64,000 nt of DNA from the NCBI RefSeq assembly GCF_004364335.1, contig NZ_SOCR01000003.1, positions 186,001-250,000 on the forward strand, written 5' to 3'. The position numbers were made by a program, and so were the translations under genes. Position 1 is the stretch's first letter; the number at the start of each line of letters is the position of its first letter. Positions 1 to 64,000 of the stretch are shown piece by piece. The notes beneath the pieces are model-generated. The model ran no database searches, was not told the DNA's origin, and saw only the letters and a program-made list of their open reading frames with translations. Origin of the DNA: Pseudomonas graminis (GTDB lineage: Bacteria > Pseudomonadota > Gammaproteobacteria > Pseudomonadales > Pseudomonadaceae).

Positions 1-105
1 ATCGGCGATCTCCAGTTCGATCAGCCAGGTCAGGGCCTGGTCCATCGTCTCGGCAGCGCGCGGCGCATCGGCTTGAGCGCGGCGGGGGGATTGGGCGTCC
101 GTCAA
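1..105 (-). CDS. FecR-type anti-sigma/sensor protein, N-terminus only
   Basis: The first 35 codons of a minus-strand gene that runs off the left edge. It opens with TTG at 105, with a GAGGA purine run just upstream, and reads MTDAQSPRRAQADAPRAAETMDQALTWLIELEIAD in two stretches (MTDAQSPRRAQADAPRAAET, then MDQALTWLIELEIAD). The ALTWL segment resembles the DUF4880 start of FecR proteins. FecR family members sit in the inner membrane and pass an iron-siderophore signal from a TonB receptor to the partner sigma factor. Its position 80 bases after a fecI-like gene on the same strand is the main support. The receptor gene, if present, lies outside the window. Confidence 0.6.
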   Translation of the reverse strand, partial: MTDAQSPRRAQADAPRAAETMDQALTWLIELEIAD

Positions 106-185
106 GCAGCGTCCTCAGGTCCACGGTTTGGGCGGCAGTGTAACGTCACTCTGAAGCACCAGTTGACGATTCTTACGGATGGAGC

Positions 186-701
186 TCAGTGATCCAGCCG
201 CGCTGCCACACCCATGCAAAGCGCCATGACCAGCTTCAGTTCTTTTTGTACGGTGCTGGTGGACACCCCCAACTTGTCGGCGATTTCCAGATAACTCGCG
301 CCGTGGAGCCGACTGAGGGTAAAGATTTTCTGCTGCCGTGGCGAGAGGGTTTCCAGGCTTGCGCTCAGGCTTTCCAGCAGACGGTTGGCGTGGGCGGCAT
401 CCTCCAGCGCGGAGTCGGGGGCGACGACATTATGGATATCGCTGATCGGCGCATGGTCAATGATGGTGCGCGCGTGGGTGCGTCTGGCACGCAGATGATC
501 CAGGGCCAGATTGCGCGCGGTCTGGAAGACGAAGGGCTCGAGGTGCTCGACGGCTCGCTCGGTGAGCGCGCTGGTCACGCGCAGGTAAGTTTCCTGAAGC
601 AGGTCTTCGGCCGTGGTGTGGCTGCGCACCATGCGCTGAAGCGTGCGCAACAGCATGGTTCGCCGGGCGAGAAAGACCGTATTGAAGTGCGACTGAGTCA
701 C
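186..701 (-). CDS. FecI-like ECF RNA polymerase sigma factor
   Basis: A 171-residue extracytoplasmic-function sigma factor, expected to direct transcription of an iron-uptake receptor gene. Region 2 is visible around residues 10-75 (TTAEDLLQETYLRV, then FVFQTARNLALDHLRARR), and region 4 at about 115-165 (LSPRQQKIFTLSRLHGASYLEIADKLGVS, a helix-turn-helix). The length fits the FecI/PvdS group. The start is GTG at 701; no in-frame ATG fits better. The gene lies directly downstream of a perfect Fur-box-like palindrome and directly upstream of a fecR-type start, so iron-repressed expression as a fecIR pair is likely. Which siderophore it serves cannot be told from this sequence. Confidence 0.88.
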   Translation of the reverse strand: MTQSHFNTVFLARRTMLLRTLQRMVRSHTTAEDLLQETYLRVTSALTERAVEHLEPFVFQTARNLALDHLRARRTHARTIIDHAPISDIHNVVAPDSALEDAAHANRLLESLSASLETLSPRQQKIFTLSRLHGASYLEIADKLGVSTSTVQKELKLVMALCMGVAARLDH

Positions 702-724
702 GGGGACACCCGACCAGAATTCAG

Positions 725-747
725 CAGATGATAATGCTTATCATCTG
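725..747. promoter_or_regulatory. Fur box upstream of the fecI-like gene
   Basis: Two 10-base arms, CAGATGATAA and TTATCATCTG, are exact inverted repeats around a TGC centre. The core GATAATGCTTATCATC closely follows the GATAAT-based Fur consensus. The site lies 24-46 bases before the GTG start of the sigma-factor gene, where Fur would block its promoter under iron-replete conditions. Confidence 0.8.
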
Positions 748-880
748 GAGTTCAGGTCAAGGCAGGGATTTGCACAGATTGTAAGGGCGTTGTCCGGGGA
801 CGGTAGTCATTACTGAGGGAGGGAGTTGATCGCGAAGAGCCTGGTAAATCCACTGACTGTCCAGCGGCTTGACGTCTGTC

Positions 881-907
881 TTCGCGAGCAAACTCGCTCC
901 TGCACAG
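881..907. repeat. Solitary REP-like palindrome
   Basis: TTCGCGAGCAAACTCGCTCCTGCAC is a single diverged copy of the REP family found elsewhere in this window. The GCGAGCAAACTCGC core can fold into a hairpin. It lies just beyond the gap stop codon. Confidence 0.6.
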
Positions 908-921
908 GGTGATTCCGTTAC

Positions 922-1923
922 TTACTCGGCGTTCATCAACGCCAGGCAGTTATCCAGCATGCGGTTGGAGAAGCCCCATTCGTTGTCGTACCACGCCAGC
1001 ACCTTCAGCAGGCGACCGCTGACTTTGGTGTGGTTCGCGTCGAAGATCGACGACAGCGGGTTGTGATTGAAGTCGTGGGAAACCAGCGGCAGGGTGTTGT
1101 AACCGAGGATTTTCGAATGCTGCGCCGCTTCTTTCATGATCGCGTTGACCTCTTCGGCGGTCGCATCGCGCTTGAGCTGAATGGTCAGGTCGACCAGCGA
1201 CACGTTGATCACCGGTACACGCACGGCCATGCCGGTCAGCTTGCCCGCCAGTTCCGGCAGCACCAGACCGACCGCTTCGGCAGCGCCCGTCTTGCTCGGG
1301 ATCATCGACTGAGTCGCCGAACGAGCCCGGTACGGGTCGGTGTGGTAGACGTCGATCAGATTCTGGTCGTTGGTGTAGGCGTGGATGGTGGTCATCAGAC
1401 CGCTCTCGATACCCAGCTCACGGTTCAGCACTTGGGCGACCGGCGCAAGGCAGTTGGTGGTGCACGAAGCGTTGGAGATGACCTGATGGGACTGGCGCAG
1501 CACGTCATGGTTGACGCCGTAGACGATCGTCGCATCGGCGCCTTTGGCCGGTGCTGAAATAATCACTTTCTTGGCGCCGGCGGTGATGTGCGCGGCAGCC
1601 TTGGTGCGATCCGTGAACAGACCGGTGCATTCGAACACCACGTCGATGTTCAGGGATTTCCACGGCAGCTCGGCCGGGTTGCGAATCGCGCTGACTGCAA
1701 TTCGGTCACCATTGACGATCAGGCTTTCCTGATCGTGTTCGACGGTGCCGTCGAACGGCCCGTGCACCGTGTCGAATTTCAGCAGGTGGGCGTTGATCTC
1801 GCTGTCGCCCAGGTCATTGATGGCGACGACTTGCAGGTCCTGACGGTAGCCTTGGGTATAAAGTGCGCGTAGGACGTTGCGGCCGATTCGGCCAAAGCCA
1901 TTGATTGCGATGCGGAGAGTCAT
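922..1923 (-). CDS. gap: Type I glyceraldehyde-3-phosphate dehydrogenase
   Basis: A 333-residue enzyme that oxidises glyceraldehyde-3-phosphate to 1,3-bisphosphoglycerate with NAD+. The N-terminal nucleotide-binding fold starts [10 protein letters not shown] (residues 7-16). The catalytic cysteine is C154 in [10 protein letters not shown], and the C-terminal [12 protein letters not shown] segment is intact. Length is normal for the family. The gene is divergent from edd with two HexR-type sites between them. That is the arrangement of the pseudomonad gap-1 gene, which works with the Entner-Doudoroff pathway and is induced on glucose; other gap paralogues are expected elsewhere in the genome. 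Confidence 0.97.
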
Positions 1924-1944
1924 ACACCCGTCCTCAAGAATTTG

Positions 1945-1959
1945 TTGTTGGAATTACAA
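1945..1959. promoter_or_regulatory. HexR-type operator 1 (gap/edd)
   Basis: TTGTTGGAATTACAA fits the TTGT-N7-ACAA pattern reported for HexR operators in Pseudomonas. It lies 22-36 bases upstream of the gap start codon on the minus strand. HexR is released by 2-keto-3-deoxy-6-phosphogluconate, which would derepress gap. Confidence 0.7.
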
Positions 1960-2006
1960 GATTATTCTCATAAAAATAGAAAACAACCCCTTTTAGTGGC
2001 AGTATT

Positions 2007-2021
2007 TTGTTTTATCTACAA
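2007..2021. promoter_or_regulatory. HexR-type operator 2 (gap/edd)
   Basis: TTGTTTTATCTACAA is a second exact TTGT-N7-ACAA match, about 140 bases before the edd start and nearer the edd promoter. Two matching sites in one 235-base divergent spacer make chance unlikely. Confidence 0.7.
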
Positions 2022-2158
2022 ATAGAAACCCGTCTGGCCGTCACAACTGTCTGAAAATCAAGTGTTTGCCGCCGCTCTTGTCTGAGCACCGGATTTGATC
2101 GCAGCCTGGTGAAAGCGCCTGAACGGGTGACCCCATCCGCTAGCCTGGAGTCCATGAC

Positions 2159-3985
2159 ATGCATCCCCGCGTCCTTGAGGTAACCGAACGGCTGATTGCT
2201 CGCAGCCGTGAAACCCGTCAACGCTACCTGCAATTGATCCGGGGTGCGGCGAGCGACGGGCCGATGCGCGGCAAGCTGCAGTGTGCCAACTTCGCCCACG
2301 GCGTCGCGGCATGTGGTCCCGAAGACAAGAACAGCCTGCGCATGATGAATGCGGCCAACATCGCCATTGTCTCCTCCTACAACGACATGCTCTCGGCGCA
2401 TCAGCCGTACGAACACTTCCCCGAACAGATCAAAAAAGCGCTGCGTGAAATCGGCTCCGTGGGGCAGTTTGCCGGCGGTGTTCCGGCGATGTGCGATGGC
2501 GTCACCCAGGGCGAGCCGGGCATGGAGCTGAGTATCGCCAGCCGGGAAGTCATTGCGATGGCAACGGCGGTGGCGTTGTCCCACAACATGTTCGACGGCG
2601 CGCTGATGCTGGGCATCTGCGACAAGATCGTTCCGGGCTTGCTGATGGGCTCGCTGCGCTTCGGTCATCTGCCGACGATTTTTGTGCCAGGCGGCCCGAT
2701 GGTGTCGGGCATCTCCAACAAAGAGAAAGCCGACGTGCGTCAGCGCTACGCCGAAGGCAAGGCCACTCGCGAAGAGCTGCTGGATTCGGAGATGAAGTCC
2801 TACCACGGCCCGGGTACCTGCACGTTCTACGGCACGGCGAACACCAACCAGCTGATCATGGAAGTCATGGGTCTGCATCTTCCGGGCGCCTCTTTCGTCA
2901 ATCCCTACACACCGCTGCGCGATGCCCTGACACGCGAGGCGGCGTTCCAGGTCACCCGCCTGACCAAACAAAGCGGCGACTTCATCCCACTCGGAGAGAT
3001 TGTGGACGAACGTTCGCTGGTCAACTCGATTGTTGCCCTGCACGCGACGGGCGGTTCCACCAACCACACGCTGCACATGCCGGCGATTGCCCAGTGCGCG
3101 GGCATTCAGCTGACCTGGCAGGACATGGCCGATCTGTCGGAAGTTGTGCCGACCCTGTCCCACGTTTACCCGAACGGCAAAGCCGACATCAACCACTTCC
3201 AGGCTGCCGGCGGCATGTCCTTCCTGATCCGTGAGCTGCTCGACGCGGGCCTGATGCACGAAGACGTCAACACGGTCATGGGTCGTGGCCTCCGTCGCTA
3301 CATCCAAGAGCCGTTCCTGGAAGAAGGCACGCTGGTGTGGCGCGATGGCCCGGTGGAAAGCCTCGACGAAAATGTCCTGCGCCCCATCGCGCGTCCGTTC
3401 TCGGCCGAGGGCGGCCTGCGGGTCATGGAAGGCAACCTGGGCCGTGGCGTGATGAAAGTCTCCGCCGTTGCGTTGGAGCACCAGATCGTCGAAGCCCCCG
3501 CCAAAGTATTCGAGGACCAGCAAGACCTCGCCGACGCTTTCAAGGCTGGCGAACTGGAGTGCGATTTTGTGGCGGTCATGCGCTTCCAGGGGCCGCGCTC
3601 CAACGGCATGCCTGAGCTGCACAAGATGACGCCGTTTCTGGGCGTGCTTCAGGATCGTGGCTTCAAAGTGGCGCTTATTACGGACGGGCGTATGTCCGGC
3701 GCGTCCGGGAAAATCCCGGCGGCAATTCACGTGTGCCCGGAAGCCTCCGACGGCGGGCCGCTCGCCTTGGTGCGTGATGGGGATCTCATTCGTGTCGATG
3801 GCGTGAAAGGAACGTTGCAAGTTCTGATCGAACCGGCAGAATTGGCCGCCAGAGAGCCGGCAATCGGTCGCCTGTCCCATAACGTGGGCAGCGGGCGCGA
3901 ATTGTTCGGCTTCATGCGCATGGCCTTCAGCTCGGCAGAGAAGGGCGCCAGCGCCTTTACTTCGAATCTGGAGACGCTCAAGTGA
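2159..3985 (+). CDS. edd: Phosphogluconate dehydratase (Entner-Doudoroff)
   Basis: A 608-residue iron-sulfur dehydratase that converts 6-phosphogluconate to 2-keto-3-deoxy-6-phosphogluconate, the first committed Entner-Doudoroff step. IlvD/Edd family motifs are clear: [19 protein letters not shown] around C112, [10 protein letters not shown] with C154, and [15 protein letters not shown] with C221. These cysteines are the likely cluster ligands. [10 protein letters not shown] and [16 protein letters not shown] follow in order. The start ATG at 2159 has weak purine spacing, but translation begins in the typical [12 protein letters not shown]. The stop overlaps the glk GTG by four bases, so edd and glk are translationally coupled. 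Confidence 0.97.
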
Positions 3986-4947
3986 CATTGGCGATGGTGG
4001 GTGATATCGGCGGCACAAATGCGCGGTTTGCCATTTGGGAAGACGATCAGTTGCATTCGATCCGCGTGTTCGCGACGGTCGATTACGCCAGTCCTGAAAA
4101 GGCCCTGACGGTCTATCTGCAGGACCTGGAACTGCAGCGTGGTGATGTCACCTCCATTTGCCTGGCAGTGGCCGGGCCGGTGACCGGCGACGATTTCCAA
4201 TTCACCAACAGCCACTGGAAGATCAACCGGCAGGCGTTCTGTGCCGAACTGAAGATTGACCACCTGATCCTGGTCAACGACTTCACCGCCATGGCGCTGG
4301 GCATGACCCGCCTGAAGGACGACGAGTACCTGACCGTGCGTCATGGCAAGGGCGATCCTCGCGGCGCGCGGGTGGTGATCGGGCCTGGCACAGGATTGGG
4401 CGTCGGCACGTTGATCCGCACCGGCGAAGCCCGCTGGTCCGCCGTGCCGGGCGAGGGCGGTCACGTTGATCTGCCGATCGGTACGCCTCGCGAAGCCCTG
4501 CTGTGGATGCGTTTGATGGCCACCCACGAGCACGTCAGCGCCGAGACGATTCTGAGTGGCGCCGGGCTCCTGCTGCTGTATCAAGTGAGCTGTGGACTGG
4601 ACGAGATCGAGCCTGAACTCAAATCCCCTGCGGCCATTACCTCGGCGGCGCTCAAGGGCGACCCGGTCGCCAGCGCGGTGCTGGAGCAGTTCTGCGTGTT
4701 CCTCGGTCGTGTGGCGGGCAATAACGTACTGACTGTCGGCGGACGCGGCGGCGTGTATATTGCCGGGGGCGTGATCCCGCGCTTCGTTGATTTCTTCATG
4801 CAGAGCGGCTTCAACAAGGCGTTCGCCGAGAAGGGATTGATGAAGGATTATTTCAATGACGTGCCGGTCTGGCTGGTCACGGCTGAATACCCTGGCCTGA
4901 TGGGCGCAGGCGTGGCGCTGGATCAGTCCCTGCTCGCGCAGGGCTAG
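3982..4947 (+). CDS. glk: Glucokinase
   Basis: A 321-residue cytoplasmic hexokinase-family enzyme that phosphorylates glucose with ATP and supplies glucose-6-phosphate to Zwf. The phosphate loop [17 protein letters not shown] is at residues 5-21, the catalytic [11 protein letters not shown] segment near residue 95, and [11 protein letters not shown] near 133. The start is GTG at 3982, overlapping the edd stop (GTGA), and length fits bacterial Glk. Together with the ABC transporter downstream it forms the direct phosphorylative route for glucose, as opposed to periplasmic oxidation to gluconate. Confidence 0.96.
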
Positions 4948-4950
4948 ACA

Positions 4951-5041
4951 TGTAGGAGCGCGCTTGCCCGCGAAAAATTGCGCTGGCGACCAGGACGTGT
5001 GGGATTGGCTGCCGTCATCGCGGGCAAGCGTGCTCCTGCAG
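4951..5041. repeat. REP inverted pair (REPIN-like)
   Basis: TGTAGGAGCGCGCTTGCCCG and its near-exact reverse complement CGGGCAAGCGTGCTCCTGCA face each other across about 50 bases. The pair sits between glk and gltR and may act as a transcript boundary or RNA-stabilising hairpin. Confidence 0.85.
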
Positions 5042-5122
5042 GGGATATGCCTGCGATGGATTTCGGGGCAGCCGGTTTGCTGCCGATCCCGATCGTCAGG
5101 CTGATGTGTTATTTGTGCCCAT

Positions 5123-5130
5123 AACAACAA
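5123..5130 (+). promoter_or_regulatory. AAnAAnAA motif in the gltR leader (candidate Hfq/Crc site)
   Basis: AACAACAA lies 25-32 bases before the gltR GTG. The AAnAAnAA pattern near a ribosome-binding site is the known target of Hfq/Crc in pseudomonad catabolite repression. Comparable motifs occur before gtsA and oprB. Confidence 0.55.
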
Positions 5131-5154
5131 TCCATTGCTCACAAGGACGACCAT

Positions 5155-5892
5155 GTGAACGCTGTCAGTAAATCGATTCTGGTGGTCGACGATGACCAGG
5201 AGATTCGGGAGTTGCTGCAAGCCTACCTGAGCCGTTCCGGTTTTCAGGTGCGCACGGTCGGCGATGGGGCCGAGTTTCGTCAGGCATTCAACGAAGAGGC
5301 CAGCGACCTGCTGATCCTCGACGTCATGCTTCCCGATGAAGACGGCTTCAGCCTGTGTCGCTGGGTCAGGCAGCATCCGCGTCAGCCGCATATTCCCATC
5401 ATCATGCTGACCGCCAGCTCCGACGAGGCCGATCGGGTCATCGGTCTGGAACTCGGCGCCGATGACTACATGGCCAAACCCTTCAGCCCCCGCGAACTTC
5501 AGGCCCGGATCAAGGCTCTGCTGCGTCGCGCCCAGTTCGGCCAGGAACGCAGCGGCGGTGAAGTGCTGGTGTTCGATGAATGGCGGCTGGACATGGTCAG
5601 TCACCGGCTGTTTCACAACGACGGCGAAGAAGTGATTTTGTCCGGCGCCGATTTCGCGCTGCTCAAACTGTTCCTCGACAACCCCCAACAGATTCTCGAC
5701 CGCGACACCATCGGCAACGCCACCCGTGGCCGTGAGCTGATGCCGCTGGAGCGCATCGTCGACATGGCGGTGAGCCGCCTGCGTCAACGCTTGCGTGACA
5801 CCGGCAAGGCGCCGCGATTGATCCGTACCGTGCGAGGCAGCGGTTATCTGCTGGCAGCCAATGTGCTGCCCCAAGCCGGCAACGGTTACTAG
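5155..5892 (+). CDS. gltR: OmpR-family response regulator of glucose uptake, GltR
   Basis: A 245-residue two-component regulator. The receiver domain (about 8-120) has the acidic pocket VVDDD (10-14), phospho-acceptor D56 in LLILDVMLPDEDG, T86 and K108 in MAKPFSPRE. A winged-helix DNA-binding domain occupies about 135-235 (DFALLKLFLDNP, then RLIRTVRGSGYLL). An ATG at 5153 is followed at once by TGA, so the start is GTG at 5155, preceded by AAGGAC. It is followed by gtrS four bases later. In pseudomonads this pair controls the glucose ABC transporter and oprB genes; that role is inferred from family and position. Confidence 0.92.
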   Translation: MNAVSKSILVVDDDQEIRELLQAYLSRSGFQVRTVGDGAEFRQAFNEEASDLLILDVMLPDEDGFSLCRWVRQHPRQPHIPIIMLTASSDEADRVIGLELGADDYMAKPFSPRELQARIKALLRRAQFGQERSGGEVLVFDEWRLDMVSHRLFHNDGEEVILSGADFALLKLFLDNPQQILDRDTIGNATRGRELMPLERIVDMAVSRLRQRLRDTGKAPRLIRTVRGSGYLLAANVLPQAGNGY

Positions 5893-5898
5893 CCCTTG

Positions 5899-7359
5899 AT
5901 GGTGGCCGACAGGAAACGCCGCTTGCCGGTGCCGCGCTCGCTGCTCGGGCGCATGTTGATGCTGACCTTGCTCGCCGTATTGCTGGCGCAAACCCTGTCC
6001 AGCTTGATCTGGCTCTCTCAACTGCGCGCCACGCAGATGGAAGGGCTGGTGACCAGCGCCCGCAGTCTGGGTTTTTCCATGGCCGCGAGCGTGAGTTACT
6101 TTCGCTCGCTGCCTGTCGCGTTTCGGCCGCTGGTGCTCGATCAGTTGCGCAGCATGGGCGGCACGCGTTTCTTCGTCTCGCTCAACGATCGTCCGCTGGA
6201 AATGCAGGTGCTTGAACCCACCGTGCGCAAGACCGCAGTCATTGATGTGGTGGGTCAGGTGCTGCGGCAGAATCTCGGCGCCGACCCGGATATCCTCGTG
6301 CGCTTTGTGCGCCCCGAAGACCTGCGCATCTTCAATAGCGGCTTGAGGCTCGACGAACTTCCACGCTCATGGGCCCATTACGCCCTGACCCTCGAACCGG
6401 TGAACCCGCCCGTGCTGGTCACGCAGATCGAGCTGTCGCCCGGCGAGTGGCTGTACATCGCCTCGCTGCTGCCTGAGCCTTACACCATGCTCGAGGCGGA
6501 AGGTCTGCCCTCGCAGCAGGTCTGGTTCATCGCTCTGACCAGTATTTTTCTGCTGGTCTTCATCGGCCTGTTGGTGCACTGGCAGAGCGGCCCGCTCAAG
6601 CGTCTGGCCCATGCCGCGCGGGATCTGTCGTTGGGGGCCGACGTCGAGCCGGTGGTGGAGGGCGGTGGCAGTGAGGTGGTCGAAGTGACGCGCGCGTTCA
6701 ACACCATGCGTGATCGCATCAGCCGTTACCTGACCGAGCGCGGCCAGCTGTTCAGTGCGATTTCCCACGACCTGCGCACCCCGATCACCCGCCTGCGCCT
6801 GCGCGTCGAACTGCTTGAAGACGAACAGATGCAGGCCAAATTCACCCGCGATCTGGACGAGCTGGAGCTGCTGGTCAAAGGTGCATTGCAGTGCGTGAAG
6901 GACACCGATATTCACGAGAACATCGAGCCGGTCGACCTCAATCACGCGCTGGATTGTCTGATCGAACCCTATCTCTCCCCCGACGGTGCGGGCCGTGTCA
7001 CGTTGCAGGGCAAGGCGATGTCGATGTACTACGGCAAGCCCCTGGCGCTGCGCCGGTGCATGGGCAACCTGATCGATAACGCGATCAAATACGGCGACCG
7101 TGCGCACCTGCTTGTGGAGGACGACGCCGACGCGTTCATCCTGCACGTCGAAGACGAGGGTCCGGGCGTGCCGGAGCAGCGAATGGAACAAGTCTTCGAG
7201 CCGCATTTCCGGCTGGCCGGCAAACACCAGCAGGGCTACGGACTGGGGCTCGGGATTGCGCGCAACATTGCCCATAGCCATGGCGGCGAAGTGACGTTGC
7301 AAAACATGCGCGAGGGCGGGTTGCGGGTGACGTTGTATCTGCCCCGTGGCGTGGAGTAA
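5899..7359 (+). CDS. gtrS: Sensor histidine kinase of the glucose system, GtrS
   Basis: A 486-residue inner-membrane histidine kinase, partner of GltR. One membrane helix lies near residues 15-38 (MLMLTLLAVLLAQTLSSLIW), then a periplasmic sensor region, a second helix near 205-225, and HAMP. The HisKA box AISHDLRTPITRLRLRVE carries phospho-accepting H290, and the ATPase has NLIDNAIKYG and GYGLGLGIARNIA. The ATG at 5899 was chosen; a TTG at 5896 is in frame and one codon earlier. The ligand in P. aeruginosa GtrS is reported as 2-ketogluconate or 6-phosphogluconate; specificity here is not visible. Confidence 0.92.
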   Translation: MVADRKRRLPVPRSLLGRMLMLTLLAVLLAQTLSSLIWLSQLRATQMEGLVTSARSLGFSMAASVSYFRSLPVAFRPLVLDQLRSMGGTRFFVSLNDRPLEMQVLEPTVRKTAVIDVVGQVLRQNLGADPDILVRFVRPEDLRIFNSGLRLDELPRSWAHYALTLEPVNPPVLVTQIELSPGEWLYIASLLPEPYTMLEAEGLPSQQVWFIALTSIFLLVFIGLLVHWQSGPLKRLAHAARDLSLGADVEPVVEGGGSEVVEVTRAFNTMRDRISRYLTERGQLFSAISHDLRTPITRLRLRVELLEDEQMQAKFTRDLDELELLVKGALQCVKDTDIHENIEPVDLNHALDCLIEPYLSPDGAGRVTLQGKAMSMYYGKPLALRRCMGNLIDNAIKYGDRAHLLVEDDADAFILHVEDEGPGVPEQRMEQVFEPHFRLAGKHQQGYGLGLGIARNIAHSHGGEVTLQNMREGGLRVTLYLPRGVE

Positions 7360-7377
7360 TCCGCTGCCGCTACTCCC

Positions 7378-7468
7378 TGTAGGAGCGCGCTTGCCCGCGA
7401 TGGCGGCAGTCAATCCAGCGCATCTTTTGTTGCGAGAACAATTTTTCGCGGGCAAGCGCGCTCCTACA
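7378..7468. repeat. REP inverted pair (REPIN-like)
   Basis: TGTAGGAGCGCGCTTGCCCG and the exact reverse complement CGGGCAAGCGCGCTCCTACA bracket about 50 bases after the gtrS stop. It separates the regulator genes from the transporter operon. Confidence 0.9.
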
Positions 7469-7488
7469 GTCGAGCGAGTGGCTATCTG

Positions 7489-7510
7489 AATGTCACAGCC
7501 TTGTGACATT
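7489..7510. promoter_or_regulatory. Perfect 9-base inverted repeat upstream of gtsA
   Basis: AATGTCACA and TGTGACATT flank a four-base GCCT centre, about 100 bases before the gtsA ATG and 40 bases before a plausible TAGAAT -10 box (7550-7555). This is a good operator candidate, perhaps for GltR or another regulator. I see no copy of it elsewhere in the window. Confidence 0.5.
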
Positions 7511-7590
7511 CGCGCATCCCTTCGTTACCGTCCGCTCTAACCCCTTGGTTAGAATCCACGCAGCGCAAGCGCCACGACTTGCTCATGCAT

Positions 7591-7601
7591 AACAACAAGA
7601 A
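7591..7601 (+). promoter_or_regulatory. AAnAAnAA motif in the gtsA leader (candidate Hfq/Crc site)
   Basis: AACAACAAGAA matches AAnAAnAA with one further repeat unit and directly abuts the AAGG ribosome-binding purines (7600-7604). Hfq/Crc bound here would block translation of the transporter under catabolite-repressing conditions. Confidence 0.65.
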
Positions 7602-7610
7602 AGGTCAGAT

Positions 7611-8897
7611 ATGAATTCGATTTCCCGTCTCGCTGCACTTATTTCCCTCGCCTCGTTGTTCCCTCTGAGCGCCATGGCGGCTGATGCCAAGGGCACCGTC
7701 GAAGTTGTGCACTGGTGGACGTCCGGTGGCGAAAAAGCCGCTGTCGATGTGCTCCGCGCGCAAGTTGAAAAAGACGGCTTCACCTGGAAAGACGGCGCTG
7801 TTGCAGGCGGCGGCGGTGCAACCGCAATGACCGTGCTCAAGAGCCGCGCCGTTGCTGGCAACCCGCCTGGTGTTGCCCAGATCAAAGGCCCGGACATTCA
7901 GGAATGGGCCTCCACCGGCCTGCTTGATACCGACGTGCTGAAAACCGTCTCCAAAGAAGAGAAGTGGGACAGCCTGCTGGACAAGAAAGTCTCCGACACC
8001 GTGAAGTACGATGGTGACTACGTGGCCGTGCCGGTGAACATTCACCGCGTCAACTGGCTGTGGATCAACCCGGAAGTCTTCAAGAAAGCCGGTATCGAAA
8101 AAGCCCCCACCACCCTCGAAGAATTCTACGCAGCGGGCGACAAGCTCAAAGCGGCAGGCTTCATCCCTCTGGCCCACGGTGGCCAGCCTTGGCAGGACAG
8201 CACCGTTTTTGAAGCCGTCGTTCTCTCTGTCATGGGCGCTGATGGTTACAAGAAGGCACTGGTCGACCTCGACAACGCTGCGCTGACCGGCCCTGAAATG
8301 GTCAAATCGCTGACCGAGCTGAAGAAAGTCGCCACCTACATGGATGCCGACGGCAAAGGCCAGGACTGGAACCTGGAAGCGGCCAAAGTTATCAACGGCA
8401 AGGCCGGCATGCAGATCATGGGTGACTGGGCCAAGAGTGAATGGACTGCCGCCAAGAAAGTCGCGGGCAAAGACTACGAGTGCGTAGCGTTCCCGGGCAC
8501 CGACAAGGCGTTCACCTATAACATCGACTCCCTGGCTGTGTTCAAGCAGAAGGACGCGGGCACTGCTGCCGGTCAGCAAGACATCGCCAAGGTCGTGCTG
8601 GGTGAAAACTTCCAGAAAGTCTTCAGCATCAACAAAGGCTCGATCCCGGTTCGCAACGACATGCTGGCTGACATGGGCAAGTACGGTTTCGACTCGTGCG
8701 CCCAGACCGCTGCCAAGGACTTCCTGGCTGACGCCAAAACCGGCGGCCTGCAGCCAAGCATGGCGCACAACATGGCCACCACACTGGCCGTGCAGGGCGC
8801 TTTCTTTGACGTCGTGACCAACTTCATCAACGACCCGAAAGCCGATCCGGCCGACGCGGCGAAGAAGCTGGGTGCTGCGATCAAGTCTGCTAAATAG
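7611..8897 (+). CDS. gtsA: Glucose ABC transporter, periplasmic binding protein
   Basis: A 428-residue periplasmic sugar-binding protein (family 1 extracellular solute-binding protein). The signal peptide spans roughly 1-22 ([20 protein letters not shown], then AMA) with cleavage before ADAKG. The mature part begins with the [19 protein letters not shown] fold typical of sugar-binding proteins of this group. A GAAAGG purine run precedes the ATG. It heads gtsABCD and captures glucose delivered by OprB. P. aeruginosa orthologues carry the name gltB. A REP pair between it and gtsB may raise the level of its mRNA relative to the permease genes. Confidence 0.95.
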
Positions 8898-8914
8898 CGC
8901 GTAGCCGGCAGGTC

Positions 8915-9017
8915 TGTAGGAGCGCCGGGGTGGCGATCCACCTTCCCCGCGAAGCTGTCTGTCTGTCAATGATGGGCTGACTGACGCTAAGCCTTCGCGG
9001 GCAAGCGCGCTCCTACA
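8915..9017. repeat. REP pair inside the gts operon
   Basis: The right arm CGGGCAAGCGCGCTCCTACA is canonical. The left arm starts TGTAGGAGCG and then diverges (CCGGGGTGGCG...CCCCGCGAAG). It fills most of the 165-base gtsA-gtsB spacer, where a 3' hairpin would protect the binding-protein message. Confidence 0.8.
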
Positions 9018-9062
9018 TAGTTACCGCGTTCGCAAATTTCTTTTCCTGTACTGGATTTCACC

Positions 9063-9971
9063 ATGAGTTCTGTTGCTGTGTTCAGCAAAGCCTCGCCGTT
9101 CGATGCACTGCAGCGCTGGCTACCTAAACTGGTGCTGGCGCCCAGCATGTTCATCGTACTGGTGGGCTTCTACGGTTACATCCTGTGGACGTTCGTTCTG
9201 TCGTTCACCAACTCCACTTTCCTGCCGACCTACAAATTCGTGGGTCTGGCGCAATACGCGCGCTTGTTTGACAACGACCGCTGGTGGGTAGCCAGCAAAA
9301 ACCTCGCGGTGTTCGGCGGCATGTTCATCGGCATCAGCATGGTGGTTGGCGTGCTGCTGGCGGTCTTCCTGGACCAGCGCATCCGCCGCGAAGGGTTTAT
9401 CCGCACCATTTATCTGTACCCGATGGCGCTCTCGATGATCGTCACCGGCACGGCCTGGAAGTGGCTGCTGAACCCGGGCATGGGCCTGGACAAACTGCTG
9501 CGGGACTGGGGCTGGGAAGGCTTTCGCCTGGACTGGCTGATCGATCCGGACCGCGTTGTCTATTGCCTGGTGATCGCTGCGGTATGGCAGGCGTCGGGCT
9601 TCATCATGGCGATGTTCCTGGCCGGCCTTCGTGGCGTGGATCAGTCGATCATCCGTGCCGCGCAGATCGACGGCGCGAGCATGCCGAAAATCTACTGGAA
9701 GGTCGTGCTGCCAAGCCTGCGTCCGGTGTTCTTCAGCGCGGTGATGATTCTGGCGCACATCGCCATCAAGAGCTTCGACCTGGTCGCTGCCATGACGGCC
9801 GGTGGCCCGGGCTATTCGTCTGACTTGCCGGCGATGTTCATGTACTCGTTCACCTTCAGCCGTGGCCAGATGGGCATGGGTTCCGCCAGCGCGATTCTGA
9901 TGCTCGGCGCGATTCTCGCCATCCTCGTGCCTTATCTGTATTCCGAGCTGAGGGCCAAGCGCAATGACTAG
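9063..9971 (+). CDS. gtsB: Glucose ABC transporter permease
   Basis: A 302-residue MalF-type inner-membrane permease with about six hydrophobic segments, beginning near LVLAPSMFIVLVGFYGYILW. The cytoplasmic EAA loop that contacts the ATPase is visible as AAQIDGASMPKIYWKVVLPS around residue 200. The start ATG at 9063 follows the REP-containing spacer. Its 3' end overlaps gtsC by eight bases, indicating translational coupling. It forms the heterodimeric channel with GtsC. The P. aeruginosa name is gltF. Confidence 0.94.
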   Translation: MSSVAVFSKASPFDALQRWLPKLVLAPSMFIVLVGFYGYILWTFVLSFTNSTFLPTYKFVGLAQYARLFDNDRWWVASKNLAVFGGMFIGISMVVGVLLAVFLDQRIRREGFIRTIYLYPMALSMIVTGTAWKWLLNPGMGLDKLLRDWGWEGFRLDWLIDPDRVVYCLVIAAVWQASGFIMAMFLAGLRGVDQSIIRAAQIDGASMPKIYWKVVLPSLRPVFFSAVMILAHIAIKSFDLVAAMTAGGPGYSSDLPAMFMYSFTFSRGQMGMGSASAILMLGAILAILVPYLYSELRAKRND

Positions 9972-10809
9972 TCTCGCCAACAAGCCCGCCCTCAGCCTGA
10001 GCCGCGTCGCCATCTATGCGGTGCTGATCGTTGCGGTGTTTATTTACCTGGTGCCGCTGGTGGTCATGCTGTTGACCAGCTTCAAATCGCCGGAAGACAT
10101 CGGCAGTGGCAACCTGCTCAGCTGGCCGACCGAAGTGACGGCCATCGGCTGGATCAAAGCCTGGGCGACGGTGAAGGGTTACTTCTGGAACTCGTTCCTG
10201 ATCACCGTTCCCGCGGTGCTGATCTCTACCACCATTGGCGCGCTGAATGGCTACGTGCTGTCGATGTGGCGCTTCCGCGGTTCGCAGTTGTTCTTCGGTC
10301 TGCTGCTGTTCGGTTGCTTCCTGCCCTTCCAGACCGTCCTGCTGCCGGCGTCTTTCACCCTCGGCAAAATGGGCCTGGCCAGCACCACCACAGGTCTCGT
10401 GTTCGTCCACGTCGTTTACGGTCTGGCGTTCACCACGCTGTTTTTCCGCAACTACTACGTCAGTATTCCGGACGCACTGGTGAAAGCGGCACGTCTTGAC
10501 GGTGCCGGCTTCTTCACCATCTTCCGTCGGATCATTCTGCCGATGTCGACGCCGATCATCATGGTCTGCCTGATCTGGCAGTTCACCCAGATCTGGAACG
10601 ACTTCCTGTTCGGCGTGGTGTTCTCCAGTGGTGATTCGCAGCCGATCACGGTCGCGCTGAACAACCTGGTCAACACCAGTACGGGCGTCAAGGAATACAA
10701 CGTTGATATGGCGGCGGCGATGATCGCCGGGCTGCCGACCCTGCTGGTCTACGTGGTCGCAGGCAAGTATTTCGTGCGCGGGCTGACGGCCGGCGCAGTC
10801 AAGGGGTAA
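9964..10809 (+). CDS. gtsC: Glucose ABC transporter permease
   Basis: A 281-residue MalG-type permease, second half of the glucose channel. Hydrophobic segments start near VAIYAVLIVAVFIYLVPLVV, and the EAA loop reads AARLDGAGFFTIFRRIILPM around residue 180. The ATG at 9964 lies inside the end of gtsB, and gtsD starts three bases after its stop. The P. aeruginosa name is gltG. No odd features were seen. Confidence 0.94.
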   Translation: MTSLANKPALSLSRVAIYAVLIVAVFIYLVPLVVMLLTSFKSPEDIGSGNLLSWPTEVTAIGWIKAWATVKGYFWNSFLITVPAVLISTTIGALNGYVLSMWRFRGSQLFFGLLLFGCFLPFQTVLLPASFTLGKMGLASTTTGLVFVHVVYGLAFTTLFFRNYYVSIPDALVKAARLDGAGFFTIFRRIILPMSTPIIMVCLIWQFTQIWNDFLFGVVFSSGDSQPITVALNNLVNTSTGVKEYNVDMAAAMIAGLPTLLVYVVAGKYFVRGLTAGAVKG

Positions 10810-10811
10810 TC

Positions 10812-11972
10812 ATGGCAACGCTTGAACTACGCAATGTAAACAAGACTTACGGGGCCGGCCTGCCGGACACCCTGAAGAACATCGAACTCTCCATCAAAGA
10901 AGGCGAGTTCCTGATTCTGGTCGGCCCTTCGGGCTGCGGTAAGTCGACCCTGATGAACTGCATCGCCGGCCTGGAAAACATTACCGGCGGCGCGATCATG
11001 ATCGGTGATCAGGACGTCAGCGGCATGAGCCCGAAGGATCGCGACATCGCGATGGTGTTCCAGTCCTACGCGCTGTACCCGACCATGAGCGTGCGCGAGA
11101 ACATCGAATTCGGGCTGAAGATTCGCAAGATGAATCAGGCCGACATCGACGCTGAAGTGGCGCGTGTCGCCAAGCTGCTGCAGATCGAGCACCTGCTCAA
11201 CCGCAAGCCGGGGCAGTTATCCGGCGGTCAGCAACAGCGTGTGGCCATGGGCCGTGCGCTGGCCCGTCGTCCGAAGATTTACCTGTTCGACGAACCTCTC
11301 TCCAACCTCGACGCGAAATTGCGCGTCGAGATGCGTACCGAAATGAAGCTGATGCATCAGCGCCTCAAGACCACCACGGTTTACGTGACCCACGACCAGA
11401 TCGAAGCGATGACCCTGGGCGACAAAGTGGCGGTCATGAAAGACGGTATCATTCAGCAGTTCGGTACGCCGAAGCAGATCTACAACGATCCGGCCAACCT
11501 GTTCGTGGCGAGCTTCATCGGTTCGCCGCCGATGAACTTCATCCCGCTGCGCCTGCAACGCAAGGACGGTCGCCTCGTCGCATTGCTCGACAGCGGTCAG
11601 GCCCGCTGCGAGCTGCCGATGAGCATGAACGATGCGGGTCTTGAGGACCGTGAGGTGATTTTGGGCCTGCGTCCCGAGCAGATCGTGCTAGCGTCCGGTG
11701 ATACTGCCGGTCTGCCGACCCTTCGCGCCGAAGTCCAGGTGACGGAGCCGACCGGTCCGGATACGCTGGTCTTCGTGACCCTCAACGAGAGCAAGGTCTG
11801 CTGCCGTCTGGCGCCGGATATTGCACCCGCTGTGGGCGAGACCTTGACGCTGCAGTTCGATCCGGCGAAGGTTCTGCTGTTCGACGCCAAAACCGGCGAG
11901 CGCCTTGGCGTCTTGGCACCGAGCCAGCCGGTGGAGAACATGGGAAATGTCACGCGGCTCAACCGCAACTGA
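10812..11972 (+). CDS. gtsD: Glucose ABC transporter ATP-binding protein (MalK-like)
   Basis: A 386-residue ATPase that powers the GtsBC channel. The Walker A motif is GPSGCGKST (about residues 37-45), the signature LSGGQQQR near 135, Walker B IYLFDEPLSNLD near 155, and the switch histidine in YVTHDQIEAM. A C-terminal TOBE/regulatory region (about 235-386) is present, as in MalK/UgpC transporters. It is the last gene of gtsABCD; oprB follows after a 137-base gap with its own leader, so oprB is probably partly independent. The P. aeruginosa name is gltK. Confidence 0.94.
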   Translation: MATLELRNVNKTYGAGLPDTLKNIELSIKEGEFLILVGPSGCGKSTLMNCIAGLENITGGAIMIGDQDVSGMSPKDRDIAMVFQSYALYPTMSVRENIEFGLKIRKMNQADIDAEVARVAKLLQIEHLLNRKPGQLSGGQQQRVAMGRALARRPKIYLFDEPLSNLDAKLRVEMRTEMKLMHQRLKTTTVYVTHDQIEAMTLGDKVAVMKDGIIQQFGTPKQIYNDPANLFVASFIGSPPMNFIPLRLQRKDGRLVALLDSGQARCELPMSMNDAGLEDREVILGLRPEQIVLASGDTAGLPTLRAEVQVTEPTGPDTLVFVTLNESKVCCRLAPDIAPAVGETLTLQFDPAKVLLFDAKTGERLGVLAPSQPVENMGNVTRLNRN

Positions 11973-12082
11973 CCCCGACGTGCAGGAGCACTGCACAAAC
12001 GAGCACCTGTGACGGGTGGATGTCTGCCGTACCAAACCTGTCATGCACACGATGTACGTGGTTACAACGCTGTTCAAAAGCT

Positions 12083-12095
12083 AATAACAATAAAA
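12083..12095 (+). promoter_or_regulatory. AAnAAnAA motif in the oprB leader (candidate Hfq/Crc site)
   Basis: AATAACAATAAAA matches AAnAAnAA across four units. It lies 15-27 bases before the chosen oprB ATG, next to the ACGAGG ribosome-binding sequence. This is the longest of the three such motifs in the glucose genes. Confidence 0.65.
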
Positions 12096-12109
12096 CGAGG
12101 ATCCAAGGG

Positions 12110-13465
12110 ATGAAAAAGGTACGTAACAAGTCGCTTAACCAGTTTCAGCTGATCGGTGGGTTGTCTGTCCTGAGCGCGTTGACGATTTCCGGAACGGCGT
12201 CTGCAATGGAGCCTTTCAAAGCCAGCGAGCACATGACCGGTGACTGGGGTGGTCTGCGTCAAGAGCTGTACGACAAGGGTTACGACTTCCCGATCGAGTA
12301 CGTGGGCGAAGCCGCCAGCAACCTCAACGGTGGTTATAACGACGACACGACTGCCCGCTACAGCGACCAGTTTGCGTTCGGCGTACAGATGGACCTGCAA
12401 AAAATCCTCGGCTGGCACGACGCAGAGTTCAAGCTTGCGATCACCGAGCGTAGCGGCAGGAACATTTCCAACGACCGGATCGGCGATCCGCGTGCCGGCA
12501 CACTCAGCTCCTCCCAGGAAGTATGGGGCCGTGGCCAGACCTGGCGTCTGACCCAGATGTGGGTCAAGCAGAAGTACTTCGACGGCAAGCTGGACATCAA
12601 GGTCGGCCGTTTCGGTGAAGGCGAAGACTTCAACAGCTTCCCTTGCGACTTCCAGAACCTTTCGTTCTGCGGCTCGCAGGTCGGTAACTACGTCAACACC
12701 TGGTACAACTGGCCTGTCAGCCAGTGGGCTGCACGCGTGAAGTACAACATCACGCCTGAGTTGTTCGCCCAGATCGGTGTCTACGAGCAGAACCCGTCGT
12801 ACCTGGAAACCGGCAACAGCTTCAAACTCAGTGGCAGCGGCGCCAAAGGCACCGTCGTACCGGTTGAAGTGGTGTGGTCGCCGAACGTGAACTCGCTGCC
12901 AGGCGAATACCGTCTGGGCTACTACGTGAGTAACCCGAGTGCCGACGATCTCTACGAGAACGAAAACGGTCAGCCTCAGGCTACTGCCGGCGGTAACTTC
13001 AAGTCCCACAAAGACAAGCACGGCTGGTGGGTTGTGGCTCAGCAACAGCTGACGGCTCACAACGGCGACGCATCCCGTGGTCTGAGTATTTTCGCCAACG
13101 CGACCGTGCATGACAAAGCCACCAACTTCGTCGACAACTACCAGCAGGTCGGCTTCGTCTACAAAGGCCCGTTCGATGCACGTCCGAAGGATGACATCGG
13201 TATCGGCATCGCGCGTATCCACGTAAACGATGATGCCCAGGACAACCGTCGCCTGGTCAACGCCGTCAACGGTATCGAGGACTACGACAACCCGGGCTAC
13301 CTGCCGATCCAGAAGACCGAATACAACTCGGAAATCTACTACGGCGTGCACGTAACCGATTGGCTGACCGTGCGTCCCAACCTGCAGTACGTGAAGAGCC
13401 CGGGCGGTGTGGACGACGTTCAGAACGCACTGGTTGCCGGTATCAAGATTCAGTCGAAGTTTTAA
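12110..13465 (+). CDS. oprB: Carbohydrate-selective outer-membrane porin OprB
   Basis: A 451-residue beta-barrel porin that lets glucose and related sugars through the outer membrane. The ATG at 12110 was chosen because it opens a normal signal peptide (MKKVRNKSLNQFQLIGG, hydrophobic core, SGTASA cleavage before MEPF) and follows ACGAGG; a longer reading frame from 12020 would put 30 unrelated residues in front. The N-terminal EHMTGDWGGLRQEL motif and the C-terminal NALVAGIKIQSKF ending in phenylalanine are typical. It lies just after gtsABCD and is probably controlled by GltR and by Crc/Hfq. Confidence 0.95.
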   Translation: MKKVRNKSLNQFQLIGGLSVLSALTISGTASAMEPFKASEHMTGDWGGLRQELYDKGYDFPIEYVGEAASNLNGGYNDDTTARYSDQFAFGVQMDLQKILGWHDAEFKLAITERSGRNISNDRIGDPRAGTLSSSQEVWGRGQTWRLTQMWVKQKYFDGKLDIKVGRFGEGEDFNSFPCDFQNLSFCGSQVGNYVNTWYNWPVSQWAARVKYNITPELFAQIGVYEQNPSYLETGNSFKLSGSGAKGTVVPVEVVWSPNVNSLPGEYRLGYYVSNPSADDLYENENGQPQATAGGNFKSHKDKHGWWVVAQQQLTAHNGDASRGLSIFANATVHDKATNFVDNYQQVGFVYKGPFDARPKDDIGIGIARIHVNDDAQDNRRLVNAVNGIEDYDNPGYLPIQKTEYNSEIYYGVHVTDWLTVRPNLQYVKSPGGVDDVQNALVAGIKIQSKF

Positions 13466-13520
13466 GTTAAAGCGGACGCTCCTCCGCGCTCCACAAACGA
13501 TCAAGGGTCGTGTGTGCTTT

Positions 13521-13548
13521 ACGGGCAGCCTGGCTGCCCGTTTTTTTT
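13521..13548 (+). terminator. Rho-independent terminator after oprB
   Basis: Stem ACGGGCAGCC/GGCTGCCCGT with a one-base loop in the minimal drawing is followed by eight T residues. It closes the gts-oprB transcription unit. Confidence 0.9.
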
Positions 13549-13634
13549 CGCGCTGTTTATTCCGCCGCAATGGCTCCGCCTTCGGAGCATTTTTTCTCGC
13601 GTGACGTGTGACCGCTATCTGGAGTGCTACAACG

Positions 13635-14510
13635 ATGCCCTTCAGGGACCCCGGCTCAGCCGAGCATCCTCTTCAGCGTTTCTTCACCTCGGTGCGACCG
13701 CAACCGACCTTTCAGTGGGAACGCTACCAACAGCGTGATGTGCTGGTGATCAATCATGCGCAGTGCCAGGCCGTCTTCAGTCGGCAGGGCGCTCAACTGC
13801 TGCATTTCGAACCTGCCGGGCAGAAACCCTGGCTGTGGTGTGCCGCGCACTGGCCTCTGGTTGGCGCGATCCGCGGCGGCGTGCCGGTCAGTTGGCCCTG
13901 GGTCGGGCGTCATCCGGGGGAGAGCGGCTGGCCGGCCAACGGCTGGGGCCGGCTGCTCGACTGGAAACTGGTCGAAAGCCACGAGCACGAGGCGGGCGTG
14001 ACCTTGCGCTGGCAACTCAAATTGTGGGACTGGCAGGCCGATCTCTACGCTGAGCTGGGGCAGGCGATGGACCTGCGCCTGGAGACGCGTCATGACGACA
14101 GCGAGCCTTGCCACTTCGGCCATGGCTTGCACGCCTATTGGCGCATCAGCGATGTGGCGGATGTTGCGTTGCAGGGGCTCGACGGTGCCCACGGTTATGA
14201 CGAACTCAGCCGCAGCGCCTGCGAGCAGAAGGGCGAGTTGCGCGTACACGGCAGTTGTCAGCGGGTCTTCGAGCACGCCGGCATGCTTGAGTTGCAGGAT
14301 GACGCCTGGCAGCGCCGGTTGAGCATCGACACGGGCGACAGCGACAGCACCGTGGTCTGGCACCCAGGCAGCCGACCGCTGCTCGGTGTAGGTGGCGATG
14401 AAGCCATGGGTTTTTTGCGGGTCGAGGCCGCGTCAGGTGTTGATGACTGCCTGAGCCTGGCGCCGGGGCAGCACGCCAGTTTAAGCCTGCAGGCGACGTT
14501 GGTGCATTGA
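13635..14510 (+). CDS. D-hexose-6-phosphate mutarotase (YeaD-like aldose 1-epimerase)
   Basis: A 291-residue aldose-epimerase-fold protein expected to interconvert alpha and beta anomers of hexose-6-phosphate, feeding the beta form to Zwf. The signature RGGVPVSWPWVGRHPGE (near residue 85) is typical of the YeaD subgroup rather than GalM, and HGLHAYWRISDV follows. The ATG at 13635, preceded by TGGAG, was preferred to an in-frame GTG at 13608. Its position between oprB and hexR supports a role in glucose metabolism. The substrate is inferred from the family. Confidence 0.85.
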   Translation: MPFRDPGSAEHPLQRFFTSVRPQPTFQWERYQQRDVLVINHAQCQAVFSRQGAQLLHFEPAGQKPWLWCAAHWPLVGAIRGGVPVSWPWVGRHPGESGWPANGWGRLLDWKLVESHEHEAGVTLRWQLKLWDWQADLYAELGQAMDLRLETRHDDSEPCHFGHGLHAYWRISDVADVALQGLDGAHGYDELSRSACEQKGELRVHGSCQRVFEHAGMLELQDDAWQRRLSIDTGDSDSTVVWHPGSRPLLGVGGDEAMGFLRVEAASGVDDCLSLAPGQHASLSLQATLVH

Positions 14511-14552
14511 GCGACATAGCGACGAATGCGGTCAGTCGACTGGCGCAACCCC

Positions 14553-14642
14553 TGTAGAAGCGCGCTTGCCCGCGAAAAATTGTTCCCGCTACAGAGATGT
14601 ATCGGTCCGGACTGTCTCACCGCGGGCAAGCCCGCTCCTACA
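14553..14642. repeat. REP inverted pair (REPIN-like)
   Basis: TGTAGAAGCGCGCTTGCCCG and CGGGCAAGCCCGCTCCTACA face each other between the convergent mutarotase and hexR genes, each with one or two changes from the common form. Confidence 0.85.
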
Positions 14643-14655
14643 AATAAAGGTGCCC

Positions 14656-15525
14656 TTAATTCAACTCATCGTCCGCCGGGTACCGGCTCGCGTTCAGGCT
14701 TTCCTTGATCTTGCGCAAGTGCGGCTGGAAATCGACGCCCCGACGCAGGGTCATGCCGGTCGCCAGCACATCCAGCACCGTCAGCTGGACGATCCGCGAC
14801 GTCATGGGCATATAAATGTCGGTGTCCTCCGGCAGCGGGATGTTCAGGCTCAGCGTGCTGGCCTTTGCCAGCGGCGAATCGGCTGCCGTCAGGCCCAGCA
14901 CCGACGCGCCGTTCTCCCGAGCGATGCGCGCCACTTCCACCAGTTCGCGGGTGCGTCCGGTGTAGGAAATGATCACGAACAGCTCGCCGGTGTGAGCCAC
15001 CGAGGCCAGCATGCGCTGCACCAGCACGTCGGCATGGGCCGTGACGGCGAGATTGAAACGGAAGAATTTATGCTGCGCGTCCAGCGCCACCGGCGCCGAA
15101 GCGCCAAGGCCGAAAAAGTGGATCTGCCGCGCCTGAATCAACAAGTCGACCGCTTTGCTGATCAGGTTAGGGTCGAGCACCTGGCACACGCTGTCGAGGG
15201 ATGCGATGGCGCTGCCGAAAATCTTGCGCGTGTAGGCTTCCGGGTTGTCATCGGCTTCCACTGCGCGGCTGACGTAAGCGGCGCCGCTGGCCAGGCTCTG
15301 GGCCAACTGCAGTTTCAGCTCCGGATAACCGCTGACATCGAATGAACGGCAGAAGCGGTTGACCGTTGGCTCACTGACCTTCGCCGCCTGCGCGAGCGCA
15401 GCGATGCTGAACCGGGTGGCCTGCTGTGGATTGCTCAGAATCGCCTCGGCGACCTTGCGCTCGGCCTTGTTCAGCTCTTCCAGACGACTCTGGATCTGCT
15501 CCAGAAGATTGCGTACGCGGTCCAT
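14656..15525 (-). CDS. hexR: RpiR-family repressor HexR
   Basis: A 289-residue repressor of central carbon genes. The N-terminal RpiR helix-turn-helix (about 1-77) includes [34 protein letters not shown]. The C-terminal SIS domain (about 125-260), which binds 2-keto-3-deoxy-6-phosphogluconate, includes [20 protein letters not shown] and [15 protein letters not shown]. It is divergent from zwf. HexR is known to repress zwf-pgl-eda, edd-glk and gap, and matching operators occur in both spacers here. The start ATG at 15525 is followed by the expected [20 protein letters not shown]. Confidence 0.95.
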
Positions 15526-15636
15526 TGTTTGTCCTTCTGATGAAACGGCGACGGGCCGGTGAATAGGCCTTTATTTGCAGAGTGGGAATTTGGGCCTTTA
15601 GCCTGTCGCAAAGGTGGCCTATCGTACTGAGGGCCT

Positions 15637-15650
15637 GTGGTGATCACCAC
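15637..15650. promoter_or_regulatory. Perfect 14-base palindrome in the hexR-zwf spacer
   Basis: GTGGTGATCACCAC is fully self-complementary, about midway between the divergent hexR and zwf starts. It does not match the HexR half-site TTGT and could bind a second regulator. Confidence 0.4.
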
Positions 15651-15674
15651 TCTAATGTGGTTCTGGTGGGAATG

Positions 15675-15691
15675 TTGTGGTTATTACTACA
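15675..15691. promoter_or_regulatory. HexR-like operator upstream of zwf
   Basis: TTGTGGTTATTACTACA carries a TTGT half-site; the inner 16 bases TGTGGTTATTACTACA are an imperfect palindrome. It is a weaker match than the two gap/edd sites, but its position 66-82 bases before the zwf start fits HexR control. Confidence 0.5.
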
Positions 15692-15756
15692 TTCGGCCTT
15701 GAGTAACGCCTTTAAAAAAGGTATTTGTAGCTTAACTTGATAAAAGAACCAACATT

Positions 15757-17226
15757 ATGCTCTCGATTACGGTTGAACCGTGCACTTTTGCGTTGTTTGG
15801 CGCCTTGGGTGACCTGGCGGTACGCAAACTGTTTCCTGCGTTGTACCAGCTTGATCGAGCTGGACTGCTGCATGCCGAGACCCGAATTATTGCGTTGGCT
15901 CGTGAGCCCGGAACTCCTGAAGAGCACCTGGCTTACATCGACAAGAGCCTGCGCCGCTTCGTCCCCGAGGCGCAGCTTAAGACCGAGCACGTGGAGCGTT
16001 TTCAGGCCCGCCTGAGTTACCTGCATGTGGACTTCCTCAAGGGCGAGGACTACGTCGCGCTCGCCGAGGCCGTGGGCGACGCGCCGACCATGATTGCCTA
16101 CTTCGCGACCCCGGCGTCGGTCTACGGCGCCATTTGCGAGAACCTCGCGCTGGTCGGCCTCACCGACCGCACCCGCGCGGTGCTGGAAAAACCCATCGGC
16201 CACGACCTCGCGTCGTCGCGCCGGGTTAACGATGCCGTTGCCAGGTTCCTGCCTGAAACCCGCATCTACCGGATCGATCACTACCTGGGCAAGGACACGG
16301 TGCAGAATCTCATCGCCCTGCGTTTTGCCAACAGCCTGTTCGAGACCCAGTGGAACCAGAACCATATCTCCCACGTGGAAATCACCGTGGCGGAGAAGGT
16401 CGGCATCGAAGGGCGCTGGGGTTATTTCGACCAGGCGGGCCAGCTGCGCGACATGATTCAGAACCACCTGTTGCAGCTGCTGTGCCTGATCGCGATGGAC
16501 CCGCCCAGCGACCTGTCCGCCGACAGCATCCGTGACGAGAAGGTGAAGGTGCTCAAGGCACTGGCGCCGTTCACGCCGGAGCGTCTGGCCACCCAAGTGG
16601 TGCGCGGTCAGTACATCGCCGGTTATAGCGACGGCAAGCCGGTGCCGGGTTATCTGGAGGAAGAAAACTCCAACACCCAGAGCGATACGGAAACGTTCGT
16701 CGCCATTCGTGCCGACATACGCAACTGGCGTTGGTCGGGCGTGCCGTTCTATCTGCGTACCGGCAAGCGCATGCCGCAGAAGCTGTCGCAGATCGTTATC
16801 CATTTCAAAGAGCCGCCGCATTACATCTTTGCGCCGGAGCAGCGCTTGCAGATCAGCAACCGCCTGATCATCCGCCTGCAGCCTGACGAAGGCATCTCGC
16901 TGCAAGTGATGACCAAGGATCAGGGCCTGGACAAAGGCATGCAGCTGCGCAGCAACCCTTTGCAACTGAGCTTCTCCGATGCCTACCGCAGCGCCCGTGT
17001 GCCGGACGCCTACGAGCGGTTGTTGCTGGAGGTCATGCGTGGCAATCAGAACCTGTTTGTCCGCAAAGACGAAATTGAATACGCCTGGCAATGGTGCGAC
17101 CAGTTGATCGCAGGCTGGAAAAAGGCGGGCGATGCGCCCAAGCCTTACCCCGCTGGTTCCTGGGGGCCGATGAGCTCCATTGCTTTGATTACGCGTGACG
17201 GGAGGTCCTGGTATGGCGATATGTGA
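15757..17226 (+). CDS. zwf: Glucose-6-phosphate 1-dehydrogenase
   Basis: A 489-residue enzyme that oxidises glucose-6-phosphate to 6-phosphogluconolactone with NAD(P)+. The N-terminal dinucleotide motif reads [19 protein letters not shown]; the common GASGDL is GALGDL here, a form I recall from pseudomonad Zwf-1. The active-site RIDHYLGKD is at 172-180, and [19 protein letters not shown] lies further on. The start ATG at 15757 gives [15 protein letters not shown]. It is divergent from hexR, and its last 14 bases overlap pgl. Confidence 0.97.
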
Positions 17227-17932
17227 ACTTGAATTTCCGGCGGGCTTGAAGGCCAACGAATTCGTTAACCCTGACGTGCTGGCGAACGCGCTGGCCGACC
17301 ACGTGGCCGAGCGTCTGACGGCGGCGATTTCCAGTAATCCTCACGGCACGGCCACCTTGGTGGTGTCGGGCGGCAAAAGCCCGGTGGCGTTTTTCAAGGC
17401 GCTGGCGCAGAAGCCACTCGAGTGGTCGAAAGTCTGCGTGAGCCTGGCTGACGAGCGCTGGGTGCCGATCGAGCACGCTGACAGCAACGAAGGCCTGCTC
17501 AAGCGTTTCCTGTTTCAGGGACCGGCAGCCGAGGCAGAGCTTTTTAGTCTTTACCGTGCCACGACCACAGTGGATGAAGCCGCGGCTGCCACTGACGAGG
17601 CGCTCAGGGAGCTGCCGAAGATCGACGTGCTGATTCTGGGCATGGGCGACGACGGCCACACCGCGTCGCTGTTTCCCAACAGCCCGCACCTGAAGGAAGC
17701 GCTGGACCTCAACAGTGAGCGTCGTTGCCTGCCCATGCTTGCACCGACCGTCCCGCATCAGCGTCTGACCCTGACGCGTCCGGTACTGGCGTCGGCAGCG
17801 ACCACCATCCTGTCCGTTTCCGGTCAGGCCAAACTCGACACATTGCGCGCGGCACTGGCAGGCGATGACCTCGCCGAAATGCCGGTGCGCGCGTTCCTCA
17901 ACTCGTCTCTAGAGATCTACTGGTGCCCATAA
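17213..17932 (+). CDS. pgl: 6-phosphogluconolactonase
   Basis: A 239-residue DevB-type lactonase that hydrolyses 6-phosphogluconolactone to 6-phosphogluconate. Motifs are [15 protein letters not shown] (near 50), [18 protein letters not shown] (near 80) and [17 protein letters not shown] (near 140). The ATG at 17213 follows GGGAGG at good spacing and lies inside the end of zwf, so translation is coupled. eda starts 17 bases after its stop. Length is normal. Confidence 0.95.
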
Positions 17933-17949
17933 GCAAAGGATCAGCCGCC

Positions 17950-18624
17950 ATGGAAAATACCCACGTGAAACAGCCGTTGAATAGCATGGCGAGCAAGATT
18001 GCCCAGATCGACGCACTCTGCGCGAAAGCGAAGATTCTGCCGGTCATTACCATCGCCCGCGAACAGGATGTCCTGCCGCTGGCCGATGCATTGGCCGCTG
18101 GCGGCCTGAATGCGCTGGAAATCACCCTGCGCTCGGAGTTCGGCCTCAAGGCCATTCGCATGCTGCGGGATGCGCGTCCCGAGCTGAGCGTTGGTGCCGG
18201 CACCATTCTCGACCGCCACATGCTCAAAGCGGCCGAGGAGGCGGGTTCACAATTCATCGTCACCCCCGGCAGCACCCAGGATCTGCTGGAAGCCGCCGCA
18301 CTCAGCGAATTGCCGCTGCTGCCAGGCATCAGCAGCGCTTCGGAAATCATGATCGGTTACGCGCTGGGTTATCGTCGCTTCAAGCTGTTCCCGGCGGAAA
18401 TCAGTGGCGGCGTTGGTGCGATCAAGGCGCTGGGCGGTCCATTCCCGGAAGTGCGCTTCTGCCCTACCGGCGGCGTCAGTGCGGCCAACCTGAAAAGTTA
18501 CATGGCACTGCCCAACGTGATGTGCGTCGGCGGCACCTGGATGATCGATAACGCGTGGGTGAAGAACGGCGACTGGCAGCGGATCACCGATGCCACTGCC
18601 GAAGCCATCGCGTTGTTCGACTGA
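17950..18624 (+). CDS. eda: KDPG/KHG aldolase
   Basis: A 224-residue class I aldolase that splits 2-keto-3-deoxy-6-phosphogluconate into pyruvate and glyceraldehyde-3-phosphate. The catalytic glutamate is E57 in LEITLRSE and the Schiff-base lysine is K145 in RRFKLFPAE; FCPTGGVSAANL forms the phosphate site. The ATG at 17950 was chosen because AAAGGA lies nine bases upstream; an in-frame GTG at 17923 inside pgl is less likely. It is the last gene of zwf-pgl-eda and is followed by a strong terminator. Confidence 0.96.
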   Translation: MENTHVKQPLNSMASKIAQIDALCAKAKILPVITIAREQDVLPLADALAAGGLNALEITLRSEFGLKAIRMLRDARPELSVGAGTILDRHMLKAAEEAGSQFIVTPGSTQDLLEAAALSELPLLPGISSASEIMIGYALGYRRFKLFPAEISGGVGAIKALGGPFPEVRFCPTGGVSAANLKSYMALPNVMCVGGTWMIDNAWVKNGDWQRITDATAEAIALFD

Positions 18625-18755
18625 GTCTGGAGTTGCCGGTCAGGCGCACGCTTCGACAGCCTTCGTTCAAGTGGAGGCTGTTTTACTGTTGAGCATGATC
18701 CGTTTATAGCGCCCTTCGGGGCGTTGCTGCAGAAGTCGTTGTTGCATGGCTTTTT

Positions 18756-18790
18756 AACGGTGTTCCTTGGTCGGGAGCGCCGTTTTTTTT
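18756..18790 (+). terminator. Rho-independent terminator after eda
   Basis: Stem AACGGTGTTCC/GGAGCGCCGTT (with G-T pairs) and an eight-T tail. A smaller GC hairpin (GCGCCCTTCGGGGCG, 18711-18725) lies upstream. The 18,625-18,968 gap holds these elements and the RNA candidate below, and no protein gene that I can support. Confidence 0.8.
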
Positions 18791-18817
18791 GCGTTGTTTA
18801 TACGCAATACATATGTA
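18789..18817 (+). promoter_or_regulatory. Candidate sigma-70 promoter of a small RNA
   Basis: TTGCGT (18789-18794), a 17-base spacer and TATGTA (18812-18817) give a plausible sigma-70 promoter directly after the eda terminator. The two hexamers are moderate matches. Confidence 0.35.
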
Positions 18818-18823
18818 CCGCAC

Positions 18824-18919
18824 AGGCAGTGGCTGGAGCGCTTATCTTTGCCGCTCCTTTGTAGTTCGTTTCTCGATGGATTTACGGCGTCTTCGTCATG
18901 AAGGCGCCGTCTTTTTTTC
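18824..18919 (+). ncRNA. Candidate small RNA of about 95 nt downstream of eda
   Basis: Between the candidate promoter and a second terminator (stem at 18884-18910 built on ACGGCGTCTT/AAGGCGCCGT, then a T7 tract) lies a short unit with an internal GGAGCG/CGCTCC hairpin (18834-18857 region). No open frame of note is present. Two terminators in tandem, with a promoter between them, are the argument; no known RNA family is recognised. Confidence 0.35.
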
Positions 18920-18968
18920 TACGGACTATCGAAGGCGTTGATCCCGGCGCCGCCTATTGAGGCAGACC

Positions 18969-20174
18969 TCAAGCCAGCGCGCGGAGTGCTGCCACCAACT
19001 GATCAACGTCCTTTGCCGACGTGGTGAATCCCGGTGTGATGCGAATGCACGTCCCGCAGGCCGAGCCTTCCCGCGTCACCGCAAAAATGCCGTGCTCATC
19101 GAGCAGGCGCTTGACCATGAGTTCCTGGTCCGCGTGACGGCTGAACCGAAATGAGGTGATCCCGCAATACAGTCGCGGGTCGTCCGGCGTCAGCACGTCG
19201 ATGCCTTCAATAGTGCGTGCGTGAGTGACCCACAGGTCCCGCAGATAGGCCAGGCGTGCGCCTTTGGCCGGTGCGCCGCCCATGGCGCGATGGTCGGCGA
19301 GCACTTTGGGCAGTGTCATCAGTGCCGGGATATTCGGCGTTCCGTAAGGCACGCGGCCGAGGATGTCGTCCGCACCGTAGCGTTCGTCTGCCATGTCGGG
19401 GTCGATGGCGCTCAGGCGTTCCTGCTTCACATAGATGAAGCCCAGGCTCAGCGGCGCGCCTATCCATTTCTGCAAATTGAAGCCGGCGAACGACACGCCA
19501 AGGTCGGCAAGCTCGAAATCGAGCAGGCCCAAGGCATGGGCGCCATCCAGAATCACTTCGATGCCGTGGGCCTTGGCCAGCTCGGCGATGGCCTTCACCG
19601 GCATCACCAGCCCGGTCCGTTGGGTGACGTAGGTCAGCGCCACCAACTTGAGTCGTGGGTGAGCGGCAAACGCTTCGCGGTAGGTCTGCAGCAACCCATC
19701 GTGGCTCGCCGGATGCTGATGAGTGACTTCGATCACTTCCACGCCGCGGTTCTTCGCCAGCCAGCGCATGCCGGTCTGCACGCTGTTGTAATCAAGGTCG
19801 CTGACCAGCACTTGGTCGCCAGCCGAGAGGCCGTTGTAGTTGCGGATCAGTGCTTGCACCGACTCCGACGCGGAGCGGGTGAGGGCGACTTCGCGGGTCG
19901 GCACGTTGAGCAGATCGGCGAGGTCGGCGCGAATGATCTCGCTGTCCTCGGTATCGAACTTTTGCCGCACATAGACCGAGTTGCTGCGATTGACGTAAGC
20001 GAGGTTTTGCTCGTAATCCCTGAGCGCTGCGCGGGTCATGCGGCCGAAATAGCCGTATTCGAAATTGACCGGCCCGGGCTCGACGTCGTATTGCGCCGCG
20101 ACCTGCTGCCAGAACGCTTCGTCCCGAGCCTGTTCATCCGCCCATTCCGTTATTGCGTATGCAGTGCTGTTCAT
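18969..20174 (-). CDS. Class V aminotransferase (isopenicillin-N-epimerase-like)
   Basis: A 401-residue PLP enzyme of fold type I. The cofactor aspartate is in VILDGAHALGLLD and the Schiff-base lysine is K236 in FAGFNLQKWIGAP. TRSASESVQALIRNYNGL forms the phosphate-binding start and FEYGYFGRMTRAALRDYEQN the N-terminal substrate region. The ATG at 20174 was chosen because it begins MNSTAYAITEWADEQ; upstream in-frame sequence to 20534 is an extension without family features. Members include epimerases, cysteine desulfurase-like enzymes and lyases, and the substrate cannot be assigned. It lies 29 bases downstream of a DUF3820 gene on the same strand. Confidence 0.8.
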   Translation of the reverse strand: MNSTAYAITEWADEQARDEAFWQQVAAQYDVEPGPVNFEYGYFGRMTRAALRDYEQNLAYVNRSNSVYVRQKFDTEDSEIIRADLADLLNVPTREVALTRSASESVQALIRNYNGLSAGDQVLVSDLDYNSVQTGMRWLAKNRGVEVIEVTHQHPASHDGLLQTYREAFAAHPRLKLVALTYVTQRTGLVMPVKAIAELAKAHGIEVILDGAHALGLLDFELADLGVSFAGFNLQKWIGAPLSLGFIYVKQERLSAIDPDMADERYGADDILGRVPYGTPNIPALMTLPKVLADHRAMGGAPAKGARLAYLRDLWVTHARTIEGIDVLTPDDPRLYCGITSFRFSRHADQELMVKRLLDEHGIFAVTREGSACGTCIRITPGFTTSAKDVDQLVAALRALA

Positions 20175-20203
20175 AAAGCGGCTCGCTTTTATCAATGGAC
20201 GTT

Positions 20204-20467
20204 TTAGTTGAAGCGTATGGGCGTTTTCGACGGGCCCGGCCGCAGCGGTTCGCGAGGTCGGGTGCGCAGAGGGTCCAACAATGCCGAGAGGCCGTTGTGA
20301 TCGATCTCGTGCATCAGTGCCAGCAGGCTGCCCAGCTCGCCTGCGGGAAAACCCTGTCGGGCAAACCAGTTCAGGTAGTCGCCCGGCAGATCTGCCAGCA
20401 ATCTCCCCTGATACTTGCCGAACGGCATTTCGCGCGTCACCAACAGCTTGAGTTTCTCCGGGTTCAT
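20204..20467 (-). CDS. DUF3820 family small protein
   Basis: An 87-residue protein. MPFGKYQGRLLADLPGDYLNWFARQGFPAGELGSLL is the hallmark of DUF3820, whose Pfam name is putative quorum-sensing-regulated virulence factor. The family fold is known but the biochemical role is not. The tail after residue 65 is basic and proline-rich. It precedes the aminotransferase on the same strand with a 29-base gap, so the two may be cotranscribed. The start ATG at 20467 was kept. Confidence 0.75.
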   Translation of the reverse strand: MNPEKLKLLVTREMPFGKYQGRLLADLPGDYLNWFARQGFPAGELGSLLALMHEIDHNGLSALLDPLRTRPREPLRPGPSKTPIRFN

Positions 20468-20617
20468 CCAATAACCGCTTATCCGTTCGAGTGAACTTGA
20501 AAGATACGTGCATTCTGCAATTGCGCAAACACACAGATCATGCAGAAAGCGCGGCGCGACTGTCGCTTGATATTCTTAACTCATTGAAAAATATGGATAT
20601 TTATTATCGGCAAAAGC

Positions 20618-20633
20618 TGGCATGCACAGTGCA
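20618..20633 (+). promoter_or_regulatory. Candidate sigma-54 promoter
   Basis: TGGCATGCACAGTGCA matches TGGCACG-N4-TTGCW at 14 of 16 scored or free positions, with the invariant GG and GC exactly ten bases apart. It lies 67 bases before the start of the PA2169-type gene. Confidence 0.4.
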
Positions 20634-20699
20634 ATATCTACCTCATCGAGTGTTTCGTTAACCAAACCTTTGATAAACCTGCCAGAAAGGAACCGCAAA

Positions 20700-21173
20700 A
20701 TGTCGGATATCAACAAAGAAGCCATCTCTATTCTGAATGACTTGATCGAGACCAGCATTGACGGTGAGAAAGGTTTTCACACTGCTGCTGAAGACGCCAA
20801 GAACCCTGAAATCAAGGCCTACCTGCTTTCCCGCTCTTCTGGCTGCAAGACCTCTGTAGCCGAGCTGCAAGCTGAAGTACGCGCACTGGGCGGCGATCCC
20901 GAAGACTCTTCCAGCATTGCTGGCGGCGCACACCGTCTGTGGGTCAACCTGAAAAGCGCCTTGAGCGGCAAGAACGACGAAGCCGTCCTGAATGAAGTCG
21001 AAAGCGGTGAAGATCACGCGCTGAAGGCTTACAAAAAGGCCGCTCAGGAAGCTACCGAGAAGAACCTGCCAGTCAACGTCACTTCCCTGATTCAGCGTCA
21101 GCTGCAGGGCGTGCAAGCGAACCACGACAAGGTCAAAGCCCTGCGTGATACCGTTCGTGCTGCCAACAAGTAA
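20700..21173 (+). CDS. PA2169-type four-helix-bundle protein (DUF2383)
   Basis: A 157-residue, all-helical, ferritin-like protein of the PA2169/DUF2383 group; members are often induced by stress or low oxygen, but their function is unsettled. The N-terminal helix pair SDINKEAISILNDLIETSIDGEKGF and ESGEDHALKAYKKAAQEA contain the glutamate and histidine positions typical of the fold. The ATG at 20700 follows AAAGGA and was preferred to 20622. The gene stands alone between a possible sigma-54 promoter and a strong terminator. Its codon use favours highly expressed genes. Confidence 0.8.
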   Translation: MSDINKEAISILNDLIETSIDGEKGFHTAAEDAKNPEIKAYLLSRSSGCKTSVAELQAEVRALGGDPEDSSSIAGGAHRLWVNLKSALSGKNDEAVLNEVESGEDHALKAYKKAAQEATEKNLPVNVTSLIQRQLQGVQANHDKVKALRDTVRAANK

Positions 21174-21189
21174 TTCGCAGTAGCTCTGA

Positions 21190-21217
21190 AAAACGCCAGC
21201 CAGTCTGGCGTTTTTTT
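21190..21217. terminator. Bidirectional terminator between convergent genes
   Basis: AAACGCCAG/CTGGCGTTT stem with A and T tracts on both sides. It ends the PA2169-type gene on the plus strand and can serve the diguanylate cyclase gene on the minus strand. Confidence 0.85.
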
Positions 21218-22745
21218 ATTTCTGCAGTCCGGCAGAGGGCGTCGCGTATGGTTCGACTTCCACGCGATTCCTGCCATTTTTCTTGGCACGGTACAGGGCA
21301 CGATCTGCAGCATGAAACAGCAGTTCGGGCTGATCGTGGGTTACCGGCAGATGCGTGGCGATGCCGATGCTTACGGTGATGGGCACTGTGTCCTCGGCAA
21401 AGAGCGGAAGCGCTTCGATTGCCTGACGCAGCTTTTCTGCAATGACACAGGCACCTGCCTTGTCGGTTTCCGGAAGCACTACCATGAACTCTTCACCGCC
21501 ATACCGGGCGGCGAGGTCACCTGGCCTGCGGATGCTGGCGGCCAGCGTCTGGGCAACGCTGCGCAAGGCGACGTCGCCGCCATGATGTCCGTGCCGGTCA
21601 TTGAAGGCCTTGAAGTGGTCGACGTCGATCATCAGTAGGGCAAGAGGCTTGCCCGAACGCATGCCGCGCGCCCATTCCTGCTTGAGCACCTGATCCAGCC
21701 TGCGCCGATTGGCCAGGCCGGTCAGCCCGTCTGTGGAGGCCAGCCCCGCCAGTTCGCGCTCGGCGTTCTGGCGCAGGCGCAGCTGGCGGCCCAACAGCCA
21801 GGACAGCAAAAGGATCCCAATGCACAGCAAGCCGGTTGCGCCCGCCACCAGCAACGCATTGCGTTTCCATACGGCATAGACGTCATCCCGCGATTGAGCC
21901 ACCACGACGATCAATGGCAAGTCACCCACCCGTGAGAAGGTGTAAAGCCGCTGAGCACCGTCGAGCTCGGATACCGCCGCAAAGCTGCCGTTGACTTCTT
22001 GCAGGATGCGTTTGAAGTTGGGCCGCATGCTGAAGTTCTGGCCGATGAAGGTCCGGTTGTTGTCATCGGGTTGCCGGGCCAGCATCACGCCATCCGCGCT
22101 GAGCAGGTTGACGGTGCTGGTGGGACCGATGTCCAGAGTGCGAAACAGTTGGTCGAAGTACGACAGGCGCATTGATGCACTGGCAATGCCGACAAACTGA
22201 CCATTGTCGGAGGGGAGGCGGCGACTGAAGCTGATGCACAGGTCCTTGAAGCCCCAGCGCGACAGGAAGGGCCCGTCGACCACCAGCGCCAGCGAGCCGC
22301 TGTCCCGATGTTCCTGAAACCCCGGCCGATCGGAAAAGTTGTCCTGCCGCGGCGTCAACGAGGTGGAGTCGGCGACGATGCGCCCGGTGTCATCGAGCAG
22401 CACCAGGTCGCCCTTGTAAGGCGCCGCCGTGGCCCGGTCGAAGAGAACCAGCTGCCGTAACTCCGGCGAGATCGTCATGACATCGGGGCGTCGCCATGCA
22501 GCGATCAGGCCCTGAAGAGAGGTGTCGTACAGCTCGGCGTTACGCTGCACGTCAGCGTCGATCAGCTGCACCACATTGTTGGCCGAGCGCACTGCAGCTT
22601 CGTTGGCGGTGTCCAGCTCCCGAAACAGCAACCAGGTCACGATGGCGAGGATGGCTGCCACCGCCACGGCGCTGCCCAGCATCAGCATCTTCTCGGAACC
22701 TGATCTGATCCCGGGTGAAAATGGAGGCATGGCTGTCAGTGGCAT
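21216..22745 (-). CDS. Membrane diguanylate cyclase with periplasmic Cache sensor
   Basis: A 509-residue enzyme making cyclic di-GMP. A membrane helix lies near residues 20-42, a periplasmic dCache-like sensor at about 45-290 and a second helix near 300-325. The GGDEF domain (about 345-500) contains LTGLANRR, the active-site GGEEF in YGGEEFMVVLP, and the inhibitory RxxD site (RPGD) five residues before it, so activity and product inhibition both look intact. The start ATG at 22745 has a weak AGAGATGA upstream. The sensed signal is unknown; Cache domains in this position usually bind amino acids or small carboxylates. Confidence 0.93.
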   Translation of the reverse strand: MPLTAMPPFSPGIRSGSEKMLMLGSAVAVAAILAIVTWLLFRELDTANEAAVRSANNVVQLIDADVQRNAELYDTSLQGLIAAWRRPDVMTISPELRQLVLFDRATAAPYKGDLVLLDDTGRIVADSTSLTPRQDNFSDRPGFQEHRDSGSLALVVDGPFLSRWGFKDLCISFSRRLPSDNGQFVGIASASMRLSYFDQLFRTLDIGPTSTVNLLSADGVMLARQPDDNNRTFIGQNFSMRPNFKRILQEVNGSFAAVSELDGAQRLYTFSRVGDLPLIVVVAQSRDDVYAVWKRNALLVAGATGLLCIGILLLSWLLGRQLRLRQNAERELAGLASTDGLTGLANRRRLDQVLKQEWARGMRSGKPLALLMIDVDHFKAFNDRHGHHGGDVALRSVAQTLAASIRRPGDLAARYGGEEFMVVLPETDKAGACVIAEKLRQAIEALPLFAEDTVPITVSIGIATHLPVTHDQPELLFHAADRALYRAKKNGRNRVEVEPYATPSAGLQK

Positions 22746-22790
22746 CGATCATCTCTGACGGGGAATGGAGGCGTCGTGCAGCCCTGGGGC

Positions 22791-23063
22791 TTATTCGCCT
22801 TCGTCAAACTTGTTGTTGATCAGTTCGACCAGTCCCGCCAGCGCGGCATCGGCGTCCTCACCTTCAGTGGCCAGGTGGATCAGGGTGCCCTTGCCGGCAG
22901 CCAGCATCATGACGGCCATGATGCTTTTGCCATCGACCATGGTTTCCGGCGTGCGGCCGACCCTGATCTGACACGGGTACTTGCCGGCGACACCTACGAA
23001 CTTGGCGGCGGCCCGGGCGTGCAGACCCAGCTTGTTGATGATGGTGATTTCTAGAGCGGGCAT
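22791..23063 (-). CDS. ptsO: Nitrogen PTS phosphocarrier protein NPr
   Basis: A 90-residue HPr-like protein that passes phosphate from PtsP (EI-Ntr) to PtsN. The phospho-accepting histidine is H15 in NKLGLHARAAAKFV; the region around S47 (VDGKSIMAVMML) aligns with the HPr regulatory serine segment. It lies 16 bases after rapZ on the same strand, at the end of the rpoN-hpf-ptsN-rapZ-ptsO cluster. It acts in regulation rather than sugar import; PtsP is not in this window. Confidence 0.95.
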   Translation of the reverse strand: MPALEITIINKLGLHARAAAKFVGVAGKYPCQIRVGRTPETMVDGKSIMAVMMLAAGKGTLIHLATEGEDADAALAGLVELINNKFDEGE

Positions 23064-23079
23064 CGCGATGGAGGTCCTT

Positions 23080-23937
23080 TCAGCTTAGGTCGCGGTGGCG
23101 GACCTGAACATTCTTGAGCGATTGCTGCAGCACCTGACCCAGACGTTCGGTCAGGTAGACGGAGCGGTGGTGCCCGCCGGTGCAGCCAATGGCAATAGTG
23201 ACGTAGGCGCGGTTGCTGGCGGCGAAGCGCGGCAACCACTTATTAAGGTACGAAAAGATGTCCTGGAACATCTCTTCGACGTCCGGTTGCGCCGCGAGGT
23301 ACTCGGCAACCGGCTTGTCGAGGCCCGACTGCTCGCGCAACTCGGGTTTCCAGTACGGGTTGGGCAGGCAGCGCACGTCGAACACCAGGTCGGCGTCCAC
23401 GGGCATGCCTCGCTTGAAGCCGAAGGATTCGATGAGGAAGGCAGTGCCCGGCTCGGGTTTGTTCAGCAGGCGCAATTTGAGGATGTCGCGCAGCTGATAG
23501 AGATTCAGGTGCGTGGTGTCGACGGTCAGATCCGCCAGGTCGATGATCGGGCCGAGCAGCGTCTTCTCGTCACGAATCGCTTCGGCCAGCGAGCGTGTTG
23601 CCGTGCTCAGCGGGTGACGACGGCGGGTCTCGGAAAAGCGCTTGAGCAGGGTAGATTCATCGGCATCGAGAAACAGCACGTCGCACTGGATGTGGCGGGC
23701 GCGAACTTCGGCGAGCATGCGCGGGAATCGTGTCAGGTGACTGGGCAGGTTGCGTGCGTCGATCGAGACCGCCAGCAGGGGCTCAGCCAGCTCGGTGTTG
23801 ATCAGCGCGCGCTCGGCCAGTTCCGGGAGCAGGCCGGCGGGCAGGTTGTCGACGCAGTAGAAGCCGCTGTCTTCAAGGACATCGAGGGCCGTGCTCTTGC
23901 CGGAGCCGGAGCGGCCGCTGACGATGATCATGCGCAT
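23080..23937 (-). CDS. rapZ: RNase adapter protein RapZ
   Basis: A 285-residue nucleotide-binding RNA adaptor. Walker A is GRSGSGKST at residues 8-16. The C-terminal domain carries ERLGQ and the [19 protein letters not shown] motif conserved in RapZ/YvcJ proteins. In enterobacteria RapZ guides RNase E to a small RNA controlling glucosamine-6-phosphate synthase and senses glucosamine-6-phosphate; the pseudomonad role is inferred. Two bases separate the ptsN stop from its ATG. The name reflects homology only. Confidence 0.94.
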
Positions 23938-23939
23938 GG

Positions 23940-24404
23940 TCAGTGACCGTTCTGGACGTCGATCACGACGTTGTAGAGCTCTTCAGCGGTTTTGGCACCG
24001 CGCAGCCGCTTACGCACCTCGGCCTGATCAAGCATGCTGGCGATCTGGCGCAGCAGCTCGAGGTGAGCATCGGTCGCCGCTTCCGGGACCAGCAGCACGA
24101 ACAGCAGGTCAACCGGTGCGCCGTCGATGGCGTCGAAATCGATGGGTTTTTCGAGATGCAGCACGGCACTGACAGGCGTTGAACAGCCCTTCAGACGGCA
24201 GTGGGGAATGGCGATGCCATTACCGAATCCGGTAGAGCCGAGTTTTTCACGGGCAATAAAACTTTCAAACACCACCTGCTCATCCAGACCAGGCACTTGT
24301 TTGCTGATCATGTTGGCGATGTTTTGGAGTACGGCTTTTTTGCTGCCGCCTGGCACGTTCACGAGTGAACGGCCAGGGGTCAGGATATTTTCAAGTCGGA
24401 TCAT
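23940..24404 (-). CDS. ptsN: Nitrogen PTS EIIA component PtsN
   Basis: A 154-residue EIIA-Ntr protein that receives phosphate from NPr on H68 ([13 protein letters not shown]). The family core [18 protein letters not shown] precedes it. Its phosphorylation state influences potassium transport, pyruvate dehydrogenase and carbon/nitrogen balance in pseudomonads. The gene lies 12 bases after hpf and is tightly linked to rapZ, so the block is probably one transcription unit with rpoN. Confidence 0.95.
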
Positions 24405-24416
24405 GAGTGGGGAGTG

Positions 24417-24725
24417 TCAGCGAGCAGTCGCACCTTGCAGCAGACTTTGCTGTTTTTCCTTATGTTTTTTGAGTTGGCGGTCAAGCTTGTCGGCAAGCAG
24501 GTCAATGGCTGCATACATGTCGTCGTGTTCGGCGTTGGCAACCACTTCAGCGCCAGGAACGTGCAGGGTGGCTTCGATTTTCTGCTTGAGCTTCTCGACC
24601 TCCATCGTGACCTGCACATTCGTGATCTTGTCAAAGTGGCGCTCCAATCGGGCGAGCTTCTCGCCGATGTAGGTACGCAGAGGTTCGGTCACTTCCAGCT
24701 GGTGTCCACTGATGTTGACTTGCAT
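24417..24725 (-). CDS. hpf: Ribosome hibernation promoting factor
   Basis: A 102-residue short-form HPF/RaiA-family protein that binds the 30S decoding centre and supports 100S dimer formation in stationary phase. Sequence begins MQVNISGHQLEVTEPLRTYI and contains the conserved basic helix ADKLDRQLKKHKEKQQ. The ATG at 24725 was chosen because AAGGAGA sits at ideal spacing; an earlier in-frame start at 24752 adds nine unrelated residues. It lies between rpoN and ptsN, and a nested hairpin occupies the rpoN-hpf spacer. Confidence 0.95.
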   Translation of the reverse strand: MQVNISGHQLEVTEPLRTYIGEKLARLERHFDKITNVQVTMEVEKLKQKIEATLHVPGAEVVANAEHDDMYAAIDLLADKLDRQLKKHKEKQQSLLQGATAR

Positions 24726-24743
24726 ACAGCTTCTCCTTCGTTG

Positions 24744-24781
24744 CCAGTGCATTAAGAGGCAGGCGTAATGCCTGCCACTGG
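24744..24781 (-). other. Nested hairpin between rpoN and hpf
   Basis: Outer arms CCAGTG/CACTGG enclose an inner GGCAGGC/GCCTGCC stem. On the minus-strand transcript the structure lies 19-56 bases before the hpf ATG. It has no T tract, so it is more likely an RNA-stability or processing element than a terminator. Confidence 0.4.
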
Positions 24782-24801
24782 AACGCTTTGACGCGTGACC
24801 T

Positions 24802-26295
24802 CTACATCAGTCGCTTGCGTTCGCTGGACGGCGAAATCCCAAGGGATTCGCGGTACTTGGCGACTGTGCGACGGGCCACTTGAATGCCTTGTGCTTCCAG
24901 TAAACCAGCGATCTTGCTGTCACTCAACGGCTTTTTCTGATTTTCCGCAGCGACCAGTTTTTTGATGATCGCGCGAATCGCCGTGGACGAGCATTCGCCG
25001 CCTTCGGAGGTGCTGACGTGGCTGGAAAAGAAATATTTGAGTTCGTATATCCCGCGCGGCGTGTGCATGAACTTTTGCGTGGTCACCCGTGAAATCGTCG
25101 ATTCATGCATGCCGACTGCTTCAGCGATGTCATGCAGAACCAGCGGCTTCATGGCCTCGTCGCCGTACTCAAGGAAGCCGCGCTGGTGTTCAACGATTTG
25201 CGTCGCCACCTTCATCAGCGTCTCGTTACGGCTCTGCAGGCTCTTGATGAACCAGCGAGCTTCCTGCAGCTGATTGCGCATAAAGGTGTTGTCGGCGCTG
25301 GTATCGGCGCGACGCACGAACCCTGCGTACTGGGGGTTGACTCGCAGGCGCGGCACGGATTCCTGGTTCAGCTCCACCAGCCAGCGCTCGTTGTCCTTGC
25401 GCACGATGACGTCAGGTACGACGTATTCGGCTTCGCTGGACTCGATCTGCGAGCCGGGGCGCGGGTTGAGGCTCTGGACCAGTTCGATGACCTGACGGAG
25501 GTCGTCTTCCTTGAGCTTCATGCGGCGCATCAGTTGCGCGTAGTCTCGGCTGCCCAACAGATCGATGTAGTCACTGACCAGCTTCTGCGCTTCCGCCAGC
25601 CACTTGGTTTTGGCGGGCAACTGGCGAAGTTGCAGCAGCAGGCATTCGCTCAGGTTGCGAGCGCCAATGCCGGCAGGCTCGAACTGCTGAATGCGGTGCA
25701 GAACGGCTTCGATTTCGTCCAGCTCGATATCGAGCTCGGGATCGAAGGCGTCGAGCATTTCTTCGAGTGTTTCGTCGAGGTAGCCCTGGTTGTTGATGCA
25801 GTCGATCAGGGTTACGGCGATCAGGCGATCGGTGTCCGACATTGGTGCCAGATTCAATTGCCAGAGCAGGTGACTTTGCAGGCTCTCGCCAACGGAGGTG
25901 CGGGTGGTGAAATCCCACTCGTCATCGTCGTTGCTTGGCAGGCTGCTGGCGCTGGTTTGATAGACGTCTTCCCACGCGGTGTCGACGGGCAGCTCGTTGG
26001 GGATGCGCTCGTTCCAGTCGCCCTCATCCAGATTGTCGACGGTAGGCGCCGATTCCTGGTAGGTGGGTTCCTGAACATCAGCGTTGGGCTTTTGCTCTAC
26101 GTTATCCGCCAGGGGGTCGGCATTGTCGAAATCGTCGCCTTCCTCCTGCCGTTCCAGCATCGGGTTCGACTCCAGCGCCTCCTGAATCTCTTGTTGGAGA
26201 TCCAGTGTCGACAACTGAAGCAAGCGGATTGCCTGTTGCAGCTGAGGCGTCATCGTCAGCTGCTGGCCCATTCTCAAGACTAGCGAAGGTTTCAT
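24802..26295 (-). CDS. rpoN: RNA polymerase sigma-54 factor
   Basis: A 497-residue sigma factor for enhancer-dependent promoters controlling nitrogen, motility and many stress functions. Region I (about 1-50) begins [20 protein letters not shown]. An acidic region II follows, then the core-binding region, and the C-terminal DNA-binding region ends with the RpoN box [10 protein letters not shown] about 20 residues before the stop. The ATG at 26295 gives the usual length; an in-frame start at 26337 adds 14 residues. lptB precedes it on the same strand, as in other Gammaproteobacteria. Confidence 0.97.
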
Positions 26296-26483
26296 GGCAG
26301 GGCTTAACACCTTATTCGCCGGCGCACTGCGCGCCATTTACTAGCAGGGCGCCGAGGGCACCAACTTAAGCAAATTATATGCCTGAACCTGGAGGGTTTG
26401 CCTAGAGTGTGATGACAATTAAAAACGAGGTCGGCGGTGGCGCACGTTGCGGGGTACCGCACAACCTCATGTCATCACTGCGG

Positions 26484-27208
<725 letters not shown>

Positions 27209-27209
<1 letters not shown>

Positions 27210-27751
27210 TACTGGGCCTTCTGCTGGTCGGTTTTCTTTTTCGGCTGGATGACCATGTCGATGCGAGGGCGAGGCGCGGTGACCTTGGTGCCATTGGCGC
27301 GGCCAGCGTTCACGACCTGCTTGACGGTGTCGTAGACGATTTTCTCGCCTTCGGACGTGTTGCCGTCGTTAACCACTTTGGCCTTGTCGATCAGCACGAT
27401 GCGGTTCTGGGCTGCGAAGTACTGGATGGTGACACCCCAGGCCTGAACGATCGGCTTGTCCACCGATGGCTTCTGCTCGTAATAGGCCAGGTTGCCCACG
27501 GACGTGAACACGTCCACGTCGCCTTGGGGTGTACGGGTGATGGTCACGGTGTTGCCGGTGATCTTCATCGTGCCCTGGGTGATGATGACATTGCCTTTGT
27601 AAGTGGCGATGCCCTGCTTGTCGTCCAGCTGCGCGTCATCCGACTGGATGTGGATGGGTTGATCGCGATCCGTCGGCAGAGACCAGGCGCTCGCGCTTCC
27701 CAGTGCTGCGCCCAGGCCGAGCAAAAAAGGAAGGGTTTTAACGAGCCTCAT
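27209..27751 (-). CDS. lptA: Periplasmic LPS transport protein LptA
   Basis: A 180-residue OstA-fold bridge protein that carries LPS across the periplasm between LptC and LptDE. The signal peptide is [20 protein letters not shown] with cleavage near SAWS. The mature part starts [20 protein letters not shown], and the beta-jellyroll follows. The tail is lysine-rich ([13 protein letters not shown]). It overlaps lptC by 14 bases and lptB by one. Confidence 0.94.
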
Positions 27752-28310
27752 ACTGTCCTCTTACGTTGGATAGCAGGTTCATCCTGCTTTCTTTCAGATA
27801 CGCTTTCATACCCGTGCCGGTCGTTACACCGCCAAGGCCGTCGATTCTAACGGGTTGGGCAGTCTCCGCATATTGCTTCTGCGGGAATACAGTCATGCGG
27901 CTGCTGGTGATGATGGTGGTGCGGTTCTTTTCGTCAGTGCGGTTGATGCGCACCGAGTCGATCAGCTCGACATGATCGCCCCCCGGCGACACCTCGGCGC
28001 GAACGCTCTGCACGTGCCACGGGAAGGTCGAACCTCGATACATCTGCAGTACCGGCGTGGTCATCAGGGTGACGTCGGTGGCTTTCAAGTGCTCGACCTT
28101 GTCGGCGGTCATGTCGTACTGCATGGACCCGTCAGGCAGGTACTGAATGCTGTGGGCGTTGGTCGCGTAGTAATCGACAGCGCTTTCATCCACGGCAGCC
28201 TTGGGTTGATCCAGAAAGCTTTCCGGACTGATGTTCCAGTAGCCGACCGCTGCCAGCAGCAGTGCCAGCACACCGAACAGCAGAAACGTACGAAACTTTT
28301 TGCTCAGCAT
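27738..28310 (-). CDS. lptC: LPS export protein LptC
   Basis: A 190-residue bitopic inner-membrane protein that passes LPS from LptB2FG to LptA. One N-terminal helix is visible (FLLFGVLALLLAAVGYWNI, residues 10-28), then a periplasmic OstA-like domain with YLPDGSMQYDMTADKVEHL. The start ATG at 28310 has MLSKKFRTFLL. It follows kdsC by ten bases on the same strand. Confidence 0.93.
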   Translation of the reverse strand: MLSKKFRTFLLFGVLALLLAAVGYWNISPESFLDQPKAAVDESAVDYYATNAHSIQYLPDGSMQYDMTADKVEHLKATDVTLMTTPVLQMYRGSTFPWHVQSVRAEVSPGGDHVELIDSVRINRTDEKNRTTIITSSRMTVFPQKQYAETAQPVRIDGLGGVTTGTGMKAYLKESRMNLLSNVRGQYEAR

Positions 28311-28320
28311 AAATGCACTT

Positions 28321-28854
28321 CTATAGGTAGGCGGCGTGAGCCGCTTCGAGGTTGCCCTGAGCCTTCAGGATCAACTCGCAGAATTCGCGGGCAGCGCCTT
28401 CACCGCCACGTGCCTGGGTAATGCCATCGGCATGCTCGCGGACAAAGCCGGCAGCATTGGCAACGGCCATGCCCAGACCCACCCGGCGAATGACCGGCAG
28501 ATCAGGCAAATCGTCACCCAGGTACGCGACCTGCTCGTAGCTTAGATTCAGTTGCTGCAAAAGCTCGTCAAGAACCACGAGTTTGTCTTCGCGGCCCTGA
28601 TAAAGGTGTGCGATGCCGAGGTTCTTCGCGCGCCGCTCAACCACGGGGGTCTTGCGTCCGCTGATGATGGCAGTCGTCACACCCGAATTGATGAGCATCT
28701 TGATGCCCTGTCCGTCGAGTGTGTTGAACGTCTTGAACTCGCTGCCGTCTTCGAGGAAATACAGGCGCCCGTCGGTCAGTACGCCATCGACGTCGAAAAT
28801 CGCCAGTTTGATGTTCTTGCCGCGTTGCATCAGGTCATTCATATCGGCGCTCAT
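28321..28854 (-). CDS. kdsC: 3-deoxy-D-manno-octulosonate 8-phosphate phosphatase
   Basis: A 177-residue HAD-family phosphatase that removes phosphate from Kdo-8-phosphate, giving Kdo for LPS inner core. Nucleophile and acid/base aspartates are in AIFDVDGVLTDGRLYF (near residue 20); the later motifs AIISGRKTPVV and YLGDDLPDLPVI are intact. It starts directly after the kdsD stop codon, with no gap, on the same strand. Confidence 0.95.
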   Translation of the reverse strand: MSADMNDLMQRGKNIKLAIFDVDGVLTDGRLYFLEDGSEFKTFNTLDGQGIKMLINSGVTTAIISGRKTPVVERRAKNLGIAHLYQGREDKLVVLDELLQQLNLSYEQVAYLGDDLPDLPVIRRVGLGMAVANAAGFVREHADGITQARGGEGAAREFCELILKAQGNLEAAHAAYL

Positions 28855-29829
28855 TTACATGACTCCTGCGCGGAGCAGGTCTTGAAGGTTGAACGCGCCA
28901 ACCGGGCGATCGTTCTCGTCGACCACGATGAGTGCGCCGATCTTGTTGTCTTCCATGATTTTCAAGGCTTCGGCCGCGAGCATTTCCGGGCGCACGGTCT
29001 TGCCGTGCACGGTCATCACTTCATCGATGGTCGCCTGGCGTATGTCGATAGGGCGATCCAGCGTGCGACGCAAGTCACCGTCCGTGAAGATACCGGCAAG
29101 GCGGCCGTCGCTCTCGAGGATGGCGGTCATCCCCAGCCCCTTGCGGGTCATTTCCATCAGCGAGTCGCGAAGCGGCGTGCCTCGCGCAACCTGCGGCAGG
29201 TTGGCGCCAGTGTGCATGACATGCTCGACCTTCAACAGCAGCCGACGACCCAGCGCACCGCCCGGATGGGAAAACGCGAAATCTTCGGCGGTAAACCCTC
29301 TGGCGTCCAGCAGTGCAACGGCCAGGGCGTCACCCATGACCAGCGCCGCCGTGGTGGAGGAGGTGGGCGCCAGATTCAGCGGGCAGGCTTCTTTTTCGAC
29401 CCGTGCATTGAGGTTGACGTCAGCGGCCTTGGCCAGCGTTGAATCCGGGTTGCCGGTGAGGCTGATCATCTTGATGCCCAGGCGCTTGATCAGCGGCAGC
29501 AACGTGACGATCTCGGCGGTCGTGCCCGAGTTGGAGAGGGCCAGAATGATGTCGGCGCTGGTGATCATGCCCATGTCGCCGTGGCTGGCCTCGGCCGGGT
29601 GCACGAAAAACGAAGGAGTGCCAGTGCTGGCGAGGGTCGCGGCGATCTTCTTGCCGATATGCCCCGACTTGCCCATGCCGACCACGACCACGCGGCCCTG
29701 ACTGCCCAGAATCATGTCGCACGCACTGACGAAATCGGCATTGATATGCGCGAGCAAACCTTCCACGGCTTCTATTTCAAGGCGGATGGTGCTCTGTGCC
29801 GATTCAATCAGGTTGCGCGCATTGGACAT
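28855..29829 (-). CDS. kdsD: D-arabinose 5-phosphate isomerase
   Basis: A 324-residue isomerase that converts ribulose-5-phosphate to arabinose-5-phosphate, the first step toward Kdo. An N-terminal SIS domain (about 40-175, VVVVGMGKSGHIGKKIAATL, LALSNSGTTAEIVTLLP) is followed by two CBS domains (about 205-324). The ATG at 29829 is the first gene of the kdsD-kdsC-lptC-lptA-lptB run. The 308-base gap to mlaF holds the divergent promoters and no gene. Confidence 0.95.
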   Translation of the reverse strand: MSNARNLIESAQSTIRLEIEAVEGLLAHINADFVSACDMILGSQGRVVVVGMGKSGHIGKKIAATLASTGTPSFFVHPAEASHGDMGMITSADIILALSNSGTTAEIVTLLPLIKRLGIKMISLTGNPDSTLAKAADVNLNARVEKEACPLNLAPTSSTTAALVMGDALAVALLDARGFTAEDFAFSHPGGALGRRLLLKVEHVMHTGANLPQVARGTPLRDSLMEMTRKGLGMTAILESDGRLAGIFTDGDLRRTLDRPIDIRQATIDEVMTVHGKTVRPEMLAAEALKIMEDNKIGALIVVDENDRPVGAFNLQDLLRAGVM

Positions 29830-30022
29830 ATCGGAAGGGGTCGCTTGGTCAAAAGCCGGGGATTATAGCGGCAATGTTCAAAAGCCTCACGCTTCATCGT
29901 TGCTGTTTGTTTAATGAAAGGGCATGTCCTTCAGCAACTGCATGATAACGGCTGGCGATGGGTACGAAATTTCCACACCGTCCTTAATGCGCTTCTTTGT
30001 TTGCGACTTGCCATGTTGGAGC

Positions 30023-30052
30023 TTGGGCGAGGTGCGAGAGCGGTGGTATAGT
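30023..30052 (+). promoter_or_regulatory. Candidate sigma-70 promoter of mlaFEDCB
   Basis: TTGGGC (30023-30028), 18 bases, then TATAGT (30047-30052), about 85 bases before the mlaF start. The -10 is strong, the -35 moderate. Confidence 0.45.
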
Positions 30053-30137
30053 CCGCCGCTTGTTCGGCCCCTCCAAAAGTGTGTCGTTCGTCAAGAACGC
30101 GGCATCTGAGAGACAGGTTGCATCGCAAGGAGTTTAG

Positions 30138-30947
30138 ATGAGTGCCGATAACGCCTACGCGGTCGAGCTGAAGGGCGTGTCCTTCAAGCGCGGTACGCGC
30201 AGCATCTTCAATAATGTGGACATCCGTATCCCCCGGGGCAAAGTCACCGGCATCATGGGACCTTCGGGCAGTGGCAAAACCACCCTGCTGCGATTGATGG
30301 GAGCACAACTGCGTCCGAGCGCTGGCGAAGTCTGGGTCAATGGCCAGAATTTGCCGAAACTTTCGCGCAGTGATCTGTTCGATGCCCGCAAGCAAATGGG
30401 CGTGCTCTTTCAGAGCGGCGCACTGTTTACCGATCTCGACGTTTTTGAAAACGTGGCGTTCCCGCTACGGGTTCACACCAAGCTGCCTGAAGACATGATC
30501 CGCGACATCGTTCTGCTGAAATTGCAGGCGGTCGGGCTTCGTGGTGCAGTCGATCTGATGCCCGACGAACTGTCGGGTGGCATGAAGCGCCGTGTTGCAC
30601 TGGCGCGCGCCATCGCGCTGGATCCGCAGATCCTCATGTACGACGAGCCCTTCGTGGGTCAGGACCCTATCGCCATGGGCGTGCTGGTTCGGCTGATCCG
30701 GCTGCTCAATGATGCGCTGGGTATCACCAGTATCGTGGTGTCCCACGACCTCGCCGAGACCGCCAGCATCGCCGACTATTTATATGTCGTCGGTGACGGT
30801 CAGGTGCTGGGGCAGGGCACGCCGCAGGAACTGATGGAGTCGGATAACCCTCGTATACGTCAGTTCATGACGGGCGATCCCGACGGGCCGGTGCCTTTCC
30901 ATTATCCGGCGCCGGATTATCGCGACGATCTTTTGGGGAAGCGCTGA
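30138..30947 (+). CDS. mlaF: Phospholipid transport ATPase MlaF (Ttg2A)
   Basis: A 269-residue ABC ATPase of the Mla system, which moves phospholipids between outer and inner membrane and supports solvent tolerance. Walker A GPSGSGKTT, signature LSGGMKRRVALARAI and Walker B ILMYDEPFVGQDP are intact. AAGGAG precedes the ATG. It shares one base with mlaE. In Pseudomonas the operon was first named ttg2/toluene tolerance. Confidence 0.96.
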   Translation: MSADNAYAVELKGVSFKRGTRSIFNNVDIRIPRGKVTGIMGPSGSGKTTLLRLMGAQLRPSAGEVWVNGQNLPKLSRSDLFDARKQMGVLFQSGALFTDLDVFENVAFPLRVHTKLPEDMIRDIVLLKLQAVGLRGAVDLMPDELSGGMKRRVALARAIALDPQILMYDEPFVGQDPIAMGVLVRLIRLLNDALGITSIVVSHDLAETASIADYLYVVGDGQVLGQGTPQELMESDNPRIRQFMTGDPDGPVPFHYPAPDYRDDLLGKR

Positions 30948-31744
30948 TGCGCAGAAAGTCTTTAATGGATCGCGTACGCCTGATGGGGCGTTCGACGATC
31001 GATATGGTTGCAGTGCTGGGTCGTTCAGGGATTTTTCTGGTTCATGCGTTTCTTGGACGCGGCGGCATCGGCGGCGGCTTCCAGCTGCTCCTTCGTCAGC
31101 TGCACTCGGTGGGCGTCATGTCCCTGGCCATCATCGTCGTGTCCGGGGTGTTTATCGGCATGGTGCTGGCGCTGCAAGGTTTCAGCATTCTCGCCAAGTA
31201 CGGTTCCGAGCAGGCTGTAGGGCAGATGGTGGCGCTGACGCTGCTGCGTGAACTCGGGCCGGTCGTCACCGCTCTATTGTTCGCCGGTCGTGCAGGCTCT
31301 GCATTGACTGCCGAAATCGGCAACATGAAATCTACCGAACAGTTGTCCAGTCTCGAGATGATTGGCGTTGATCCGCTGAAATACATCGTCGCGCCCCGTC
31401 TCTGGGCAGGCTTCATCTCGCTGCCGGTGCTGGCGCTGATTTTCAGCGTGGTCGGCATCTGGGGTGGTTCGTGGGTGGCGGTGGACTGGCTGGGCGTTTA
31501 TGAAGGCTCCTTCTGGGCCAACATGCAGAACAGTGTTTCGTTTTCCGATGATGTACTCAACGGTGTCATCAAGAGCGTCGTGTTCGCTTTTGTCGTCACC
31601 TGGATTGCCGTGTTCCAGGGCTATGACTGCGAGCCCACGTCCGAAGGGATCAGTCGCGCCACGACCAAGACCGTGGTCTACGCCTCATTGGCCGTACTGG
31701 GCCTGGACTTTATTATGACCGCCTTGATGTTTGGAGACTTCTGA
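30947..31744 (+). CDS. mlaE: Phospholipid transport permease MlaE (Ttg2B)
   Basis: A 265-residue inner-membrane permease of the Mla complex, with several hydrophobic helices and the family segment TALLFAGRAGSALTAEIGNM followed by EMIGVDPLKYIVAPRLWAGF. It overlaps both neighbours by a base (ATG shares with stop codons), showing coupling with mlaF and mlaD. Confidence 0.96.
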   Translation: MRRKSLMDRVRLMGRSTIDMVAVLGRSGIFLVHAFLGRGGIGGGFQLLLRQLHSVGVMSLAIIVVSGVFIGMVLALQGFSILAKYGSEQAVGQMVALTLLRELGPVVTALLFAGRAGSALTAEIGNMKSTEQLSSLEMIGVDPLKYIVAPRLWAGFISLPVLALIFSVVGIWGGSWVAVDWLGVYEGSFWANMQNSVSFSDDVLNGVIKSVVFAFVVTWIAVFQGYDCEPTSEGISRATTKTVVYASLAVLGLDFIMTALMFGDF

Positions 31745-32211
31745 TGCAAAACCGCACCCTCGAAACCGGTGTAGGCCTGTTTCTGCTGGCCGGGATCCTG
31801 GCTTTGCTCCTGCTCGCCCTGCGCGTCAGCGGTCTGAGCGCCAGCGCCAACACCGACACTTATAAACTTTACGCAAATTTCGATAATATCGCCGGTTTGA
31901 CTGTCAGAGCGAAAGTGACCATGGCCGGTGTGAACATTGGCAAGGTCACTGCAATCGATCTGGATCACGATACCTTCACGGGGCGTGTGACGATGGAAGT
32001 GAACAAGCGGGTCAACAATCTGCCTTCGGATTCCACCGCTTCCATCCTGACCGCAGGTCTGCTGGGTGAAAAATACATCGGCATCAGTGTCGGTGGCGAT
32101 GACCAGCTGTTGAAAGACGGCGGCACCATCCATGACACCCAGTCCTCGTTGGTACTCGAAGACCTGATCGGTAAATTCCTGCTCAATTCAGTGGGCAAAG
32201 ACGCCAAATGA
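31744..32211 (+). CDS. mlaD: Mla system MCE-domain protein MlaD (Ttg2C)
   Basis: A 155-residue protein with one N-terminal membrane helix (VGLFLLAGILALLLLALRVS) and one MCE domain (about 38-120, YKLYANFDNIAGLTVRAKVT) that forms the periplasmic hexamer through which lipid passes. Its length is near the short end for MlaD, which is normal for single-MCE members. Confidence 0.95.
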   Translation: MQNRTLETGVGLFLLAGILALLLLALRVSGLSASANTDTYKLYANFDNIAGLTVRAKVTMAGVNIGKVTAIDLDHDTFTGRVTMEVNKRVNNLPSDSTASILTAGLLGEKYIGISVGGDDQLLKDGGTIHDTQSSLVLEDLIGKFLLNSVGKDAK

Positions 32212-32222
32212 GGAGTTTTTTC

Positions 32223-32879
32223 ATGATCTCGATTCTGCGCCGTGGCCTTCTGGTGCTACTGGCCGCCCTGCCTTTGTTCGCTAACGCAGCGGCGTCCGAT
32301 GCTTCCGCCCACGACCTGGTTGATCGCACCACCAAGCAATTGCTGGCTGACCTGTCCGCCAACAAGGAAACCTACAAGTCCAATCCGCAGGCCTTCTACG
32401 ATGCACTTAACGGCATCGTCGGCCCGGTCATCGACGCTGATGGCATCTCCAAAAGCATCATGACCGTGAAGTATTCTCGCAACGCCAGCCCGGCGCAGAT
32501 GCAACGCTTCCAGGAAAACTTCAAGCGCAGCCTGATCCAGTTCTATGGCAACGCGCTGCTCGAGTACAACAATCAGGGCATCACTGTTTCCCCGGCCAAG
32601 CAGGAAGCGGCTGATCGCACTTCCGTCGACATGTCGGTCAAGGGCAACAACGGCGCGGTTTACCCTGTTTCCTACACCCTCGTCAAAATCGGTGGTGAGT
32701 GGAAAGTGCGCAACGTGATCATCAATGGCATCAACATCGGCAAGCTGTTCCGCGATCAGTTCGCCGATGCCATGCAGCGCAACGGTAACAACCTGGACAA
32801 AACCATCGACGGTTGGGCTGGCGAAGTTGCCAAGGCCAAGGAGACCTCGGAAGCCTCTAGCGACAAGGTCGTCAAATGA
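32223..32879 (+). CDS. mlaC: Periplasmic phospholipid-binding protein MlaC (Ttg2D)
   Basis: A 218-residue periplasmic shuttle between MlaA and MlaD. The signal peptide is MISILRRGLLVLLAALPLFA with cleavage after NAA. The ATG at 32223 follows GAGGAG by eight bases and was preferred to the in-frame ATG at 32208, which overlaps the mlaD stop. The family segment LLADLSANKETYKSNPQAFY lies near residue 35, and FRDQFADAMQRNG near the C-terminal third. Confidence 0.93.
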   Translation: MISILRRGLLVLLAALPLFANAAASDASAHDLVDRTTKQLLADLSANKETYKSNPQAFYDALNGIVGPVIDADGISKSIMTVKYSRNASPAQMQRFQENFKRSLIQFYGNALLEYNNQGITVSPAKQEAADRTSVDMSVKGNNGAVYPVSYTLVKIGGEWKVRNVIINGINIGKLFRDQFADAMQRNGNNLDKTIDGWAGEVAKAKETSEASSDKVVK

Positions 32880-33181
32880 GTGAAGCGTCCGTTACAGCCA
32901 CTGACGTCGGAGAGCTGATGCTCTCCGGCGTGGTCGACTATCGGACCGGCCCCGCCTTGCGTGAGCAGGGCGCGGCGCTGATCAAGGCAAGTACTGCTGC
33001 AGCGCTGACACTGGATTGCTCCGGTGTCGAGAAGTCCAGCAGTGTCGGCCTTTCGTTGCTCCTCGCCTTCATGCGGGATGCTCAGGCGGCGGGCAAGTCA
33101 GTCACCGTCCGCGCGTTGCCAGAAGACATGCAGGAAATCGCCCAGGTCTCCGGCCTGACCGAGCTGTTGCAGCATCATTAA
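32876..33181 (+). CDS. mlaB: Mla system STAS-domain protein MlaB (Ttg2E)
   Basis: A 101-residue cytoplasmic STAS protein that binds MlaF and is required for complex stability. The STAS core LTLDCSGVEKSSSVGLSLLL carries the conserved serine region. The ATG overlaps the mlaC stop by four bases. A terminator follows, so the operon is mlaFEDCB. The outer-membrane partner MlaA is not in the window. Confidence 0.92.
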   Translation: MSEASVTATDVGELMLSGVVDYRTGPALREQGAALIKASTAAALTLDCSGVEKSSSVGLSLLLAFMRDAQAAGKSVTVRALPEDMQEIAQVSGLTELLQHH

Positions 33182-33194
33182 TTGCTTTCATCGA

Positions 33195-33251
33195 TAAAGC
33201 CCCTCGTCCGTCCCTTGCAAAGTAGGGTTCGCAACGAGAGGGCTTTTTTGT
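33195..33251 (+). terminator. Terminator after mlaB
   Basis: AAAGCCCCTCGT pairs imperfectly with ACGAGAGGGCTTT across about 30 bases, followed by a T tract. The loop is long, so it may not be fully efficient. Confidence 0.6.
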
Positions 33252-33295
33252 ATGATGGCCGACCCGCGCGCGTAGGGCGCCGATAGAGGTTAAGC

Positions 33296-34824
<1,529 letters not shown>

Positions 34825-34988
34825 TCAGCTGCTGCGCGCTCGCCCGGGTCGATGTGATCGACTCGGGCGACGTGTCTGGCCATCGCGCCAAGACTTTCTG
34901 ATTCGTTTCACTCCGGCTTCTTGAGCCGGAGGTTGTCGGGCGCCAGTTGCGACCCGGCACGCGCTGCTGATAAGGACTGACGTTTCCC

Positions 34989-35624
34989 ATGTTGACCATT
35001 GCACTGTCCAAGGGCCGTATCCTCGACGACACCTTGCCGCTGCTCGCTGCAGCGGGCATCGTGCCGACCGAGAATCCGGACAAGAGCCGCAAGCTGATCA
35101 TCCCCACGACCCAGGCCGATGTGCGCCTGCTGATCGTGCGTGCGACCGACGTGCCGACTTACGTCGAGCATGGCGCTGCTGATCTCGGCGTCGCGGGCAA
35201 GGACGTGTTGATGGAATACGGGGGCCAGGGGCTGTACGAGCCCCTCGACCTGCAAATCGCCCAGTGCAAGCTGATGACCGCAGGCGCGGTCGGCGCGGTC
35301 GAACCCAAGGGCCGGCTGCGTGTTGCGACCAAGTTCGTCAACGTTGCCAAGCGCTACTACGCCGAACAGGGCCGTCAGGTCGACATCATCAAGCTGTACG
35401 GCTCCATGGAGCTGGCACCGCTGGTGGGTCTGGCCGACAAGATCATCGACGTCGTCGACACCGGCAACACGCTGCGTGCCAACGGCCTTGAACCTCAGGA
35501 CATGATTGCCCACATCAGCTCGCGTCTGGTGGTGAACAAGGCCTCCATGAAAATGCAGCACGCCCGTATTCAGTCGCTGATCGACACCCTGCGCACTGCC
35601 GTGGAGTCGCGACACCGCGGTTGA
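34989..35624 (+). CDS. hisG: ATP phosphoribosyltransferase, short form
   Basis: A 211-residue catalytic subunit for the first step of histidine synthesis. Short-form HisG lacks the C-terminal regulatory domain and needs HisZ, which must lie elsewhere in the genome. Motifs [19 protein letters not shown] and [13 protein letters not shown] (phosphate site) are clear. The 164-base spacer from murA contains a GC hairpin (CTCCGGCTTCTTGAGCCGGAG region, 34911-34930) without a T tract. Confidence 0.95.
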
Positions 35625-35678
35625 CTGCATCGCGTGACCCTCAACAGGATCACGTCCAGCTATCCGTGTCATAGCCAA

Positions 35679-35758
35679 ATTTCTCAGGTGCCCGCGCGGA
35701 TGGCTTGCTAGCTTAGGCATCTGCCTATCCTCGCAACTGACATCGCCACCTGAGAAAT
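35679..35758. other. Large nested inverted repeat between hisG and hisD
   Basis: ATTTCTCAGGTG (35679-35690) and CACCTGAGAAAT (35747-35758) are exact 12-base complements. Their 56-base loop contains a second exact hairpin, TAGGCA-TC-TGCCTA (35714-35727). It occupies most of the 156-base spacer and ends 22 bases before the hisD ATG. No leader peptide with histidine codons and no T tract are seen. Confidence 0.7.
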
Positions 35759-35780
35759 CGCCATCATTGAGGCCCACGCT

Positions 35781-37109
35781 ATGACCACTCCCAACGCTAT
35801 TCGCCGACTCAACGCTGCCGATCCGGATTTCGCCCGTCATCTGGATCATCTGCTGAGCTGGGAAAGTGTGTCTGACGACTCGGTCAATGAGCGTGTGCTG
35901 GACATCATCAAGAACGTGCGCGAGCGCGGCGATGCGGCGTTGGTGGAATACACCCGCCGTTTCGACGGGCTGGACGTGGCGTCGATGGCGGACCTGATTC
36001 TGCCGCGCGAGCGGCTGGAGCTGGCACTGACCCGCATCACGCCCGCCCAGCGCCAGGCGCTCGAAAAAGCAGCCGACCGCGTGCGCAGTTATCACGAGCG
36101 GCAAAAGCAGGATTCCTGGAGCTACACCGAGGCTGACGGCACCGTGCTGGGTCAGAAGGTCACGCCGCTGGATCGCGCCGGGCTGTACGTGCCGGGCGGT
36201 AAAGCGTCTTACCCGTCTTCGGTGTTGATGAACGCCATTCCGGCCAAAGTCGCCGGCGTCGGCGAGGTGGTCATGGTCGTGCCGACCCCGCGCGGTGAAC
36301 TCAACGAGCTGGTACTCGCGGCGGCCTGCATCGCCGGCGTCGATCGCGTATTCACCATCGGCGGCGCCCAAGCCGTCGCGGCGCTGGCGTATGGCACTGA
36401 AAGCGTCCCGCAGGTGGACAAAGTCGTCGGTCCGGGCAACATTTACGTGGCCACCGCCAAGCGTCATGTGTTCGGCCAGGTAGGCATCGACATGATCGCC
36501 GGCCCGTCGGAAATTCTGGTCGTGTGCGACGGCCAGACCGACCCCGACTGGATCGCCATGGACCTGTTCTCCCAGGCCGAGCACGACGAAGACGCCCAGG
36601 CAATTCTGGTCAGCCCGGATGCGGACTTCCTTGATCGGGTCGCGGCCAGCATCGCGAGACTGATGCCGACCATGGAGCGCGCGGAAATCATCCAGACCTC
36701 CATCAACGGCCGCGGCGCCTTGATCAAAGTGACCGACATGAATCAGGCCATTGAAGTCGTCAACCGGATTGCGCCGGAGCACCTGGAGTTATCGGTGGCT
36801 GATCCTGAGGCCTGGTTGCCGCAGATTCGCCACGCCGGCGCGATCTTCATGGGCCGCCACACCTCCGAAGCGCTGGGCGACTACTGCGCCGGTCCCAACC
36901 ATGTGCTGCCTACTTCGGGCACCGCACGGTTCTCGTCGCCGTTGGGCGTTTACGATTTCCAGAAACGCTCATCGATCATCTTCTGCTCGGAGCAGGGTGC
37001 GTCCGAACTGGGCAAAACGGCATCGGTACTGGCACGGGGCGAGTCGTTGACTGCCCACGCCCGCAGCGCCGAATACCGCATTGTCGATACCGCACAAGAG
37101 GGCAAATGA
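35781..37109 (+). CDS. hisD: Histidinol dehydrogenase
   Basis: A 442-residue zinc enzyme for the last two oxidations of histidine synthesis. Family motifs are [36 protein letters not shown] and [14 protein letters not shown], then [17 protein letters not shown] with metal-binding residues and GALFMGR-like [18 protein letters not shown]. The ATG at 35781 lies after the inverted repeat described above. It overlaps hisC by four bases (ATGA). Confidence 0.96.
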
Positions 37110-38170
37110 GCATGAGCAAATTCTGGAGTCCCTTCGTCAACGACCTGGTGCCTTATGTGCCGGGTGAGCAGCCCAAGCTGACTAAACTGGTGAAGCTCAA
37201 CACCAACGAAAACCCCTATGGCCCGTCGCCCAAGGCGATTGATGCCATGCGTGCTGCGGTCAGTGACGACCTGCGTCTGTACCCCGACCCCAACAGTGAC
37301 GTGCTGAAGCAAGCCGTAGGGCGTTATTACAGCGTCGACGCCAATCGCGTGTTCCTGGGCAACGGTTCGGATGAGGTGTTGGCCCACGCCTATAACGCGT
37401 TCTTCCGGCAGGATAAACCGCTGCTGTTCCCGGACATCAGCTACAGCTTCTATCCGGTGTATTGCGGCCTGTATGGTGTCGATTACGAAGCCGTGCCGCT
37501 GGACGAGCAGTTTCAGATTCGTGCCGAAGATTACGCGCGTCCCAATGGCGGCATCATTTTCCCGAACCCCAATGCACCCACCGGCTGCCTGTTGGCCCTC
37601 GATGCCGTCGAGCAGATCCTCAAGAACAGCCCGGATTCCGTGGTGATCGTCGACGAGGCGTACATCGACTTCGGCGGTGAAACCGCGATCAGCCTGGTGG
37701 ATCGCTATCCGAACCTGCTGGTCACTCAAACGCTGTCCAAATCGCGCGCCCTCGCCGGGCTGAGGGTTGGCCTCGCGGTGGGCCATCCTGACCTCATCGA
37801 AGCGCTGGAGCGGGTCAAGAACAGCTTCAACTCCTATCCGCTGGACCGCATGGCCATTGTCGGCGCAGCGGCGGCATTCGATGACCGCGACTATTTCGAG
37901 CGCACCTGTCGGCGCGTGATCGCCAGCCGTGAAGCGCTTGTCGAACAGTTGGAGGGCAAGGGCTTTGAAGTGCTGCCCTCGGCGGCGAACTTCATCTTCG
38001 CCCGTCACCCTCGGCATGACGCTGCCGGTCTGGCGGCGAAGGTGCGCGAGCAGGGCGTGATCGTGCGTCACTTCAAGCAGGGGCGCATCGCGCAATTCCT
38101 GCGCATCACCATAGGCACGCCTGAACAGAATCAGGCGCTGTTGGATGCGCTGGGGGATTTGTCGAACTGA
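37106..38170 (+). CDS. hisC: Histidinol-phosphate aminotransferase
   Basis: A 354-residue PLP aminotransferase. The substrate-end motif [18 protein letters not shown] lies near residue 35, DEAYIDFGG binds the cofactor, and the Schiff-base lysine is in [16 protein letters not shown]. The start ATGAGCATGAGC at 37106 overlaps the hisD stop; a second ATG two codons later is possible. Pseudomonads usually have a second hisC; this one is the hisGDC-linked copy. It is convergent with algW. Confidence 0.95.
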
Positions 38171-38196
38171 GTTGACGGTTGCCTGACCGCAACCGA

Positions 38197-39363
38197 TCAA
38201 TTTTCCGCCGCAGGCGCCGTTGTCTGCGGTGGGCGAACGCCCACCTCGGCGCTCAGCTTCAATTCCTTGCCGTTGCGCATGACCTCAATGGCGATCTTGT
38301 CGCTCGGCTTGGTGCGCGCCACCTGATTCATTGACCGGCGCCCATCGCCTGCGGGCTCGCCGTTGATGCTCAAAATCACATCACCCAGTTGCAATCCGGC
38401 TTTCTGCGCCGGGCCGTCCCGGAAAATCCCGGCGACCACGATGCCTGGACGATCCTTCAAGCCGAAGGATTCCGACAGCTCCTGGGTCAGCGGCTGTACC
38501 TCAATGCCCAACCAGCCGCGAATCACCTGACCGTGTTCGATGATCGACTTCATCACTTCCAGGGCCAGCTTGGTCGGAATCGCAAAACCGATGCCTTGGG
38601 AGCCACCGGACTTGGAGAAGATCGCCGTGTTGATCCCGGTCAGGTTGCCGTTGGCGTCTACCAGCGCGCCCCCTGAGTTGCCGGGGTTGATCGCCGCGTC
38701 GGTCTGAATGAAGTCTTCGTAGGTGTTGAGGCCCAGCTGATTGCGCCCGGTGGCACTGATGATGCCCATGGTCACGGTCTGGCCGACGCCAAACGGGTTA
38801 CCGATGGCCAATGCGACGTCGCCGATGCGGATGGCATCCGACCGGCCGAGGGTAATGGAAGGCAGGTTCTTGAGGTCGATCTTTAGAACCGCAAGATCGG
38901 TCTCGGGGTCGCTCCCGACCACCTTGGCAATCGTCTCGCGGCCGTCTTTCAGCGCCACGACAATCTGGTCGGCGCCGGAGGTGACGTGATTGTTGGTCAG
39001 CAGGTAGCCTTCCGGGCTCATGATCACGGCCGATCCCAGGCTCGACTGCATGCGCTTTTGTTTAGGCAGGTTGTCGCCGAAGAAACGACGAAACTGCGGG
39101 TCGTCGAACAGCGGATGGTTGGGTTTGTTGTTGTTATTGACCATCTTGGTCGTGTACAGATTGGCCACGGCGGGGGCGGCGTTGCTGACAGCGTCTGCGT
39201 ACGAGACCGGACCCTGTTGCACAAAGGTCTGCTGTGGCGCTTGCTGCAGGTTCACGTCCTGGCTTGGCAGCCCGACCCACTGGGGATAGCGCTGGATAAT
39301 CAATAAAGCGATAAGCACACCAGCGAGCAAGGGCCAGCCGAGAAAACGCAGCGCTTTGAACAT
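38197..39363 (-). CDS. algW: Periplasmic serine protease AlgW (DegS-like)
   Basis: A 388-residue S1C protease with an N-terminal membrane anchor (LGWPLLAGVLIALLIIQRY, residues 8-26). It starts the cleavage of anti-sigma MucA when outer-membrane proteins misfold, releasing AlgU. The catalytic triad is H126 (LLTNNHVTSG), D156 (ETDLAVLK) and S230 (NPGNSGGAL). A single PDZ domain follows (GWLGIEVQPL, about 290-375). The gene stands alone, convergent with hisC and divergent from the NIF3-family gene. Confidence 0.95.
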   Translation of the reverse strand: MFKALRFLGWPLLAGVLIALLIIQRYPQWVGLPSQDVNLQQAPQQTFVQQGPVSYADAVSNAAPAVANLYTTKMVNNNNKPNHPLFDDPQFRRFFGDNLPKQKRMQSSLGSAVIMSPEGYLLTNNHVTSGADQIVVALKDGRETIAKVVGSDPETDLAVLKIDLKNLPSITLGRSDAIRIGDVALAIGNPFGVGQTVTMGIISATGRNQLGLNTYEDFIQTDAAINPGNSGGALVDANGNLTGINTAIFSKSGGSQGIGFAIPTKLALEVMKSIIEHGQVIRGWLGIEVQPLTQELSESFGLKDRPGIVVAGIFRDGPAQKAGLQLGDVILSINGEPAGDGRRSMNQVARTKPSDKIAIEVMRNGKELKLSAEVGVRPPQTTAPAAEN

Positions 39364-39461
39364 TGAGCGGAATCCTGAAAGTAGAAGCGCCTAGCTGCGC
39401 CATAATGGCCGGCATTATACGAGGACCGACACGGTCTGGACTGCATATTTAGGAGACTTTT

Positions 39462-40220
39462 ATGGCGGTTGCCTTGAGCACCCTGGTGGAAGAAGCGGAC
39501 CGCTATCTCGGTAGCGCACGGATTCAGGATTATTGCCCCAACGGCCTGCAGGTCGAGGGCCGGCCGCAGGTCAGCCGAATCGTCTCCGGCGTCACCGCGA
39601 GTCAGGCGTTGCTGGACGCAGCCGTGGAGGCCAATGCCGATCTGGTGCTGGTGCATCATGGCTATTTCTGGAAAGGCGAGAACCCCTGCATCACCGGCAT
39701 GAAACAGCGTCGCCTGAAAACGCTGCTCAAGCACGACATCAGCCTGCTGTCCTACCACTTGCCCCTCGACCTTCATGCCGACGTGGGCAACAACGTTCAG
39801 TTGGCCCAGCAACTGGACATTACCGTCGAAGGTCCGTTGGACCCGGACAATCCGCGCATCGTCGGGCTGGTCGGCTCACTCGGCGAGGCCATGACCCCAC
39901 GGGATTTCGCCCACCGCGTCCAGACTGCATTGGGACGTGAGCCGCTGCTGATCGAAGGCGACGGCATGATTCGCCGGGTCGGCTGGTGCACCGGAGGCGG
40001 GCAGGGCTACATCGATCAAGCCGTGCTGGCCGGCGTGGACCTGTACTTGAGCGGCGAGGCGTCCGAGCAGACCTTTCACAGCGCACGGGAGAACGGCATC
40101 AGTTTCATTGCCGCCGGTCATCACGCCACCGAGCGCTACGGGGTTCAGGCACTGGGTGATTACCTGGCGCGACGCTTTGCCCTGGAGCATCTGTTCATCG
40201 ACTGCCCGAACCCGATTTAA
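39462..40220 (+). CDS. NIF3-family (DUF34) metal-binding protein
   Basis: A 252-residue member of the NIF3/YbgI family, often labelled GTP cyclohydrolase 1 type 2 homologue, although the true function is not settled. Metal-binding histidines appear in VLVHHGYFWKGE and SYHLPLDLHADVGNN, with a further set in AAGHHATERYGVQAL. AGGAGA precedes the ATG. It is divergent from algW, with AT-rich promoter sequence between the two. Confidence 0.88.
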   Translation: MAVALSTLVEEADRYLGSARIQDYCPNGLQVEGRPQVSRIVSGVTASQALLDAAVEANADLVLVHHGYFWKGENPCITGMKQRRLKTLLKHDISLLSYHLPLDLHADVGNNVQLAQQLDITVEGPLDPDNPRIVGLVGSLGEAMTPRDFAHRVQTALGREPLLIEGDGMIRRVGWCTGGGQGYIDQAVLAGVDLYLSGEASEQTFHSARENGISFIAAGHHATERYGVQALGDYLARRFALEHLFIDCPNPI

Positions 40221-40254
40221 CGGGCCCGCGGGTCCAATGCCTGAGCTATATGGT

Positions 40255-40271
40255 TAGATCGTTTCGATCTA
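40255..40271. other. Short inverted repeat upstream of cysD
   Basis: TAGATCG-TTT-CGATCTA is an exact 7-base inverted repeat about 100 bases before the cysD start. It might be an operator or a weak hairpin; nothing else of note is visible in the 147-base spacer. Confidence 0.3.
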
Positions 40272-40367
40272 TCCCTGCCGCTGAATAGAATCAGGCCCCA
40301 TGATAAAGTGCCTCGCTCGATAGAGCCCGCAGGCTCTCCATACACGTACGTTATCCCGTGAGTAACC

Positions 40368-41285
40368 ATGGTCGACAAACTGACGCATCTGAAACAGCTG
40401 GAGGCGGAAAGCATCCACATCATCCGCGAGGTCGCTGCCGAGTTCGATAACCCGGTGATGCTGTACTCCGTCGGTAAAGACTCTGCCGTGATGCTGCATC
40501 TGGCGCGCAAGGCCTTCTTTCCAGGCAAGTTGCCATTCCCTGTGATGCACGTCGACACCCGCTGGAAATTCCAGGAGATGTACCGCTTCCGCGACAAGAT
40601 GGTCGAGGATATGGGCCTGGACCTGATCGTGCACGTGAACCCGGACGGCGTCGCGCAGGGTATCAACCCGCTGACCCACGGCAGCTCGAAGCACACCGAT
40701 ATCATGAAAACCCAGGGCCTCAAGCAGGCCCTCGACAAGCACGGCTTCGATGCCGCGTTCGGGGGCGCCCGTCGTGACGAAGAGAAATCCCGCGCCAAAG
40801 AGCGCGTGTATTCCTTCCGCGACACCAAGCACCGCTGGGACCCGAAAAACCAGCGCCCCGAGCTGTGGAATGTGTACAACGGCAACGTCAACAAAGGCGA
40901 GTCGATCCGTGTGTTCCCGCTCTCCAACTGGACCGAGCTGGACATCTGGCAGTACATCTACCTCGAAGGCATTCCGATCGTCCCGCTGTATTTCGCCGCC
41001 GAGCGCGAAGTCATCGAGATGAACGGCACCTGGATCATGATCGACGACGACCGCCTGCGTAATCACCTGTCCGACGAGGACAAGAAGCGCATCGTCAAGA
41101 AGAAGGTCCGCTTCCGCACACTGGGCGACTACCCGTTGACGGGCGCTGTCGAGTCCGAGGCCACCAGCCTCACCGACATCATTCAGGAAATGCTCCTGAC
41201 GCGAACTTCCGAGCGCCAGGGCCGGGTCATCGACCACGATGGCGCCGGCTCCATGGAAGAAAAGAAACGTCAGGGTTATTTCTAA
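40368..41285 (+). CDS. cysD: Sulfate adenylyltransferase subunit 2
   Basis: A 305-residue ATP sulfurylase catalytic subunit that forms adenosine 5'-phosphosulfate from sulfate and ATP. The PP-loop [20 protein letters not shown] (near residue 35) and [20 protein letters not shown] are characteristic. It works as a heterodimer with the CysN GTPase, encoded 15 bases downstream. No Cys-box regulator site was identified with confidence. Confidence 0.97.
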
Positions 41286-41300
41286 TTAGGGTGTCTGAAC

Positions 41301-43199
41301 ATGTCGCATCAATCTGAATTGATCAGCGAGGACATCCTCGCCTATCTGGGCCAGCACGAACGCAAGGAAATGCTGCGCTTCCTGACCTGTGGCAACGTCG
41401 ACGACGGCAAGAGCACGTTGATCGGGCGGCTGCTGCACGATTCCAAGATGATCTACGAAGATCACCTGGAAGCCATCACCCGTGATTCGAAAAAATCCGG
41501 TACCACGGGCGACGAAGTCGATCTGGCGCTGCTGGTTGACGGCCTGCAGGCCGAGCGCGAGCAGGGCATCACCATCGATGTCGCTTACCGCTACTTCTCC
41601 ACCGCCAAGCGCAAATTCATCATCGCCGACACCCCCGGCCATGAGCAGTACACCCGCAACATGGCCACCGGTGCGTCCACCTGTGACCTGGCGATCATTC
41701 TGGTCGACGCCCGCTACGGCGTGCAGACCCAGACCAAACGCCACAGCTACATCGCCTCGTTACTGGGCATCAAGCACATCGTGGTCGCCATCAACAAGAT
41801 GGACCTCAATGGTTTCGACGAGACCATCTTCGAGCAGATCAAGGCTGATTACCTGGCGTTCGCCGACCGCATCGCGCTGAAGCCGACCACCATGGAATTC
41901 GTGCCGATGTCGGCCCTCAAGGGCGACAACGTGGTCAACCGGAGCGAGCGCTCGCCGTGGTACACCGGCAAGTCGCTGATGGAAATTCTCGAAACCGTCG
42001 AGATCGCCAACGACCGCAATTTCACCGACCTGCGTTTTCCGGTGCAGTACGTTAACCGTCCGAACCTGAACTTCCGAGGTTTCGCCGGCACCCTGGCAAG
42101 CGGCATCGTGCACAAGGGCGACGAAGTCGTTGTGCTGCCGTCCGGCAAGAGCAGCCGCGTGAAATCCATCGTCACCTTCGAAGGTGAACTGGAGCATGCG
42201 GGCCCGGGTCAAGCAGTGACGCTGACCATGGAAGACGAGATCGACATCTCCCGTGGCGACCTGTTGGTGCATGCCGACAACGTCCCGCAGGTCGCTGACG
42301 CCTTCGACGCCATGCTGGTGTGGATGGCCGAAGAGCCGATGCTGCCGGGCAAGAAATACGACATCAAACGCGCCACGTCCTACGTGCCGGGTTCGATTGC
42401 CAGCATTACCCATCGTGTTGACGTGAACACGCTGGAAGAAGGCCCGGCCAGTTCGCTGCAGCTGAATGAAATCGGCCGCGTGAAGATCGCACTGGACGCG
42501 CCGATTGCCCTCGATGGCTACGACAGCAACCGCACCACGGGCGCGTTCATCGTCATCGACCGTTTGACCAATGGCACCGTGGCGGCGGGCATGATCATCG
42601 CCAAGCCGGTGGTCGCGGGTAGCGGAAGCCATCACGGCGCGCTGGCCCATGTTTCTGTTGAAGAGCGCGCTCAGCGCTTCGGCCAGAAGCCGGCGACCGT
42701 GCTGTTCAGCGGTTTGTCGGGTGCAGGCAAGAGCACGCTGGCGTATGCCGTGGAGCGCAAGCTTTTCGACATGGGCCGTGGGGTGTTCGTCCTTGATGGC
42801 CAGAACCTGCGCCACGACCTTAACAAGGGCTTGCCGCAGGATCGCGCCGGTCGCACCGAGAACTGGCGTCGTGCCGCCCACGTTGCGCGTCAGTTCAACG
42901 AAGCGGGCCTGCTGACCCTCGCGGCGTTCGTCGCGCCGGACGCGGGCGGTCGGCAGAATGCCAAGGCCCTGATCGGCGATGATCGACTGATCACCGTGTA
43001 CGTTCAGGCATCGCCGCAAGTCTGTCGCGAGCGTGATCCCCAAGGGCTCTACGCCGCCGACAAGGACAACATCCCGGGTGAATCCTTCCCGTATGACGTC
43101 CCGCTGGACGCCGACCTGGTTATCGACACGCAGTCGCTGAATGTCGAAGAAAGCGTCAAACAGGTGCTGGATCTGCTGCGGACCCGCGGCGTGATCTAA
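41301..43199 (+). CDS. cysNC: Bifunctional sulfate adenylyltransferase GTPase / APS kinase
   Basis: A 632-residue fusion. The N-terminal CysN GTPase (about 1-440) shows [15 protein letters not shown], the switch II motif [12 protein letters not shown] and NKMDLNG, then EF-Tu-like barrels. The C-terminal APS kinase (about 455-632) has the P-loop [17 protein letters not shown] and [14 protein letters not shown]. It couples GTP hydrolysis to APS formation and then phosphorylates APS to PAPS. The fusion is common in pseudomonads. A strong terminator follows. Confidence 0.97.
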
Positions 43200-43214
43200 A
43201 CGCTGTTCGCTGTA

Positions 43215-43247
43215 CAAAAAACCCGCCAATGATGGCGGGTTTTTTGT
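43215..43247 (+). terminator. Rho-independent terminator after cysNC
   Basis: ACCCGCC/GGCGGGT stem with flanking A6 and T6 tracts, 16 bases after the cysNC stop. Confidence 0.9.
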
Positions 43248-43283
43248 TGCCCGGCCGTGGACCATCATCCTGGATGAAAACAC

Positions 43284-43310
43284 CGGTTCGCCAGCAAGCC
43301 GGCTCCTACG
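43284..43310. repeat. Half REP, second family
   Basis: GGTTCGCCAGCAAGCCGGCT followed by CCTACGG is a single arm of the REP type seen as a full pair at 47,369-47,456, distinct from the GCGCGCTTGCCCGCG type. Confidence 0.65.
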
Positions 43311-43352
43311 GATTTAGGCCGGTCGCAGATGGGGTGCCTGGCGCAATTCCAG

Positions 43353-43441
43353 TGTAGGAGCGCGCTTGCCCGCGAAGGCGGTGTGTCAGATGACGTTGAG
43401 GGCACAGATACATTGCGTTCGCGGGCAAGCGCGCTCCTACA
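43353..43441. repeat. REP inverted pair (REPIN-like)
   Basis: TGTAGGAGCGCGCTTGCCCG and its exact reverse complement bracket about 50 bases between two terminators. Confidence 0.9.
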
Positions 43442-43516
43442 CTGCTCCGGCGTATCGGGATGGCATGGCCGGCGTGGAACTCGTACATACCGGCTTGCAA
43501 TGAGCCAAAAGCCCAC

Positions 43517-43557
43517 AAAAAAGCCCGCCCCTGATCACCTCAGGGGCGGGCTTTTGG
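43517..43557 (-). terminator. Terminator after the zapG-like gene
   Basis: AAGCCCGCCCCTGA/TCAGGGGCGGGCTT is a long perfect stem with an A6 tract on the left, giving a U tract on the minus-strand transcript 15 bases after the gene. It can also stop plus-strand readthrough. Confidence 0.85.
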
Positions 43558-43571
43558 TGTTTCGAGTCGCG

Positions 43572-44009
43572 TTACTTCTTCAAACCGTAATGCTCGTCCA
43601 GCATGCCGGGGGAGTCGGGCGACTTGGGCGCGTAGTCCTTAGGCGGTTCAGCGGCCGTGCGCGGTGGCGTCAGGCGATCGCGGTGCGGATGGAGCGCTTC
43701 CGGGTGCAGCGCAGCCAGCAGGCGTTGACGGGTGATGTCGTCGGTGGCCAGGCGGTTGGCGCCTTCGGCCAGATGCTCCTGAACATCGTGGTAGCTCTGC
43801 GACAGCTTCTGCACCAGATTGGCGGTGCTGTTGAAGTGGGTGATGACCTCGTTCTGATACGTATCGAAACGCTCCTGAACGTCATCCAGCTGGCGCTGAG
43901 TCCCGTTAGGCACGGCATTGGGCAGCGCGCGCGCCACGAAGAAACCGATGATCACACCAACCACCAGGGCGATGGTCGGCAGCAACCAAACTAAGAGCGA
44001 GTAATCCAC
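43572..44009 (-). CDS. DUF1043 inner-membrane protein (YhcB/ZapG-like)
   Basis: A 145-residue protein with one N-terminal helix (LLVWLLPTIALVVGVIIGFFVARAL) followed by a cytoplasmic coiled coil (QRQLDDVQERFDTYQNEVITHFNST) and a disordered proline-rich tail. YhcB/ZapG proteins link cell-wall and lipid synthesis with division in enterobacteria; that role is inferred. The start is GTG at 44009 preceded by AGGAAGGA; no in-frame ATG fits. Confidence 0.82.
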   Translation of the reverse strand: MDYSLLVWLLPTIALVVGVIIGFFVARALPNAVPNGTQRQLDDVQERFDTYQNEVITHFNSTANLVQKLSQSYHDVQEHLAEGANRLATDDITRQRLLAALHPEALHPHRDRLTPPRTAAEPPKDYAPKSPDSPGMLDEHYGLKK

Positions 44010-44148
44010 GAGTCCTTCCTCTATAAACGGCTTTGCTTTACGTTAACGGCTCGAACCTGCGCTGTATAGCGGCGACGCGTCGCCAGCTTGCCAGCCACAG
44101 ACAATCAGCTAGACGAGTCGACCCAATTGAAGGTCACGGAGTTCATTC

Positions 44149-44784
44149 TTGCTCATGCGTGAGACCCCTGTATTCATCGATGGCCCGGCGGGCCAACTCG
44201 AAGCGTTGTACCTCGATCTGGACGAGGCCAAAGGCATCGCGCTGATATGCCATCCTAACCCGGTTCAGGGTGGCACCATGCTCAATAAAGTGATCTCGAC
44301 CCTGCAGCGCACGGCGCGTGATGCCGGTCTTATCACTCTGCGCTTCAACTATCGCGGCGTTGGCGCCAGCGCCGGCAACTCGGACATGGGCGAGGGTGAA
44401 GTCGACGACGCACAGGCGGCGGCGAGCTGGCTGCGCGACAAACATCCCGACCTGCCCATGACCTTGCTGGGATTTTCCTTCGGTGGTTTCGTGGCGGCCA
44501 CCCTGGGCGGGCGGCTTGAGGCTGAGGGCGAAATCTTGAAGCATCTGTTCATGGTCGCGCCTGCCGTGATGCGCATAGCCAACATGGAGGCATTGCCGCA
44601 GAAGGGCGCTTTGACGATCATTCAGCCCGACACCGACGAGGTCGTTGACCCACAACTTGTGTACGCATGGTCTGACACGCTTCAGCGCCCCCATAAGCTG
44701 CTGAAAGTGGCAGAATGCGGGCACTTTTTTCACGGCAAGCTGACCGATCTCAAGGATCTGATTCTGCCGCGCCTTTCGAATTGA
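44149..44784 (+). CDS. Alpha/beta hydrolase
   Basis: A 211-residue alpha/beta-hydrolase of the YfbK/CocE-like short group. The nucleophile elbow is LGFSFGGF (serine near residue 107), HPNPVQGGTMLNKV forms the oxyanion region, and a final histidine lies in CGHFFHGKL. Two starts are possible: TTG at 44149, with GGAG seven bases upstream, or ATG at 44155. The TTG is better spaced, but the ATG starts the usual MRETPVF. No substrate is known. trpS begins 28 bases after its stop. Confidence 0.82.
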   Translation: MLMRETPVFIDGPAGQLEALYLDLDEAKGIALICHPNPVQGGTMLNKVISTLQRTARDAGLITLRFNYRGVGASAGNSDMGEGEVDDAQAAASWLRDKHPDLPMTLLGFSFGGFVAATLGGRLEAEGEILKHLFMVAPAVMRIANMEALPQKGALTIIQPDTDEVVDPQLVYAWSDTLQRPHKLLKVAECGHFFHGKLTDLKDLILPRLSN

Positions 44785-44812
44785 TCGCAGCACCCAAAAT
44801 AAGCGACTAGCC

Positions 44813-46162
44813 ATGACCACTCGTATCCTGACCGGTATCACCACCACCGGCACACCGCACCTGGGCAACTACGCCGGCGCCATTCGCCCGGCCATCGTTG
44901 CCAGCCGCCAGAGCGATGCTGACTCGTTCTACTTTCTGGCTGACTACCACGCGCTGATCAAATGCGATGACCCGCTGCGCATTCAGCGCTCGCGTCTGGA
45001 AATCGCTGCTACCTGGCTCGCGGCAGGGCTGGACGTCGATCGCGTGACGTTCTATCGCCAGTCCGACATTCCGGAAATCCCCGAACTGACCTGGCTGCTC
45101 ACCTGCGTGGCCGGCAAGGGCTTGCTCAACCGCGCCCACGCCTACAAGGCCTCGGTGGACAAGAACGTCGAAGCCGGTGAAGACCCGGACGCCGGCATCA
45201 CCATGGGCCTGTTCAGCTACCCGGTGCTGATGGCCGCCGACATCCTGATGTTCAACGCCCACCAAGTGCCTGTGGGCCGCGATCAGATCCAGCACGTCGA
45301 AATGGCGCGTGACATCGGTCAGCGCTTCAATCACCTGTTCGGCAACGGCAAAGAGTTCTTCGTGATGCCGGAAGCGCTGATCGAAGAAAGCGTCGCGACC
45401 CTGCCTGGCCTGGACGGTCGCAAGATGTCGAAAAGCTACGACAACACCGTGCCGCTTTTTACCAGTGCCAAAGACATGAAAGAGGCGATCTCGCGCATCG
45501 TCACTGACTCGCGCCTGCCGGGCGAAGCCAAGGATCCAGACACGTCGCACCTGTTCACGCTGTACCAGGCATTCGCCAGCAAAGAACAAGGCGACGAGTT
45601 CCGCGCCGACCTGCTGCAGGGCTTGGGTTGGGGCGATGCCAAGCAGCGCCTGTTCCAGTTGCTGGACGCCGAGTTGGGCGAAGCACGCGAGCACTACCAT
45701 CGCCTGATCGAGCGCCCCGCTGACCTGGAAGACATCCTGCAAGCGGGCGCCGAGAAGGCCCGTCGTGTGGCCACGCCGTTTCTGGGCGAGCTGCGCGAAG
45801 CGGTCGGCCTGCGCTCATTCCGCACCGCCGCGCAAACCGCCACGGCGACCAAGAAGAAGGCCAGCAAGGGCGCGCGCTTTGTCAGTTTCCGTGAAGACGA
45901 CGGCAGTTTCCGCTTCCGGCTGCTGGCGGCCGATGGCGAGCAATTGCTGCTGTCGCGCAACTTCGCCGACGGCAAGGCGGCTGGCGCTGTGACCAAGCAG
46001 CTGCAGCAGGGCGGTACGCTGGACATCCGGCCCGAAGGTGATGCCTTCACCCTGTGGCTGAGTGATGCCTGTGTTGCCGACAGCCCGGCGTTCGCCGACG
46101 CCGCCGCCCGCGATGCCGCGATCGAGAGCCTGAAACTGGCGCTGGCGCCACAACAGGATTAA
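44813..46162 (+). CDS. trpS: Tryptophanyl-tRNA synthetase with C-terminal extension
   Basis: A 449-residue class I synthetase. The HIGH-like motif is TPHLGNYAGA (near residue 15) and the KMSKS loop is GRKMSKSYDN (near 203). The catalytic and anticodon parts end near 330, the usual TrpS length. An extra segment of about 110 residues follows a basic linker (ATKKKASKGARF) and resembles two DUF1508-like beta-beta-alpha units (GSFRFRLLAADGEQLLLSRN, then LDIRPEGDAFTLWLSDA). Long TrpS of this type is known in pseudomonads; the role of the extension is unclear. Confidence 0.93.
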   Translation: MTTRILTGITTTGTPHLGNYAGAIRPAIVASRQSDADSFYFLADYHALIKCDDPLRIQRSRLEIAATWLAAGLDVDRVTFYRQSDIPEIPELTWLLTCVAGKGLLNRAHAYKASVDKNVEAGEDPDAGITMGLFSYPVLMAADILMFNAHQVPVGRDQIQHVEMARDIGQRFNHLFGNGKEFFVMPEALIEESVATLPGLDGRKMSKSYDNTVPLFTSAKDMKEAISRIVTDSRLPGEAKDPDTSHLFTLYQAFASKEQGDEFRADLLQGLGWGDAKQRLFQLLDAELGEAREHYHRLIERPADLEDILQAGAEKARRVATPFLGELREAVGLRSFRTAAQTATATKKKASKGARFVSFREDDGSFRFRLLAADGEQLLLSRNFADGKAAGAVTKQLQQGGTLDIRPEGDAFTLWLSDACVADSPAFADAAARDAAIESLKLALAPQQD

Positions 46163-46224
46163 TTGCCATTCCAATGGGCCGTCGCTACAGTGACGGCCCG
46201 TTTTTGCTGCCTTTGCAAGCGACT

Positions 46225-47319
46225 ATGACCCCTCTAGAACGATACCAAGCTGACCTGAAGCGTCCGGACTTTTTCCACGACGCCGCGCAAGAGAATGCGG
46301 TGCGCCATCTGCAGCGTCTGTACGACGATCTGGTCGCCGCCCCTGACCGCAAGCCGGGATTGCTGGGCAAGCTGTTCGGCAAGAAAGAAGCCCCGATTGT
46401 GAAAGGGCTGTATTTCTGGGGCGGTGTGGGCCGGGGCAAGACCTACCTGGTCGACACTTTCTTCGAAGCGCTGCCGTTTGAAGACAAGACCCGCACGCAC
46501 TTCCACCGCTTCATGAAGCGTGTGCACGAGGAAATGAAAAACCTCAAGGGCGAGAAGAACCCGCTGACCCTGATCGCCAAGCAGTTTTCCGAAGAAGCGC
46601 GGGTGATCTGTTTCGACGAGTTTTTCGTATCGGACATTACCGACGCGATGATCCTCGGCACGCTGATGGAAGAGCTGTTCAAGAACGGCGTGACCCTGGT
46701 TGCGACCTCGAACATCGTTCCGGACGGTCTCTACAAGGACGGTCTGCAGCGTGCGCGCTTCCTGCCGGCGATTGCGTTGATCAAGCAGAACACCGAGATC
46801 GTCAACGTCGACAGCGGCGTCGATTATCGCCTGCGTCACCTGGAGCAGGCCGAGCTGTTCCACTTCCCGCTGAACGAAGCGGCAGAGGAGAGCCTGCGCA
46901 AGAGCTTCCGTGCGCTGACCCCGGAATGCACCAAGGCCATCGAGAACGATGTGCTGATCATCGAGAATCGGCAGATCAAGGCGATTCGTACCTGCGACGA
47001 CGTGGCGTGGTTCGACTTCCGTGAGCTGTGCGACGGCCCGCGTAGCCAGAACGACTACATCGAACTCGGCAAGATCTTCCATGCGGTGCTGCTCAGTGGC
47101 GTCGAGCAGATGAGCGTGACCACCGACGACATTGCGCGCCGGTTCATCAACATGGTCGACGAGTTCTACGACCGCAACGTCAAGTTGATCATCTCGGCGG
47201 AAGTCGAACTGAAAGACCTGTACACAGGTGGCCGCCTGAACTTCGAATTCCAGCGCACCCTCAGCCGTTTGCTGGAAATGCAGTCCCACGAATTCCTGTC
47301 ACGGGCCCATAAACCCTGA
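46225..47319 (+). CDS. zapE: AFG1-like ATPase, cell division protein ZapE
   Basis: A 364-residue AAA-type ATPase associated with the Z ring under stress. Walker A is GGVGRGKTYLVDTFF (near residue 70) and Walker B VICFDEFFVSDITDA; ARFLPAIALIKQ and FDFRELCDGPRS follow in family order. The ATG at 46225 gives the expected MTPLERYQADLKRPDFFHDA; the frame is open to 46174, but that part is not family sequence. It follows trpS by 62 bases. Confidence 0.93.
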   Translation: MTPLERYQADLKRPDFFHDAAQENAVRHLQRLYDDLVAAPDRKPGLLGKLFGKKEAPIVKGLYFWGGVGRGKTYLVDTFFEALPFEDKTRTHFHRFMKRVHEEMKNLKGEKNPLTLIAKQFSEEARVICFDEFFVSDITDAMILGTLMEELFKNGVTLVATSNIVPDGLYKDGLQRARFLPAIALIKQNTEIVNVDSGVDYRLRHLEQAELFHFPLNEAAEESLRKSFRALTPECTKAIENDVLIIENRQIKAIRTCDDVAWFDFRELCDGPRSQNDYIELGKIFHAVLLSGVEQMSVTTDDIARRFINMVDEFYDRNVKLIISAEVELKDLYTGGRLNFEFQRTLSRLLEMQSHEFLSRAHKP

Positions 47320-47368
47320 TGCCACTCAGTCGGGGGCGTTCAGAAAAATCTTGTCGGAACGCAGACCA

Positions 47369-47456
47369 GTAGGAGCCGGCTTGCTGGCGAACGCGGCGTG
47401 TCAGTCGCCTTATTGAGTGCAGACACACTACATTCGCCAGCAAGCCGGCTCCTACA
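47369..47456. repeat. REP inverted pair, second family
   Basis: GTAGGAGCCGGCTTGCTGGC and its reverse complement GCCAGCAAGCCGGCTCCTAC bracket about 45 bases, between zapE and a terminator. Confidence 0.9.
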
Positions 47457-47469
47457 ATCCGAATCAGCC

Positions 47470-47497
47470 AAAACCCTGCCTGTCCGCAGGGTTTTTT
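47470..47497. terminator. Terminator between zapE and the araC-type gene
   Basis: AAACCCTGC/GCAGGGTTT stem with a T6 tail on the plus strand and an A4 run on the other side; it may serve both convergent genes. Confidence 0.75.
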
Positions 47498-47501
47498 CGT
47501 T

Positions 47502-48497
47502 TCAGGCCGCCTGCTGAAACTGCTGCCGATACTGGTTCGGTGACAGGTCGGTGTGTTGGCGGAACAGGCGCGCGAAGAAGCTGGCGTCGTCGTATCCCAC
47601 TTCATAGCTGATGGTTTTGATGCTCTTGCGTGAGCCCGACAGCAAGCCCTTAGCGGTTTCGATGCGCAAGCGTTGCAGGTAGTGCAGCGGCTTGTCGCCG
47701 GTTGCCGTCTGGAAGCGGCGCATGAAGTTGCGGATGCTCATGCCGTGCTCGCGGGCCACATCCTCGAAACGGAATTTGTCGGCGAAGTGCTCCTCGAGCC
47801 AGTGCTGAATCTGCAGGATGATCACGTCCTGGTGCAGTTTCTGCCCGCCAAAACCAATCCGTCCCGGCGCGTAGCTGCGCTGCACTTCATAGAGAATGTC
47901 ACGGGCGACGGTCTGTGCGACATGGGCGCCGCAGAAGCGCTCGATCAGGTAGATATAAAGATCACACGCTGAAATCGTGCCGCCTGCGCAATACAGGTTA
48001 TCGGCGTCGGTCAGGTGCTTTTCCTGATTCAGCAGCACGTTCGGAAAACGCTCGGCGAACTCGTTGAAAAACCGCCAGTAGGTGGTCGCTTCCTTGCCAT
48101 CGAGCAGCCCCGCATCCCCAAGCCAGAACACGCCGCTGGCTTCACCGCACAGCACGGCGCCGCGCGCATGTTGCTCACGCAGCCACGGCAGGATTTGCGG
48201 ATAGCGTTCACGCAGGGTGTCGAAATCTTCGACGAAAGCGGGAAGGATGATGATATCGCTGTGTTCAAGCACACCGTCTACAGGGATGACGACGTCGCTG
48301 AAACTTCGGACTTCCTTGCCGTCCGGGCTGACCAGTCGGGTTTCGAAGGCCGGCTTGAAGCCCTGTCCCAACTGCTTGCCGTAGCGCAGGCTGGCGAGGT
48401 GAAAGAAGTCTTTGGCTTGCATGAGCGTGGAGGCAAAAATTCCATCGATCGCAAGAATGCTGACACGCCGCAACGGCGTGTTGAGTTGGATAGACAT
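47502..48497 (-). CDS. GlxA-type AraC-family regulator with DJ-1/PfpI domain
   Basis: A 331-residue transcription factor. The N-terminal DJ-1/PfpI-like domain (about 10-190) resembles glutamine-amidotransferase folds used for sensing. The C-terminal AraC helix-turn-helix pair (about 225-320) includes GMSIRNFMRRFQTATGDKPLHYLQRLRIETAKGLL and YEVGYDDASFFARLFRQH. It is divergent from the acyl-CoA dehydrogenase gene across 145 bases and is therefore a candidate regulator of it. The effector is unknown. Confidence 0.88.
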   Translation of the reverse strand: MSIQLNTPLRRVSILAIDGIFASTLMQAKDFFHLASLRYGKQLGQGFKPAFETRLVSPDGKEVRSFSDVVIPVDGVLEHSDIIILPAFVEDFDTLRERYPQILPWLREQHARGAVLCGEASGVFWLGDAGLLDGKEATTYWRFFNEFAERFPNVLLNQEKHLTDADNLYCAGGTISACDLYIYLIERFCGAHVAQTVARDILYEVQRSYAPGRIGFGGQKLHQDVIILQIQHWLEEHFADKFRFEDVAREHGMSIRNFMRRFQTATGDKPLHYLQRLRIETAKGLLSGSRKSIKTISYEVGYDDASFFARLFRQHTDLSPNQYRQQFQQAA

Positions 48498-48642
48498 AGT
48501 CTTTTGTTCTTATATGGGAAAGTGGTCAAGCAACGGCGTGATCGTCTTATTTTTTGTCGGATGTGTCCAGTGTCGCCGTCAACCTACGGCGCCTACGCTT
48601 TGTTGAAATATTGTCCGACAATCCCTCACGCCAGGTGCATCC

Positions 48643-49779
48643 ATGCTCGCCAGAACACTCTTTAGCTCAGAGCACGAGCTTTTCCGCAACAGCGTCCGCA
48701 AGTTCTTCGAACAGCATGCGGCACCCTTTCATGCCCAGTGGGAAAAGCAGGGTCACATCGATCGCACGTTGTGGAACCGGGCGGGGGAGCAGGGCATGTT
48801 GTGTTCGCACCTGCCGGAAGAATACGGCGGCATGGGCGCGGACTTTCTCTACACCACGGTGGTGATCGAGGAAATCTCGCGCCTCGGCCTGACCGGCATC
48901 GGCTTTTCCCTGCATTCGGACATCGTCGCGCCGTATATCCTGCATTACGGCAGTGAAGCCCTGAAGCTCACATATTTGCCCAAACTGGTCTCGGGGGAAC
49001 TGGTCACTGCCATCGCGATGACCGAGCCCGGCGCGGGGTCCGATCTGCAAGGGGTCAAGACCACCGCGGTGCTGGATGGCGACGAGTACGTCATCAATGG
49101 TTCGAAGACCTTCATCACCAACGGGTTTCTCGCTGATCTGGTGATCGTCGTTGCCAAGACCGATCCCAAGGCGGGCGCGAAGGGGACCAGTCTGTTTGTC
49201 GTGGAAGCGGGTACGCCGGGCTTTGCGAAGGGCAAGCGATTGGAAAAGGTAGGTATGAAGGCGCAGGACACGTCGGAATTGTTCTTCCAGGACGTGAGAG
49301 TGCCCAAAGAGAACCTGCTGGGTCAGGCCGGGATGGGTTTCGCGTATTTGATGCAGGAGCTGCCCCAAGAGCGTCTGACGGTCGCCATCGGTGCGATCGC
49401 CTCCGCCGAAGCCGCCTTGCAATGGACGCTCGACTACACACGGGATCGCAAGGCCTTTGGCAAGGCCATCATCGACTTCCAGAACACCCGCTTCAAACTG
49501 GCCGAAATTGCCACCGAAGTTCAGATTGGTCGCACGTTCATTGATCGATGCCTTGAGTTGCACTTGGAAGGGAAGCTGGACGTACCAACGGCAGCCATGG
49601 CGAAATACTGGTCAACCGACCTGCAGTGCAAGGTTCTGGATGAATGCGTGCAGCTGCATGGCGGCTACGGCTTCATGTGGGAATACCCGATCGCCCGGGC
49701 GTGGGCCGATGCGCGGGTGCAGCGGATTTATGCAGGCACCAACGAAATCATGAAAGAGATTATTGCCCGGTCGCTTTGA
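48643..49779 (+). CDS. Acyl-CoA dehydrogenase (long-chain-type active site)
   Basis: A 378-residue FAD flavoenzyme of fatty-acid or branched-chain oxidation. MTEPGAGSDLQGVKTTAV and GSKTFITNG form the FAD region; QELPQERL precedes the active-site helix. The C-terminal loop reads YAGTNEIMKE, lacking the YEGT glutamate of medium-chain enzymes. The base is probably E256 in ASAEAALQWTLDYT, the position used by the long-chain enzyme. Substrate class is inferred only. It is divergent from the DJ-1/AraC gene. Confidence 0.88.
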   Translation: MLARTLFSSEHELFRNSVRKFFEQHAAPFHAQWEKQGHIDRTLWNRAGEQGMLCSHLPEEYGGMGADFLYTTVVIEEISRLGLTGIGFSLHSDIVAPYILHYGSEALKLTYLPKLVSGELVTAIAMTEPGAGSDLQGVKTTAVLDGDEYVINGSKTFITNGFLADLVIVVAKTDPKAGAKGTSLFVVEAGTPGFAKGKRLEKVGMKAQDTSELFFQDVRVPKENLLGQAGMGFAYLMQELPQERLTVAIGAIASAEAALQWTLDYTRDRKAFGKAIIDFQNTRFKLAEIATEVQIGRTFIDRCLELHLEGKLDVPTAAMAKYWSTDLQCKVLDECVQLHGGYGFMWEYPIARAWADARVQRIYAGTNEIMKEIIARSL

Positions 49780-49794
49780 CGGTCGACACAGGAC

Positions 49795-49887
49795 TGTAGG
49801 AGCGCGCTTGCCCGCGAGATGGCGGTAGGTCAGTCAAACCGTCAGTGACTGATCAAACGCTATTCGCGGGCAAGCGCGCTCCTACAA
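49795..49887. repeat. REP inverted pair (REPIN-like)
   Basis: TGTAGGAGCGCGCTTGCCCG and its reverse complement bracket about 50 bases between the convergent acyl-CoA dehydrogenase and aldo-keto reductase genes. Confidence 0.9.
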
Positions 49888-49898
49888 TTAATCACCGG

Positions 49899-50936
49899 TT
49901 AAGGCGCAGGATTCGGCTGATCCTTGTGAATCGCCTCGATGCCCGCCAGCACTTCATCCGACAGCACCAGTTCCGCGCTCGCCAGGTTGCTGTCCAGCTG
50001 CTCCAGCGTCGTGGCACCGATGATGTTGCTGGTGACGAAGCTGCGGCTGGTGACGAACGCCAGGGCCATCTGCGCCGGATCAAGACCGTGCTCGCGAGCC
50101 AGCGCAACGTAGCGCGCACAGGCCGCTTCCGATTGCGGATTGAAGTAGCGCGTGAAGCGGCTGTACAGGCTCAGGCGGCCCTTGGCCGGGCGGGCGCCGT
50201 CGGCGTATTTGCCGGACAACATCCCGAACGCCATGGGCGAGTACGCGAGCAGGCCGCATTGCTCGCGAATCGCCACTTCCGCCAGACCTACCTCGAAACT
50301 GCGGTTGAGCAGGTTGTAGGGGTTCTGAATGGACACGGGGCGCGTCAGGCCATGGGCATCCGATTCGGCGAGAAACTTCATGGTGCCCCACGGTGTTTCG
50401 TTGGACAGACCCACGTGGCGGATCTTGCCGGCCTTGACCTGCTCGTCCAGCGCTTCGAGCACTTCCAGCAGCGGGGTGAACTGTTCCTCACTGTGGTTGT
50501 AACCCAGCTTGCCGAAAAAGTTGGTGCTGCGCTCAGGCCAGTGCAATTGATAGAGGTCGAGGTAATCGGTCTGCAGGCGCTTCAGGCTCGCGTCCAGCGC
50601 CGCGACGATGTGATCACGGTTGAATTTCAGCTGACCGTCACGGATGTAATCGATGCCGTTGCCGGGACCGGCGATCTTGCTGGCGAGGATCCATTCGGCA
50701 CGGTCGCCGCTCTGCTTGAACCAGTTGCCGAGGATCGTCTCGGTGCTGGCGTAGGTTTCTTTCTTCGGCGGGACCGGATACATCTCGGCGGTGTCGATGA
50801 AATTGATGCCGGCGGCCTTGGCCCGTTCGATCTGCGCGAAGGCCTCGGACTGGCTGTTCTGCTCGCCCCAGGTCATGGTGCCGAGGCAGATTGCGCTGAC
50901 ATTGAGGTCGGTTCTGCCCAGTTGGCGGTAGTCCAT
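49899..50936 (-). CDS. Aldo-keto reductase (Tas-like)
   Basis: A 345-residue NADP-dependent aldo-keto reductase. MDYRQLGRTDLNVSAICLGT opens the barrel, FIDTAEMYP contains the catalytic tyrosine, LASKIAGPG the catalytic lysine, and LYQLHWPER the histidine. It resembles Tas and related enzymes; the natural substrate is unknown. The ATG at 50936 follows AGGAGAG; a much earlier in-frame start (51113) is not supported. It is divergent from rplM. Confidence 0.88.
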   Translation of the reverse strand: MDYRQLGRTDLNVSAICLGTMTWGEQNSQSEAFAQIERAKAAGINFIDTAEMYPVPPKKETYASTETILGNWFKQSGDRAEWILASKIAGPGNGIDYIRDGQLKFNRDHIVAALDASLKRLQTDYLDLYQLHWPERSTNFFGKLGYNHSEEQFTPLLEVLEALDEQVKAGKIRHVGLSNETPWGTMKFLAESDAHGLTRPVSIQNPYNLLNRSFEVGLAEVAIREQCGLLAYSPMAFGMLSGKYADGARPAKGRLSLYSRFTRYFNPQSEAACARYVALAREHGLDPAQMALAFVTSRSFVTSNIIGATTLEQLDSNLASAELVLSDEVLAGIEAIHKDQPNPAP

Positions 50937-51106
50937 TTGGCTCTCCTGTTTAAAAGAGCCATAAAAGCAGGTTGAAATTTTTTTCGCAATCTGCATAATT
51001 CCGCTCCTCTTTGTCGCTGGAGTGATGCCCCGCGCCAAAAGAAACCGCTGCGATCGAACGCGCTGACCCGAGCCCCCTATAGCGTTCGTGCCCGGCGGCC
51101 TTTGAC

Positions 51107-51135
51107 TTGTCAAAGACCGTACTAATGAGTATGCT
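51107..51135 (+). promoter_or_regulatory. Sigma-70 promoter of rplM-rpsI
   Basis: TTGTCA, a 17-base spacer and TATGCT, about 40 bases before the rplM start. The untranslated leader is short. Confidence 0.6.
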
Positions 51136-51176
51136 CCGCCGTCTATTTTTCAGGGCGGCCTTTGAGGCTATAAAGA

Positions 51177-51605
51177 ATGAAAACTTTTACCGCTAAACCG
51201 GAAACAGTAAAGCGCGACTGGTTCGTCGTCGACGCTGCTGGTCAGACCCTGGGTCGTCTGGCCACTGAAATCGCGAGCCGTCTGCGTGGCAAGCACAAGC
51301 CGGAATACACTCCGCACGTTGACACCGGCGACTACATCGTCGTGATCAATGCCGAGCAGATCCGTGTGACCGGTGCCAAGACCACCGACAAGATCTACTA
51401 CTCTCACTCCGGTTTCCCGGGCGGGATCAAGTCGATCAACTTTGAAAAGCTGATCGCCAAAGCTCCTGAGCGCGTGATCGAGACCGCGGTCAAAGGCATG
51501 CTGCCTAAGAACCCGCTGGGTCGCGACATGTATCGTAAGCTGAAAGTCTATGCGGGCGCTGCACACCCTCATACTGCTCAGCAGCCCCAAGAACTGAAGT
51601 TTTAA
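51177..51605 (+). CDS. rplM: 50S ribosomal protein L13
   Basis: A 142-residue large-subunit protein, one of the early assembly proteins binding 23S rRNA. Sequence [20 protein letters not shown] and [20 protein letters not shown] are typical. Codon use is that of a highly expressed gene. It is followed by rpsI after 14 bases, the conserved L13-S9 operon. Confidence 0.98.
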
Positions 51606-51619
51606 CGGAATAGTTCATT

Positions 51620-52012
51620 ATGTCGGCGACTCAAAATTACGGCACTGGCCGTCGCAAGACCGCAACCGCTCGCGTTTTCCTGCGTCCGGGCACCGGTAAC
51701 ATCTCCATCAACAACCGTTCCCTGGACTCGTTCTTCGGTCGCGAAACTGCCCGCATGGTAGTTCGTCAGCCGCTGGAACTGACTCAGACTGTCGAAAAAT
51801 TCGACATCTACGTCACTGTCATCGGCGGTGGTGTGAGTGGTCAAGCTGGCGCAATCCGCCACGGTATCACCCGCGCTCTGATGCAATACGACGAAACCCT
51901 GCGTGGCGCTCTGCGCAAAGCAGGCTTCGTAACTCGCGATGCTCGCGAAGTTGAACGTAAGAAAGTCGGTCTGCGTAAAGCGCGTAAGCGTCCGCAGTAC
52001 TCGAAGCGTTAA
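51620..52012 (+). CDS. rpsI: 30S ribosomal protein S9
   Basis: A 130-residue small-subunit protein whose basic C-terminal tail ([11 protein letters not shown]) reaches the P-site t[22 protein letters not shown] is the family start. It is the last gene of rplM-rpsI, closed by a terminator 20 bases later. Confidence 0.98.
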
Positions 52013-52031
52013 TTCGCTTCCGTTCAAAAAG

Positions 52032-52067
52032 AACGCTCAGTTTCTATACGAAGCTGGGCGTTTTTTT
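52032..52067 (+). terminator. Terminator after rpsI
   Basis: AACGCTCAG pairs with CTGGGCGTT (one G-T pair) around a 12-base loop, followed by seven T residues. Confidence 0.85.
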
Positions 52068-52135
52068 ATGGCTGTCTTTTATGGATTCCGAGGACCCAGT
52101 CAAGGAGGACTCGGATGCTGACGGGAGAGGGCGCC

Positions 52136-52729
52136 ATGGGCAATGACGTCGTAAATATGGGCCGGCGTCGCTTCCTTGTGACGGCCACGTCTGTGGTGGG
52201 CGCAGCTGGAGCAGTCGGCGCCGCCGTACCGTTTGTAGGTTCTTGGTTCCCGAGTGCCAAAGCCAGGGCTGCGGGAGCGCCCGTCAAAGTCAACATCAGC
52301 AAGATCGAGCCGGGCCAGCAGATGATCGCCGAGTGGCGCGGTCAGCCGGTGTTCATTGTGCGTCGCACGCCAGAAATCCTTTCCGCTCTGGGCCAGATCA
52401 CCGGCCAGCTTTCCGACCCCGAATCAAACGACTCCACACAGCCTGCCTACGTCGATCCGGTGCTCCGTTCGATCCGGCCTGAAATCCTGCTGTTGATCGG
52501 CATTTGTACCCATCTTGGCTGCTCGCTTACTTTTCGTCCCGAAGTCGCATCCGTTGACTTGGGCAAGGATTGGGTCGGCGGTTATTTCTGCCCCTGTCAC
52601 GGATCCAGGTACGACCTTGCCGGACGCGTCTACAAATCGCAGCCTGCACCGCTGAATCTGCCAGTGCCGCCGCATTCCTACGAGTCGGACTCAATCATCG
52701 TCATCGGTGTCGATCAGGAGCAAGGGTGA
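52136..52729 (+). CDS. petA: Cytochrome bc1 Rieske iron-sulfur subunit
   Basis: A 197-residue Rieske protein of the ubiquinol-cytochrome c reductase. A twin-arginine signal-anchor is present (MGRRRFLVTATSVVGAAGAV). The 2Fe-2S ligands lie in CTHLGC and CPCHGSRYD. Two starts are possible: ATG at 52115, with AAGGAGG at perfect spacing, or ATG at 52136, with GGAGAGG. The second gives the usual family length and was chosen, but the first ribosome-binding site is the stronger. The stop overlaps the petB ATG by one base. Confidence 0.95.
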   Translation: MGNDVVNMGRRRFLVTATSVVGAAGAVGAAVPFVGSWFPSAKARAAGAPVKVNISKIEPGQQMIAEWRGQPVFIVRRTPEILSALGQITGQLSDPESNDSTQPAYVDPVLRSIRPEILLLIGICTHLGCSLTFRPEVASVDLGKDWVGGYFCPCHGSRYDLAGRVYKSQPAPLNLPVPPHSYESDSIIVIGVDQEQG

Positions 52730-53940
52730 TGAGCAAGCTCATGGACTGGATCAATGCGCGCTTTCCTGCGACCTCAATGTGGGAAAACCACCTCAGCAAG
52801 TACTACGTGCCCAGGAACCTCAACTTCTTCTATATTTTCGGTGTCCTGGCGCTGCTGGTGCTGTTCAACCAGATCCTCACGGGCATCTGGCTGACCATGA
52901 GTTACACGCCCACGGCCGAGGGCGCCTTTGCCTCGGTCGAGTCGATCATGCGTGACGTTGAATACGGCTCGATTCTGCGGCTGTTGCATTCGACCGGCGC
53001 GTCGGCGTTCTTCATCGTCATCTACCTGCACATGTTTCGCGGCCTGCTGTACGGCTCGTATCAGAAGCCGCGCGAGCTGGTCTGGATCTTCGGCATGCTG
53101 ATTTATCTGGCGCTGATGGCGGAAGCGTTCACGGGCTACCTGCTGCCGTGGGGGCAGATGTCGTACTGGGGCGCGCAGGTGATCATTTCGCTGTTTGGCG
53201 CCATCCCCATCATCGGCAACGACCTTGCCCAGTGGATTCGCGGGGATTATCTGGTCTCCGGCATCACCCTCAACCGCTTCTTCGCGCTGCACGTCGTGGC
53301 CTTGCCGATCGTGATCGTCGGCCTCGTCGTGCTGCATATCCTGGCGCTGCATGAAGTGGGTTCGAACAACCCTGACGGCGTCGACATCAAGAAATACAAG
53401 GACGAGAACGGCAACCCTTTGGACGGCATTCCCTTTCACCCGTACTACACGGTCAAGGATCTGCTCGGCGTCGTGGTGTTTCTGTTCATCTTCTGTTCGG
53501 TGGTGTTTTTCTTCCCCGAGATGGGCGGCTACTTTCTAGAGAAACCCAACTTCGAGCCGGCGAACCCCTTCAAGACCCCGGAGCACATTGCGCCGGTCTG
53601 GTACTTCACGCCGTTCTACGCGATCTTGCGCGCCATCCCGGACAAGCTTCTCGGCGTCATGGCCATGGGCGCGGCCATCGCCGTGCTGTTCGTGCTGCCG
53701 TGGCTCGACCGCAGCCCGGTCAAATCGATGCGTTACAAGGGTTGGCTGAGCCGCGTCTGGCTGCTGCTGTTCTGCGTGTCCTTCGTAACACTTGGGGTGC
53801 TGGGCGTATTGCCGCCAAGCCCGGGGCGTGCATGGCTGGCGCAGGTCTGCACCTTCACGTATTTCGCCTACTTCATCTTGATGCCGTTCTACACGCGAAT
53901 GGAGCGGACGAAGCCGGTGCCGGACAGGGTGACGAGCTGA
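52729..53940 (+). CDS. petB: Cytochrome b of the bc1 complex
   Basis: A 403-residue membrane subunit with about eight helices carrying two b hemes and both quinone sites. LLHSTGASAFFIVIYLHMFR and FFALHVVALPIVIVGLVVLH hold the heme-ligating histidine pairs, and the Qo motif reads PEHIAPVWYFTPFYAILRA (the PEWY-like PVWYF). The ATG at 52729 overlaps the petA stop; longer in-frame sequence belongs to petA. Its stop overlaps petC by one base. Confidence 0.97.
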   Translation: MSKLMDWINARFPATSMWENHLSKYYVPRNLNFFYIFGVLALLVLFNQILTGIWLTMSYTPTAEGAFASVESIMRDVEYGSILRLLHSTGASAFFIVIYLHMFRGLLYGSYQKPRELVWIFGMLIYLALMAEAFTGYLLPWGQMSYWGAQVIISLFGAIPIIGNDLAQWIRGDYLVSGITLNRFFALHVVALPIVIVGLVVLHILALHEVGSNNPDGVDIKKYKDENGNPLDGIPFHPYYTVKDLLGVVVFLFIFCSVVFFFPEMGGYFLEKPNFEPANPFKTPEHIAPVWYFTPFYAILRAIPDKLLGVMAMGAAIAVLFVLPWLDRSPVKSMRYKGWLSRVWLLLFCVSFVTLGVLGVLPPSPGRAWLAQVCTFTYFAYFILMPFYTRMERTKPVPDRVTS

Positions 53941-54707
53941 TGAAAACGCTCCTCGCCGTCTTGCTCATTGCCCTGTTGCCGACGCTGTCGTTCGCCGCTG
54001 AGCATGGCGCGGACCTTGAAAGCGTCGACATCGATGTGTCCGACAAGGCGGCCCTGCAGGAGGGTGCGCAGACCTTCGTCAATTACTGCATGGGGTGCCA
54101 CAGCGCCCGGTTTCAGCGCTATGAGCGCGTCGCGGACGATCTCGGCATCACCCACGACCGGATGCTGGAAAAGCTGGCGCCTGCCGGGGCGAAAATTGGC
54201 GATCACATGACCATCGGCATGCAGCCGGCGGATGCGAAAAACTGGTTTGGCGCAGTGCCGCCCGATCTGACCCTTGTCGCCCGCGTTCGCGGAACTGACT
54301 GGCTCTATGGCTACCTGCGTGCCTTCTACGAGGACCCGACGCGGCCCTGGGGCGTGAACAACAGGATTTCCCCCAACGTTGCCATGCCCAACGTGCTGGA
54401 AGGGCTTCAGGGGCGTCAGAGGCTCGGTTGCAGGGAAGCTCAGCGCCTTGACGGCGGGGAAAAACACACCGACCCGACCCTGAGTCACGAAGCCTGCGAT
54501 CAACTGGTCATCGTCCCCGGCACGGGCGCGCTGACCGAAGCGCAGTTCGACGACAAGGTGAAGAACCTCGTGACCTTCCTCGCTTACTCGGCCAACCCGG
54601 ACAAGCTGCAGCATCAGCGCATCGGCACCTACGTGCTGCTTTATCTCGCAGTGCTGTTCATCCTGGCCTACCTGCTCAAGCGCGAATTCTGGAAAGACAT
54701 CCACTGA
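53940..54707 (+). CDS. petC: Cytochrome c1
   Basis: A 255-residue membrane-anchored c-type cytochrome that accepts electrons from the Rieske protein. The signal peptide is MKTLLAVLLIALLPTLSFAA. Heme is bound at CMGCH (near residue 50), with a likely axial methionine in VAMPNVLEG. The C-terminal anchor is RIGTYVLLYLAVLFILAYLL. The stretch near 160-180 (RLGCREAQRLDGGEKH) is the least conserved part. It ends the petABC operon. Confidence 0.96.
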   Translation: MKTLLAVLLIALLPTLSFAAEHGADLESVDIDVSDKAALQEGAQTFVNYCMGCHSARFQRYERVADDLGITHDRMLEKLAPAGAKIGDHMTIGMQPADAKNWFGAVPPDLTLVARVRGTDWLYGYLRAFYEDPTRPWGVNNRISPNVAMPNVLEGLQGRQRLGCREAQRLDGGEKHTDPTLSHEACDQLVIVPGTGALTEAQFDDKVKNLVTFLAYSANPDKLQHQRIGTYVLLYLAVLFILAYLLKREFWKDIH

Positions 54708-54933
54708 GCGGACGTCTGATTCGCGGGTCTGCGCCGCTTGCCGCTGCGCTGTTTCAGGTAATGAGGGCAGAGCAGGTATAGTGGCGGGCTGAAGATTGCA
54801 GAATCTACCTTGAGTAAATGAGCTATCTTGTCGCCCGCGTTGAACACCCGATCATCGTGGACGTCGCCGAAAGCGCCCTCGCGGCGCATCCGTATTTCTG
54901 CTTTTTGAATATCTACAAGCGAGGAGGACCGCC

Positions 54934-55551
54934 ATGGGCGTGACCAATCGGTTGGCCTGTTACTCCGACCCCGCCGACCACTATTCCCATCGCGTGCGCA
55001 TTGTGCTCGCCGAGAAAGGTGTCAGCGCCGAGATCATTGAAGTTGTCGCGGGCCGTCATCCGCCCAAATTGATCGAGGTGAATCCGTACGGCAGCGTGCC
55101 AACCCTGGTCGATCGTGACCTGGCGTTGTACGAGTCGACGGTGGTAATGGAATACCTGGACGAACGTTATCCCCATCCGCCGCTGCTCCCGGTCTATCCG
55201 GTGGCGCGTGCCAACAGCCGCTTGCTGATCCACCGGATTCAGCGCGACTGGTGCGGTCTGGTGGATTTGATCCTGGACTCGCGCAGCAAAGAAGCCGCAC
55301 GTGTTCAGGCGCGCAAGGAGCTGCGCGAAAGTCTGACCGGCGTGTCGCCGTTGTTCGCGGATAAGCCTTTTTTCCTGAGCGACGAGCAAAGTCTGGTCGA
55401 CTGCTGTCTATTGCCCATACTCTGGCGCCTGCCGATTCTGGGTATCGAATTGCCGCGGCCCGCCAAGCCGCTGCTTGATTATATGGAGCGCCAATTTGCG
55501 CGTGAGGCATTTCAGGCAAGTCTGTCTGGTGTCGAACGCGACATGCGCTAA
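54934..55551 (+). CDS. sspA: Stringent starvation protein A
   Basis: A 205-residue glutathione-S-transferase-fold protein that binds RNA polymerase and alters promoter choice under starvation and acid stress; it also affects virulence genes. [21 protein letters not shown] is the N-terminal thioredoxin-like part, and [36 protein letters not shown] follows. GAGGAGGA precedes the ATG. A TATAGT box at 54777-54782 is a possible promoter. Confidence 0.96.
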
Positions 55552-55569
55552 GGCCTTAGGAGCCGTTTG

Positions 55570-55983
55570 ATGAACTCCAGTCGCCCTTATCTGATCCGCG
55601 CTTTGTATGAGTGGATCGTCGATAACGATTGCACACCCCACGTACTCGTCAATGCCGAGTACCCGGCGGTACAAGTCCCGCAAGGCTTTGCCAATGACGG
55701 GCAGATCGTCCTGAACATTTCGCCGAGCGCCGTTCGCCATCTGCACATGGACAACGACGCGGTGAGTTTCGAAGGCCGCTTCGGCGGTGTTCCCCACAGC
55801 CTGTACGTGCCGATTGCCGCCATCATGGGCATTTATGCCCGGGAGAACGGGCAGGGCATGGTCTTCGATCTGGAGCCTGCTGTGGATGAAGATGAACATC
55901 TGGACGTCGAAGACGACATGCCGCCACCGAACGACGAGCCGCCACGCCCTACCGGCCGGCCGAGTCTGAAAGTGGTCAAGTAA
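55570..55983 (+). CDS. sspB: ClpXP adaptor protein SspB
   Basis: A 137-residue adaptor that delivers ssrA-tagged proteins to ClpXP. The dimer and tag-binding domain begins SSRPYLIRALYEWIVDNDCT; the flexible tail ends in the ClpX-binding LKVVK after an acidic linker. The ATG at 55570 was used rather than the TTG one codon earlier. It is the second gene of sspAB. Confidence 0.96.
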   Translation: MNSSRPYLIRALYEWIVDNDCTPHVLVNAEYPAVQVPQGFANDGQIVLNISPSAVRHLHMDNDAVSFEGRFGGVPHSLYVPIAAIMGIYARENGQGMVFDLEPAVDEDEHLDVEDDMPPPNDEPPRPTGRPSLKVVK

Positions 55984-56001
55984 GTCGTTTCTGCAGTAAC
56001 G

Positions 56002-56032
56002 AAAAAGGCGATCCCGAGGGATCGCCTTTTTT
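56002..56032 (+). terminator. Terminator after sspB
   Basis: AAAAAGGCGATCCC/GGGATCGCCTTTTTT stem with GAG loop and T tract. Base composition changes to AT-richer sequence immediately after it. Confidence 0.9.
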
Positions 56033-56069
56033 GTGCGCGCCGAGTGGCGGCTGCCCATCCAAGCCTGGT

Positions 56070-56981
56070 TCAGGTTCGCTGAATCGTGTATGTCACTTTG
56101 CGCTTTCCGTAGATTTCAATTTTGATGACCTCGTTGCGGACGCTGGCAGCTTCAGCAACTTTGATGAGCTTAGTCATGCTGTTGATCGCACTCGTCTTTG
56201 ACCGACATTTAAACCGTTCAATTTCGGCGACCGAGCACGCCCGATAGGCAGTTCGGATCACGCCGCTTTTCTCTAGCAGATCAATTTTCTCTGGCGAAAT
56301 CCATGAAATCAGCTCGACAATTTTGTCGATTTTTTCATGTAAATGAGCCACTGCTTGCTGCTCGTCCGTAACGCCGAAGCGCTTCCAGGCCGGCTCATGG
56401 TGGAACACTCGGTTACGAAAGTTGCGAACAAGCGAAACGCGGTCTTTGCAGACCTGAAGCATGCCCGCACTTGTAGGCCATGTGCCTCTAAACACTTGTC
56501 CCAGATTCTTCGGCCAAATGAGATTGTTGCCCATGAATTCATTATCAAGGACGAATTCCCACGTGGAAAAATCGGCTTGTGAAACGATCTCTTGGTGATC
56601 GGGAGCGCCACCGCTGCCCGGTCGTTTCCCTTTTTCCCTTCTGGCGATCTTGAAGGCTGACTGGAAATTATTGGCCAAATATTCAACAGGCTGCGGCGTG
56701 TTCACGACGCCTGCGGTATAGCTTCTGTAGCGAAGCTTGCCTTTTTTCCACCAGAATTTACCGACGTCAGCCGTGAGTGCAGAGTCAATCGCATTCCTCA
56801 GCGTGACTTCAGCTGCACTGAGCAACGGGTAGAGGGAGGCGCAGACATGGGAATTCCATAGGTAAGCGCCAACCAGCTCCACGTCATTGCTAACGGAGAA
56901 AACTTTGGCGTAGCTGGAGATTCGGTGAGAGCTGATGATCTGATCAATCAGCACAGGTCTATACTGGACGGTGTGCGGCAT
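56070..56981 (-). CDS. HEPN/Abi-like protein, possible defence or toxin RNase
   Basis: A 303-residue protein I match only to the Abi-like group. The N-terminal half has the pattern SSYAKVF...GAYLWNSHVCASLYPLLSAAEVTLRNAID seen in abortive-infection proteins. An Rx4H motif, R189-N190 to H194 in RNFRNRVFHHEP, is the signature of HEPN ribonucleases. The ATG at 56981 follows AAAGGAAG; a longer frame from 57053 is possible. Base composition is clearly lower in GC than all neighbours, and the gene interrupts the otherwise conserved sspB-to-dolP spacing, so horizontal gain is likely. No antitoxin gene is adjacent. The function is inferred. Confidence 0.65.
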   Translation of the reverse strand: MPHTVQYRPVLIDQIISSHRISSYAKVFSVSNDVELVGAYLWNSHVCASLYPLLSAAEVTLRNAIDSALTADVGKFWWKKGKLRYRSYTAGVVNTPQPVEYLANNFQSAFKIARREKGKRPGSGGAPDHQEIVSQADFSTWEFVLDNEFMGNNLIWPKNLGQVFRGTWPTSAGMLQVCKDRVSLVRNFRNRVFHHEPAWKRFGVTDEQQAVAHLHEKIDKIVELISWISPEKIDLLEKSGVIRTAYRACSVAEIERFKCRSKTSAINSMTKLIKVAEAASVRNEVIKIEIYGKRKVTYTIQRT

Positions 56982-57017
56982 GCTCGGCTTCCTTTCAGCG
57001 AGGCGCCTGTGGGAATG

Positions 57018-57041
57018 TGGGTTGACATGCATGTCACCCAC
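57018..57041. promoter_or_regulatory. Extended palindrome upstream of the HEPN/Abi-like gene
   Basis: TGACATGCATGTCA (57023-57036) is a perfect 14-base palindrome and is flanked by GTGGG and CCCAC arms, offset by one base. It lies 42-55 bases before the HEPN/Abi-like start. It could be an operator used by the protein itself or by a lost partner. Confidence 0.45.
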
Positions 57042-57121
57042 CCATAGGATCACTCCCTAGGTTGGCGATGAGTTCCAATGAGCGAAAGCTTAAGACTTTT
57101 TGCAAAGACCACGAAACACCC

Positions 57122-57149
57122 ACCCCGGCCTTGAGTCGGGGTTTTTGTT
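57122..57149 (+). terminator. Terminator in the accessory island
   Basis: ACCCCG/CGGGGT stem around GCCTTGAGT, followed by TTTTGTTT. It does not belong to either core operon and is probably left from a mobile element. Confidence 0.6.
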
Positions 57150-57166
57150 TCTGGAGGTTTGCCTAC

Positions 57167-57271
57167 ATGCGTCCGCGTCGGTTCTATTTGCTTGCCATGC
57201 GGGCTGAATAGCGAACGCGTCTGGAGGCTGAAGCGGCTCGGGCCAGTCTGCCAGGGCTACCATCGATGTAG
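57167..57271 (+). pseudogene. Small ORF interrupted by an amber codon
   Basis: A 34-codon frame opens with ATG at 57167 after a good CTGGAGG, reads MRPRRFYLLAMRAE, hits TAG at 57209, and continues in the same frame as RTRLEAEAARASLPGLPSM to a second TAG at 57269. The whole would give one short basic-then-helical protein. The small size and position after a terminator look phage-like, but I cannot name a family. Confidence 0.35.
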
Positions 57272-57320
57272 ACCCACTTCTCGTTAAATGCTGCTGGCAC
57301 TCGGACCAAAAGCGCTGCAA

Positions 57321-57345
57321 TAAAAAGCCCTCACGTGGAGGGCTT
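57321..57345 (-). terminator. Terminator after the dolP-like gene
   Basis: AAGCCCTC/GAGGGCTT stem with a five-base loop; on the minus-strand transcript a U tract follows. It ends the lpoA-yraN-diaA-dolP series 29 bases after the stop. Confidence 0.75.
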
Positions 57346-57373
57346 AAAAACCTTCGGCAAATCTGCCACACCG

Positions 57374-58542
<1,169 letters not shown>

Positions 58543-58666
58543 CTATGAAAACCTTAATAGGGGCGGCTGGTCGGGACGGCGTCCGATAAGTCATCGGCGT
58601 CCCGGCACAAAACTGTGCAGCCCGCAAAGCAAAGAGCAAAAGAGCCAGTGAGGTTCGTTGGGTTGG

Positions 58667-58693
58667 TGCAGTAGGACCGGCTTTAGCCGGGAA
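58667..58693. repeat. Degenerate REP
   Basis: CAGTAGGACCGGCTTTAGCC followed by GGGAAGG is a weak, single-copy relative of the second REP family. It sits in the 194-base spacer between yraN and the diaA-like gene. Confidence 0.5.
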
Positions 58694-58736
58694 GGCGGCC
58701 GATCTTACGCTGCAATCCCACGGAATCATCGCGTTT

Positions 58737-59111
58737 TCAGCAATCGAACGCGTTAGTCAGCCAATTCAGCGCGGGGGATGTACCGGGGTCGCCATTGATC
58801 GCGACGACGTCGAAGCGACACGGTGAATCGGCCCAGCGCACCTCGCTTTGCAGAAAGGATTGAGCCGCCAGCGTGAGCTTTTCCTGCTTGCGAAAATCGA
58901 CGCTTTCCAGTGCGCCACCCCAACCGGCGTGGCGACGATACCGAACTTCGACGAATACTACTGTATCGCCGTCGAGCATGACCAGATCAAGCTCGCCGCG
59001 TTTGCATGACCAGTTGCGGGTAATCAGCTGCAATCCATGCTGTTGCAGGTGACGCAGGGCGTAGGCTTCGGCCTCGCGCCCTGCAGTTTGACGGGTGTTG
59101 CCTGAGGTCAA
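58737..59111 (-). CDS. YraN family protein (UPF0102)
   Basis: A 124-residue protein with the restriction-endonuclease-like fold of YraN. REAEAYALRHLQQHGLQLITRN opens the family motif and KRGELDLVMLDGDTVVFVEV carries the acidic/EVK-type core (ELD-x-EVR). Its cellular role is unknown. The start is TTG at 59111, overlapping the lpoA stop as TTGA; no in-frame ATG upstream is available. Coupled translation from lpoA is likely. Confidence 0.85.
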   Translation of the reverse strand: MTSGNTRQTAGREAEAYALRHLQQHGLQLITRNWSCKRGELDLVMLDGDTVVFVEVRYRRHAGWGGALESVDFRKQEKLTLAAQSFLQSEVRWADSPCRFDVVAINGDPGTSPALNWLTNAFDC

Positions 59112-60922
59112 GGCGCGGTGTCCGGCAGGCGCTGGACCTTGCCGTCAACAAACTCTGCCCATGGCAATTGACGCTCGATGCGTTGGCCCTGACCAATCGC
59201 AAGACTGCCGGACAGACCGTCGATGCGGCTGTCAGGCATGGTTTTCAGCTGAGTCAGTCGTGGCGCCAGACGGTACGCGTCGATCCCCATGGCGTAGAGA
59301 CGGCCGAGGCTGCCGGAGGCTTGTGGCCATTGAGCGGTCACTTGCTGGCGCAGCGGGTCGTTGGCGTTCAGCAACCACGGGGTCTCGCAGAAGCGCACGC
59401 CGTTCAGGTCGTTGTACATCGCCGGGTCGCCGCTGTTGGTGAACAGGTGCGAAGTGGCATAGACCGGAACATCGCCAGCGTACTGGAACACCATGGTCGG
59501 CTTGATCTGCTGAGCCTGTTGAGGTGTTGCAGCGAGAAACATGAAGTCCACGTCCTGGCGACGGGAAGGCTGCGCGGCCATCTGCGTGCCAGTGGCGCTC
59601 TGCACGCGCTGGGCGCGACCTTCGCTGTTGCGCAGCTGGAACAGATCGGCAACCTGTTGAGCGAGTGCGACCGGCTGATCGATGCGTTCAGCACCCAGCA
59701 AGGTACCGCCCTTGGCCTGCCAGCTTTGACGGAAGGCCTCCAGCACGCGATCACCCCATTCGCCCTTCGGCACCATGGCCACCGCACTGCGCTTGCCATC
59801 GGCCCAGGCGCGGCGCGCCACTTCGCGGGCTTCGTCTTCCGCAGCCAGACCGAACTGGAACAGCTCGGCAGGACCCTGAGTGGCGGAATCGCTGTAATTC
59901 AGCGCCAGCGTGGTAATCGGCAGTTGAGGGCGAGCGCTCAGCTGTTTGACCAGTGGCTTCTCTAGCGGGCCGACCACCAGTTGCACGCCTGCAGCCTTGG
60001 CTTGTGCATAAAAGGCGTCCATCGAGGTCACGCGGGAGCTGTCGAATACTTCGATCGCAGGTGGCTTCTCGCCGGCCTGCTGCGCTTGATAGTTCGCGGC
60101 CATGAAGCCGTCACGCAGGGCGCGGGAGACCGAGGCGAGCGGACCGTCTTGCGGCAGCAGCAAAGCGATTTTGGTCAACGGCTGGCTCTTCAGGTCGCGC
60201 AATTGCGCGAGGGCAGTCGGCAGCTGACGCGCCGCCGGGTGCTGCGGGTTCTGCGCCTTCCAGTTGTCGATGGCCGCCTGCTGCTGTTCCAGCGTGCCGG
60301 CGCCCTTGACCGCGCGGGCCAGGCTCAGCCAGCCGCCCATGTCATCGTTGGCCGAGCTTTGCAGCTGCTCGGGTGGCAATGCGGCAACCAGCGTCCAGAT
60401 GGCGTCGTTGTTGGCGTTCAAGGCATCGCCTTGCAGCAACGGGCCCATGAACACGCGCTCGCTCGCAGCTGCGAGAGTTTGCCCATCTGCTTCGAAAGCC
60501 CGGGCGCGAACGGTGTGGGCACGGGTTTGCAGGTCAACCGGCATTTCGCCCAGATGCTGCATGCTCGGGTGATTGAGAGCGGTCAGCGCGGCTTTCGGCT
60601 GGCTGCGACCCAGTGCCAGTTCGGCAGACAGGGTGTTGGCGTAGATTTGTTTGTCGGTCTTGAGCTGGTCCATTTGCACCTGCTCAAGGATGCTCGCGGC
60701 GCGGCTCGGGTTGTTCTGGCACGCTGCCAGGTCGGCCGCCGTCAGTTTCAGCAACGCTGCCTGATCCGGCGACTTTGCCGCAGCAGCTTGTTCGAGCAGT
60801 TGTTCGATGCTGGCATCGGGGGAGCGAGGCAGTTCGCCAAGGCTGGAGGAGGGCGAACCGGCACACGCAGCCAGGAGGGCAGCGAGGCAGAGGGCAGAGA
60901 ACAGCCGCAGGCAAGCGATCAT
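59108..60922 (-). CDS. lpoA: Penicillin-binding protein activator LpoA
   Basis: A 604-residue outer-membrane lipoprotein that stimulates PBP1a. The lipobox is LAALLAACAG (C20 region of MIACLRLFSALCLAALLAAC). A TPR-like N-terminal half is followed by a periplasmic-binding-protein-like C-terminal half beginning KIALLLPQDGPLASVSRALRDGFMAANY. The ATG at 60922 gives the known length; the frame is open far upstream only because it runs through the divergent rsmI region. It is divergent from rsmI. Confidence 0.94.
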   Translation of the reverse strand: MIACLRLFSALCLAALLAACAGSPSSSLGELPRSPDASIEQLLEQAAAAKSPDQAALLKLTAADLAACQNNPSRAASILEQVQMDQLKTDKQIYANTLSAELALGRSQPKAALTALNHPSMQHLGEMPVDLQTRAHTVRARAFEADGQTLAAASERVFMGPLLQGDALNANNDAIWTLVAALPPEQLQSSANDDMGGWLSLARAVKGAGTLEQQQAAIDNWKAQNPQHPAARQLPTALAQLRDLKSQPLTKIALLLPQDGPLASVSRALRDGFMAANYQAQQAGEKPPAIEVFDSSRVTSMDAFYAQAKAAGVQLVVGPLEKPLVKQLSARPQLPITTLALNYSDSATQGPAELFQFGLAAEDEAREVARRAWADGKRSAVAMVPKGEWGDRVLEAFRQSWQAKGGTLLGAERIDQPVALAQQVADLFQLRNSEGRAQRVQSATGTQMAAQPSRRQDVDFMFLAATPQQAQQIKPTMVFQYAGDVPVYATSHLFTNSGDPAMYNDLNGVRFCETPWLLNANDPLRQQVTAQWPQASGSLGRLYAMGIDAYRLAPRLTQLKTMPDSRIDGLSGSLAIGQGQRIERQLPWAEFVDGKVQRLPDTAP

Positions 60923-61177
60923 GTGTATGTTCCTGGTACTCGAGCAAATTAGCGTGGAAGTGTACCCAAGCACTGGCCAGGGCGCGACGTTGAAGGCGTT
61001 AAAGCGGCGATATTGGTCGTCTCCGGGCGCGTCAGTTGACGTGAGTCGGACTGTCGCGGAGTCGCTGCCTTGTTGCTGGCGTTCAAACTGCTTTTCTGGA
61101 CTCACGGGGTGCGACGACCTGTTTTGTCGTCCGCAGCCTGTACAATGCAGGCTTTTACACAACATGAGGTGTGCGCT

Positions 61178-62050
61178 TTGACTGCTCCAGGTGCTTCGAA
61201 TTCCACGACAGGCGCGCTTTATGTGGTGGCCACGCCGATCGGCAACCTGGATGACATCAGCGCCCGTGCCTTGAAGGTGCTGCGCGATGTTTCGCTGATT
61301 GCCGCCGAGGATACCCGTCACTCGTTACGGCTGATGCAGCACTTTGGCATTCCCACGCCGTTGGCTGCCTGTCACGAGCACAACGAGCGCGAGGAGGGCA
61401 GCCGTTTCATCACGCGTCTGCTGGCGGGCGATAACGTTGCGCTGATATCCGATGCCGGCACGCCGCTCATTTCCGACCCCGGCTACCATCTGGTGCGTCA
61501 GGCCCGGGCAGCAGGCATCCAGGTGATCCCGGTCCCGGGCGCCTGCGCTTTGATCGCGGCACTCTCGGCGGCGGGTTTGCCGTCGGACCGCTTTATCTTC
61601 GAAGGCTTCTTGCCGGCCAAGTCGGTGGGCCGAAAGGCGCGGCTCGAACTCGTCAAAGAAGAACCGCGCACGCTTATCTTCTATGAAGCGCCCCATCGCA
61701 TTCTCGAATGCCTCCAGGACATGGAAGAAATCTTCGGCCGGGACCGTCCCGCCGTACTCGGGCGCGAACTGACCAAAACGTTCGAAACCCTCAAGGGGCT
61801 GCCGCTGTCCGAGTTGCGTGCCTTCGTAGAGGGCGACAGTAATCAGCAGCGAGGCGAGTGCGTTGTGCTGGTGGCAGGCTGGAGCGAGCCCGAAGGTGAG
61901 GATGTGATTGGCGCCGAGGCGCGGCGAGTGCTGGATCTTCTGCTGGAAGAAATGCCCCTCAAGCGTGCGGCCGCACTGGCAGCGGAGATCACTGGGGTAC
62001 GCAAGAACCTGCTGTATCAGGTGGCGCTGGACAAACAGAAAGGCCTGTGA
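61178..62050 (+). CDS. rsmI: 16S rRNA (cytidine-1402-2'-O)-methyltransferase
   Basis: A 290-residue SAM-dependent enzyme that methylates C1402 of 16S rRNA. The nucleotide-binding start is LYVVATPIGNLDDISARALK, then AAEDTRHS and LISDAGTPLISDPGYHLVR, in the usual tetrapyrrole-methylase-like order. The TTG at 61178 has GAGG eight bases before it and gives family length; an ATG at 61145 lacks a ribosome-binding site and adds 11 residues. It is divergent from lpoA and is followed by rnpB. Confidence 0.92.
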   Translation: MTAPGASNSTTGALYVVATPIGNLDDISARALKVLRDVSLIAAEDTRHSLRLMQHFGIPTPLAACHEHNEREEGSRFITRLLAGDNVALISDAGTPLISDPGYHLVRQARAAGIQVIPVPGACALIAALSAAGLPSDRFIFEGFLPAKSVGRKARLELVKEEPRTLIFYEAPHRILECLQDMEEIFGRDRPAVLGRELTKTFETLKGLPLSELRAFVEGDSNQQRGECVVLVAGWSEPEGEDVIGAEARRVLDLLLEEMPLKRAAALAAEITGVRKNLLYQVALDKQKGL

Positions 62051-62135
62051 CGGGATGTCGCGGGCAGCGTGGCAAATAGCCGGAAGCCCGATTAAAGCTT
62101 GTTCTTGAGCCGCCCTCCCATTAACCTTGGCGGCG

Positions 62136-62495
62136 GAGAGTCGATTGGACAGTCGCTGCCTTTCATTGTTCTGCAATGAAGGGGGGAGGAAAGTCCGGGC
62201 TCCATAGGGCGGAGTGCCAGGTAACGCCTGGGGGGCGTGAGCCTACGGAAAGTGCCACAGAAAATAACCGCCTAAGCACTTCGGTGCCGGTAAGGGTGAA
62301 AAGGTGCGGTAAGAGCGCACCGCACGTCTGGCAACAGTTCGTGGCTAGGTAAACCCCACTCGGAGCAAGACCAAATAGGGTTCCAAGGCGTGGCCCGCGC
62401 TGGAACCGGGTAGGTTGCTAAAGATGTCCAGTGATGGCCATCGTAGAGGAATGACTGTCCTCGACAGAACCCGGCTTACAGATCGACTCTCCACC
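62136..62495 (+). ncRNA. rnpB: RNase P RNA, class A
   Basis: The catalytic RNA of RNase P. The 5' end GGAGAGTCGATTGGACAGTC pairs with the 3' end GATCGACTCTCC. Conserved stretches GAGGAAAGTCCGGGCTCCAT (P4 left arm region) and GACAGAACCCGGCTTACAG (P4 right arm) are intact, and GGTAAACCCC and CAGTGATGGC are visible. Ends are set by the terminal helix and could be off by several bases. It lies between rsmI and mraZ, the usual pseudomonad position. Confidence 0.95.
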
Positions 62496-62606
62496 TCCTT
62501 TTCTTCCCCCCCGTTTGTACGATTTATCCCTTCCGGTAATACCAAAAAAATCTTAAACCTCACAAATCACTTTAACTTCGTACGCCATCCGTTTGTTCAT
62601 CCTCGG

Positions 62607-62670
62607 AAATATCCGTAGGACCGATCCGAAATCCGCCACATCTCCTTCGTAAGTGCTCCTAAATATCCGT
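62607..62670 (+). repeat. Two copies of a 10-mer in the rnpB-mraZ spacer
   Basis: AAATATCCGT occurs at 62607-62616 and again at 62661-62670. The 307-base stretch between rnpB and mraZ is AT-richer than its neighbours and holds no gene I can support apart from the mraZ promoter region. Confidence 0.4.
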
Positions 62671-62699
62671 CCTATAAGGGTTTTCCTCGTGAAGTCGCC

Positions 62700-62729
62700 T
62701 TGACGGTGTGGTGGGCGCATTCCTATAGT
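62700..62729 (+). promoter_or_regulatory. Promoter of mraZ (dcw cluster)
   Basis: TTGACG, an 18-base spacer and TATAGT, a strong sigma-70 match. Transcription should start near 62736, at the edge of the MraZ repeats. Confidence 0.7.
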
Positions 62730-62736
62730 GTGCGCG

Positions 62737-62766
62737 AGTGGCGGAAAGTGGCGTGAAGTGGGTTTT
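62737..62766 (+). promoter_or_regulatory. MraZ operator, three 10-base direct repeats
   Basis: AGTGGCGGAA, AGTGGCGTGA and AGTGGGTTTT are consecutive 10-base units, each starting AGTGG. MraZ binds regularly spaced TGG-containing repeats before its own gene, so this is the autoregulatory site, placed right over the predicted transcription start. Confidence 0.75.
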
Positions 62767-62802
62767 TTTGGCTCAAAAAGATAATATCTGGAGATCGCGC
62801 CT

Positions 62803-63258
62803 GTGTTCCGTGGTGCAAACGCAATCAATCTCGACGCAAAGGGCCGTCTCGCTATGCCGAGCCGGTACCGTGACGAGTTGGATTCGCGTAGCGCAGGGCA
62901 GTTGATCGTCACCATTGATACCGTCGATCCATGTTTGTGCATCTATCCGCTGCCCGAGTGGGAGCTGATTGAGGCCAAGTTGCGTGAACTCGCCACATTT
63001 CGTGAAGAAAACCGCCGTCTGCAGCGGCTGTTGATTGGTAACGCGGTAGATCTGGAGCTGGACGGCAGTGGGCGTTTCCTGGTGCCACCACGTTTGCGTG
63101 AATACGCCAAGCTCGACAAGCGAGTGATGCTGGTAGGCCAGCTCAACAAGTTTCAACTGTGGGATGAGGACGCCTGGAACGCACTTGCTGATGCGGACCT
63201 TGCGGCCATTCAAAAACCGGGTGCGATGCCCGATGAACTGCGTGATTTGATCCTGTGA
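62803..63258 (+). CDS. mraZ: Transcriptional regulator MraZ
   Basis: A 151-residue DNA-binding protein with two SpoVT/AbrB-type swapped-hairpin domains: [25 protein letters not shown] (about 2-50) and [22 protein letters not shown] (about 80-125). It forms a ring and represses the dcw operon. The start is GTG at 62803 with TGGAG about nine bases upstream. Its stop overlaps the rsmH GTG by four bases. Confidence 0.96.
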
Positions 63259-64000
63259 CTACGAATAGCGGCTTTACCCACATCACCGTACTGCTCGAAG
63301 AAGCCGTCGAGGCTCTCGCGGTGCGCGCCGATGGCTGCTATCTGGATGGCACCTTTGGTCGTGGCGGACATAGTCGCCTTATATTGCAGAACCTGGGTCC
63401 GGAGGGTCGGCTTCTCGGATTCGATAAAGATCCCCAAGCGATTGCCACCGGGCAAACGCTGGCGGCCGAAGACGGCCGCTTTGTCATTGTGCAGCGCAGC
63501 TTTGCCGAGCTGGGCGCCGAAGCTCAAGAGCGCGGACTGGCGGGCAAGGTCAGCGGCATTCTTCTGGATCTCGGTGTGTCGTCGCCACAACTGGACGACC
63601 CCGAGCGCGGTTTCAGCTTTATGAACGATGGCCCCCTCGACATGCGCATGGACCCGTCCTGCGGCGTCAGCGCAGCCGAGTTCGTCAATACCGCGCCCGC
63701 CGAAGAAATCGCCCGCGTTTTCAAAGAATACGGCGAAGAGCGTTTTTCACGCCGCATGGCAGGTGCCGTCGTGGCCCGTCGCGAGACTCAACCGTTCGAG
63801 CGCACCGGCGATCTGGCCGAAGTGCTGAAAGTCGCCAACCCGGCGTGGGAAAAGGGCAAGAACCCTGCGACCCGCGCGTTCCAGGGGCTGCGCATTCACG
63901 TCAACAACGAACTGGGCGATCTGGAAGCGGGTCTGGATGCTGCGCTGGAAGCCCTCGAAGTCGGCGGCCGTCTGGTGGTCATCAGCTTCCACTCGCTGGA
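63255..64000 (+). CDS. rsmH: 16S rRNA m4C1402 methyltransferase, truncated by window end
   Basis: The first 248 codons of RsmH (MraW), which methylates N4 of C1402 in 16S rRNA, the same nucleotide whose ribose RsmI modifies. The SAM site [24 protein letters not shown] and [21 protein letters not shown] are intact, with [13 protein letters not shown] further on. The GTG at 63255 overlaps the mraZ stop (GTGA). The gene continues past the right edge. Confidence 0.96.

Follow-up and report, generated by a model that had tools for sequence, protein, structure and literature searches.

The window, that is, the whole stretch of 64 000 nucleotides of Pseudomonas graminis DNA analysed here, carries on its + strand zwf-, pgl- and eda-like genes, which are named by eye and after an original prediction made on the same DNA rather than by a family search. 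Downstream of them the + strand presents the eda terminator (a stem at 18756-18784, then a T run), and directly after it, as that prediction had placed it, the unit that concerns us, a candidate small RNA gene. Beyond the unit an aminotransferase-like gene of the - strand, also named by eye, ends at 18969; the unit sits between these convergent genes. The Eda protein of the window is 99-100% identical to that of P. graminis and P. petrae. Comparison with relatives supports the view that this is an independent unit enclosed by two terminators, and the prediction of a small RNA gene at this place is well supported.

For this comparison, loci 3' of eda were gathered from named genomes and from a set of 398 Pseudomonas genomes, two sources that overlap and are therefore not independent. 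Seventeen loci were aligned (alignment A1) and 11 divergent ones were chosen from among them, values for all 17 being computed as well; a second alignment (A2) retains 16 of the 17, L013 being left out.

A predicted promoter re-assigned

The original prediction had seen a promoter in TTGCGT (18789-18794) and, 17 bases further, TATGTA (18812-18817). Both strings are present, but the position of the first has a mean pairwise identity of 33% in the 11 divergent loci (36.5% in all 17), which does not speak for a promoter part. TATGTA is indeed conserved, yet it lies inside a longer upstream element, GC-N-ATANATATGTACCGCA (18804-18822, + strand), near-invariant in the 17 loci and placed ahead of another -10, TATCTT (18843-18848, + strand), and it loses the promoter role that it had been given. 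The string TATGTACCGCA is identical in 16 of the 17 aligned loci, with one base differing in L018, and TATCTT is kept in as many, the exception being TATCGT in L012. Between the element and this -10 run 20 bases (18823-18842, + strand), the same number in 17 of 17 loci, the letters of which are unconserved (mean identity 40.8% in the divergent loci, 45.7% in all 17); to be constant in length and not in sequence is what is expected of a promoter spacer. The 26 bases 3' of the -10 have a mean identity of 58.7%, without gaps, in the 11 divergent loci. No conserved -35 hexamer is evident in the eda-linked unit among the 17 aligned loci, and it is for this reason that we infer an activator at the -35 region, with the element, which overlaps that region, as its proposed site; a generic sigma-70 promoter scan of 16000-21000 returned no site. 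The fixed spacing of element and -10 would give the unit a promoter of its own.

The predicted RNA

With the promoter re-assigned, a start near 18824, as first put forward, finds no support. Counted from the -10, the start would lie near 18855, within 1-2 bases, and the RNA, of about 64 nt instead of some 95 bases, would extend on the + strand from about 18855 to 18918. Its proposed pairing region is a conserved CTCCTTTGTAGTTCG-like leader (18854-18868, + strand, alignment A2), which L014, L018 and L023 lack or have in altered form. Its end would be an intrinsic terminator (18884-18918, + strand), the GC-rich stem of which, at 18884-18910 and followed by C and a T7 tail, had been recognized from the outset. 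Double changes are found at five of the nine consensus pairs of this stem, in 17 cells; the cell count was matched by none of 500 shuffles and the pair count by 21 of 500, such shuffles being a lenient control as the loci are related in sequence. This covariation indicates that the predicted terminator is kept by selection. Comparison between loci shows in this way the geometry of the predicted promoter, the predicted terminator and the conservation of the leader. The predicted fold of the proposed 64-nt RNA surpasses each of 200 shuffles (z -4.93), and the leader is partly paired in the predicted fold of the window's own RNA. By inspection, frames and lengths differ among the 11 divergent loci and no reading frame is conserved, and on this ground a small protein in place of an RNA was rejected.

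A different molecule had originally been drawn: a two-hairpin RNA of about 95 nt, made from the TTGCGT/TATGTA promoter and tied to glucose. Its strings and both of its hairpins do exist in the window, the first with its arms GGAGCG at 18835-18840 and CGCTCC at 18852-18857, and the 97-nt stretch 18822-18918 folds well, surpassing all of 200 shuffles (z -3.65). However, in the first stem 66.7% of cells are paired, no more than the 68.0% of shuffled columns, and while the terminator hairpin is conserved in relatives, this one is not; furthermore, the position of TTGCGT is unconserved, TATCTT and its spacing are left unexplained and no HexR-type box lies nearby. We find this molecule very improbable.

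The glucose link had been drawn from position alone. Membership in the HexR (glucose) regulon would go with a box at the promoter, which we take to be TTGT-N7/8-ACAA. The window has five boxes of this type (1945-2382, 5113-5127 and 7427-7441), against 1.2 expected by chance. The unit's promoter has none, the nearest in the window, at 7427, lying more than 11 kb away, and assignment to this regulon was rejected. The element, for its part, is also found next to toxin-like, bacteriocin and other genes, and a glucose link of the RNA has no support. A separate observation concerns the 3' end of eda, where a conserved block precedes the terminator (18725-18791 in the window): GAAGTYGTTGTTG is present 3' of eda in 30 of 52 named loci, and the window's copy has two predicted stems (z -3.19). 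The block may be processed from the eda mRNA into a small RNA; if so, that one would be the glucose-linked RNA.

Distribution and origin

Searched with a covariance model built on the RNA part (R1), 11 of the 398 Pseudomonas genomes have matches at E 1.3e-9 or better, all directly after eda, and these are the very 11 genomes in which Eda is at least 92% identical. The remaining 35 of the 46 matched genomes, outside this clade, have E values of 0.005-0.1; many of these weak matches span the terminator half alone, and ten lie just after eda. Among the named loci with Eda at least 92% identical the element is present in 14 of 15, and was not found in L019. The predicted RNA gene is one that belongs to the P. 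graminis / P. petrae / P. abietaniphila group. As to where it came from, the eda terminator together with the bases ahead of it matches positions 21-79 of the RNA model with about 26 bits, mostly via the terminator, which suggests that the RNA may have been copied from the eda 3' end.

This same weak resemblance, together with the place of the unit between convergent genes, could be understood in another way, the unit being merely an additional, backup terminator for eda, with a promoter that is a relic and without a functional RNA. Against this, element, -10 and leader are conserved across loci with diverged spacers, and in L015 and L018 the unit is retained with extra sequence in front of it. 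We consider a backup terminator quite improbable, and retain a gene for a functional RNA as the preferred reading.

The element across Pseudomonas

The element core, ATANATATGTACCGC, is present in 105 of the 398 Pseudomonas genomes, with one to four copies in each, and the reversed control gave none among the matches listed; in 184 other genomes of the class the core has a single match in three and the control a match in one. From 71 distinct fetched sites, removal of two eda-linked ones and of near-copies left 41 unrelated, dereplicated sites. In these the hexamer at the TATCTT offset has T at position 6 in 29 of 41, against a mean of 9.7 over 200 offsets and a runner-up of 23, which is position 1 of the same hexamer. 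Over the same 200 offsets, NANNNT stands there in 17 of the 41 sites, with a mean of 2.1 and a runner-up of 6, and TANNNT in 7, with a mean of 0.24 and a runner-up of 2, the TATCTT offset being the best for all three counts alike. We may take it that the predicted spacing of the eda side holds at unrelated genes too, and this enrichment away from eda is the strongest evidence that sequence comparison has provided here; some sites do not fit, T at position 6 being missing from 12 of the 41. At one place away from eda (L009, 1501-1545), a short hairpin and T7 come immediately after the element, ahead of where the -10 would be expected.

The nature of the factor that would bind the element has to be weighed at this point. 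In L226 the element forms a perfect palindrome, GCGGTACATATATATGTACCGC, with two overlapping copies and sites on both strands, a hint to the symmetry of the regulator, and the copies in an ABC-transporter-like spacer, described below, have a partial second half. Both would suit a repressor or another symmetric regulator, the RNA being made by default and switched off in some condition. Most sites, however, are asymmetric and have no evident -35 hexamer, so that activation fits better, and we regard repression as unlikely. An activator-dependent small RNA, with a promoter type common to competition genes, is the most likely reading of these data.

The genes that accompany the element were considered at 112 distinct sites, drawn from the matches listed and grouped by downstream ORF clusters, the family names of which were assigned from scanned members only. 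Thirty-four of the 112 are in ORF clusters with ToxA_N, S-type pyocin, colicin M, lectin-bacteriocin or RHS members: a ToxA_N cluster accounts for 20 sites (three members scanned, all of them matching), a further ToxA_N pair for 2 (one scanned), an S-type pyocin cluster for 7 (three scanned), a colicin M cluster for 3 (two scanned), and an RHS protein and a putidacin-like lectin, below the curated cut-offs of both Pfam and NCBIfam, for one each. A DUF4329 cluster takes 8 sites, with two scanned members that match and one (L122) without family. Another 28 sites (22 + 6) lie in the ABC-transporter-like spacer (its gene named by eye in L097) and point to the 3' end of that gene, which is convergent; there a conserved ACTTCCATCCRTGGAAGT dyad follows the element (L097, L098, L108, L112, L120, L226 and others), possibly another non-coding target. 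The remaining sites go with ecotin, DIT1_PvcA, M16 peptidase or ribbon-helix-helix families, or with none. Overall, a Pfam scan of 39 proteins gave a family in 18 and none in 21, and NCBIfam, for 10 proteins, one clear partial match (the putidacin-like lectin) and one very weak. In the genome of the window the other two exact element sites precede a cupin lipoprotein (below the Pfam cut-off) and an ORF without family, the relative of which in L126 has no family either. As these are not toxin genes, the tie between the RNA and toxins consists in an element common across the genus.

Targets and proposed mechanism

Targets were sought in 11 genomes. With one mismatch, GAACTACAAAGGAG gave 14 matches, 8 of which are the RNA gene itself and the other 6 single-mismatch places in three genomes, the reversed control giving 13. 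Before ATG, CTACAAAGGA gave 10 matches in 8 of the 11 genomes against one control match, with recurrence at a gamma-glutamyltranspeptidase-like start (named by eye) in two genomes and at a short ORF in three. No convincing near-perfect complement to the leader recurs across the 11 genomes.

The following sequence of events may be proposed. A putative activator would bind 18804-18822, overlapping the -35 region, and recruit RNA polymerase, carrying the housekeeping sigma factor, to the -10 (18843-18848); the transcript made from there would measure about 64 nt and end at its own terminator. The CTCCTTTGTAGTTCG leader would then pair with ribosome-binding sites of target mRNAs, with Hfq probably on the U tail, and translation of the targets would fall while the regulator is active; in relatives, that regulator would also serve toxin and bacteriocin genes. 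Taken as a whole, an activator-driven RNA of about 64 nt, the leader of which acts on target mRNAs in the P. graminis group, is our best explanation, and we hold it to be somewhat probable. Against it count the non-toxin neighbours of the other two sites in this genome, the 21 scanned proteins for which Pfam gave nothing, the 28 sites facing the end of a convergent gene, the target search, in which none recurred convincingly, and the partial pairing of the leader. A wider proposal is possible, if rather doubtful: the element would be the operator of an undescribed activator that governs a competition regulon throughout Pseudomonas (pyocins, colicin M, lectin bacteriocins, ToxA_N, RHS), and one lineage would have added to this regulon, as a post-transcriptional arm, a small RNA that may be a copy of the 3' end of eda.

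The outcome is a precisely defined candidate small RNA gene with a corrected promoter, and a promoter element common across Pseudomonas, the sites of which include several unrelated toxin and bacteriocin families. The factor that binds this element, once found, could show how these bacteria time their attacks on neighbours.

Comparison with known systems

As the original prediction had it, no family is recognized in the small RNA stretch: Rfam 15, at gathering score over the window, gives none there, nor does a search at E up to 10 over 18600-19000. The best Rfam match to the stretch is the suhB/mmgR small RNA (RF00519), with E 0.027 for a 401-base search; the match has 21.8 bits where the gathering score is 41, and the unit is thus not a member. 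The same window contains a class A RNase P RNA at 62137-62494 (337.7 bits). Searches of an open-licence library, the letters TATGTACCGC included, yielded no description of the RNA or of the element.

In P. aeruginosa, PrtN controls pyocin genes. The control of lysis and pyocin genes by AlpA and PrtN in that species resembles the present case in having a promoter motif common to bacteriocin-type genes. The AlpA motif, GGGACGN5GGTA, lies between -35 and -10 (PMC7969949). With up to two mismatches it has no match in 18480-24555, and membership in the AlpA regulon was rejected on this account.

Trans-acting, terminator-ended bacterial small RNAs of the Hfq type have their own promoter, a short pyrimidine-rich leader and a terminator with a U tail. 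The unit differs from them in being known here from its sequence alone and in having no Rfam family, and is like them in its predicted own promoter, its pyrimidine-rich leader able to face ribosome-binding sites and its U-tail terminator.
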